Shown here: in pieces, positions 1 through 40,788 of the stretch
How positions within the stretch are numbered: position 1 is the first letter of the stretch
Layout of the letters: every line of letters begins with the position of its first letter
NCBI GenBank assembly: GCA_018262095.1
Contig: JAGTRW010000035.1
Location: forward strand, 1 to 40,788
Direction of reading: 5' to 3'
Length of the DNA stretch: 40,788 nt
Source of the DNA: Pseudomonadota bacterium
Lineage (GTDB): Bacteria; Pseudomonadota; Gammaproteobacteria; Burkholderiales; Rhodocyclaceae
Translations under genes and position numbers: made by a program
Notes under the pieces: model-generated
Told to the model about the DNA's origin: nothing
Seen by the model: the letters and a program-made list of their open reading frames with translations, nothing else
Database searches by the model: none

Positions 1-802
1 CCGACGAGATGCCGACCAGCAGGCCTTCCTCGCGCGCGGCGCGGCGCGCGTAGGCGAAGGCGTCGTCGGCCTTGACGCGGATCACCTCGTCGTAGATTTG
101 CGTGTTGAGCACCTTGGGAACGAAGCCGGCGCCGATTCCCTGGATCGGATGCGGTCCCTTGGCGCCGCCCGAGAGCACCGGCGAGCTGTCGGGCTCGACG
201 GCGATGGCCTTGAACGACGGCTTGCGCGATTTGATCACTTCAGCGACGCCGGTGATCGTTCCGCCGGTACCGACTCCCGAGATCAGGATGTCGACCTTGC
301 CGTCGGTATCGCGCCAGATTTCCTCGGCGGTCGTGCGGCGGTGGATTTCCGGGTTGGCCGGGTTGTTGAACTGCTGCAGCAGCAGGTAGCGCGGGTCGGA
401 CGCGGCGAGCTCCTCGGCCTTCTTGATCGCGCCGCCCATGCCGTCGGGTCCCGCGGTCAGGATCAGCTCGGCGCCGTAGCCGCGCAGCAGTGCACGGCGT
501 TCTTTACTCATGGTTTCCGGCATGGTCAGCACGATCTTGTAGCCGCGCGCTGCGGCGACCATCGCCAGCGCGATTCCGGTATTGCCGCTGGTCGGTTCGA
601 CCAGGATCGTGTCGGGCTTGATCTGTCCGGCTTTCTCGGCGGCGGCGATCATCGCCTCGCCAATGCGGTCCTTGACGCTGTGCGCCGGGTTGAAGTACTC
701 GAGCTTGGCGGCGATCGTCGCTCCGGCGCCGTCGCTGATGCGGTTGATGCGTACCAGCGGGGTGTTGCCGATCAGGTCGGTGACGCTATTGGCGATGCTC
801 AT
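1..802 (-). CDS. cysK: Cysteine synthase A, 3' end outside the window
   Basis: PLP-dependent O-acetylserine sulfhydrylase, which makes cysteine from O-acetylserine and sulfide in the cytoplasm. About 267 residues are visible, and the C-terminus runs off the left edge. The PLP lysine is K44 in HSVKDR, the substrate loop TSGNTG is at 71-76, and the glycine-rich phosphate loop GVGTGG is present. The start ATG at 802 follows an AGGAGA ribosome site by 6 bases. It lies 41 bases downstream of a serine acetyltransferase gene on the same strand, so the two form a cysE-cysK operon whose products normally associate as the cysteine synthase complex. CysK rather than CysM is preferred because of the overall sequence style; the missing C-terminus limits this choice. 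Confidence 0.95.
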
Positions 803-843
803 GGTGATTCTCCTGTGAGGTTCGGGTGGAAAGTCCTTGGGGT

Positions 844-1824
844 TCAATCGGCGTGGCCGGTTGATTGCGAAGAGGCTTGAGAGGAGGCTTGAGAGTCGGC
901 CTGCGTCACGTTGCTGCCCGGCGGCACGCTGTGCGTCAGCCAGACGTTGCCGCCGATACTCGATCCGCGTCCGATGGTGATGCGTCCGAGTACGGTGGCG
1001 CCGGCGTAGATCACGACGTCGTCCTCGATGATCGGGTGACGCGCGCCGCCCTTGGCCAGGTGGCCCTGCGCGTCGGTCGGAAAGCGCTTGGCGCCGAGCG
1101 TCACCGCCTGGTAGAGGCGAACGCGCTCGCCGATGATCGTCGTTTCGCCGATCACCACGCCGGTGCCGTGGTCGATGAAGAAGCTGCCGCCGATGCGGGC
1201 GCCGGGGTGGATGTCGATGCCGCTGGTGGCGTGCGCAATGTCGGCGATCAGGCGCGCCAGAAAAGGCGCGCCGAGTTCGTGCAAGGCATGCGCCAGCCGG
1301 TGGTTGATGATCGCCAGCATTCCCGGATAGCAGAGCAGGATCTCGGCGAAACTGGTCGCCGCCGGGTCGCCGTCGAATGCGGCATGCAGGTCGCTGACCA
1401 GCAGCGCGCGGAGTTCGGGGAGCGCTGCGGCGAAACGGCGGGTGATGTCGATCGCCTTCTGGTTGAGCGCCGCATCGTTTTGCGCGTCCTCGCTGCAGAC
1501 GAAGAAGAGGCCGCGCCGGACCTGTTCGGCAAGATCGGTGAGCGCGCTGTTGAGCGTGTTGCCGACGAAGTAATCGACGCTTTCGTCGGTCAGGTCGCGC
1601 TCGCCAAAGTGCGTTGGGAAGAGGGCGCTGGCCAGGTCGTCGACGATCTGCGCCAACACGGTACGCGACGGCAGTTCGCGGATTCGCCCCTTGTGCCGCA
1701 CGCTGTGCGTGACTTCGCGCGATGTGCGTAGGGCGTCGACGAGTGCCGCGAGATCCCAGTTCGATTTGACGTTGGGGCTGTTGCGAACGTGCTGGGCTTG
1801 TCGGGCAGGCATGGGGTCGCTCAT
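844..1824 (-). CDS. cysE: Serine O-acetyltransferase, long EpsC-type
   Basis: Transfers acetyl from acetyl-CoA to serine, the first step of cysteine synthesis. The 326-residue protein has an N-terminal helical domain (about 1-200) and a C-terminal left-handed beta-helix of hexapeptide repeats (about 203-300), with the conserved [21 protein letters not shown] stretch. It is longer than E. coli CysE and matches the EpsC/long SAT class. The last 20 residues are a low-complexity Ser/Gln tail encoded by a near-perfect 12-base tandem repeat at about 870-893; the C-terminal peptide of SATs usually docks into CysK, so this tail is odd. A second, shorter serine acetyltransferase lies at 25771. cysK follows it 41 bases downstream. 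A candidate operator sits 52 bases upstream of the start. Confidence 0.93.
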
Positions 1825-1875
1825 GAGGAAGGTTGCCGGTGATCAGGCGGGAAGTTATCAACAACTAGACCGTCG

Positions 1876-1897
1876 CGGAACGACTTAATTCCTATAT
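1876..1897 (-). promoter_or_regulatory. Shared 22-base motif upstream of cysE1
   Basis: Read on the minus strand this is ATAT, eight bases, AGTCGTT, CCG. It fits the pattern [A/T]TAT-N8-[A/C][G/T]TCGTT found at five other loci in the window with identical spacing. It lies 52 bases before the cysE start. Candidate activator site of a sulfur regulator such as CysB; the regulator identity is an inference. Confidence 0.45.
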
Positions 1898-1920
1898 GGA
1901 TATCAGCGCATTGCATATAG
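1892..1920. promoter_or_regulatory. Inverted repeat CTATATG-N15-CATATAG
   Basis: Seven-base perfect arms (1892-1898 and 1914-1920) lie in the divergent region between cysE and the EAL-like gene. The left arm overlaps the 22-base motif at 1876-1897. Plausible operator; function not shown. Confidence 0.3.
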
Positions 1921-1957
1921 TTGTCCGGCCAGCACTTCTCACGACTCGACGCGAGCT

Positions 1958-1981
1958 GCTTATGTCGCACGCCGCATAAGC
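1958..1981. promoter_or_regulatory. Inverted repeat GCTTATG-N10-CATAAGC
   Basis: Perfect seven-base arms (1958-1964, 1975-1981) upstream of the EAL-like gene. It could be an operator or the base of an RNA hairpin in the 5' leader. No T-tract follows, so a terminator is unlikely. Confidence 0.3.
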
Positions 1982-2079
1982 TTCTGCCAAGAAGTTCGTT
2001 CCGCTGGGTCAGCGATTCGCGTAATTTGTCCCGCATGGCATGCTGGCTGGTGCCACAAAATCCTGATGAAAGCACTGCC

Positions 2080-2895
2080 ATGCCGCTCGCCGACTTCGTT
2101 CGTTATCTCAATTCGCAACTTCCCTATCCGCCTTCGGACTCGCGATCGGGAACGCTCTTCGTTTCGGAGGACGGTCATGTTCATGTCGTCTATTCTGGGC
2201 AGCGCCTGGAATCGGCGTTTTTCCCGATTGTCGCCACCGACGATGGGCGCTTGCGCGGACACGGCGCGCGCTTGCTGGCGAGCGATGAGCGCCGGCTGCT
2301 CGAGTCAAGATTCGTCTATAGTTTGCCCGGTGACGACAACGAGTTCATCGCTCTTGATCGCTTGGTGCGAACCCTGCACACGCTCAACTACCTGACCTAT
2401 CGCGAGCGGCGGCCGCTGCTGCTGCTGAAGGTCCACCCGCGCCATGTGGCCAGCGTCGCCGCCGATCACGGTCTGGTTTTCGAAGAAATTCTGCGTTCGT
2501 GCGGATTGATGCCCGAACAGATCACTCTTGAATTCGACGTCGTCAACGGCCGCGATGCCGCCCATCTGCAGCGCGCCATCGCCAGTTACAAGTCGCGTGG
2601 CTATGGCATCGCGATCGGCGGTTTCGGGCAAGATGAGGTCGACCTGAAGCTGCTGCGGATCGTCCGGCCGGCAATCGTCAAGCTTGATCTACTCTCGTCG
2701 ACTTACCACCCCAAGCGTCTGGTCGATCAACTGCACGAGCTGGGGGCGCAGGTGATGATTGCAGGACCGGATGGCTCGGTGCTCAATAGTTCGCAGAAGA
2801 GCAGTTTTGATCTATTGCAGGTGCAAGCGCGCCAACTGCGGCACGCGCCCAGCGTTTATTCATCGCAACCCGTATTGGCCAGCAAGGCAGCGTGA
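2080..2895 (+). CDS. Degenerate stand-alone EAL-domain protein, probably catalytically dead
   Basis: 271 residues from the ATG at 2080, chosen because the domain begins just after it; the frame stays open upstream to 1921 but with no better start. The fold follows an EAL domain: LLLLKVHPRHV, then FEEILRSCGLMPEQITLEF (134-152), then a YGIAIGGFGQDEVDLKLLRIVRPAIVKLD-like core (175-203). Key residues of cyclic-di-GMP phosphodiesterases are lost. The EAL signature region reads RGHGARLL near 59-66, the metal-binding DDFGTG reads GGFGQD (180-185), and the LTES segment reads EFDV. K201 and D203 of the KxD element remain. It probably acts as a binding or protein-interaction module rather than an enzyme. 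It is transcribed divergently from cysE-cysK; its link to sulfur metabolism is unknown. Confidence 0.75.
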   Translation: MPLADFVRYLNSQLPYPPSDSRSGTLFVSEDGHVHVVYSGQRLESAFFPIVATDDGRLRGHGARLLASDERRLLESRFVYSLPGDDNEFIALDRLVRTLHTLNYLTYRERRPLLLLKVHPRHVASVAADHGLVFEEILRSCGLMPEQITLEFDVVNGRDAAHLQRAIASYKSRGYGIAIGGFGQDEVDLKLLRIVRPAIVKLDLLSSTYHPKRLVDQLHELGAQVMIAGPDGSVLNSSQKSSFDLLQVQARQLRHAPSVYSSQPVLASKAA

Positions 2896-2987
2896 AATCC
2901 GCGTCAGGTCAAAGCTGGCGTGGCGGGCAGCGAGGCGGGAAGAATGGCGATTGACGGTGAGCGACTTCGCCTTATCCCGGATTCGAA

Positions 2988-3014
2988 TATGCTAATCAGC
3001 ATAAAGTCGTTCTG
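2988..3014. promoter_or_regulatory. Palindrome and weak copy of the 22-base motif before rhodanese gene
   Basis: TATGCT-AATC-AGCATA (2988-3003) is a perfect palindrome with a four-base centre. Overlapping it, TAAT-N8-AGTCGTT (2993-3011) has the same spacing as the shared motif but TAAT in place of [A/T]TAT. It lies about 80 bases upstream of the rhodanese start. Confidence 0.25.
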
Positions 3015-3094
3015 CTTCGTTATTCGCGCCGATACGATGTGATGATCAGAGGGGCGCAGTGCTGCGTTCCTTGTCCAACCGAAAGGAGAACCTC

Positions 3095-3586
3095 ATGTCT
3101 GCCGCAGTTGCGCAAGTCGTCGATCTTGCCGAAGCCCGTGCATCGAACCTCACTGAAATCATCGGACGTGCCGAACAGCGTGCCCGCGAGCGTGGCCTGG
3201 CGTATCGCGGTCAGCTCACGCCGGAAGAGGCGTGGACGCTGCAACAGGAGCATTCTTCGGCCAAACTGATCGACGTGCGAACGAGCGAAGAGTTGACGCT
3301 GATCGGCAGTGTTCCTGGGGCGCTGTCGGTTCAGTGGAAGCTTTATCCGGACTGGCGCCTCAATCCGAACTTCCTGGCCCAGATCAAGGCCAGCGTGGCG
3401 CCGACCGACCTCGTCCTGCTGCTCTGCCGTTCGGGGGTGCGTTCGCGCGAAGCCGCCGAGTTGTTGGCGCATCAGGGCTTTGCCAATTGCTTCAATGTGC
3501 TCGAGGGCTTTGAGGGCGACAAGAACGCCGCCAGCCAGCGCATCGTCGCCGGCTGGAAAGCCCGGGGTCTGCCCTGGTCGCATTGA
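3095..3586 (+). CDS. Rhodanese-like sulfurtransferase, single domain
   Basis: 163 residues. The start at 3095 follows the ribosome site AAAGGAGAA by 4-5 bases; the upstream in-frame ATG at 3059 has none. The C-terminal rhodanese domain (about 40-155) carries the persulfide-forming cysteine C111 in the active loop CRSGVRS, and the conserved LIDVRTSEE motif at about 58-66. Rhodanese domains carry sulfane sulfur on this cysteine and pass it to thiol or cyanide acceptors. There is no signal peptide, so it is cytoplasmic. Its place beside cysE-cysK and a peptide importer suggests sulfur trafficking; the acceptor is not known. Confidence 0.88.
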   Translation: MSAAVAQVVDLAEARASNLTEIIGRAEQRARERGLAYRGQLTPEEAWTLQQEHSSAKLIDVRTSEELTLIGSVPGALSVQWKLYPDWRLNPNFLAQIKASVAPTDLVLLLCRSGVRSREAAELLAHQGFANCFNVLEGFEGDKNAASQRIVAGWKARGLPWSH

Positions 3587-3610
3587 CCCGCCGGCCAGGG
3601 CGGTGCCGTC

Positions 3611-3811
3611 GATGATCGTTTCCTCAACGTCAGCGGGCGGCATCTGCTGAACGTCGGCGCCGGCGCCGGCTACGGCCGGACCTTCGAGACACTGCTCAAG
3701 CATAGCGGACTCAAACCGACGCAAATCGTTCTCAAGCTTCAAGTCATCGATTTGAGCGGTATTTTGAACAAGCGCGACAAGTCAGTTGTCTGGATGCTTG
3801 ACTTCGCTTAA
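3611..3811 (+). pseudogene. Remnant of an EAL-domain gene
   Basis: An open frame of 66 codons ending in TAA has no start codon or ribosome site. It is in the same frame as the rhodanese gene, directly after its stop. The segment GRTFETLLKHSGLKPTQIVL aligns with GLVFEEILRSCGLMPEQITL in the nearby degenerate EAL protein, and the preceding FLNVSGRHL resembles the LLLKVHPRHV strand. The downstream DDFGTG/KxD part is missing. I read it as a decayed, truncated second EAL gene; similarity was judged by eye only. Confidence 0.45.
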
Positions 3812-3860
3812 CTTGCGAGGTCCAAGTCCGCTTGTCCGCATTAATCAAAGGAGTGATTCA

Positions 3861-5450
3861 ATGACCGTTGGCAAATTCAAGCGCTATCTGAGGCTCGCGA
3901 TCAGTGTCTCGGCGCTGTGCTGCGCTGTCGGGAACGGCGTCGTCCAGGCCCAGGAATTGAAGGTCGGCTTGAGCAGCAGCCCGGTCGCCATCGATCCGCA
4001 TTTTTTCAACAACGACGCGATCAGCGCCCTGTGCAGCCATCTCTATGAGCCGTTGATCGCCATCGACGCCGAAGGCAAATTGCTGCCGACCCTGGCCGTA
4101 TCATGGCGCGCGATCAACGATACGACCTGGGAATTCAAGCTGCGCAAGGGCGTCAGGTTTCACGACGGCAACGAGTTTACCGCCGAAGATGTCGTTTTTT
4201 CGCTCGATCGCCCGGCAAGCATCGCCAACAGCCCGAGTTCGTTCACCACCTATACCAAGGCTATCGTCGCCAAGAAGATCGTCGATCCGTACACGATTCA
4301 ATTTGTCACGGCAACGCCAGCGCCCTTGCTGCCCAACGATCTGACGCGAATCTTCATCGTTTCGCGCAAGGCCGCCGACAAGGCCAGTACCGACGATTTC
4401 AACCAGGGCCGGATCGAAGCCGGCAGCGGTCCGTTCAAGCTCGTCAAGTTCAGCAAGGGCGAGAACCTGCAGCTGGCGCGCTTCGACGCTTATTGGGGCG
4501 TCAAACCGGCGTGGGCGACGGTGACGCTCAAATTCCTGCCCAATGACCCGGCGCGAATGGCGGCGCTGCTCTCGGGCGACGTCCAGTTGATCGAAAACGT
4601 GCAGGCCAATCTGGTCGCGCAATTCAAGGCCAACAAGGACTTGAGCGTGTTCGAGAAAATGTCGAACCGTTTCATGTTCCTCTATACCGACCACCGCGAC
4701 CGCTCACCCTTCGTCACCGACAAGGCCGGCAAACCGCTCGACACGAATCCGCTCAAGGATGTGCGGGTACGCCAGGCGATTTCCAAGCTGATCGATCGCC
4801 AGACGCTGACCGACAAGGTGCTCGACAAACTGGGCGTTCCCAACGCCAATCCGGCACCGCCCGGGATGTTCGGCCACAACCCCAGGCTCAAGCCGGAGCC
4901 GCTCGATATCGCCGGCGCCAGGAAGTTGCTGGTTGAGGCGGGCTACCCCGACGGCTTCGGCATCACGCTGTTTGGTCCGAGCGATCGTTTCATCAACGAC
5001 GAGCAGGTCGTTCAGGCGATTGGCCAGATGCTCTCCAAGGGCGGCATCGCGACCAAGGTGCAGACGCAACCGATGGCGAGCTACATCCCCAAGGCGTCGA
5101 AAAAGGAGCTGGGCTTCGGCCTGCTCGGCTGGGGCGTCGGCGGCGGCGAGCCGTCAAGCCCGCTGCGCGGCGTACTGGCGACGACCGACAAGGACAGGGG
5201 GCTGGGCGCCAGCAACTGGAGCAGCTACAGCAGCGCGAAATATGACGCCGTATTGATCGAGGCGCTGCGCACGGTCGACGACCAGAAACGCGAAAAGCTC
5301 TTCCAGGACGCCGCCGAGATCGCCATCAACCAGGATTACGCGATCATTCCGCTGTACAATCAGGTCGCCACTTGGGCTGCGCGCAAGGGGATCCGCTATA
5401 CGCCGCGCCCCGACGAAGCGACCTTGGCGCAATATGCCCGGCCGGAATAG
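3861..5450 (+). CDS. Peptide-type ABC transporter substrate-binding protein (SBP family 5)
   Basis: 529 residues from the ATG at 3861, seven bases after AAAGGAG. An N-terminal signal peptide (charged KFKRYLR, hydrophobic LAISVSALCCAVG, likely cleavage after VVQA at residue 30) sends it to the periplasm. The mature protein has the DppA/OppA/GsiB family layout: PHFFNNDAISALCSHLYEPL, WEFKLRKGVRFHDG and DVRVRQAISKLIDRQ. It captures oligopeptide-like ligands for the permease and ATPase genes downstream. The setting among cysteine and glutathione genes suggests glutathione or another gamma-glutamyl or sulfur-containing peptide, but the ligand cannot be read from sequence. A dispersed repeat and a stem-loop separate it from the rest of the operon. 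Confidence 0.9.
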   Translation: MTVGKFKRYLRLAISVSALCCAVGNGVVQAQELKVGLSSSPVAIDPHFFNNDAISALCSHLYEPLIAIDAEGKLLPTLAVSWRAINDTTWEFKLRKGVRFHDGNEFTAEDVVFSLDRPASIANSPSSFTTYTKAIVAKKIVDPYTIQFVTATPAPLLPNDLTRIFIVSRKAADKASTDDFNQGRIEAGSGPFKLVKFSKGENLQLARFDAYWGVKPAWATVTLKFLPNDPARMAALLSGDVQLIENVQANLVAQFKANKDLSVFEKMSNRFMFLYTDHRDRSPFVTDKAGKPLDTNPLKDVRVRQAISKLIDRQTLTDKVLDKLGVPNANPAPPGMFGHNPRLKPEPLDIAGARKLLVEAGYPDGFGITLFGPSDRFINDEQVVQAIGQMLSKGGIATKVQTQPMASYIPKASKKELGFGLLGWGVGGGEPSSPLRGVLATTDKDRGLGASNWSSYSSAKYDAVLIEALRTVDDQKREKLFQDAAEIAINQDYAIIPLYNQVATWAARKGIRYTPRPDEATLAQYARPE

Positions 5451-5472
5451 TAGATCGTCGGTGGATAAGCTC

Positions 5473-5537
5473 GTCATTCCGGCGAAAGCCGGAATCCAGT
5501 GTCCAGCCCCTGGATTCCGGGTCAAGCCCGGAATGAC
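5473..5537. repeat. Palindromic dispersed-type intergenic repeat
   Basis: GTCATTCCGG at the left pairs with CCGGAATGAC at the right. Each half also forms its own small hairpin (CCGG-CGAAAG-CCGG on the left), and GGAATCCAG pairs with CTGGATTCC in the middle, giving a cruciform. This sequence type is a common short repeat in many proteobacterial genomes. Only one copy is in this window. Confidence 0.7.
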
Positions 5538-5581
5538 AATTTCTTTATGTCTATCTGATTCTTCATGACTGACTACTGGAA

Positions 5582-5638
5582 GCCCCAGGTACACCAAATC
5601 CGATCTCGCGCGTTATTCGGGCTGGGGCAGGGTTTTTT
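5582..5638 (+). terminator. Stem-loop with T6 tract, possible partial terminator
   Basis: GCCCCAG (5582-5588) pairs with CTGGGGC (5622-5628) across a 33-base loop, followed by AGGG and six T (5633-5638). It stands between the binding-protein gene and the amidotransferase/permease genes. It could lower downstream expression relative to the abundant binding protein. The long loop makes this uncertain. Confidence 0.35.
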
Positions 5639-5665
5639 GCCTTGCCGGATCATCTTTTAGATTGT

Positions 5666-6496
5666 ATGTGCCAACTGTTAGCACTCAACAGCAACCAGCC
5701 GGCGGCGATTACCTTCTCGTTCGAAGGCTTCGTCGCCCGTGGCGGTTTGACCGATCATCATCGCGACGGTTGGGGGATCGCCTTCTTCGAAGACACCGGT
5801 TGTCGGCTCTTTGTCGATTACGAAGCATCGATCACCTCGCCGGTCGCGCAGTTGATCAAGCACTATCCGATCAAATCGACGAATATTATCGCGCACATTC
5901 GCCGTGCCACGCAGGGCAAGGTCAGCCTGCCCAACTGCCACCCGTTCATGCGCGAACTGTGGGGCAAGTACTGGGTCTTCGCGCATAACGGCGACCTCAA
6001 GAACTTCCACCCCGAATTGTCGGGCAATTATCTGCCGGTCGGCGTCACCGACAGCGAAATCGCTTTTTGCTACCTGCTGCAAAGCCTGCGCGAGCGGCAT
6101 CCGCATCGCGAGCCTTGCCGCGCCGCGTTGTTTGCCAGCGTGCAGGAGATCACCCGCGAGATCGCCGGACACGGCGTCTTCAATTTCCTGCTCTCCAACG
6201 GCGACGCGATGTTCGCGCACTGCTCGACCAATCTGCACTGGGTTCAGCGCGCTTACCCGTTCTCGACCGCGCAGCTCACCGATTGCGAGCTGAGCATCGA
6301 CTTTCGCAAGCATTGCTACCCCAACGATCTGATCACCGTGATCGCGACCAAGCCCTTGACGTCGAACGAGGACTGGCAGCAGTTCAGTCGCGGCGAGTTG
6401 AACATGTTCGTCAATGGCGAAATCGCCGAGCAGTACAAACCCGCCGCTGAGCGGTCCAAGCCCGTCGTTCTGGCCGCTGTTCCGCACGCATGCTAG
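5666..6496 (+). CDS. Class II glutamine amidotransferase, YafJ/EgtC/Dug3-like
   Basis: 276 residues. The start is fixed at 5666 because class II (Ntn) amidotransferases need cysteine next to the initiator methionine, and the sequence is M-C2-QLLALN; the eight upstream in-frame residues would bury it. Other family marks are the TDHHRDGWGIAFFED segment, HIRRATQG, and FAHNGDLKNF. C2 is the nucleophile that hydrolyses a gamma-glutamyl amide. No synthase domain is fused, as in YafJ, EgtC and yeast Dug3, the last two acting on gamma-glutamyl thiol compounds. The gene overlaps the next permease by seven bases, which ties it to the importer. Inference: it removes gamma-glutamate from an imported ligand. 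The ribosome site is weak. Confidence 0.85.
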   Translation: MCQLLALNSNQPAAITFSFEGFVARGGLTDHHRDGWGIAFFEDTGCRLFVDYEASITSPVAQLIKHYPIKSTNIIAHIRRATQGKVSLPNCHPFMRELWGKYWVFAHNGDLKNFHPELSGNYLPVGVTDSEIAFCYLLQSLRERHPHREPCRAALFASVQEITREIAGHGVFNFLLSNGDAMFAHCSTNLHWVQRAYPFSTAQLTDCELSIDFRKHCYPNDLITVIATKPLTSNEDWQQFSRGELNMFVNGEIAEQYKPAAERSKPVVLAAVPHAC

Positions 6497-7467
6497 TTTT
6501 CCTGCTGCGCCGCTTGCTGCAAAGTGGCGTCGTGCTGCTGGTCATGTCGCTGCTGGTGTTCGTTGGGATCTATGCAATTGGCAATCCGGTCGATATTCTG
6601 ATCAGCCCCGAAGCCGATCAGGCTGAGATTGCGCGAACCATCGCCGCCTTCGGTCTCGACCAGCCGTTGTGGACGCAGTATCTGATCTACCTGCAACAGG
6701 CGGTTCGCGGCAATTTCGGCAACTCGTTCGTCCACGGTACCCCGGCGCTGGCCTTGATCGTGCAGCGCCTGCCGGCGACGCTGGAGTTGGCCTGCGTGGC
6801 GCTGATCCTCGCCGTGTCGCTGGGCATCCCGCTTGGCTTGTGGGCCGGATTGCGCCCGGCGAGCAAGAGCGGCAGGGCGATCATGGGCCTCTCTATCCTC
6901 GGCTTCTCGCTGCCGACCTTCTGGGTCGGCCTGATGCTGATCATGCTGTTTTCGGTGCAGCTCGGTTGGCTGCCGTCGAACGGCCGCGGCGCGACGACCG
7001 AATTGCTGGGCGTGCCGGTGTCGTTTCTGAGCTGGGATGGCTTCAAGCACCTCCTGATGCCGGCGGCGAACCTCGCGCTGTTCAAGATTTCACTGGTCAT
7101 CCGGCTGACCCGCGCCGGAACGCAGGAAGCGCTGCTGCAGGATTACGTGCGTTTCGCTCGCGCCAAGGGATTGCGCTCGGCGCGAGTCGTCTTCGTGCAT
7201 GTGCTCAAGAACATCCTGATTCCGATCGTCACGGTGATCGGCCTCGAGTTCGGTTCGCTGATCGCCTTCGCGGTGGTGACCGAGTCGATTTTCGCCTGGC
7301 CCGGGATGGGCAAGCTCTTGATCGAATCGATCAACCTGCTTGATCGTCCGGTCGTCGTCGCCTACCTGCTGACCGTCGTCGCCTTGTTCGTGGTGATCAA
7401 CCTCGTCGTCGACATTCTCTATTCGCTGCTCGACCCGCGCATCCGCCTGTCGGATCAGGCCGACTGA
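6490..7467 (+). CDS. ABC peptide importer permease, DppB type
   Basis: 325 residues, integral inner-membrane protein with about six hydrophobic segments, starting with the family-typical FLLRRLLQSGVVLLVMSLLVF. The cytoplasmic EAA loop that docks to the ATPases is DYVRFARAKGLRSARVVFVH followed by VLKNILIP. It pairs with the next permease to form the channel. It overlaps the amidotransferase stop by seven bases and ends one base before the next gene, so translation is coupled. Confidence 0.93.
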   Translation: MLVFLLRRLLQSGVVLLVMSLLVFVGIYAIGNPVDILISPEADQAEIARTIAAFGLDQPLWTQYLIYLQQAVRGNFGNSFVHGTPALALIVQRLPATLELACVALILAVSLGIPLGLWAGLRPASKSGRAIMGLSILGFSLPTFWVGLMLIMLFSVQLGWLPSNGRGATTELLGVPVSFLSWDGFKHLLMPAANLALFKISLVIRLTRAGTQEALLQDYVRFARAKGLRSARVVFVHVLKNILIPIVTVIGLEFGSLIAFAVVTESIFAWPGMGKLLIESINLLDRPVVVAYLLTVVALFVVINLVVDILYSLLDPRIRLSDQAD

Positions 7468-7468
7468 G

Positions 7469-8341
7469 ATGAAAATACTGCTCGACGCCTTCTCGCCTAG
7501 CTGGGTCGAACGTTGCGCGCTGCTCGTGCTGATTGCGCTGCTGCTCGGCGCGCTCGCGGCGCCGCTCATCTCGCCGCAAAATCCCTATGATCTCGCGCAG
7601 CTCAGTCTGTCCGACGGCCGCTTGCCGCCCGGCAGCGCGGCGAGTGCCGGGCAGGGCGTCCAGCGCTACTGGCTGGGCAGCGACGACCAGGGGCGCGACA
7701 TGCTTTCGGCGATCCTCTACGGCTTGCGCATCAGCCTGCTGGTCGGACTCTCGAGCACGCTGCTGGCGCTGGCTTTTGGCCTGAGCCTGGGCCTCATGGC
7801 CGGCTATTTCGGCGGCCGGCTCGATAGCCTGATCATGCGCCTGGCTGACATCCAGCTGTCGTTTCCGGCGATCCTGATCGCGCTGATCCTGCTCGCGGTT
7901 CTCGGCCAGGGCGTCGGCAAGATCGTTACCGCGTTGTTTGCCGTGCAGTGGGCCTACTATGCGCGGACGACGCGCAGCGCGGCGCTGGTCGAGCGGCGTA
8001 AAGATTATATCGAGGCGGCGCGATTGCTCGGCCTGAGCACGCCGCGAATTCTCTTTCGCCACCTGCTGCCCAACTGTCTGCCGCCGTTGATCGTCGTCGC
8101 CGCGCTGCAGGTTGCCGCGGCGATCTCGCTCGAAGCGACGCTCTCTTTCCTCGGCATCGGCTTGCCGATCACCGAACCGTCACTTGGCCTGTTGATCGCC
8201 AACGGCTTCCAGTATCTGCTCGCCGGCAATTACTGGATCAGCTTCTTCCCCGGGATCGCGCTGGTGCTGCTGATCGTCGCCATCAATCTGGTCGCCGACC
8301 GCCTGCGCGACATCATCAATCCGCGCTTGCAGAAGCAATGA
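7469..8341 (+). CDS. ABC peptide importer permease, DppC type
   Basis: 290 residues with an N-terminal membrane segment, a periplasmic stretch ending in WLGSDDQGRDMLSAILYGLR (a hallmark of DppC/OppC/GsiD), and five further membrane segments. The EAA loop is DYIEAARLLGLSTPRILFRH followed by LLPNCLPP. It forms the transmembrane channel with the preceding permease. Its stop overlaps the next start in an ATGA arrangement. Confidence 0.93.
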   Translation: MKILLDAFSPSWVERCALLVLIALLLGALAAPLISPQNPYDLAQLSLSDGRLPPGSAASAGQGVQRYWLGSDDQGRDMLSAILYGLRISLLVGLSSTLLALAFGLSLGLMAGYFGGRLDSLIMRLADIQLSFPAILIALILLAVLGQGVGKIVTALFAVQWAYYARTTRSAALVERRKDYIEAARLLGLSTPRILFRHLLPNCLPPLIVVAALQVAAAISLEATLSFLGIGLPITEPSLGLLIANGFQYLLAGNYWISFFPGIALVLLIVAINLVADRLRDIINPRLQKQ

Positions 8342-9351
8342 GCATGGTCCAGCCACTCCTCGAAGTGAACAAGCTGCAGACGCAGTTCCCGACCAGTTCG
8401 GGAATCGCCAAGGCGGTCGACGACGTCAGTTTTTCGCTGGCTGCTGGCGAAATCCTCGGACTCGTCGGCGAATCGGGATGCGGCAAGACGGTCACCGGTT
8501 TTTCGATTCTCGGCCTGGTCGATCCGCCGGGCAGGGTCGTCGGCGGACAAGTCCTGTTCAAGGGCGAGGACCTCTTGACGATGGACACCGAGCGTCTGCG
8601 GGCGATTCGCGGCAACCGCCTGGCGATGATCTTTCAGGACCCGATGATGACGCTCAATCCGGTGCTGCGCATCGATACGCAGCTGATCGAGACGTTGCAG
8701 GCGCACCAGGACATCAGCCGTGCGGCGGCCTACGACCGCGCGCTCGAGGCGCTCGGTGAGGTCGGCATCGCCGAGCCGGCGCAGCGGCTGCGCGCGTATC
8801 CGCACCAATTCTCGGGCGGCATGCGCCAGCGCGTGGCGATCGCCATCGCGCTCATCAATCGCCCCGACCTGATCATCGCCGACGAGCCGACCACCGCGCT
8901 CGACGTGACGATCCAGGGCCAGATTCTGGCGCTGGTGCAGGCACTGTGCCGCGAGCGGCAGATGAGCCTGATCTGGATCAGCCACGATCTGTCGGTCGTC
9001 GCCGGGCTCGCCGATCGCGTCGCGGTGATGTACGCGGGAAAGATCGTCGAAAGCGGAACGGTTCGAGCGACGCTCGATCATCCCGCGCATCCCTATACGC
9101 GGGGGCTGCTCGGCGCGATCCCGGCGCTGCACGAGCGCGGCAGTCGGCTACTGCCAATTCCCGGAACGACGCCTTCGTTGCTCAATTTGCCGGCAGGCTG
9201 CGCCTTTGCCGATCGCTGCGCGCAGGTGCATGGCGCGTGCGCGCTGCCGCCGCCCGATTTCGCGGTAGGCCACGACGGGCCGTCACACCGGGTTCGCTGC
9301 TGGCTCAATCATGCGAACTCACCAAACCGGATTGCCGATGCTGCCCCCTGA
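8338..9351 (+). CDS. ABC peptide importer ATPase, DppD type
   Basis: 337 residues. The Walker A motif is GESGCGKT, the ABC signature is FSGGMRQRVAIAIAL, Walker B is DLIIADEPTTALD, and the switch histidine is in WISHDLSVVAGL. The C-terminal oligopeptide-ATPase extension carries the family cysteines (GCAFADRCAQVHGAC and a final RCW). It powers uptake together with the next ATPase. Its start overlaps the permease stop by four bases. Confidence 0.93.
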   Translation: MSMVQPLLEVNKLQTQFPTSSGIAKAVDDVSFSLAAGEILGLVGESGCGKTVTGFSILGLVDPPGRVVGGQVLFKGEDLLTMDTERLRAIRGNRLAMIFQDPMMTLNPVLRIDTQLIETLQAHQDISRAAAYDRALEALGEVGIAEPAQRLRAYPHQFSGGMRQRVAIAIALINRPDLIIADEPTTALDVTIQGQILALVQALCRERQMSLIWISHDLSVVAGLADRVAVMYAGKIVESGTVRATLDHPAHPYTRGLLGAIPALHERGSRLLPIPGTTPSLLNLPAGCAFADRCAQVHGACALPPPDFAVGHDGPSHRVRCWLNHANSPNRIADAAP

Positions 9352-10372
9352 TTCTTCCCGACGCCCGGCGCTGCTTGAACTGAGGCAGATCAGCAAGCGC
9401 TTCTCGCGGCCGCTCGATCTCGCCGCGCGGCTCGCGCAAAAGCTCGGCGCGGCGATTTCAGCGCAGACCGTGCATGCCGTCGATCGCGTCTCATTGACCA
9501 TCGGCCGCGGCGAAATCGTCGGCCTGGTCGGCGAATCGGGCTGTGGAAAATCGACGCTCGGGCGTCTGGCGCTGGGCAGCTATCCGGCGAGCAGCGGCCA
9601 GCGCTACTGGCGCGGCGAGGGAGGGACGACGGCCATCGACGACCTGCCTGCCACGCAGCGAAGAGCGGTCCAGCTCAAGATGCAGATGGTTTTCCAGGAT
9701 CCCTACGCTTCGCTCAATCCGCGATTGCGCGTCGGCCAGGCGATCAGCGAGGCGCCGCTGGTGCACGGCCTGATCACGGCGCAGCAGCGCGACGCGTGGC
9801 TCGCGCAGCTGTTGCACAAGGTCGGCCTCGACCCGAGCCTGGGCGAGCGCTATCCGCACCAGTTCTCGGGCGGCCAGCGCGCGCGCATCGGCATCGCTCG
9901 CGCGCTCGCCGTCGCGCCCGAATTCATCGTCTGCGACGAGGCTGTTTCGGCGCTCGACGTCTCGATCCAGGCGCAAGTCATCAATCTCTTCATGCAGCTG
10001 CGTGATGACCTCGATCTCACCTATCTCTTCATCAGCCATGATCTTGGCGTCATCCGCCATGTCAGCGACCGCGTCGCCGTCATGTACCTCGGGCGGATCG
10101 TCGAGAGCGCCAGCACCGACGAAATCTTCGCCCATCCCCATCACCCCTACACGCAGGCGCTGATCGCCGAATTGCCGGTGATCGGCGGACACCGCCGCGA
10201 CTATCAGGCGATTCGCGGCGAAATCCCTTCGCCGCTGCATCCGCCCAGTGGCTGTCATTTTCATCCGCGCTGTCCGTACGCCATGGCGCAATGCCAGACG
10301 CTCGCGCGAGAGCTCAGGGAAATTGCGCCGCAGCATTGGTCGTCGTGCATCCTCGACGGCGGCGGCGAGTAA
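9311..10372 (+). CDS. ABC peptide importer ATPase, DppF type
   Basis: 353 residues from the ATG at 9311; the ATG at 9338 is an equally possible start, since neither has a strong ribosome site and both overlap the previous gene. Walker A is GESGCGKST, the signature is FSGGQRARIGIARAL, Walker B is EFIVCDEAVSALD, and the switch histidine is in FISHDLGVIRHV. The C-terminal cysteine cluster (GCHFHPRCPYAMAQC) is of the Opp/Dpp family. It forms a heterodimer with the preceding ATPase. Last gene of the transporter proper. Confidence 0.92.
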   Translation: MRTHQTGLPMLPPDSSRRPALLELRQISKRFSRPLDLAARLAQKLGAAISAQTVHAVDRVSLTIGRGEIVGLVGESGCGKSTLGRLALGSYPASSGQRYWRGEGGTTAIDDLPATQRRAVQLKMQMVFQDPYASLNPRLRVGQAISEAPLVHGLITAQQRDAWLAQLLHKVGLDPSLGERYPHQFSGGQRARIGIARALAVAPEFIVCDEAVSALDVSIQAQVINLFMQLRDDLDLTYLFISHDLGVIRHVSDRVAVMYLGRIVESASTDEIFAHPHHPYTQALIAELPVIGGHRRDYQAIRGEIPSPLHPPSGCHFHPRCPYAMAQCQTLARELREIAPQHWSSCILDGGGE

Positions 10373-10463
10373 CTAGCCCAAAGCGTATAAGCAACGAAGG
10401 AATTGATCGTTCTCTTGTCGTCGTCAGATTGTTAAATTGGCCGCTGCCAACAAGGGGACCGAC

Positions 10464-11798
10464 ATGAGTACTCAACACGAACGCAAGTACTGGGACGCAG
10501 CGCTGGAGACGCAGCCGCGCGAAAAATGGGAGCAACAGAAGCTCGGATTGCTGCAGAAACATCTGCGCCACGCCTACGACAATTCGCCGTATTATCGCGC
10601 GAGCTTCGACGCCGCGGGCGTCCACCCCGACCAGGTGCGCAGTCTCGACGACATCCGCCGCTTCCCGTTGATCGACAAGCAGGTGCTGCGCGGACGTCAG
10701 CAGGCGGTGCCGCCTTTCGGCGACCTGGTCGCGGTGCCCGAGCGCGACATCGTCTATATCTCGGCGTCGAGCGGATCGACCGGCGTGCCGACCGCTTCTC
10801 CCTTCACCGGCCAGGATTTTTCCGACTGGATCGACTACGAGGCGCGCCAGTTCTGGTCTTCCGGCCTGCGTCCGGAAGACCGCTACTGCCATTCGCTCAA
10901 CTTCTCCTTGTTCATCGGCGGCCCCTGCGTGCTCGGCGCGCAGAAGCTCGGTGCGCTGTCGATCCACGCCGGCACCGTGCCATCCGAACGCCTGCTGACG
11001 ATCATCCGCCAGTTCCAGGCGACGGCGATCTGGACGACGCCGTCGTACGCCTGGTACCTGGGCGAGACCGCGGTCAAGGAAGGCATCGACATCCGCAGCG
11101 AACTCAACATCAAGCGAATCTTCGTCGCCGGCGAACCCGGCGGGTCGATTCCGGAGACGCGCCAGCGCATCGAGGCGCTGTGGGGCGCGGCTATCTACGA
11201 CTATTACGGACTCTCGGACATCTTCGGCTCGTGCGCCGGAATGTGCGAAGAAAAGGACGGGCTGCACTGGGCCGAGGACCACATCCTGGTCGAAGTCATC
11301 GACCAGCAGACCGGCGAACCGGTCGCCGAAGGCGAGCGCGGCGAGATGGTACTGACGACGCTCAAGAAGAGCGCGCGGCCGCTGGTCCGCTTCCGTACCG
11401 GCGACATCGTTTCATTCACTTCCGAGCCTTGCTCGTGCGGCCGCACGTCGATCCGCATGCTGGGCGTCCATGGCCGGCTCGACGACATGCTGATCATCAA
11501 GGGCGTCAATGTCTTCCCCAGCGACATCGAGGCGATCGCGCGCAAGGACCACGACTTTACCGGCGAATACAAGCTGATCGTCGAGCGCAATAACCACCTC
11601 GACCAACTGACCGTCGAAGTCGAACGCGCGCCAACGTATTCGGGCAACGACGACGAACTCGCCGCGCGCTTCATCCGCCAGTTGCAGTCGGTCACCGGCG
11701 TCTCGGCCAAGGTCAGCATCCTGGCCGCCGATACGCTGCCGCGCGCGACGCACAAGGCCAAGCGCGTCGAAGACCGGCGTGTCGGGGTATGGAGCTGA
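10464..11798 (+). CDS. Phenylacetate-CoA ligase-like adenylate-forming enzyme
   Basis: 444 residues. The start at 10464 follows AAGGGG; the frame opens upstream at 10437 but without a ribosome site. The AMP-binding P-loop is SASSGSTGVPTASPF, the adenine-side motif is YDYYGLSDIFG, RTGDIV precedes the hinge, and RLDDMLIIKGVNVFPSDIE marks the PaaK C-terminal domain. A CSCGRT element is present. Enzymes of this family activate aryl or other carboxylic acids as CoA thioesters with ATP. No other phenylacetate genes are near, so the substrate is open. It lies 91 bases after the transporter genes on the same strand, possibly co-transcribed. Confidence 0.82.
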   Translation: MSTQHERKYWDAALETQPREKWEQQKLGLLQKHLRHAYDNSPYYRASFDAAGVHPDQVRSLDDIRRFPLIDKQVLRGRQQAVPPFGDLVAVPERDIVYISASSGSTGVPTASPFTGQDFSDWIDYEARQFWSSGLRPEDRYCHSLNFSLFIGGPCVLGAQKLGALSIHAGTVPSERLLTIIRQFQATAIWTTPSYAWYLGETAVKEGIDIRSELNIKRIFVAGEPGGSIPETRQRIEALWGAAIYDYYGLSDIFGSCAGMCEEKDGLHWAEDHILVEVIDQQTGEPVAEGERGEMVLTTLKKSARPLVRFRTGDIVSFTSEPCSCGRTSIRMLGVHGRLDDMLIIKGVNVFPSDIEAIARKDHDFTGEYKLIVERNNHLDQLTVEVERAPTYSGNDDELAARFIRQLQSVTGVSAKVSILAADTLPRATHKAKRVEDRRVGVWS

Positions 11799-11983
11799 GC
11801 GCAACGGTCGCCGGCGCGCCGCGCCAACGATCTTGCTGCCAAGGAACTGCACGCTCAGCTGATGGCCGATGTGCTCGGCCTGATCGCTCATTCGGTGCGT
11901 AAGCGCTGTCGGTAGCGTGGCGAATAATTTCGATCTGATATGCTTGTTCCCTGTTCGACAATTTAGGGAAAAGAGCACGGCTT

Positions 11984-13546
11984 ATGTTGAAATTCACCTG
12001 TTGCGATGAAGTCCGGAAGTTTTTCTCGCCAGACCAGGCGCAGGTCTTGCGCGGGATCACTCGCGGCTACGAGCGCGAATGCCTGCGCGTCGACGCCAGC
12101 GGCCATCTCGCCCAGACGCCTCACCCCCTGGCGCTGGGCTCCAAGCTCACGCACCCGTGGATTACCACCGACTATGCCGAAGCGCTGCTGGAGTTCATTA
12201 CCCCGCCGTCGCAAGATCCGGCGTTCCCGCTCGACTTCCTGCGCGACATCCACCGTTTCACGGCTCGGCAACTGCGCGAAGAAACCCTGTGGGCCGGTTC
12301 GATGCCCTGCATCGTCGGCGAAGACAAGGACATCGCCATCGCCGACTACGGCAGCGCCAACGCCGCGCTGATGAAGACGGTCTATCGCGAAGGCCTGGGC
12401 CTGCGCTACGGGCGCCACATGCAAACGATTGCCGGAGCCCATTACAACTGGTCGCTGCCCGATGAATTCTGGGTGATCCTGAAAGGCTGCTGCAGCGGAA
12501 CAGGCAGCATGCAGGACTTTATCAGCGAGCGCTATTTCGGCTTGATTCGCAATTTTCTGCGCTTTGGCTGGCTGATTCCCTACCTCTTTGGCGCGTCGCC
12601 GGCGATCTGCCAGTCGTTCCTGCAAGGCCGCAGCTCAGACCTTCAGGAGCTCGTTCCCGGCACCTTGTTCCGCCCCTACGCGACCAGCCTGCGGATGAGC
12701 GATCTCGGCTATCAGAACCGCGCGCAGGATGCGCTGAACGTCAGCTTCAACTCCTTGGCCGAGTACACCCGCGCGCTGGAGGCGGCGATTCGCACCTCCG
12801 ATCCGTTCTACGAAGAATTGGGTGTTCGCGACGGCGAGCGCTGGAAGCAACTCAACACCAACCTGCTGCAAATCGAGAACGAATTTTATGCCGCTATCCG
12901 GCCCAAGCGTATTGGCAAAGCCGGCGAGCGTCCGGCGCTGGCCTTGGCGAAATACGGCGTCGAATACGTCGAGATGCGCCTCTTCGACCTCAACCCGTTC
13001 GTCGATATCGGGATCGTTCCCGAGCAAAGTACCTTTGCCGACATCCTGTTGCTGATGTGCCTGTTCCGCCAGAGCCCGCCGATTTCGGCGCGCGAACAGG
13101 GTGAGAACGATGAAAACAAGGCGCGTATCGTCAACTACGGTAGGCAGCCAGGTCTCAATCTGCTGGTGCACAACCGCGAACAACCGTTCCGACCGATTGC
13201 CCACGCGCTGTTCGACGATATGCAGCCGTTTGCCCAGATGCTCGATGCGGCCTACGGCGGAACGAACTACGCGACGACGCTAGCCAGTCTGCGCACGCGA
13301 ATCGATCACCCGGAGACGACGCCTTCGGCGCAGGTGCTGGCTGCGGCGAGGGAGCACCAAAGCTACTTCAAATTCGCCTTGGCGCAGTCCCTGCAACATC
13401 ATGACAGCCTGCAGGCTCAGCCGCTGGACGCGGCCACCCGGGCCCGGTTCAACGACAGCGTGATCGCCTCGCTGGCCGAGCAGCGGCGTTTGGAAGCGCT
13501 GCCGCAGGGGCGGTTTGAAGACTATCTGGCGAGTTACTACGCCTGA
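11984..13546 (+). CDS. gshA: Glutamate-cysteine ligase, E. coli type
   Basis: 520 residues, close to E. coli GshA (518). It joins the gamma-carboxyl of glutamate to cysteine using ATP, the committed step of glutathione synthesis. Supporting segments are ITRGYERECLRV (E30 and E32, ATP/metal site region), HYNWSLPDEFW, NTNLLQIENEFYAAIRPKR, and EYVEMRLFDLNPFVD. The start ATG at 11984 lies downstream of AGGGAAAAGAG. No gshB is in this window. A degenerate copy of the 22-base motif (ATAT-N8-CCTGTTC) begins at 11938. Confidence 0.94.
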   Translation: MLKFTCCDEVRKFFSPDQAQVLRGITRGYERECLRVDASGHLAQTPHPLALGSKLTHPWITTDYAEALLEFITPPSQDPAFPLDFLRDIHRFTARQLREETLWAGSMPCIVGEDKDIAIADYGSANAALMKTVYREGLGLRYGRHMQTIAGAHYNWSLPDEFWVILKGCCSGTGSMQDFISERYFGLIRNFLRFGWLIPYLFGASPAICQSFLQGRSSDLQELVPGTLFRPYATSLRMSDLGYQNRAQDALNVSFNSLAEYTRALEAAIRTSDPFYEELGVRDGERWKQLNTNLLQIENEFYAAIRPKRIGKAGERPALALAKYGVEYVEMRLFDLNPFVDIGIVPEQSTFADILLLMCLFRQSPPISAREQGENDENKARIVNYGRQPGLNLLVHNREQPFRPIAHALFDDMQPFAQMLDAAYGGTNYATTLASLRTRIDHPETTPSAQVLAAAREHQSYFKFALAQSLQHHDSLQAQPLDAATRARFNDSVIASLAEQRRLEALPQGRFEDYLASYYA

Positions 13547-13640
13547 TCCTCGCGTCGTCGGAAAATGCCAATTGTGCCTCGGTTGCGGATCGAGTCGTCG
13601 ATTGGCCACCGCGGCGCGTTGGTGATGATCGATTCGCCGC

Positions 13641-13665
13641 GATCGGGTCGATGGTCGGCCCGATC
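13641..13665. terminator. Stem-loop downstream of gshA
   Basis: GATCGGG (13641-13647) and CCCGATC (13659-13665) form a seven-base stem with an 11-base loop, about 95 bases after the gshA stop. No T-tract follows, so intrinsic termination is uncertain. Confidence 0.3.
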
Positions 13666-13686
13666 CCGTCATGACAGCTTATATCC

Positions 13687-13708
13687 TTATCGAAACATCG
13701 TCGTTTGG
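13687..13708 (+). promoter_or_regulatory. Shared 22-base motif upstream of a 38-residue ORF
   Basis: TTAT, eight bases, CGTCGTT, TGG: same spacing as the other copies. The 12 bases from 13681, ending within this motif, also occur unchanged at the ggt copy. It points toward the small ORF at 13822. Confidence 0.4.
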
Positions 13709-13821
13709 TCGTCTCGCTTCGCCTGCTAACTCGCCTTCTCCCGAATTTGGCGCCGCCCCCATCGTTTTAACAACGACGTGCGGCTAACCCGCAGCAAGCG
13801 GGCTTTCAACGGGAGAAGATC

Positions 13822-13938
13822 ATGAGTTTTCACCACAAGTTACCAGGAATGGCATTGGCTCCGGCCATCGCTTCCGCCCACGCGAAACCATCCGCGCCGC
13901 GATCGACACGCCAGTTGGTGCCGTGTCCCGTCTCATGA
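13822..13938 (+). CDS. Tiny ORF with signal-peptide-like start
   Basis: 38 codons after a strong GGGAGAAG ribosome site. The product begins MSFHHKLPGMALAPAIASAH, like a short export signal, then a basic Pro/Ser/Arg stretch. A small hairpin CCCGC-AGCAA-GCGGG (13788-13802) lies in its leader and the shared 22-base motif lies further upstream. Its stop overlaps the convergent LysR stop. It could be a real small protein, a regulatory leader ORF, or the preserved front end of a deleted secreted-protein gene. No family recognised. Confidence 0.4.
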   Translation: MSFHHKLPGMALAPAIASAHAKPSAPRSTRQLVPCPVS

Positions 13939-14814
13939 CTTCAAACGCGACGCCAGAAACTCGATGAGCGCCGCGACGCGCCGGTTCGGCGTCTCTCCCG
14001 GATACACCGCGTAGAGGTTGATCTGTTCGGCCACATAGTCTTCGAGGACCGCTTCGAGACGGCCGGCTTCAAGGTCTTCGACAATGTCCCACTTCACCTT
14101 GCGAACGACCCCGTGGCCGCGCAGCGCCCATTCACGCAAGGCCCCGCCATCGTTTGCGACGCGGTTGCCTGTGACTTTCACCGTCAGTGCCTTGCCGTTT
14201 TCGACGAACTGCCAGGCGATCTGTGCGGTGCCCGGTTGGGCCAGGAGTAGACAATTGTGTTGCGTCAATTCGCTCGGGTGTCGTGGCCGGCCATGCGCTT
14301 GCCAATAGCTCGGTGCCGCGCATGCCAGTCGAGGACCATGCAACAGCAGACGTGCTCTTAAGCCGGAGTCGGGCAGCGGTCCCGTGCGCAGCGCCAGGTC
14401 GATGTGCTGCTCGACCAGATCGACGACGCCATCGCTGAGCAACAACTGGATCCGGACGCCGGGATGCAGCGCCATGAACTCGTCAAGCAACGGAAGCAGT
14501 CGGTTGCGCCCGAAATCGTTGGGCGTCGTCAGATAGATCGGTCCTTGCAGAGGACCGTGCTGATGCAGCCCGCCCACTGCGCTATCCCAGTCGGCCAGCA
14601 AACGACGCGCGTCGGCCAGAAAGCGCTGCCCATCGTAGGTCAGCGATAAGCGTCGCGTCGAGCGGGTGATGAGGCTAACCCCCAATTCGGACTCGAGTCG
14701 CTGCAGGGCCTGGGTGACGGTCGATACCGAAAGCACCCGGTTGCGGGCAACCGCCGAAAAACTCCCTGCTTCGCTGATTTCGACAAAGAAACGCAATGAT
14801 TCGAGTCGGTCCAT
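13933..14814 (-). CDS. LysR-family transcriptional regulator
   Basis: 293 residues. The winged helix-turn-helix covers about 1-60 (MDRLESLRFFVEISEAGSFS, then ARNRVLSVSTVTQALQRLES), and the periplasmic-binding-protein-like effector domain covers about 88-290 (GPIYLTTPNDFGRNRLLPLL). It resembles the subgroup that usually controls a divergent oxidoreductase gene. It is transcribed away from the two dehydrogenase-like genes at 14914 and 15688, with a 99-base shared promoter region containing a T-N11-A palindrome. It is not CysB, whose N-terminus differs. Confidence 0.9.
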   Translation of the reverse strand: MDRLESLRFFVEISEAGSFSAVARNRVLSVSTVTQALQRLESELGVSLITRSTRRLSLTYDGQRFLADARRLLADWDSAVGGLHQHGPLQGPIYLTTPNDFGRNRLLPLLDEFMALHPGVRIQLLLSDGVVDLVEQHIDLALRTGPLPDSGLRARLLLHGPRLACAAPSYWQAHGRPRHPSELTQHNCLLLAQPGTAQIAWQFVENGKALTVKVTGNRVANDGGALREWALRGHGVVRKVKWDIVEDLEAGRLEAVLEDYVAEQINLYAVYPGETPNRRVAALIEFLASRLKS

Positions 14815-14854
14815 TTTTCGAAATATTAGAAAGGTGAATTTGATTTAAGGTGGA

Positions 14855-14869
14855 TTATCTACCTGATAA
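14855..14869. promoter_or_regulatory. LysR-type operator between divergent genes
   Basis: TTATC-TACCT-GATAA is a perfect palindrome; its inner TATC-N5-GATA is the T-N11-A form recognised by LysR proteins. A possible -10 box TAGAAT (14878-14883) sits 17-18 bases downstream, so the palindrome overlaps the -35 position of the dehydrogenase gene. Confidence 0.5.
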
Positions 14870-14913
14870 AGAAAATTTAGAATGAGTCTCCCACAGCGAA
14901 CAGGAGATCAAAA

Positions 14914-15672
14914 ATGAGCACTTCACCTCGAACCCCACACGGTAGCGGACTGGGCGCACTGCTTGGAAAAAAGATATTCATCGCCGGCGGTAGTTCCGGA
15001 ATGGGCGCCGCACTCGCCCAGATGGCTGCGGCGCGCGGAGCCCGGGTTGCCATTGCCGGACGCTCGCCAAGCAAGCTCGACGTCGTTGCCGCAAAGCTCG
15101 GCGACAGCTTGCTTGCGACCTACGTCCTCGATCTGGCCGATGCCCATGCCGTGCTGCAGGCGCTCGGCGAACACGGTCCCTACGACCACATCGTCACCAC
15201 GGCGGCGCAACTGACTTTCAAATCCTTTCCGGAACTGAGCGACGCCGACATTCAACACATGTTGGCGTCGAAGTTCTGGGGGCCGGTCAATCTGGCTCGG
15301 GCTGCGGTAACCCAGCTCAAACCAGAGGGGGCTCTGTTGTTCTTCTCAGGAGCCGCAGCCTACAAGGCGTCGGTCGGCACGTCGATCATCGGTGCCGTGA
15401 ATCGTCTGCTGGAAAGCTTGGCGCAATCACTGGCGATCGAACTCAAGCCGCGTCGCGTCAATGTCATCTCGCCGGGACTGGTCGATTCGCCGACCTGGGC
15501 GGGAATGAGCGACGGCGAGCGAACGGCGCTGTTTGCCGCAGCAGCAGCGGCTTTGCCCGTCGGACGGATTGGACAGGTCGACGATCTGGCGCATGCGGCG
15601 CTGGCCATTCTTGAGAATGGATTTATCACCGGCAGCGTGGTGCACGTCGATGGCGGCGCGCGAGTTGCCTGA
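14914..15672 (+). CDS. Atypical short-chain dehydrogenase-fold protein lacking YxxxK
   Basis: 252 residues. The Rossmann motif GGSSGMG (25-31) and AGRSPSKL indicate NADP-type cofactor binding. The C-terminal half follows SDR layout (SLAIELKPRRVNVISPGLVDSPTW, then NGFITGSVVHVDGG). The catalytic Tyr and Lys are missing: aligning GTSIIGAVNRLLESLAQSLAIEL with the usual helix puts I159 at Tyr and N163 at Lys. Either it uses other residues or it is not a classical reductase; subfamilies with such changes exist. The start ATG at 14914 follows AGGAG. It is divergent from and probably controlled by the LysR gene, and is followed 15 bases later by a second dehydrogenase-like gene. Confidence 0.85.
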   Translation: MSTSPRTPHGSGLGALLGKKIFIAGGSSGMGAALAQMAAARGARVAIAGRSPSKLDVVAAKLGDSLLATYVLDLADAHAVLQALGEHGPYDHIVTTAAQLTFKSFPELSDADIQHMLASKFWGPVNLARAAVTQLKPEGALLFFSGAAAYKASVGTSIIGAVNRLLESLAQSLAIELKPRRVNVISPGLVDSPTWAGMSDGERTALFAAAAAALPVGRIGQVDDLAHAALAILENGFITGSVVHVDGGARVA

Positions 15673-15687
15673 TTCGGAAAGGAATCG

Positions 15688-16737
15688 ATGATGAGTTCAA
15701 AGAAAGTTGCGTTGGTCGTCGGGGCCAGCGGCATTATCGGCAATGCCCTGGTCGAAAGGCTGGCGGCGAGTCCTGACTGGGACGTTCGGGCCTTGCGCCA
15801 AACCGGGGTGCCAGGCGTCGCTACGATCGATGTCGATCTGCACGATGCCGCTGCGACCGTGGCGGCCTTGCGCGGCGCCGACGACTCCACCCATGTGTTC
15901 TATGCCGCTTTTGCCCCGCAGCTTGACCTGGCGGTCGAGGAAAGCGTCAATCTGGCGATGTTGCGTCACCTGCTCGACGGCCTCAAAGCCGCCGGCGCCC
16001 CCTTGCAACGCATCGTCCTGTACCAGGGGGCCAAGGTCTATGGCGTACACCTGGGGCGCGTTCAGGCGCCGTTTTACGAGGACGACCCGCGTCACCTCGG
16101 GCCGAATTTCTACTACGCACAGGAAGATTTGCTGCGCGCGCGCGCCGAACGCGACGGCTTTGACTGGTCGATTTTGCGTCCCGACGTGGTGGTCGGCAGT
16201 GCCGCCGGAAAGCCGATGAATATCGCCGTGGTGATCGGTGTGTTCGCTGCCTTGAGCAAGGCGCGCGGCGTGCCGCTGCGCTTTCCCGGAACATTGCGTG
16301 CCTACCGCGAGGTCCTGGCTCAGGCGACCGATGCCGGCTGGCTGGCGCAAGCCAGCCTGTGGGCGGCACTGGCGCCGGCCTCGCGCAACGAAGTCTTCAA
16401 TATCGTCGGCGAGCCGTTTCGCTGGGAGCGCATATGGCAGCACGTGGCTGACGCGCTGGGCATGGCGGTCGCGCCGCCGCAGCCGATGTCGCTGGCGCGA
16501 CAGATGCCTTCGCAGGCTGCACGGTGGGCCGAATTGGCTGCGCGATCCGGCTTGCGACCGCTTCCCTTCGAGCGGATTGTCGGTTGGGACTTCGGCGACT
16601 TCATCTTCAACAGCGAGTTCGACGTGATTTCCGACATGGGCAAGATTCGTCGAGCCGGCTTCGTCGAGCCGTCTGACAATGAGCAGTGGTTTCGCACGGC
16701 ACTCGCCGAACTTCAGCGCAAGAAGGTCATTCCCTAA
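15688..16737 (+). CDS. PRISE-like NAD(P)-dependent reductase
   Basis: 349 residues; ATG codons at 15688 and 15691 are both possible after AAAGGAATCG. The Rossmann motif is VGASGIIG (11-18). The segments LYQGAKVYG (K116) and NFYYAQEDLL (Y142/Y143) match the catalytic Lys and Tyr signatures of the progesterone 5-beta-reductase/iridoid synthase-like (PRISE) family, which reduces activated C=C bonds of enones. LRPDVVVG and VFNIVGEPFRW are also typical. It is the second gene of the LysR-linked pair; the substrate is unknown. Confidence 0.82.
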   Translation: MMSSKKVALVVGASGIIGNALVERLAASPDWDVRALRQTGVPGVATIDVDLHDAAATVAALRGADDSTHVFYAAFAPQLDLAVEESVNLAMLRHLLDGLKAAGAPLQRIVLYQGAKVYGVHLGRVQAPFYEDDPRHLGPNFYYAQEDLLRARAERDGFDWSILRPDVVVGSAAGKPMNIAVVIGVFAALSKARGVPLRFPGTLRAYREVLAQATDAGWLAQASLWAALAPASRNEVFNIVGEPFRWERIWQHVADALGMAVAPPQPMSLARQMPSQAARWAELAARSGLRPLPFERIVGWDFGDFIFNSEFDVISDMGKIRRAGFVEPSDNEQWFRTALAELQRKKVIP

Positions 16738-16822
16738 CCTGGATGCAAGCTTGCGACCACGGTTTTCCTCGCATCGAGGTGAGCGGCCGGGCCGCAGCTG
16801 GCCAATTGCCGCGCGAGTTCGC

Positions 16823-18445
16823 TCAGAAACCCGCGGCCAGGCCGTCGCGGCGGCTGTCGCTGGCGGCGACGTAGCCCTGGTCGGGGTCTGCCGAAAGGCG
16901 CCAGATGAACTGGCCCGATCCGAAGTCCATGTAGGAATCCTCGACCGATTGCAGGCGATGTCCGCGCCTCCGCAAGCCTTCGGCAGCCGTCGGGTCGATC
17001 GTCGCTTCGAGATCGACCGAGAAGTCGCGGTTGATCTTCCAGCGCGGCGCGTCGCACGCCGCCTGCGGCTGCTGGTGGTAATCGAGCATGCGCACCAGCG
17101 TCTGCACGTGGCCCTGTGGCTGCATGTCGCCGCCCATCACGCCGAAGCTCATCTGCGGCACGCCATCTTTGGTCAGGAATGCCGGAATGATGGTGTGGAA
17201 CGGCCGCTTGCCCGGCGCGACGACGTTGGCTGACGATGGGTCGCTGGAAAAGCCGGCGCCGCGGTTCTGCAGGCTGACGCCGTAGCCGGGGACGACGATT
17301 CCCGAGCCGAAGCCCATGTAGTTCGACTGGATGAAGGAAACCATCATGCCGCTCTCGTCGGCGGCGGTAAGGTAGACGGTGCCGCCGCTGCGCGGCAGCC
17401 CAAAATCGTGGTCGATGGCCTTGTCAGGATCGATCAGCGCGGCGCGCCGATCGAGGTAGTCGTCGGCGAGCAGCTCTGCGGCGGTCAGCTGCATGGCCTG
17501 CGGATCGGCAACGTAGCGGTAGACGTCGGCGAAGGCGAGCTTCATGGCCTCGATCTGTAGGTGCTGCGACTCAGCCGAATCGACCGGCAGCGACGATAGA
17601 TCGAAACGGTCGAGAATGCCCAGCGCGATCAGCGCGGCGATTCCCTGGCCGTTGGGCGGGATCTCGTGCACCTCGTAGCCGCGATAGCCTTTGGCGATCG
17701 GCGTCACCCACTCGGGTTGGTAGTCGCGCAGGTCGTTAAGGTTCAGCGAGCCGCCGGTCTGTTTGGCGTAAGCGGCGATGGCTTGCGCGATCTCTCCTTC
17801 ATAGAAGGCGCGGGAGCCTTGCTTGCCGAGCAGGCGCAGGCTGGTCGCGGCGTCCTTGAAGACGAACTTCTCGGCAACGCGCGGCGCACGCCCGCCCGGC
17901 ATGAAGGCTTCGGCGAAGCCGGGCTGGTCGCGCAGTGCGGGGATCGCCGCCGCCCATTTGTGCGCGACGACGGTTGCCACGGCGACGCCGCGCTCGGCCA
18001 TCGCGGCGGCCGGTTCGAGCAGGTCGGCGAAGGGCAGCTTGGCGAAGCGCTGGTGCAGCGCGCCCCAGCCGGCGACCGCGCCGGGAACCGTCACCGCGTC
18101 CCAGCCGCGCAGCGGGCGATTGGCGTGGCCCTTGCCGTCGACGCCGTGGCGCGCAGCGAAATAGTCGGGCGTCCACGCTGCCGGCGCGCAGCCCGAGGCG
18201 TTGAGTCCGTGCAGTTGCTGACCGTCCCAGACGATGGCGAAAGCGTCGCTGCCCAGGCCGCACGAGACGGGCTCGACGACGGTCAGCATCGCCGCCGCGG
18301 CGATCGCCGCATCGACGGCGTTGCCGCCGGCCTGCAGCATGCGCAGGCCGGCCTGCGCCGCCAGCGGATGCGAGGTCGACACCACGTTGCGCGCGAACAC
18401 CGGCAGGCGGACGCTGGTATAGGGATTGTTCCATTCGAAGCTCAT
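16823..18445 (-). CDS. Gamma-glutamyltransferase-family Ntn hydrolase, apparently cytoplasmic
   Basis: 540 residues from the ATG at 18445, five bases after AGGAG; a GTG at 18448 is in frame but less well placed. Layout is GGT-like: N-terminal STSHPLAAQAGLRMLQAGGNAVDAAIAAAAM, then GWDAVTVPGAVAGW, then the autocleavage threonine T356 in GGTVYL with GMMVSFIQSNYMGFGSGIV, then FHTIIPAFLTKDG and SFGVMGGDMQPQGH. It should self-cleave into two subunits and cut gamma-glutamyl bonds of glutathione or related amides. There is no signal peptide, unlike periplasmic E. coli GGT but like YwrD-type proteins, so it may act on imported substrate. A copy of the shared 22-base motif lies 73 bases upstream. Confidence 0.88.
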   Translation of the reverse strand: MSFEWNNPYTSVRLPVFARNVVSTSHPLAAQAGLRMLQAGGNAVDAAIAAAAMLTVVEPVSCGLGSDAFAIVWDGQQLHGLNASGCAPAAWTPDYFAARHGVDGKGHANRPLRGWDAVTVPGAVAGWGALHQRFAKLPFADLLEPAAAMAERGVAVATVVAHKWAAAIPALRDQPGFAEAFMPGGRAPRVAEKFVFKDAATSLRLLGKQGSRAFYEGEIAQAIAAYAKQTGGSLNLNDLRDYQPEWVTPIAKGYRGYEVHEIPPNGQGIAALIALGILDRFDLSSLPVDSAESQHLQIEAMKLAFADVYRYVADPQAMQLTAAELLADDYLDRRAALIDPDKAIDHDFGLPRSGGTVYLTAADESGMMVSFIQSNYMGFGSGIVVPGYGVSLQNRGAGFSSDPSSANVVAPGKRPFHTIIPAFLTKDGVPQMSFGVMGGDMQPQGHVQTLVRMLDYHQQPQAACDAPRWKINRDFSVDLEATIDPTAAEGLRRRGHRLQSVEDSYMDFGSGQFIWRLSADPDQGYVAASDSRRDGLAAGF

Positions 18446-18517
18446 CACGACTCCTGATTCGTTGCTGCGGTCCGTACTGTCCGCAAGGCGTCGATCTTAG
18501 TTCGCGGGCAGAGCGAT

Positions 18518-18539
18518 TGGAACGAAGCGATAGCGATAA
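18518..18539 (-). promoter_or_regulatory. Shared 22-base motif upstream of ggt
   Basis: On the minus strand: TTAT, eight bases, CTTCGTT, CCA. Spacing is identical to the other copies, and it includes the 12-base block ATATCCTTATCG also found near 13681. The 18449-18739 stretch otherwise holds only a terminator hairpin. Confidence 0.45.
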
Positions 18540-18602
18540 GGATATCGACGGAACTGATAAGCGGCGCTGCGGACGCCACTACTGGAAAGTCGTGAAGATG
18601 AA

Positions 18603-18640
18603 AAACAAATGGCGCATCCTCTTCGATGCGCCATTTGTTT
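18603..18640 (-). terminator. Strong intrinsic terminator
   Basis: A perfect 15-base stem (18603-18617 with 18626-18640) and an eight-base loop. On the minus strand it is followed by a T-run, placing it about 100 bases after the stop of the 18740-19174 gene. It may work in both directions. Confidence 0.75.
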
Positions 18641-18739
18641 ACAACCTGATTTCTGATGAAAAACGGGTTTTTCTACAGACACAACGTTTGAATTGAGCGG
18701 ACTGCGCGGATTTTTGCGCAGGTCCGTTCGAATGATCGA

Positions 18740-19174
18740 TTAGGCCGCTTTTTTGTCTACACCTGACGCCCAGAGAATTGGCTTGAAAGTACTGGCTTCG
18801 TCATTTGGCGACACGCCTATATCACGGCGTATTGTGAGCAAGAGAGCGGCAAGCAAGTGATCGTGTTTTTCCGGCGTTCGATTCGTATTAGAAACGCGAA
18901 TTTCATGCCTGAATTCGTTGAGCGAAGCGATTACAGACTGTGGTGCAAAGAGCAATAGGTTATTTGTTGCCTTTGCAAATGACTTATGTCCTTCCGGTGA
19001 GGAATCGCCTTCGACAATGCCGCTCAAGCTTTCAATGAATGCCTTGTAGTGCGCCAATTTCTCTTTTCTCCATTCGGCATCGCGTTCCCGCTGCTTGGTG
19101 AACCAGTACGTCAGTACAGCGACCAGAAGGCTACCAAGAAAGGCGATCAGAGCAGTGGCGATAGCGGTTTCCAT
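18740..19174 (-). CDS. Hypothetical membrane-anchored protein
   Basis: 144 residues. One N-terminal transmembrane segment (about 4-24, AIATALIAFLGSLLVAVLTYWF) is followed by a basic and then charged helical region (TKQRERDAEWRKEKLAHYKAF), so most of the protein is likely cytoplasmic. No family recognised. The gene is visibly AT-richer than its neighbours and uses codons rare around it, which suggests recent acquisition. It has its own terminator at 18603-18640 and stands alone. Confidence 0.65.
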   Translation of the reverse strand: METAIATALIAFLGSLLVAVLTYWFTKQRERDAEWRKEKLAHYKAFIESLSGIVEGDSSPEGHKSFAKATNNLLLFAPQSVIASLNEFRHEIRVSNTNRTPEKHDHLLAALLLTIRRDIGVSPNDEASTFKPILWASGVDKKAA

Positions 19175-19366
19175 AAGTCCGGTCTAATGTTAAACATTCG
19201 TAAAATCAACGAATTATTTTATAGTTTGTCAAAACGATACCCCCCGACAAGTGACTGGTCGGAAAGGTTTTGATGGTCTTTAACGGCCTTCATCATGACG
19301 AATAACATCGTCTATAACAAGGGATTCGTCCCGGCGCCAATGTCTATGTCCGGCGGTTCCGCAACG

Positions 19367-19528
19367 TCAATGCAGTGGGGTGCGGGTGAATGCCGCTGCA
19401 ATGGAGGCCGAGTCGCCCGCCAGGAAGTCCATGATGCGTGCCGTTTTGCGGGTCTCGAAGCCGTTCCGCAGCGGCGCGATCACGTCATCACGATGTCGTG
19501 CCGATATCGACCAAACGCGTAAGCATAT
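19367..19528 (-). pseudogene. Possible gene remnant
   Basis: A 53-codon open frame on the minus strand ends in TGA and reads like protein (APLRNGFETRKTARIMDFLA and onward) but has no credible start, and another stop lies directly upstream. Family not recognised. The rest of 19175-19598 is the promoter region of the following binding-protein gene, with an AT-rich stretch near 19195-19230. Confidence 0.25.
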
Positions 19529-19546
19529 TCATTTTTCTTCGTTGTC
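19525..19546 (+). promoter_or_regulatory. Shared 22-base motif upstream of binding protein 2
   Basis: ATAT, eight bases, CTTCGTTGTC, 52 bases before the start. The wider block beginning TAAGCATAT matches that of the paralogous binding protein at 27659-27685 at 21 of 27 positions. Confidence 0.5.
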
Positions 19547-19598
19547 AGCCGCCAGCCGCTTCGTTACCTTGACCGCATCACCACAGACAAGGATTGCC

Positions 19599-21188
19599 AT
19601 GTTTTCGTTGAAGCCCATTACCCGCCGTTTCTGGCAGAGCGCGTCGCTGGCGCTGCTGGCGCTGGCCTTTGCCACCGGCGCGCTGGCGCAGGCCAAGAGC
19701 GGCGGTACCGTCAACTGGATCGTCAGCCCCGAACCCGCTTCGATCGTTCCGCTGACGACCACCGCCGGTGGCAATTGCGAGATCGGCCCGAAAGTCGTCG
19801 AGGGCCTGTTGACCTACGATTACAAGCTCAACCCGCAACCGCTGCTGGCGACCAGCTGGAGCGTCAGCAAGGACGGCCTGCAGTACCGCTTCAACCTGCG
19901 CCGCGGCGTTAAATGGCACGACGGCCAGGACTTCACGTCGGCCGACGTCGCCTTCTCGGTGCTCACGCTCAAGCAATACCATCCGCGCGGCCGCGGCACC
20001 TTCGCCAACGTCGTCGAGGTCAGGACGCCCGACGCGCATACCGCCATCGTCGTCCTGTCCAAGCCGGCGCCGCCGCTGCTCACCGCGCTCTCGGGCACCG
20101 AATCGCCGATCGTCCCCAAGCATCTTTACGAGGGAACCGACATTCCGACCAACAAGTACAACAGCGCGCCGATCGGCACCGGCCCGTTCAAGTTCAAGGA
20201 GTGGGTGCGCGGCAGCCACGTCGTCCTCGAACGCAATCCGGAGTATTGGGACAAACCCAAGCCCTACCTCGACAAGGCCATCGCACGCTTCATTCCCGAC
20301 GCCGCGGCGCGCGCGCTGGCATTCGAGTCGGGCAGCGCCGATCTCGGAATCCAGGCGATTCCGCTGTCCGACGTCGAGCGCTTCAAGGCGCTGCCCAATT
20401 TCGTCGTCGATACGAAGAGCTCGCCGTATCTGGGCAGCCAGCATCAGCTCTACTTCAACTTCGATACGCCGCTCCTCAAGAACATCGAGGTGCGCCGCGC
20501 GATCTCGCAGGCGCTTGACATCAACGCCTTGAACAAGGTCGTGTGGTTCGGCTACGGGCAGGTTTCGGCGTCGCCGATCGGGCCGCTGCTTGCCAAGTAT
20601 CACGATGGCAGCATCAAGCATTACCCGTTCAACCTCAAGCAGGCCGAAGCGGCGCTCGATGCCGCCGGGCACAAGCGCGGCGCCGACGGCGTGCGCTTCA
20701 AGCTGCGCTTGTTGATCAACCCCTTCCAGGAACGCCGCGCCGCCGACTTCGTTCGGCAATCGCTGGCCAAGGTCGGCATCGACGCGGTGATCGAAAACTA
20801 CGATTTCGCGACCTACGTCACCAAGGCCTACACGGATCGCGCCTTCGATCTGACGCTCGAAGCGCTGGCCAATGTCTTCGACCCGACGATCGGCGTTCAG
20901 CGCGTGTTCTGGTCGAAGAACTTCAAGGTCGGCCTGCCGTTCGCCAACCCGGGCCATTACGTCAATCCGGAAGTCGATCGCCTGCTCGAAGCGGCCGCGG
21001 TCGAGGTCGACGAAGCCAAGCGCCGCAAGCAGTTCTTCGACTTCCAGAAGATCGTGCACGACGACGTGGCGTCGGTCGAGTTCGGCGCCAACCCGCAGGT
21101 CACGATCCTGGCCAAGAAGGTCAAGAACTACGCGCCGACGGCAGAAGGCATCCGCGGCAGCTTCTCCGAGCTTTACCTGCAGGAATGA
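19599..21188 (+). CDS. Orphan peptide-type ABC substrate-binding protein
   Basis: 529 residues from the ATG at 19599, after AAGGA; the frame is open to 19380 but the signal peptide starts here. The signal is MFSLKPITRRFWQSASLALL with cleavage after GALA. The mature protein has SBP family 5 layout (VVEGLLTYDYKLNPQPLLATSW, RFNLRRGVKWHDGQDFTSADV, APIGTGPFKFKEW, and EVRRAISQALDINALNKVVW). No permease or ATPase gene is adjacent, so it must share a transporter encoded elsewhere, possibly the one at 6490-10372. It is a close paralog of the gene at 27742. A terminator follows. Confidence 0.9.
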   Translation: MFSLKPITRRFWQSASLALLALAFATGALAQAKSGGTVNWIVSPEPASIVPLTTTAGGNCEIGPKVVEGLLTYDYKLNPQPLLATSWSVSKDGLQYRFNLRRGVKWHDGQDFTSADVAFSVLTLKQYHPRGRGTFANVVEVRTPDAHTAIVVLSKPAPPLLTALSGTESPIVPKHLYEGTDIPTNKYNSAPIGTGPFKFKEWVRGSHVVLERNPEYWDKPKPYLDKAIARFIPDAAARALAFESGSADLGIQAIPLSDVERFKALPNFVVDTKSSPYLGSQHQLYFNFDTPLLKNIEVRRAISQALDINALNKVVWFGYGQVSASPIGPLLAKYHDGSIKHYPFNLKQAEAALDAAGHKRGADGVRFKLRLLINPFQERRAADFVRQSLAKVGIDAVIENYDFATYVTKAYTDRAFDLTLEALANVFDPTIGVQRVFWSKNFKVGLPFANPGHYVNPEVDRLLEAAAVEVDEAKRRKQFFDFQKIVHDDVASVEFGANPQVTILAKKVKNYAPTAEGIRGSFSELYLQE

Positions 21189-21238
21189 TGGTGAATGAAC
21201 TTTAGTGGAAAGTCGCTGCCTTTTCTGCGTTGAGCGGC

Positions 21239-21264
21239 GGTCGACGGCGACCCTCCTTTTTTTT
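21239..21264 (+). terminator. Intrinsic terminator or attenuator before metZ
   Basis: GGTCG-ACGG-CGACC followed by CTCC and eight T. The stem is short but GC-rich. The T-run ends only 17 bases before the metZ start, in the space where a ribosome site would be expected. Confidence 0.5.
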
Positions 21265-21281
21265 CACAGATTGGCCAATAG

Positions 21282-22457
21282 ATGACTTTCAAATATCAAC
21301 CCGAGACGCTGGCAGTTCGCGCCGGGCAGCAACGCAGCCAGTTCAACGAGCATTCTGAAGCGCTCTACCTGACCTCAAGCTACGTCTTCGACAGCGCGGC
21401 GCAGGCCGCCGCGCGGTTTTCCGGCGAGGATTCCGGCAACGTCTATTCGCGCTTCACCAACCCGACGGTGAGCGTTTTCCAGCAGCGCCTGGCGGCGCTT
21501 GAAGGCGGTGAGGAGTGCGTCGCGACCGCATCGGGGATGTCGGCGATCCTGTCTCTGGTGATGGCGCTGTGTAGCGCCGGCGACCATATCGTCGCGTCGA
21601 CCGGACTCTTTGGCGCGACGCAGCAGCTGCTCGGCAACATCATGTCGCGTTTCGGAATCCAGACAACCTTCGTTTCGCAGACCGAGGTCGACGCCTGGGA
21701 CGCGGCGATCCGCCCCGAGACCCGCCTCTTTTTCCTCGAGACGCCGTCCAACCCGCTGACCCAAATCGCCGACATTGCGGCGCTGGTTGCGGTCGCGCGC
21801 GCGCGCGGCATCCTGGTCGCGGTCGATAACTGCTTCTGCACGCCGATCCTGCAGCGCCCGCTCGATCTCGGGGCCGACCTCGTCGTCCATTCGGCAACCA
21901 AGTTCCTTGACGGCCAGGGCCGCGTTCTGGGCGGCGCGGTGGTCGGCGCCAAGGCGCTGACCGACGAAGTGTTCAAGTTCCTGCGTACCGCCGGGCCGAC
22001 GCTCTCTGCGTTCAACGCCTGGGTGCTGACGAAGGGGCTGGAGACGCTCAAGATCAGGCTCGAAGCGCAATCGGCCAAAGCCCTGGAGCTCGCGACCTGG
22101 CTCGAAGCGCACCCCAAGGTGGCGCGCGTCTACTACCCGGGACTAGCCTCGCACCCGCAGTTCGAACTTGCCAGCCGCCAACAGAAAAGCGGCGGCGCCA
22201 TCGTCGCCTTCGAGGTCAAGGGCGCGCGCCAGGAAGCGTGGCGCGTGGTCGATAGCTGCCGGTTGCTGTCGATCACCGCCAATCTGGGCGACACCAAGAC
22301 GACGCTGACGCACCCGGCGACGACGACGCACGGGCGAATTACGCCCGAGCAGCGCGCCGCAGCCGGGATCACTGAAGGCCTGCTGCGCATCGCGGTCGGA
22401 CTCGAAGCGGTGGTCGATCTGCAGAACGACCTGGACGCCGGACTCGCGCTGATCTGA
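21282..22457 (+). CDS. metZ: O-succinylhomoserine sulfhydrylase
   Basis: 391 residues, Cys/Met-metabolism PLP enzyme. It makes homocysteine directly from O-succinylhomoserine and sulfide. The PLP lysine is in VVHSATKFLDGQGRVLGG, with SGMSAILSLVMALCSAGDHIV, ETPSNPLTQIADI and TLTHPATTTHGRITPEQRAAAGI typical of MetZ. The start at 21282 lacks a clear ribosome site. A second sulfhydrylase of the MetY type is at 23893-25218 on the other strand, so the cell has two direct-sulfhydrylation enzymes. It follows binding protein 2, with a terminator between. Confidence 0.92.
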   Translation: MTFKYQPETLAVRAGQQRSQFNEHSEALYLTSSYVFDSAAQAAARFSGEDSGNVYSRFTNPTVSVFQQRLAALEGGEECVATASGMSAILSLVMALCSAGDHIVASTGLFGATQQLLGNIMSRFGIQTTFVSQTEVDAWDAAIRPETRLFFLETPSNPLTQIADIAALVAVARARGILVAVDNCFCTPILQRPLDLGADLVVHSATKFLDGQGRVLGGAVVGAKALTDEVFKFLRTAGPTLSAFNAWVLTKGLETLKIRLEAQSAKALELATWLEAHPKVARVYYPGLASHPQFELASRQQKSGGAIVAFEVKGARQEAWRVVDSCRLLSITANLGDTKTTLTHPATTTHGRITPEQRAAAGITEGLLRIAVGLEAVVDLQNDLDAGLALI

Positions 22458-22498
22458 AGCCGCGCCGACCGGCCGAGTCGCGCGCACCGCCGTTCATC

Positions 22499-22537
22499 AA
22501 GCCGTTCATGGTGAGCCTGTCGAACCATGAACGGCTT
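22499..22537. repeat. Perfect 14-base inverted repeat, dispersed type
   Basis: AAGCCGTTCATGGT (22499-22512) and its complement (22524-22537) flank the loop GAGCCTGTCGA. The loop-arm combination resembles a common proteobacterial intergenic repeat. It lies between convergent metZ and a small minus-strand ORF and may help end transcription, though no T-run follows. Confidence 0.6.
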
Positions 22538-22551
22538 CTGGGCGTCGCCGA

Positions 22552-22698
22552 TCAGAGCGTTTTGAGGTGCACCGGATCGAGAATTTGTTTGCCGTCGGTC
22601 GTTTCGGCCAGACAAAAGTCGGGGAATTTCTTGCTGCTGCGATAGCAATGCAGCTGCCCGCGTTCCAAGCACGAGAGGTTTTCGATTTTCTTGGACAT
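22552..22698 (-). CDS. Small cysteine-containing protein
   Basis: 48 residues beginning MSKKIENLSCLERGQLHCYR, with cysteines at 10, 18 and 29. AGGATTCCTCA precedes the ATG. It lies just downstream of metX on the same strand. The composition is protein-like and the reading frame is well bounded by a repeat at its 3' end. No family recognised; a small redox or metal-binding role is only a guess. Confidence 0.5.
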   Translation of the reverse strand: MSKKIENLSCLERGQLHCYRSSKKFPDFCLAETTDGKQILDPVHLKTL

Positions 22699-22744
22699 TG
22701 AGGAATCCTGAAGCTAGGGTTGTCGAAACGGGAACGTTGGTCGG

Positions 22745-25516
<2,772 letters not shown>

Positions 25517-25652
25517 GGCCCGACCTCCTGTTGCGCGTGGCGTATCCGTTGCTGACAGCCAATTTAGCGAGCCATGCCTGATTTTCCAACGATTAAAATT
25601 GCATTTGCATATACCGAACCCGCGGTGGTCGGCAGTGCGCCCCAGAATAACG

Positions 25653-25674
25653 ATATGCCAATAACTTCGTTGCC
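25653..25674 (+). promoter_or_regulatory. Shared 22-base motif upstream of cysE2
   Basis: ATAT, eight bases, CTTCGTTGCC, 96 bases before the second cysE. It lies in the divergent region between this gene and the metY-metX unit, so it could serve either direction. Confidence 0.45.
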
Positions 25675-25770
25675 AATTCGAAGCGATTCGCTAAGATCGC
25701 CAGCCAACGGTGCTTCGACCTTAAAGGCCGCAACCGAGCAAGCATTCAGCGCGTCAATGATGGAGATGAC

Positions 25771-26640
25771 ATGCCCGCAACAGCAGTCGGTAGGCTTTCC
25801 CTGATCGTCGGCAATGCGCCGCGCAGCCAGGTCGCACAGAACGAACTGGCCGACGCGCTGTGGGGCAGGCTCAGGCTCGAAGCGAAAGAGGCTTACCGCA
25901 AGGCGCCGATGCTGGCACCGCTGTTCGTCGATTCGATCCTCAATCAGCCGTCTTTCGAGGCAGCGATTTTCCATCGCATCGCGACCCGCTTGCACAACAA
26001 TATCGTCGGGCTGGGGGTGATGGTTGACGCCTTCAATCGCGCCGTCGATGAGGTGCCGGACATCGCCGACGCCTTGCGCGCCGACATCGCCGCCGTCGTC
26101 GACCGCGATCCGGCATGCGTTCGCTTCATCGAACCCTTCCTTTATTTCAAGGGCTTTCACGCGATCCAGACGCACCGTCTGGCCAACTGGCTGTGGTCCT
26201 CAGGCGAACGCGATTTCGCGCTCTACCTGCAGAGCCGTTCCTCTGACGTCTTCCAGACCGACATTCACCCGGCGGTCACGATGGGGCGTGGCGTCTTTCT
26301 CGACCATGCGACCGGGCTGGTGGTCGGCGAAACGGCCGTCATCGAGGACAACGTTTCGATGTTGCAGGGCGTCACGCTGGGCGGCACCGGCAAGGAGTCG
26401 GGCGACCGCCATCCAAAAATCCGCCGCGGCGCGATGATCGGCGCCGGCGCCAAGGTGCTCGGCAATATCGAGATCGGCGCCAACGCTCGTGTCGCGGCAG
26501 GGTCGATCGTTCTGCGCTCGGTCGCGCCCAATACGACCGTCGCCGGGGTTCCCTCGCGAGTGGTCAGGACCAGCAACGACAGTGAGGCAAACGAAACGAT
26601 AGCGCAGATCCTGATCGGCGCCTACGATTACTCGATCTGA
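25771..26640 (+). CDS. cysE: Serine O-acetyltransferase, E. coli CysE type
   Basis: 289 residues. It has the SATase N-terminal domain (LWGRLRLEAKEAYRKAPMLA, then ADIAAVVDRDPACVRFIEPF) and a C-terminal hexapeptide helix (DIHPAVTMGRGVFLDHATGL and onward, with RHPKIRRGAMIGAGAKVLGN). H residues of DIHP and DHATG are the catalytic region. It is a second, phylogenetically distinct SAT beside the EpsC-type at 844, perhaps differently feedback-controlled. Its C-terminal Ile fits the usual CysK-docking end, unlike the Ser/Gln tail of the first copy. The start follows a GGAG. Confidence 0.93.
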   Translation: MPATAVGRLSLIVGNAPRSQVAQNELADALWGRLRLEAKEAYRKAPMLAPLFVDSILNQPSFEAAIFHRIATRLHNNIVGLGVMVDAFNRAVDEVPDIADALRADIAAVVDRDPACVRFIEPFLYFKGFHAIQTHRLANWLWSSGERDFALYLQSRSSDVFQTDIHPAVTMGRGVFLDHATGLVVGETAVIEDNVSMLQGVTLGGTGKESGDRHPKIRRGAMIGAGAKVLGNIEIGANARVAAGSIVLRSVAPNTTVAGVPSRVVRTSNDSEANETIAQILIGAYDYSI

Positions 26641-26667
26641 CGCGAGTTGCCGGCGTCAACCGTCGGG

Positions 26668-27375
26668 TCAGAAGCGCCGCGGTCGCAAACCGCCATGAAA
26701 CCAGTTGAGCAGCGATACCGTGTCGAACACCGGCAAGCCGAGCAGCTCGTGAATATCGGCGGCGAATGGCGAGAGATTGGTGCACTCGAGGACCAGCGCG
26801 CCGAGATCCGGGTATTGTTGGTGAAACCTTTTCGCTGTGGCCAACACTTCGTCGCGCAATACGGCGTAAGGCACCGTATTGTCGCTTTCACGAATCGAGC
26901 GGACGAATTCTGAATCTGCCGGCAGTCCGGCCACCGGCGTCCCGGGGTCGATGCCGACGGCTTCCAGATAGGGCGCTTTCAGGCCGCCTTCGAGAAACGT
27001 GATTATCCCGACGCGCTGCTTGCCGCTGATCAGTCGCGTGGCCAAGGGCACCTGCAACAGGCTGCTGGTCGCCACCGGCACCGGCAGAAAATCGGCAAGC
27101 TCCTGCTGGTAGAGCGACAGAAATCCGCAGGTGCTGGCAATGCCGTCGACGCCGCCATCGACGAGCTCCAGCGCGGCGCGTTTGAAGTGCTCAAGCAATC
27201 CCGTCTGATGAATCATCGTCACCCGGTCCGGCGTCGCTTCCTCGACGACACGGTACTGCACCGGAAACGGCCAGGTTTGCGCGTTGCCGATATCGCCGGG
27301 GAAACGGCGAAAACGCGCGTTGACCATCAGAATGCCGATTGACACGCCGTAGTAGGTTTTAGCTCTGGCGATCAT
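26668..27375 (-). CDS. Aspartate/glutamate racemase-superfamily protein
   Basis: 235 residues. Two family cysteines are present, in ASTCGFLSLYQ and LVLECTNLSP, as in two-base racemases and related decarboxylase-like members. The start at 27375 lies inside a small upstream ORF (27359-27529), suggesting coupling. It may interconvert amino-acid or hydantoin enantiomers, or process a racemic ligand brought in by the neighbouring binding proteins; the substrate is unknown. Confidence 0.8.
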   Translation of the reverse strand: MIARAKTYYGVSIGILMVNARFRRFPGDIGNAQTWPFPVQYRVVEEATPDRVTMIHQTGLLEHFKRAALELVDGGVDGIASTCGFLSLYQQELADFLPVPVATSSLLQVPLATRLISGKQRVGIITFLEGGLKAPYLEAVGIDPGTPVAGLPADSEFVRSIRESDNTVPYAVLRDEVLATAKRFHQQYPDLGALVLECTNLSPFAADIHELLGLPVFDTVSLLNWFHGGLRPRRF

Positions 27376-27529
27376 TATTTTCCCGGCACGAAATCAGGTT
27401 CAGGTCGGTTTCGATCTTCGACCTGCGATCCTGTTTGAAATAAAGTCCTGGCCAGGCCGGATGCGTCGTCGATGACAGGCAAAAGCCGGCAATGAGGTCA
27501 AGAATATGGTCCAGAACGAATGCCTTCAT
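27359..27529 (-). CDS. Small ORF overlapping the racemase start
   Basis: 56 residues beginning MKAFVLDHILDLIAGFCLSS. GGGGAGA precedes the ATG at 27529. It ends 17 bases inside the racemase gene, the arrangement of a leader or coupling ORF. No family recognised. The remaining stretch to 27741 holds the promoter of the next gene. Confidence 0.35.
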   Translation of the reverse strand: MKAFVLDHILDLIAGFCLSSTTHPAWPGLYFKQDRRSKIETDLNLISCRENNDRQS

Positions 27530-27663
27530 GAGCGTCTCCCCGGAGAATGGCCGATACGTTTGATCGCCGAAGGCACCGATTCTTCATCAGCTTCAATCGG
27601 ATTGAAACGATCTATTTCTGCTTAGCTTATTCAGCAATGGCAACGGTCGAATTCGTAATAAGC

Positions 27664-27685
27664 ATATCCAGAATACGTCGTTGTC
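27664..27685 (+). promoter_or_regulatory. Shared 22-base motif upstream of binding protein 3
   Basis: ATAT, eight bases, CGTCGTTGTC, 56 bases before the start; the position is almost the same as for its paralog at 19525-19546. Confidence 0.5.
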
Positions 27686-27741
27686 TAGACGCGTCTTGTT
27701 GGATAACTTGGCGCCATCATTAATGAACAAAGAGGCTAGGT

Positions 27742-29325
27742 ATGTTCGGGTCAGGATTCAACGCGCGGCGACTCTGGAAACCGATTTCAATTGCGCTGCT
27801 ATCGGCTGTTATTTCAACCAGCGCCTTGGCGCAAGCCAAAGGCACTTTGAACTGGGTCATCAGTTCGGAGCCGGCGCTATTCGTACCGCTGGCGACGAGC
27901 GCCGGGTCGAGTTGCGATCTCGGTCCGAAGGTCGTCGAGGGACTTCTGTCCTACGATTACAAGCTCAACCCCAGCCCGCTGCTGGCGACTTCGTGGGCGG
28001 TCACCAAGGATGGCTTGCAATACCGCTTCAATCTGCGCAAGGGCGTCAAGTGGCACGACGGCAAGGACTTCACCTCGGCCGACGTGGCTTTCTCGATTCT
28101 CGCCTTGAAGCAATACCATCCGCGTGGGCGCGGCACTTTTGCCAACGTCGAGGGCGTCAGGACGCCGGATGCCCACACCGCCATCATCGTGTTGTCCAAG
28201 CCTGCGCCGTATCTGCTGACCGCGCTGGCGGGAACCGAATCGCCGATCGTTCCCAAGCACCTCTATGAGGGAACCGACGTCCTGACCAACAAATACAACA
28301 GCGCGCCGATCGGCACCGGCCCCTTTGTCTTCAAGGAGTGGGTGCGCGGCAGCCACGTCATTCTCGAGCGCAACCCGGATTATTGGGACAAGCCCAAGCC
28401 TTATGTCGAGAAGATCATCGCCCGCTTCATCCCCGACGCGGCGGCGCGCGCGCTGGCTTTCGAGTCGGGCAGCGCCGACCTCGGAACGCAGGTGATTCCG
28501 CTCTCCGACGTCGAGCGTTTCAAGGCGCTGCCGAACTTCTCGGTGCTGGTGCGCAGCTTTCCGTATCTTGGCAATCAACAGCAGCTTTACTTCAATCTCG
28601 ACACGCCGACCCTCAAGAAGGTCGAGGTGCGGCGCGCGATCGCTCAGGCGCTCGACATCAACGCGCTGAACAAGGTCGTCTGGTACGGTTACGGGAACGT
28701 TGCGGCGTCGCCGATCGGACCGCTGCTTGAGAAGTATCACGACGGCTCGATCAAGCACTATCCGTTCAATATCAAGCAATCCGAAGCGGCTCTGGATGCG
28801 GCGGGTTACAAGCGCGGTACCGACGGCGTTCGCTTCAAGCTGCGCCTGCTCGGCAATACCTATGTCGAGCGTCGCGCGCTCGATTTCGTTCGCCAGTCAT
28901 TGGCCAAGGTCGGCATCGACGCCGTCATCGAAAATTACGATTTCGCGACCTATACGACCAAGGTTTATACGGAGCGCGCCTTCGACCTGACGCTCGAAAT
29001 GCTCTCCAATATGTTCGACCCAACGGTCGGCGTACAACGCGTTTTCTGGTCCAAGGGCTTCAAGGTTGGTGTTCCCTTTGCCAACCCGTCGCACTACGTC
29101 AATCCGGAGGTCGATCGCCTGCTCGAGGCGGCGGCGTTCGAGGTCGACGACAAGAAGCGGTTCAAGGAATTCCAGGAGTTCCAGAAAATCGTCCATCGCG
29201 ACGTCGTCTCGGTCGAATTCGGAACCAACCCGCAGATCACCATCGCCGCCAAGAAGGTCAAGAACTTCGTCCCGACCGGCGACGGCATCCGCGGCAGTTT
29301 CTCCGAGGTCTCGCTGCAGGACTGA
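27742..29325 (+). CDS. Orphan peptide-type ABC substrate-binding protein, paralog
   Basis: 527 residues. AAGAGG precedes the ATG. The signal peptide MFGSGFNARRLWKPISIALL is cleaved after ALA. The mature part follows the protein at 19599 almost without gaps (VVEGLLSYDYKLNP, GVKWHDGKDFTSADVAFS, APIGTGPFVFKEWVRGSHVI), with most positions identical by eye. It therefore arose by duplication and kept the same promoter motif. Again no permease or ATPase is adjacent. The ligand is probably close to that of its paralog, with differences clustered in the N-terminal 40 residues and around 265-275. Confidence 0.9.
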   Translation: MFGSGFNARRLWKPISIALLSAVISTSALAQAKGTLNWVISSEPALFVPLATSAGSSCDLGPKVVEGLLSYDYKLNPSPLLATSWAVTKDGLQYRFNLRKGVKWHDGKDFTSADVAFSILALKQYHPRGRGTFANVEGVRTPDAHTAIIVLSKPAPYLLTALAGTESPIVPKHLYEGTDVLTNKYNSAPIGTGPFVFKEWVRGSHVILERNPDYWDKPKPYVEKIIARFIPDAAARALAFESGSADLGTQVIPLSDVERFKALPNFSVLVRSFPYLGNQQQLYFNLDTPTLKKVEVRRAIAQALDINALNKVVWYGYGNVAASPIGPLLEKYHDGSIKHYPFNIKQSEAALDAAGYKRGTDGVRFKLRLLGNTYVERRALDFVRQSLAKVGIDAVIENYDFATYTTKVYTERAFDLTLEMLSNMFDPTVGVQRVFWSKGFKVGVPFANPSHYVNPEVDRLLEAAAFEVDDKKRFKEFQEFQKIVHRDVVSVEFGTNPQITIAAKKVKNFVPTGDGIRGSFSEVSLQD

Positions 29326-29332
29326 GCGGCTA

Positions 29333-29356
29333 TCGCCTGCCGTCAGCGGCAGGCGA
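29333..29356. terminator. Hairpin between convergent genes
   Basis: TCGCCTGCCG-TCAG-CGGCAGGCGA is a perfect 10-base stem with a tetraloop, seven bases after the binding-protein stop. It has no T-run on either side but is well placed to end both convergent transcripts. Confidence 0.5.
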
Positions 29357-29497
29357 ATCGTCGGGCGATCAATTTGAAGAAGCGCAGTAGCCGTTGCAGC
29401 CCGAACTCTTTCACGGCCTCGGTCGTCTCTTGACGACCCACTGCGGTCATCGGCCAACATCGGAAGCTGCCGTTCGACTGTGGGAAATCAATTTCCC

Positions 29498-32002
29498 CTA
29501 TCGGTCTTTGCGTAACAGGCGTTTGAGGCACGAGAGAACGCTCGCCTCGCCGTCGGCCAGGAGCGGGGTGCGCTTCCGCTTCATACTGGACATCATCTTG
29601 CTGTCCAGCGACCTGCCCGTTTGCAGCAGCGCCGTCGCTTCGTCGACCGGCAATGGCCGGCTGAAATAGTAGCCCTGTACCTCGTCACAATGATTGGCAA
29701 TCAACAGGCCCAACTGTCCCTCGGTTTCGACGCCTTCGGCAACGACCTTGAGTTGCAAATTGTGCGCCAGGGTGATGATGGCACGGGTAATTGAAACATC
29801 ATTGGCATCGGCGATGATATCCCGGACGAAGGCTTGGTCCACCTTCAGGCAGTCGATCGGGAAACGCTTCAGATAGGCCAGACTGGAATAGCCGGTGCCA
29901 AAGTCATCCACCGAAAGTCTGACGCCCATCGCTTTCAGGCGTCTGAGCAGAGCGATGATGCCCTCTACGTCCTGCATCAACTGGCTCTCTGTCAATTCCA
30001 GTTCCAGACAGGACGGCGCCAGCCCGCTCGACGCCAATGCTTTGCTTACCGTCTCGCATAAATCGGTTAAGTGGATCTGCCGTCCGGAGACATTGACCGC
30101 CATGCTGAGCGTTCCCAGCCCGTCGTCGTACCATCGTTGCGCCTGGAGGCAGGCGGTGTTCAGCACCCATTCGCCGACCGGCACGATCAGCCCGGTCTCT
30201 TCCAGAATCGGAATGAATTCCATTGGCCCGACCAACCCGCGTAGCGGATGCTGCCAGCGCAGCAACGCCTCGAAGCCAGTCACTTTGCCGGTAGAACAAC
30301 TGACCTTGGGCTGGTAGTGAAGTAGGAACTCGCTCCTCGCCAGAGCATGGCGGAGATCACCTTCAAGCTTCATCTTGCTCTGCGTGTTTCGGTTCATCTC
30401 CACCGTGAAGAACTGATACGTGTTGCGCCCGAGATCTTTTGCCCGGTACATTGCAGTATCGGCATTGCGGACAAGATTCTCGCTGTCCGTGGCATCGTCG
30501 GGGAACACCGTAATACCGACACTGGCCGAGACGAACAACTCGTGGCCATCGATTACATGCGGCCGGGCACAACTTTCAATCAGCTTTCTGGCCACCATGG
30601 CGACATCTTCGGTACTGCCGATCCCCGGCAGGATGATGCCGAACTCATCCCCACCCAGACGCCCAACGGTATCGGTATCACGTACGCACAGAACAAGACG
30701 GCTTGCGACCTCACGGAGCAGCGTATCGCCGATGGAGTGGCCGAGGGTATCGTTGACGCGCTTGAAATTGTCGAGATCGACAAATATTACCGCCAGCAAG
30801 GATTCGTTACGTCGAGCCGCCTTCAGTCCTTGCTCCAGGCGGTCGTAAAGCAGGACACGATTGGGACGCCCAGTAAGGACGTCATAGTAGGCGAGGTACA
30901 GGAGTCGATCCTGTTTGTCGATGTGATCCATCGCAAACGCGATGTCGCCGGCCAGTTCCGACAGCAACTTCAACTCCTCGTCCTGGAAAAATTCAATCTC
31001 GCTGGCGTACAGCGTGATTACGCCTACGGCTTCACCAGCGACGATCAGTGGAAAAATGGCCATCGAGCGGACTCCGGCTTCGGCGTATCTCTTGCCGAGT
31101 GTAAGTCGGGAGTCAGCTTGTGAATGGTTGGATACGATCGATTTCTTCTCCCGGATGGCCTGGGCAACCATGGTGGTCTTCGCACTCTCACTCAATGCTA
31201 GGAGTCCTTCGATGGCGCTCAGGAGTTCGTCATCTTTGCCCGCTGAAGCAACCGGAACAATCGTCGATGTATCACGATCAACCAGGGCAATCAATGCCAT
31301 GCGAAACCCACCGGCTTCGACCGCGATCTGGCACGCCTCCCTGAACAGGTCATCGCGGTCGTTAACACGGACGATCAGAGTATTGATGCCGCTCAACATG
31401 GCGTAAACGCGATTGAGGTAGGCGATCCGGCGTTCTGATTTCTTGTGTTCGGTGATATTCAAGTGCATGACGACGGCACCTTTTGGGGGGGTGCCCGGCA
31501 AAGGCGTCACTGTCATCAGGAACCAGCGCTGTTCAGACGGTGAATCGCAGGCGTATTCGAGCGAAAAGCGGCTTTCCCCACCTGCCAGCACCGAACGAAT
31601 GCCTTCGGTGATGGGATGCGCCTCGTGGCCATTTTCTCTCGGCGCGGCGTCGCAAACCTGCAGGTAGTCGAGGCCCAAACCAAAATCCGGGCTCTGAAGT
31701 GCATTCGCCTGGGCAAATTGCCGCCACCCCTCGTTCACCGAGACGATGAGCCCCCGACTGTCGAGCAATGCGATGTTCGCCGGTAGTGAATTGAGGATTG
31801 CGGCTTGCTTGGCCACTTCGCTTTGACGCAACTGCTCCTGCGCGCCCTGCAACAAAAATGTTCGGCCGTCGGGGTGAGTCACCGCGTCTACCTCGCCGGC
31901 CGTCAGTTCTTCAAGGCGTTGCCCGGCATTGTGCAACGTCTCAATCAATGCGGCAATTTCCGTATTGGTGTCCAACTCGAGCGGCGATTGTCCAGCCATC
32001 AT
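29498..32002 (-). CDS. PAS-GAF-GGDEF-EAL cyclic-di-GMP enzyme
   Basis: 834 residues, no membrane segment. PAS covers about 65-183, GAF 200-360, GGDEF 365-530 and EAL 545-795. The cyclase site GGDEF (450-454) and the inhibitory RxxD (R441-D444, exactly five residues before it) are intact. The phosphodiesterase side keeps E578-A579-L580, the LTES region, DDFGTG from 699 and EGVE near 756. Both activities are therefore possible. It should sense a small ligand or redox state and adjust cyclic-di-GMP. The start overlaps the kaiB stop (ATGA), so it is the third gene of a kaiC-kaiB operon. The last 24 residues (RTPLLADGEASVLSCLKRLL plus four) look like the first strand and helix of a receiver domain that then stops. 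Confidence 0.93.
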   Translation of the reverse strand: MMAGQSPLELDTNTEIAALIETLHNAGQRLEELTAGEVDAVTHPDGRTFLLQGAQEQLRQSEVAKQAAILNSLPANIALLDSRGLIVSVNEGWRQFAQANALQSPDFGLGLDYLQVCDAAPRENGHEAHPITEGIRSVLAGGESRFSLEYACDSPSEQRWFLMTVTPLPGTPPKGAVVMHLNITEHKKSERRIAYLNRVYAMLSGINTLIVRVNDRDDLFREACQIAVEAGGFRMALIALVDRDTSTIVPVASAGKDDELLSAIEGLLALSESAKTTMVAQAIREKKSIVSNHSQADSRLTLGKRYAEAGVRSMAIFPLIVAGEAVGVITLYASEIEFFQDEELKLLSELAGDIAFAMDHIDKQDRLLYLAYYDVLTGRPNRVLLYDRLEQGLKAARRNESLLAVIFVDLDNFKRVNDTLGHSIGDTLLREVASRLVLCVRDTDTVGRLGGDEFGIILPGIGSTEDVAMVARKLIESCARPHVIDGHELFVSASVGITVFPDDATDSENLVRNADTAMYRAKDLGRNTYQFFTVEMNRNTQSKMKLEGDLRHALARSEFLLHYQPKVSCSTGKVTGFEALLRWQHPLRGLVGPMEFIPILEETGLIVPVGEWVLNTACLQAQRWYDDGLGTLSMAVNVSGRQIHLTDLCETVSKALASSGLAPSCLELELTESQLMQDVEGIIALLRRLKAMGVRLSVDDFGTGYSSLAYLKRFPIDCLKVDQAFVRDIIADANDVSITRAIITLAHNLQLKVVAEGVETEGQLGLLIANHCDEVQGYYFSRPLPVDEATALLQTGRSLDSKMMSSMKRKRTPLLADGEASVLSCLKRLLRKDR

Positions 32003-32289
32003 GCCGTCAAGTCTTTCAGTCCCAACGCGAGCAATACGGTCTGTGCATGGCTGAGTGTGCCGACGATTCTTCGTACGGGCGGAGGCGTCAGCACCACCAG
32101 AGTCGGTGTCATGAAAATGCCTTCAGCCAAAGCGCGCTTTGGTTCCCGGAACACATCGACGATTTCGATTTCGTACTGGTCAGGCAGGTGTGCTTGGCAA
32201 AATGCGGCCAGGTTATCAATCGCCTGAGCGGAGTTCGGTGCATCGCCGGCGACATAAAGCTGGAACTTGAACAGGTCGCGTCGGTTCAT
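31999..32289 (-). CDS. kaiB: KaiB-like protein
   Basis: 96 residues. FKFQLYVAGDAPNSAQAIDN, then YEIEIVDVFREPKRALAEG, IFMTPTLVVLTPPPVRRIVG and LSHAQTVLLALGL match KaiB throughout. In cyanobacteria KaiB changes fold to bind phosphorylated KaiC. The usual GDLS segment reads GTLS here, so the aspartate known to influence fold switching is replaced by threonine. It overlaps kaiC by four bases upstream and the GGDEF-EAL gene by four bases downstream. No kaiA is present. Confidence 0.9.
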   Translation of the reverse strand: MNRRDLFKFQLYVAGDAPNSAQAIDNLAAFCQAHLPDQYEIEIVDVFREPKRALAEGIFMTPTLVVLTPPPVRRIVGTLSHAQTVLLALGLKDLTA

Positions 32290-34052
32290 GGCGTGCTTTC
32301 TTCACCGTGTGCGGTCGCCGCATCGGCCCCGCGCATTTCCTTCATCTGGGTGCGGCCACGTGACAACTCGCCTTCATGACTTTGCGTGACGCGAACCAGC
32401 AACGCTTTCTCGACTTGTTTCGCGATGAGTTCCGTCTGCAATGACTTCAAGCGCACTTCAAGCTCGGCCTCTTCGGCATCGAGTCGGACGCGCTTGAGCT
32501 TGGCAGTTGCCTCTGCGGCTTCCGCCGCAACCCGTTCGGCGCGTTCCTTTTCCCAGCGCAGCGTGCCCATCAGCACTTCGCCACCGGCGGTGTAGGCGTC
32601 GGTCAGCGTTACCCCCGCATCGCTCAGAATCAGCTCGCGCACCTGGTTCGAATGTGCTGTGCCGCGCGACTTGACGATGGACAGGCCACGGTTGCGCTCG
32701 CCAGCTTGCATCAGGTAGTTGAGGTGAATCCAGGTATCCGCGAGCGTCGAAATCTGCAGCGGCGAGCCGCTTTCCGTCCGGTTCGACATCTCGTCAAGCA
32801 GACTCGTGCACACCAAGGTGATACCGTTGCCTTTTGACCAGTCGATCAATCGGTCCGCCACGCTTTGCGCAGTCAAGTCATTACTCGATTTGTACCAGGT
32901 GGACACTGGGTCGATCACCAAGCAACGGGCGCCGTGCTCCTTCGCCAGCGTTTTGATGCGCACCAGGTAGGTTTCGCCGCTGCCGGCGATGGAGCGCGCG
33001 GAAGTTATAAGCAAGCTGCCGTCTTCCACGTAATGATCCAGTCGGATGCCGACCGAGGCCAGGTTGCGGATCACCTCATTACAATCCGAATCAAAACTGA
33101 CAAACAGAGTGCGTTCGCCGCGCTGACAGGCGGCCTCGGCGAACGCACCGCTCAAGGTCGTCTTGGCTGTTCCAGAAAAGCCGGTAATCAGAATGCTGGC
33201 ACCGCGGTAGTAGCCGCCGCCGAGCATCGTATCGAGCCGCTCGACGCCGCTGGATACGCGCTCATTGCTCACTTTGGCATCCAATCGAAGTCGCGCGTGC
33301 GCGATGTCAACCTCCAGCCCGGCATTACCGATCAAGAATGGCGACTCGTTCTCGTCGAAGCCGGAACCGCGATACTTCTGTACGCGCAGATTGCGATGCG
33401 AGACACCCAGCGCCACGCTGTGGTTAAGGATGACCGCGCAATCCACCATGAATTGCATGAAGCCGAACGGTTGCTGGATGATGGAACTCGCGTCATCGCC
33501 TCCCGCTTTTGCCGTGATGATGCCCGTCAATTCGTGCGCCAACAACCAATCATGCAGACGGTATATTTCTCGTCGTTTTGTTGCCGGGTCAGGCAATAGC
33601 GCCAATACGACATCCAGGGCATCGAATACGATGCGCCGCGCACCCATTTCCTGACTCTGGGCTTCAAGCGCCGCGAGCATACCGCCGAGATCAAAATCCC
33701 CCGATTGAACCAGATCTGACTTCGGCTGGGCGTCAAGGAAAAACAATGACTTTGGCTGCATCATCGCAAGATTCCAGCCAAAGCTTTCGGCATTGGACAC
33801 TATGCGCGTCGACGTTTCCTCAAAGGCGACAAAGATTCCCGGCTCATTGCAACTCTGCGCGCCATGAACGAGAAACTGCAGGGCAAGTATGGTCTTGCCG
33901 GAACCCGGCCCGCCAACAAGCAGTGTCGTGCGACCGCCCGGTAATCCACCCCGAGTAATTTCATCGAAACCGGCGATACCGGTGGGTGCCTTTGTTGAAC
34001 GTTGTTCCGAGAGAGAACAGGGGGCGTTTAGGCCATTTCTGCTTTCAGGCAT
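32286..34052 (-). CDS. kaiC: KaiC-like double RecA ATPase with coiled-coil tail
   Basis: 588 residues from the ATG at 34052, five bases after GGAG; a GTG two codons earlier is less well placed. The CI domain has Walker A GGPGSGKT (47-54), the glutamate pair E78-E79 in FVAFEETS, and Walker B near D144. CII has Walker A GFSGTAKT (291-298), but the glutamate pair reads D321-S322 in FVSFDSDCNE. The autophosphorylation pair is kept as S435-T436 in QISTLADTWIHL. Instead of the cyanobacterial KaiA-binding tail it ends in a long charged coiled coil (about 500-563). It is probably an ATP-driven timing or stress signalling switch acting with KaiB. Confidence 0.92.
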   Translation of the reverse strand: MPESRNGLNAPCSLSEQRSTKAPTGIAGFDEITRGGLPGGRTTLLVGGPGSGKTILALQFLVHGAQSCNEPGIFVAFEETSTRIVSNAESFGWNLAMMQPKSLFFLDAQPKSDLVQSGDFDLGGMLAALEAQSQEMGARRIVFDALDVVLALLPDPATKRREIYRLHDWLLAHELTGIITAKAGGDDASSIIQQPFGFMQFMVDCAVILNHSVALGVSHRNLRVQKYRGSGFDENESPFLIGNAGLEVDIAHARLRLDAKVSNERVSSGVERLDTMLGGGYYRGASILITGFSGTAKTTLSGAFAEAACQRGERTLFVSFDSDCNEVIRNLASVGIRLDHYVEDGSLLITSARSIAGSGETYLVRIKTLAKEHGARCLVIDPVSTWYKSSNDLTAQSVADRLIDWSKGNGITLVCTSLLDEMSNRTESGSPLQISTLADTWIHLNYLMQAGERNRGLSIVKSRGTAHSNQVRELILSDAGVTLTDAYTAGGEVLMGTLRWEKERAERVAAEAAEATAKLKRVRLDAEEAELEVRLKSLQTELIAKQVEKALLVRVTQSHEGELSRGRTQMKEMRGADAATAHGEESTP

Positions 34053-34945
34053 GTTCACTCCAACATTCGCGTTTGGTACTAGCGAGAGGCCTCTGGCCTA
34101 TTGTTTGGTAATTGCGAGATCATTTGTCGACGCGGGAAAACCTTGCTTCTTCTGGCGACGCTTGCGACAACTGGGCATCCATGCGCTCGACAAGAACTAG
34201 ATTCAACGAACGCCCGCGGGACTGCCGGTCAAGGTTGTAGACGAAAAGTCCATCGTGTGAATTGTTTGCAAACACGCATCAACTCCTGCCGATATTTGAA
34301 GTGGTCCCGGTGATGTATCAAGCCACCAGAGCCGCGGCGTTTGTTCCGGATGACCTGCGGTCATCGAACGTCGGTTACCCCTTGAATCTCGAATTCTCCA
34401 CTTGTATTCCGCAGGTCTCTGTACGGCAGAACACATAGTCCGACATCGTTCGCACCTTAATGGCTGTCGTGAGCAGCCAATGCTCAATCGGTGGAGGATG
34501 GCCCTTATGGTCCAGAAGTCAAGGAATCATCGTCGAAATGAAGAATGCTTCGCGGGCACGATCTTATTTCCTGGCCGTGCGCGAATTCCTAATGAATCGG
34601 ATTGATTGGACTGCTTACTGAGCCGGCCTCAATGAAATTGAGACGGTAGCAGCTTCGGTGTGGCGTGAAATCGAGAGAGCGAATTCACGTACATCGTGGT
34701 CGGCTCAATCGTGCCGCCGATCCGTCGCGTTGGTGACTAACTTACCCGCCAGGGGAATGGCTGCGATCGGCCCGGTGGTAAGGTATCGCCCGCCAACACA
34801 GACGGCCGCTAGTAAAATGCACTGCCGAATCCCTTACGGCAAAACCAGGCAAAACCAGGCAAAATCGGGCAAAGGGCCGCTTCGGAGCAGCGCAAGAGAC
34901 CAATGACTGCAATGGAGAAAAAAAGTCAGCGGTTGGCCTTGGCCG
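34053..34945. other. Gene-free stretch upstream of kaiC
   Basis: No frame here combines a start, a ribosome site and protein-like sequence. It should contain the kaiC promoter, but I cannot point to clear -35/-10 boxes. A 37-codon plus frame from 34312 (MYQATRAAAFVPDDLRSSNV and onward) and a minus frame near 34700-34790 read weakly like protein. The base composition is lower in GC than the flanks, consistent with decayed genes. Confidence 0.5.
34841..34870 (+). repeat. Three tandem 10-base units
   Basis: AAAACCAGGC twice, then a third copy with two changes (AAAATCGGGC). Short tandem array in the gene-free region; function unknown. Confidence 0.7.
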
Positions 34946-35191
34946 TCAACCGCCAAAGGTAATGACCTTAGCATCGGGAAGAATCTCAGGGAAGGCGAGT
35001 CGGTGCTCACGATCCGTTGCGGCCATCGGCTGTTTCGAAATTTCTACAACGGGTAAGCGAGGGAAGGCAACGTACGACACGACCTCTGTGACGCTGTTTC
35101 GTGCCCCAACAGTGCCAGACGATAATCGGCCGGCTGTTGATTGGAGGCCAAAAACCTGATGCGCGGCGACAAAAAAGCCGTCTCGTAGAAA
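34946..35191 (-). pseudogene. Decayed coding sequence directly after the AraC gene
   Basis: An 81-codon open stretch lies in the same frame as the AraC-family gene, beginning right after its stop and ending in TGA. It has no own start. The sequence reads like protein, especially RNSVTEVVSYVAFPRLPVVE followed by ISKQPMAATDREHRLAFPEI. Family not recognised. It may be the 3' end of a gene whose front was replaced when the AraC gene arrived, or a chance frame. Confidence 0.3.
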
Positions 35192-36058
35192 TCAGGCAAT
35201 ATTCTCACCTGCCTTGAAATGATGCCGCGCACGGAATTCTGAGGGGGTCATTTTGTGGCTATGGCGAAACAACGCGAAAAAATGCCCTGGGTTTGAAAAG
35301 CCACTTTCGCTAGCGACCAGGCCCACGGACTTTTCGGTCGACACAAGCAAGTGACATGCGTGTCCGATACGGAGCTGAATAAGAAGTTCGACCATGCTGG
35401 CCTTCAAGTGCAAACGTAACAGCCGCTTGATAGTCGACTGACTTGTTGAGGCTGCATTGGCTACGGCCTCAAGTGAAATGGGGTGCATGTAATTTGCATG
35501 CAAAAAGTCAAGTGCTGCATCGAGTCGTGCATCCGTTCCATTGGTTCCATTGGTTCCCGCTAGACCACCAATCTGGATGGCATCCTTGTCACGAGAAATC
35601 GCCTCGAAAATGGCCATCAAGGACGACAGTCGTGCGATGTCGCGCTGGTGGTGCAGCAAGTCAAAGGCCGCTAGAACAGCTTGACTGCATGCTGGGCCAA
35701 ACACGACGCCTTCGTGCACGGTGCTGAGCCACTTTGTGAATGCAGCCAATTCTGGCAGGCCATTCTCAGCAAGACCTCTCAGCCAATTCAACGTAAAGAA
35801 CACGACTTGGATTCGGGTATGTTTCGACGGCGTTCGTGAGTGCCATGTATGAGCTTGGTTCGGCGCCACGAGGGCCAAATCCAAATTGTCGAAGCGAGCC
35901 ACATTCCCCCCGATATAGCGTGTGCCCTGCGCGCCCACCGTGAGAGTGAGCTCGAATTCGGGATGGTAGTGCCACACAAAGGGCACGCCAACGTGCTCAA
36001 GGCAAACGTAGTGCCAGTTCTGGCCGATCGTACGACCGACCATCTCGCGAGTAAGCAT
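35192..36058 (-). CDS. AraC-family transcriptional regulator
   Basis: 288 residues. An N-terminal cupin-like sensor (HYHPEFELTLTVGAQGTRYI, then LDLALVAPNQAHTWH) is followed by a double helix-turn-helix at about 185-280 (PISLEAVANAASTSQSTIKR, then GLVASESGFSNPGHFFALFR, then TPSEFRARH). This layout is typical of sugar or aromatic-compound regulators. It is divergent from the SemiSWEET and HAD genes, which are its most likely targets. A nine-base tandem repeat in the linker encodes TNGTNGT, so linker length could vary between strains. Confidence 0.9.
   Translation of the reverse strand: MLTREMVGRTIGQNWHYVCLEHVGVPFVWHYHPEFELTLTVGAQGTRYIGGNVARFDNLDLALVAPNQAHTWHSRTPSKHTRIQVVFFTLNWLRGLAENGLPELAAFTKWLSTVHEGVVFGPACSQAVLAAFDLLHHQRDIARLSSLMAIFEAISRDKDAIQIGGLAGTNGTNGTDARLDAALDFLHANYMHPISLEAVANAASTSQSTIKRLLRLHLKASMVELLIQLRIGHACHLLVSTEKSVGLVASESGFSNPGHFFALFRHSHKMTPSEFRARHHFKAGENIA
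35535..35557. repeat. Nine-base tandem repeat inside the AraC gene
   Basis: GTTCCATTG occurs twice plus a five-base partial copy. It is in frame (three codons per unit), so copy-number change would only lengthen or shorten the interdomain linker. Confidence 0.7.
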
Positions 36059-36262
36059 TCAAGGGCCTCCTGTGCCGTAGAAACCAGATTCGGTTGCGAT
36101 ATCGGCTACGGCGCATGAAGTATAACTGACCGGATAACGGACAATCTTGGCCTGAACGCTGACTTTGAATCCCGGCGTTCTCCCTAGAATCATAGGGTGT
36201 TGCGATGCACGAAAAAATCTGGACTGTGCGCGTTTCCTTACCGTGGTTTATATGGAGAAAGT

Positions 36263-36562
36263 ATGCAAATCGTTGAGGTTTTGGGATTGGTCGCCGGTAC
36301 TTGCACGACTACCGCTTTCCTCCCCCAGGTCTTTCGCGTATGGCGAACGCGGTCGGCGAACGACATCTCGCTGGGAATGTATTGTGCGTTTTTGACGGGT
36401 GTTGTTTTGTGGCTGATCTATGGATTTGCCATGTCATCGGTGTCATTGATAGTCACCAATTGTGTGACGCTGGTTTTTGCCGGCTCTGTGTTGTTCATGA
36501 AATTGCGACTGGGCCGGCAGAAATGGCCGTTATCGAGGGGCGGTGACAAGAGTGATTCATGA
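36263..36562 (+). CDS. SemiSWEET-family sugar transporter
   Basis: 99 residues, start after GGAGAAAGT. Three transmembrane helices (about 4-24, 41-60 and 64-84) with the PQ motif P21-Q22 in TTTAFLPQVFRVW and the SANDIS turn define the MtN3/SemiSWEET half-transporter, which works as a dimer and moves sugars down their gradient. It is followed 43 bases later by a sugar-phosphatase-like HAD gene and lies divergent from an AraC regulator, a plausible sugar-use unit. Confidence 0.88.
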   Translation: MQIVEVLGLVAGTCTTTAFLPQVFRVWRTRSANDISLGMYCAFLTGVVLWLIYGFAMSSVSLIVTNCVTLVFAGSVLFMKLRLGRQKWPLSRGGDKSDS

Positions 36563-36605
36563 AGATTACGCCGAATAGATAGCTTCGCTATTCACTACAA
36601 TCTTC

Positions 36606-37247
36606 ATGGCAAATTCAGACATGCTCAACTTGCTCGATTATTCAGCCGTGCTGTTTGATATGGATGGCACGTTGCTCGACTCAACCGCTTGTATCGAGAG
36701 CCTTTGGCGCCATTGGGCAGCGCGGCGAGGACTCGATGCTGAATACGTGCTGCAACATGTGCACGGAAGGCGGTGCGTGGAGACCGTGGCAATGTTTGCG
36801 CCTGGATTGGACGCCGGTGCCGAAGCAGCCGAATTGCTCGAGGAGGAAATACGTACGCTGCACGGCATCACTTGTATTGCGGGTGCTCCCGAGCTACTGG
36901 CGGCGCTGGATGCGTCCGGTCTTCGCTGGGGGATCGTTACGTCAGCGAACCGTAGCCTCGCTTTGGCGAAAATTGCCAAAGTTGGGTTGCCGGAACCTCG
37001 GTTGATGATATGCGCGGAAGATGTGGCCGACGGAAAGCCTGATCCTGCTCCGTACTTGGCGGCAGCTGCACAGCTCGGCTGCGAGCCGTCGCAACTTGTC
37101 GCCATTGAAGACGCCCCGGCCGGAATTGCATCTGCGCGTCGTGCCGGAATGTCTGTCATTGCATTACGCACGACGCATGTCGACGAAGATTTGCGCGAAG
37201 CAAATCTCATCGTCGACGATCTTCGTGACCTTCTGACACCGTCTTGA
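36606..37247 (+). CDS. HAD-family phosphatase, sugar-phosphate type
   Basis: 213 residues. Motif I is FDMDGTLLDS (nucleophile D18, acid D20), motif II is VTSAN, motif III is DGKPDPAPYL, and motif IV is IEDAPAGIASARRAGM. The cap domain lies at about 28-90. It resembles the glycerol-3-phosphate/2-deoxyglucose-6-phosphate phosphatase group. The ATG at 36606 has no clear ribosome site; the ATG at 36621 is an alternative. The neighbour SemiSWEET suggests a sugar phosphate substrate that is then exported, an inference from context. Confidence 0.87.
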   Translation: MANSDMLNLLDYSAVLFDMDGTLLDSTACIESLWRHWAARRGLDAEYVLQHVHGRRCVETVAMFAPGLDAGAEAAELLEEEIRTLHGITCIAGAPELLAALDASGLRWGIVTSANRSLALAKIAKVGLPEPRLMICAEDVADGKPDPAPYLAAAAQLGCEPSQLVAIEDAPAGIASARRAGMSVIALRTTHVDEDLREANLIVDDLRDLLTPS

Positions 37248-37255
37248 CATGTAGC

Positions 37256-38674
37256 TCATCGGGGATGGCCGATTGCCCCGCAAGCTGCCGGCACCGACCC
37301 GGCGATTTCTTCTAGCGTCACCGGCTTGACCGGGTAGCGGCTGCGCAGCATACCGACTTGGTCGATCGGCTGGCCCGATGTTTCGGCGACCAGCGCGGCG
37401 GTCACGCAGGCGCACATGCGGCCCTGGCAGGCGCCCATTCCGGCGCGGGTAAGGGCCTTGACCTGGTTGGGGCCGGGCGCGCCGAGCCGCGCGGCCGAGC
37501 GGATCTGGCTGGCGGTCACGCTTTCGCAGCGGCAGACGATCGCCTCGTCTTTCGGCGAGAAGCACTCGGCGGGCGGCGGATAGAGCGTATCGAGCAGCGG
37601 TCGCGCGGCGAGCAGCCTCTGCCACGCCTGGCGCAGCGGCCGCGCTTGCGCATCGCGTTCAGCAGCGCTGATCTTTTCGCCCTGGCAGGCGATCTCGAGC
37701 GCGGCGATTCGGCCCGATAGTTCGGCCGCCTCGGCGCCCATGATGCGGCCGCCGTCGCCCGCGACAAACAAACCGGCGCGGGTGCTTTCGAACCAGTCGT
37801 TGCATTTGACCTGCCAGGAAAACTGCTGCGAATTCCAGTAATGCTCGCAGCCGAGCGCCGATGAGAAATTCGTCTGCGGGATCAGCCCGGCGTGCAGCAG
37901 CACCGACGACGTCGATAGGCGATGCGTCTTGCCGCCGACGCGAAATTCGATTGCGCTCACCTGCGACTCGCCGACGATCGCGATGTCGCTCGCGCCGACG
38001 ATTCGGTTGAGGCGCTGCCGGCGCAGCGCAGCGAGCAGCTTGACGCCTCGCCAGAGCAGTCTCGGTGAGCGCAAGGCGTTTGGACCATGGCGCAATGCCT
38101 TGAACTTGTCGATCGCGCGCGTGGTGTCGATGAGCGCCTGGATCGTCCCTCCGGCCTGGAACACCTGTTCGGCGAAGTGGTAGAGCAACGGGCCGCTGCC
38201 GACCAGCACAACGTCCCTCGGTGGCAACAGGCCCGCGGTCTTGAGCAGGATCTGCGCGGCGCCGACGGTCATCGCGCCCGGCGTGGTCCAGCCGGCAAGC
38301 GGCAAGGGGCGCTCCTGGGCGCCGGTCGCGAGCACGATGAAGCGCGCCTTGAGCGGCGCTGTCGGGCCGTTCGAACTTGTTCCCGAGAAGTAGGCCGTGT
38401 TGTCGCCGGCAATCTGCCAGACGCTGGTGCGCGGCAGATAGTCGATTCCGCTCGTGGCGAAACGCTGCAGTAGCGGCGCTCCAGCGAAGTAGTCGGCGCC
38501 GAGGATCGCTTCGCAGTCGCGCAGCGGATTGTCGGATAGTTGGCGGTAGATCTGTCCGCCGGGCTGCGGGTTTTCGTCGACGACCACCACCGACAGCCCG
38601 CAATCGGCGGCGGTCAATGCGGCGGCCAAACCGGCCGGGCCGGCGCCGATGACCAGCAAGTCGACCGGCTTCAT
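37256..38674 (-). CDS. FAD/NAD(P)-dependent oxidoreductase, HcnB/OoxA-type large subunit
   Basis: 472 residues from the ATG at 38674, which overlaps the previous stop (ATGA). The N-terminal FAD motif is VIGAGPAGLAAALTAADCGL and a second nucleotide motif is VLVGSGPLLYHFAEQV. The C-terminus is a BFD-like [2Fe-2S] domain with C381, C383, C416 and C421 (VCRCESV, then GACQGRMC). This is the large subunit of multi-component flavin dehydrogenases for glycine (HCN synthase), opines or D-hydroxyproline. It works with the ferredoxin-like and DAO-type subunits encoded just upstream. Confidence 0.88.
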   Translation of the reverse strand: MKPVDLLVIGAGPAGLAAALTAADCGLSVVVVDENPQPGGQIYRQLSDNPLRDCEAILGADYFAGAPLLQRFATSGIDYLPRTSVWQIAGDNTAYFSGTSSNGPTAPLKARFIVLATGAQERPLPLAGWTTPGAMTVGAAQILLKTAGLLPPRDVVLVGSGPLLYHFAEQVFQAGGTIQALIDTTRAIDKFKALRHGPNALRSPRLLWRGVKLLAALRRQRLNRIVGASDIAIVGESQVSAIEFRVGGKTHRLSTSSVLLHAGLIPQTNFSSALGCEHYWNSQQFSWQVKCNDWFESTRAGLFVAGDGGRIMGAEAAELSGRIAALEIACQGEKISAAERDAQARPLRQAWQRLLAARPLLDTLYPPPAECFSPKDEAIVCRCESVTASQIRSAARLGAPGPNQVKALTRAGMGACQGRMCACVTAALVAETSGQPIDQVGMLRSRYPVKPVTLEEIAGSVPAACGAIGHPR

Positions 38675-38976
38675 GCCAGCGCCCTTAAGTCCTGGCGCAG
38701 CACGACGCGCATTCCGGCAGCGACCGGCGTCATGCACGCCTGGCGATTGGGTGTGCCGTCGATGTCGACGCGGCATTCGAAACAGACGCCGCTCATGCAG
38801 AATGGCCCGCGCGATTGGCCCTCTGGCGTGCAGCGGCAGCGCGTGTGACCGTGCGCGATGAGCGCGGCGGCGACGGTCCAGCGCGAATCGACCTCGTGCG
38901 CTTCTCCGTCGATGGTGATCGTAACGACTTCTCCGCCGACACAGGGCAGGCGTTCAAAGTGCGAAACGGGCGCCAT
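38671..38976 (-). CDS. [2Fe-2S] ferredoxin-like small subunit, HcnA-type
   Basis: 101 residues from the ATG at 38976, eight bases after GGAG; the upstream ATG at 39003 lacks a ribosome site. The cluster cysteines are in GPFCMSGVCFECRVDIDG and RQACMT, the pattern of HcnA/OoxC-like subunits. It should pass electrons between the two flavoproteins. It overlaps the upstream DAO gene by 23 bases and the downstream gene by four. Confidence 0.88.
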   Translation of the reverse strand: MAPVSHFERLPCVGGEVVTITIDGEAHEVDSRWTVAAALIAHGHTRCRCTPEGQSRGPFCMSGVCFECRVDIDGTPNRQACMTPVAAGMRVVLRQDLRALA

Positions 38977-40057
38977 CGAAGGTCTCCAGCAGGGTAGGGG
39001 CATCGTTGCCGGCGATCCACGGCGCGATCAGCTCGCTATGCGCGGCAGCCAGCGTCACGCCGCTGTGGCAGGTGGCGACGAAGGCGCCGGGATGGCTGCG
39101 CGATTCTTCGTAAAGCGGCAGCCCGTCGGGCGTCATGATGCGCAGCGCGCCCCAGGTGCGGACGACCTGCGCCGAGCGCAGCAGAGGAAACAGCGCGATC
39201 GCTCGGCGCGCCATATTGACGAGTACTTCGGGCAACGTGCCGTCGTCGAGCCCGACGCGCTCCTGCGAGTCGCCGATCTGCACGGTTCCCTCAGTCGTCT
39301 GGCGCACGCTCGTCGTCGGGTAAGGCAAAAAAGGCGCGACCCGTTCGGTGATCATCACTTGTCCGCGCACCGGCAGCACCGGCGCGTACAGACCGACCAG
39401 CGGCGCCAGCCGCGCGTTGCCGAGGCCTGCGGCGAGAACGATGCGCGCTGTCTGTAATGTCGGTCCCGACGTGGTGAGCGAGAAAGCGCCGGCACGGTGA
39501 CTGACGTCGTCGACGCGGCAGCGCGGCAAATACGTTCCGCCCAGTGCTTCGAAGGCGGCGAGCAGCGCATGCAGCGTCTGCAAGGGATTGACGTGGCCGT
39601 CCTGCGGCGAATAGATGCCGCCGGCGATATCCGGCGAAGCGCCCGGCAGAAAACGGCGAACACCAGCCGCGTCGAGCACCTCGTAGTCGAATCCGGGCGT
39701 ATGGGCTTTGAGCGCGGCCATCGCTGCCGATTTTTCAGCGAGTTCGTCGATCTCCAGACAGAGGCTCAGACCGCCGCGGCGCGTGTGGCCGGGGTCGATT
39801 CCGCTGTCGCGCTGCAGTTGCCGCGCATAGTCCGGCCAGAGCCGAGCGGAGTGTGAGGTCAGCCGGGCATAAGGCGGCGAGTTGACGCCTTTGCCCTGCA
39901 CCCAGACCAGACCGAAATTGCCGCGCGAGGCGCGAAAGTCGCGATCGCCCTCGTCGCAGACGGTGACGCGCAGCTTCTGGCGAAGCAGTCCATGGGCGAT
40001 CGCCAGCCCGACCAGGCCGCCGCCGACGACCACCACATCGGGGTGCCGTTCTCTCAT
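38954..40057 (-). CDS. DAO-family FAD dehydrogenase subunit, HcnC/OoxB-like
   Basis: 367 residues. It has the FAD dinucleotide motif VVVVGGGLVGLAIAHGLL (8-25), RGNFGLVWVQGKG, and the C-terminal TWGALRIMTPDGLPLYEESR of D-amino acid oxidase-like proteins. It oxidises a C-N bond of an amino acid or imino compound, with electrons leaving through the Fe-S and FAD subunits. The order here (DAO, Fe-S, FAD/Fe-S) differs from hcnABC and is closer to opine or hydroxyproline dehydrogenase sets, so I do not name it hcnC. Confidence 0.87.
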   Translation of the reverse strand: MRERHPDVVVVGGGLVGLAIAHGLLRQKLRVTVCDEGDRDFRASRGNFGLVWVQGKGVNSPPYARLTSHSARLWPDYARQLQRDSGIDPGHTRRGGLSLCLEIDELAEKSAAMAALKAHTPGFDYEVLDAAGVRRFLPGASPDIAGGIYSPQDGHVNPLQTLHALLAAFEALGGTYLPRCRVDDVSHRAGAFSLTTSGPTLQTARIVLAAGLGNARLAPLVGLYAPVLPVRGQVMITERVAPFLPYPTTSVRQTTEGTVQIGDSQERVGLDDGTLPEVLVNMARRAIALFPLLRSAQVVRTWGALRIMTPDGLPLYEESRSHPGAFVATCHSGVTLAAAHSELIAPWIAGNDAPTLLETFDGARFAL

Positions 40058-40064
40058 GGGGCGA

Positions 40065-40788
40065 TCAGAACGTTCCGGGATAGCTGCCGCCGTCGATCAG
40101 CAGGTTTTGGCCGGTGATGTAGCCGGCGTGCGCCGAACACAGGAATGTGCAATACGCGCCGAACTCGTCGGGCCGGCCGTAACGACGCGCTGGTGACGAT
40201 TCGGCGCGCTGCTGCCAGATCGCTTCGAAGCGCCGTCCGCTCTGTTCGACCAGCGTGTCGATGTGGCGGCGCTGCCCGTCGGTCGCGAAAATCCCGGGCA
40301 GGATGTTGTTGATCGTGACGTTGCGGTCGGTCACCGTTCGCGCGAGTCCCGCGACGAATCCGGTGAGTCCCGAGCGCGCGCCGTTGGACAAGCCGAGTTC
40401 GAGCTGCGGAATCTTGACGCTGCGCGAGGTGACGTTGATGATCCGGCCGAAGCCGCGTTCGGCCATCCCGTCGACGGTGCGGCGGATCATTTCGATCGGC
40501 CCGAGCATCATGGTGTCGAGCGCCTGCAGCCAGTCGTCGCGCGACCACTGGCGAAAATCGCCGGGGATCGGCCCGTCGCCGTTGTTGATCAGGATGTCCG
40601 GCGCCGGGCACGCGGCGAGCGCCGCATCGCGGCCTTCCGGCGTCGCGATGTCGGCAACCGCCGTCTTGACCGCGGCGCCGGTCGCCGAAGCGATCTCGGC
40701 GGCGGTTGATTCGAGCGTGCTCGCCGTTCGCGCCAACAGCGTGAGTGCCACGCCTTCACGCGCCAGTTGAAACGCCGCCGCCTTGCCC
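40065..40788 (-). CDS. Short-chain dehydrogenase-fold protein, 5' end outside the window
   Basis: About 240 residues are visible; the frame continues past the right edge (GKAAAFQLAREG precedes the first internal start), so the N-terminal glycine motif is missing. ILINNGDGPIPG, NVTSRSV, NVTINNILPG and the C-terminal YITGQNLLIDGG show the SDR fold. The usual YxxxK reads S-N-G-A-R within LGLSNGARSGLTGF, so both catalytic residues appear changed. It is seven bases upstream of the DAO gene and is likely its operon partner. Confidence 0.85.
   Translation of the reverse strand, partial: GKAAAFQLAREGVALTLLARTASTLESTAAEIASATGAAVKTAVADIATPEGRDAALAACPAPDILINNGDGPIPGDFRQWSRDDWLQALDTMMLGPIEMIRRTVDGMAERGFGRIINVTSRSVKIPQLELGLSNGARSGLTGFVAGLARTVTDRNVTINNILPGIFATDGQRRHIDTLVEQSGRRFEAIWQQRAESSPARRYGRPDEFGAYCTFLCSAHAGYITGQNLLIDGGSYPGTF

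Follow-up and report, generated by a model that had tools for sequence, protein, structure and literature searches.

An N-terminal module found almost only beside kaiB is shared by signalling proteins of different output and may dock them to KaiB

Proteins encoded downstream of kaiB differ in their output, which may be a GGDEF-EAL enzyme, a histidine kinase or a Crp-type regulator, and yet partners of all three kinds share an N-terminal stretch that runs from a helix through a GE(V/I)DA core and a short strand with an LL pair to a second helix. We think that this shared module, confined as it nearly is to the surroundings of kaiB, is a new element. It is probable, in our judgement, that the module is a plug by which swappable outputs would dock to KaiB, and that in the DNA studied here such docking would alter cyclic di-GMP (c-di-GMP). 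The window, a stretch of 40,788 nucleotides (contig JAGTRW010000035.1 of the Rhodocyclaceae assembly GCA_018262095.1), carries an operon of kaiC, kaiB and one such partner gene (Table 1).

Table 1 Features of the kaiC-kaiB-partner operon in the window
Feature	Position	Strand	Description and basis
kaiC	32286-34058	-	590 aa, GTG start at 34058 (ORF call, Pfam)
kaiB	31999-32289	-	96 aa (ORF call; Pfam KaiB 73.8 bits)
Partner enzyme gene	29498-32002	-	834 aa, module-PAS-GAF-GGDEF-EAL (Pfam, motifs, PDB alignment)
N-terminal module of partner	31787-31987	-	Residues 6-72, ~67 residues (profile A3)

Operon and host genome

The kaiC/kaiB and kaiB/partner junctions are both ATGA overlaps, read as tcat on the + strand at 32286-32289 and 31999-32002. 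This confirms the four-base overlap that a sequence-only reading of the window had noted at each junction, and the overlap of the genes supports its view that the three form one operon. The start given there for kaiC, 34052, is an in-frame ATG two codons after the GTG. Promoter- and terminator-like sites at the operon did not exceed the level in shuffled sequence, and no repeats of 14 or more were found upstream of kaiC.

A search of the host genome revealed a single KaiB place, which is the kaiB gene itself, and three PilZ places, the proteins of which could act as c-di-GMP readers. KaiA (PF07688) gave 0 matches in this genome, with a positive control from Synechococcus elongatus; as the assembly is 97.7% complete, the absence of kaiA from the host is not certain.

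KaiC, KaiB and the partner enzyme

KaiC is composed of two KaiC domains (CI and CII, RecA-like; Pfam, above the cut-off) and a C-terminal coiled-coil-like tail, and it adjoins kaiB, as expected of a KaiA-less KaiBC system. Its best match in the PDB was 8dba (E 1e-103), with an alignment that reaches query residue 572, within the tail, which points to a coiled-coil tail of the R. sphaeroides type. The closest solved chain to KaiB was 8fwj_M, from an entry of R. sphaeroides KaiC; passages of PMC10076222 give Rhodobacter sphaeroides as the organism of both 8dba and 8fwj.

The CI site is intact, with the Walker A motif GGPGSGKT at 49 and EE at 80-81, and this EE is found in 77 of 80 aligned KaiC rows, the remaining 3 being gapped. 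The Walker A motif of CII reads GFSGTAKT (at 293), and D323-S324 takes the place of a catalytic glutamate pair. Cyanobacterial KaiC has EE as the catalytic pair of CII. Among the 80 rows, the CII pair is DS in 51, DE in 23, DT in 4, DA in 1 and EE in 1. Given that CII carries D-S here, a phosphorylation clock of the cyanobacterial type is not to be assumed. CII has kept the Ser/Thr pair S437-T438, which are candidate sites for phosphorylation; the corresponding residues are ST in 61 of the 80 rows, and some relatives have lost the second phosphosite (SA in 9/80, SK in 4/80). Considering that CI is intact, that CII is altered and that S437-T438 is kept, it is safer to read this protein as an energy switch than as the source of a daily phosphorylation rhythm.

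Pfam assigned PAS_4, GAF_2, GGDEF and EAL domains to the partner, all above the cut-off, with PAS_4 as the weakest match (30.0 against a cut-off of 23.1 bits). The GGDEF part reads RDTD-TVGRL-GGDEF, that is, an I-site RxxD at 441 and GGDEF at 450 with five residues between them. The motifs of the EAL part are EALLRW (578), AVNVSGRQ (635), ELELTES (667), VDDFGTGYSS (698), LKVDQ (719), AEGVE (755) and VQGYYFSRPL (775). These motifs, presumed to be catalytic, align with the solved GGDEF-EAL chain 4rnh. With the GGDEF, RxxD and EAL motifs all located, the earlier statement that the cyclase, phosphodiesterase and inhibitory-site residues are intact holds true. Judged by its motifs, the partner looks able to act as a bifunctional c-di-GMP enzyme, and its PAS and GAF domains could be true signal inputs. 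A KaiB-like domain of the SasA type was not recognised in the partner (no PF07689 match at E <= 0.001). Matches in the PDB (best 60 of 91) start at partner residue 350 or later and do not cover the module.

The shared N-terminal module

We distinguish three types of module: type I is that of the window, type II has a second half like SG.AILLPEA and precedes Crp-type and some PAS-GAF partners, and type III is that of R. sphaeroides. One example of each type gave no Pfam match at E <= 1. Two search profiles were built, A3 from types I and II and A4 from type III. Since A3 still detects the first half of the type III module, we treated the three types as one family; homology between the second half of type III and those of the other types is less sure.

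AlphaFold2, given residues 1-205 of the partner and an alignment of 46 rows, predicted a helix at 7-33, strands at 40-42 and 48-50 and a helix at 52-72, followed by the PAS domain, with a mean pLDDT of 89.3 for the 205-residue piece. The predicted fold of the module is thus a helix-hairpin-helix. Foldseek searches with this model returned, among the 50 matches listed, mostly PAS-containing proteins and nothing on the module. For a Crp-type partner, an alignment of 7 rows gave a poor model (mean pLDDT 60), which likewise has strands, at 45-47 and 54-56. The stretch that follows the module, PAS_4 in the window, can be aligned across 46 partners.

Occurrence beside kaiB

Whole-genome searches found the module beside kaiB in 15 of 17 distinct places, a count that may miss some places because the number of first-look candidates scored was capped in many genomes (e.g., at 16 of 58). 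Places found repeatedly, namely those of the window, G166 and G175, were counted once. With A3, 369 genomes of the class yielded at least 8 places, 7 of which lie 30-245 bases downstream of kaiB, and 148 relatives yielded 5 places, all beside kaiB. The same profile found at least 3 places in 339 genomes of the phylum, 2 of them beside kaiB (the window and G740); the kaiB search of the phylum covered 398 genomes from another draw, which perhaps do not include all of these 339. With A4, all 5 places in 185 class genomes were beside a kaiB match, that of G212 having an internal stop. The host genome was scored fully (115/115 candidates) and contains 1 module place. Nine of the 15 kaiB-linked places (G296, G395, G175, G166, G740, two in G072, G030 and G212) were detected by a profile to which they had not contributed. 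Of the 369 class genomes, no more than 33 have any KaiB match, so that chance adjacency is no serious option.

The two places away from kaiB look unrelated. The match in G429 (E 1.3e-6) is by eye a coiled-coil protein, and neither KaiB nor KaiC was matched in the 12 kb around it; that in G710 (E 3e-4) lies by eye in a receiver-cyclase frame, with no Kai match in 2.6 kb. We rejected the idea that the module is a common leader of PAS kinases, since it hardly turned up away from kaiB in the genomes and plasmids searched.

Plasmids gave a similar picture for type III. With a query from L094, this module was found in 13 of 72,556 plasmid records and in all 13 downstream of kaiB, 12 times at 34 bases or less, as measured from the matched segments, and once after a second kaiB gene. 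Nine of the 13 records are from R. (Cereibacter) sphaeroides, strain KD131 included. The type I module was found on none of the plasmid records.

Gene order was compared for 107 kaiB ORFs in 82 regions, with tandem genes counted apart and some regions lacking a detectable kaiB. In the order kaiC>kaiB, 33 of the 53 kaiB genes are followed by the module, and in the order kaiB>kaiC 0 of the 36 are; the 33 cases represent 26 loci, 13 of which (the window included) built the profiles, so this count is not independent. A module also follows 3 of the 18 kaiB genes with no kaiC within 600 bases (L027, L040 and L048), a weak hint that it follows kaiB rather than kaiC. The hint is weak because L027 also encodes a module-GGDEF protein (1014-2528) at kaiC, 5 kb from the nearest kaiB. 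Two further arrangements were seen, a module beside a kaiB with an internal stop (L058) and a module protein upstream of kaiC (L165). Counting against the docking reading, A3 and A4 found no module at 20 of the 53 kaiB genes in kaiC>kaiB order and in 15 of 79 loci seeded by KaiC, and thus KaiBC exists without it.

Exchange of outputs

These 79 loci came from the best 80 of 573 confirmed matches in a KaiC-profile scan of named genomes, and the module was called in them by local search at E < 1e-5. A module partner was present in 64 of the 79, in 63 cases within 53 bases of kaiB; since 32 of these 64 loci went into the profiles, this count is not independent either. Four of the 15 loci with no module have no kaiB in the stretch. 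Within the same sample (best 80 of 573), the output of the 64 module partners is GGDEF(-EAL) in 31 (27 GGDEF-EAL and 4 GGDEF truncated where the contig ends), a histidine kinase in 17, a histidine kinase with EAL in 2 and Crp-type in 6. The remaining 8 were not classed; Pfam identifies one of these, L162, as a HisKA_3 kinase, and five of the 8 run into the contig end. The kaiC-kaiB-GGDEF/EAL adjacency, which the sequence-only reading had allowed might be unique to this genome, is therefore conserved in 31 of the 79 loci (best 80 of 573), and its recurrence in many loci makes it more than chance.

On a KaiC tree built from 60 rows, which represent 57 loci out of the 79 together with the window, L035 and L060, the output class has to change 9 times. 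The number could be lower, since some of the proteins labelled histidine kinases, L108, L118 and L152 at least, are cut by the contig end and may hide an EAL domain. Weak support was obtained for 24 of the 57 inner branches; if one goes by the starred branches only, the histidine kinase label must still change at least 4 times and the GGDEF-EAL label at least 3 times. Even KaiC proteins 84-88% identical to that of the window occur with different outputs, namely GGDEF-EAL-receiver (L035), kinase-receiver-Hpt-receiver-EAL (L107 and L109) and a contig-cut kinase (L108).

Several loci depart from the simple three-gene layout or extend its range. L107 (9994-17707) has two module proteins in tandem after kaiCB, a kinase-receiver-Hpt-receiver-EAL protein and then a GGDEF-EAL protein cut by the end of the stretch. 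The module precedes Crp-type regulators in L163, L168, L169, L175, L177 and L181, with a PAS domain between the two in L169. Four kaiC-kaiB loci from other members of the class or phylum (L061, L065, L068 and L106) carry a GGDEF-EAL gene directly upstream of kaiC, with no module detected by A3 or A4. Terracidiphilus gabretensis S55 (L140), an isolate that we take to belong to another phylum, Acidobacteriota, encodes kaiC-kaiB-module-GGDEF-EAL with a KaiC 69% identical to that of the window, which suggests transfer between phyla.

Covariation with the Kai proteins

Pairwise distances were compared over 35 close loci, i.e., 34 and the window, filtered by KaiC identity (>=65%), module score, adjacent kaiB and length. 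Module distances correlated with those of KaiB (r 0.56) and nearly as highly with those of KaiC CI (r 0.50); against the PAS domain of the module's own chain, r was 0.07. When CI and CII were accounted for, the partial correlation between module and KaiB was 0.44 (permutation p 0.002; shared ancestry makes partial Mantel tests liberal). For the KaiC tail the partial correlation was -0.004 once CI, CII and KaiB had been taken into account, and for PAS it was -0.014. Over a wider set of 47 loci, the raw correlations of the module ranged from 0.63 (PAS) to 0.87 (CI), with partial values of 0.33 for KaiB and 0.11 for the KaiC tail. The covariation lends support, not proof, to a link between module and KaiB, considering that no more than a few hundred bases separate kaiB from the module and that joint inheritance by recombination could mimic such a signal.

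Discussion

We propose to read kaiC-kaiB-X as a Kai switch that lacks KaiA and has an effector, X, of its own. The KaiC ring would read the nucleotide (energy) state of the cell, and KaiB would bind KaiC in one of its states. Through its N-terminal helix-hairpin-helix module, X would be recruited to KaiB, most probably while KaiB is bound to KaiC. Docking would then change the PAS-GAF-GGDEF-EAL protein and shift the balance between synthesis and breakdown of c-di-GMP, and in other species the same plug would carry histidine kinases, GGDEF-EAL enzymes or Crp-type regulators. The module is a concrete candidate for how a KaiA-less KaiBC passes its state to the cell. C-di-GMP is one of the main signals that decide whether bacteria live attached or motile; if the proposal is true, an energy-reading Kai ring would set c-di-GMP in bacteria outside the cyanobacteria. 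More tentatively, and at slightly below even confidence, we suggest that KaiBC switches lacking KaiA use the module as their general output plug, in Pseudomonadota and in other phyla too. It would then be a domain dedicated to reading KaiB, of an origin separate from the SasA and CikA readers, that has been joined in evolution to kinases, to c-di-GMP enzymes and to transcription factors, and in this lineage c-di-GMP would be a direct readout of the Kai ring.

The module could instead descend from an ancestral protein linked to kaiB, in which it served for dimerisation or as a signal helix; recombination would have swapped the outputs behind it, and it could stay in place by gene order with no contact to any Kai protein. 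The gap between module and kaiB, only tens to a few hundred bases, is compatible with this, and the first and last elements of the module are predicted helices that could form a coiled coil. However, a generic segment of this kind should also occur away from kaiB, which the module hardly does, and the KaiC tail, encoded equally near kaiB, showed no extra correlation (partial -0.004 over 35 loci and 0.11 over 47). We regard this explanation as unlikely. Somewhat less likely still is that the partner is an input, in which PAS-GAF senses a cue, the module delivers it to KaiB or KaiC, and GGDEF-EAL or the kinase serves as feedback or side branch. The alignable stretch after the module in 46 partners fits a sensory role, and a passage of PMC5520375 mentions that a kinase from the same operon as kaiBC might bring a redox signal to KaiBC. 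The Crp-type proteins L163, L168, L175 and L177 speak for an output, as they consist of little beyond the module and a Crp-like part (Pfam on L163 and L177, alignment of all four).

Least probable, in our view, is a true daily clock under which c-di-GMP would rise and fall rhythmically. S437/T438 and the coiled-coil-like tail are kept, KaiBC of R. sphaeroides is described in PMC10076222, as far as its passages on the system go, as an hourglass driven by ATP/ADP, and altered c-di-GMP levels are stated in part of PMC13001216 to change the clock of S. elongatus. Against such a timer stand the missing kaiA match in the host genome, the D-S pair of CII here and in 51 of 80 KaiC rows with the second phosphosite lost in some, and a host that, judging from its genus, is probably not phototrophic. 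Docking of the module to KaiB, with an energy-reading KaiC behind it, remains the reading that we prefer.

The catalytic part of the partner resembles that of known c-di-GMP enzymes such as MucR, DosP and the motility regulator 4rnh, the last of which differs in having no I-site. The resemblance to Kai-reading proteins is of another kind. SasA and CikA, the Kai-reading signalling proteins of cyanobacteria, read Kai via a KaiB-like fold or a pseudo-receiver, whereas the module is predicted to be a helix-hairpin-helix and the partner has no KaiB match in Pfam.

Outside the cyanobacteria, the gene neighbourhood itself has a precedent. The text and figure legends of the 2011 Ramlibacter genome paper (PMC3164672), in the portions available, already place histidine kinase or GGDEF/EAL genes directly downstream of kaiC-kaiB in clusters like that of the window. 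We therefore rejected the kaiC-kaiB-GGDEF/EAL adjacency as a novelty, and the view of the sequence-only reading that the c-di-GMP link is a departure from known Kai sets is not supported. Those portions do not describe a module that recurs in kaiB-linked partners whose outputs differ; one legend names an 'N-terminal region' on a single kinase architecture, and RtaNt, which is likened there to SasA/KaiB, differs in being a module of kaiB-less kaiC-kinase pairs. Nor is the module described in the corresponding portions of PMC3899966, PMC6627678, PMC10076222, PMC4794148, PMC5520375, PMC10173096 and PMC13001216. We found no earlier description of it in this part of the open-licence Kai literature; one elsewhere is possible.

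The closest comparison is with Rhodobacter. Operons of kaiC, kaiB and a PAS/histidine kinase gene are reported in passages of PMC4794148 for R. palustris and R. sphaeroides, and in the latter the state of KaiC follows the ATP/ADP ratio, according to the relevant part of PMC10076222. The annotated operon of R. sphaeroides KD131 consists of kaiC, kaiB and an HWE histidine kinase, the first ~60 residues of which match A4 with E 1e-19 and A3 with E 2e-7 (two-protein set). This presence of the module in an operon whose KaiBC structures are solved strengthens it as a candidate. R. (Cereibacter) sphaeroides and the window thus agree in gene order, in a KaiC with a long C-terminal tail, in KaiB and in a module-bearing partner; they differ in that R. 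sphaeroides combines a kinase output with a type III module and EE in CII of KaiC, whereas the window combines GGDEF-EAL with a type I module and D-S.
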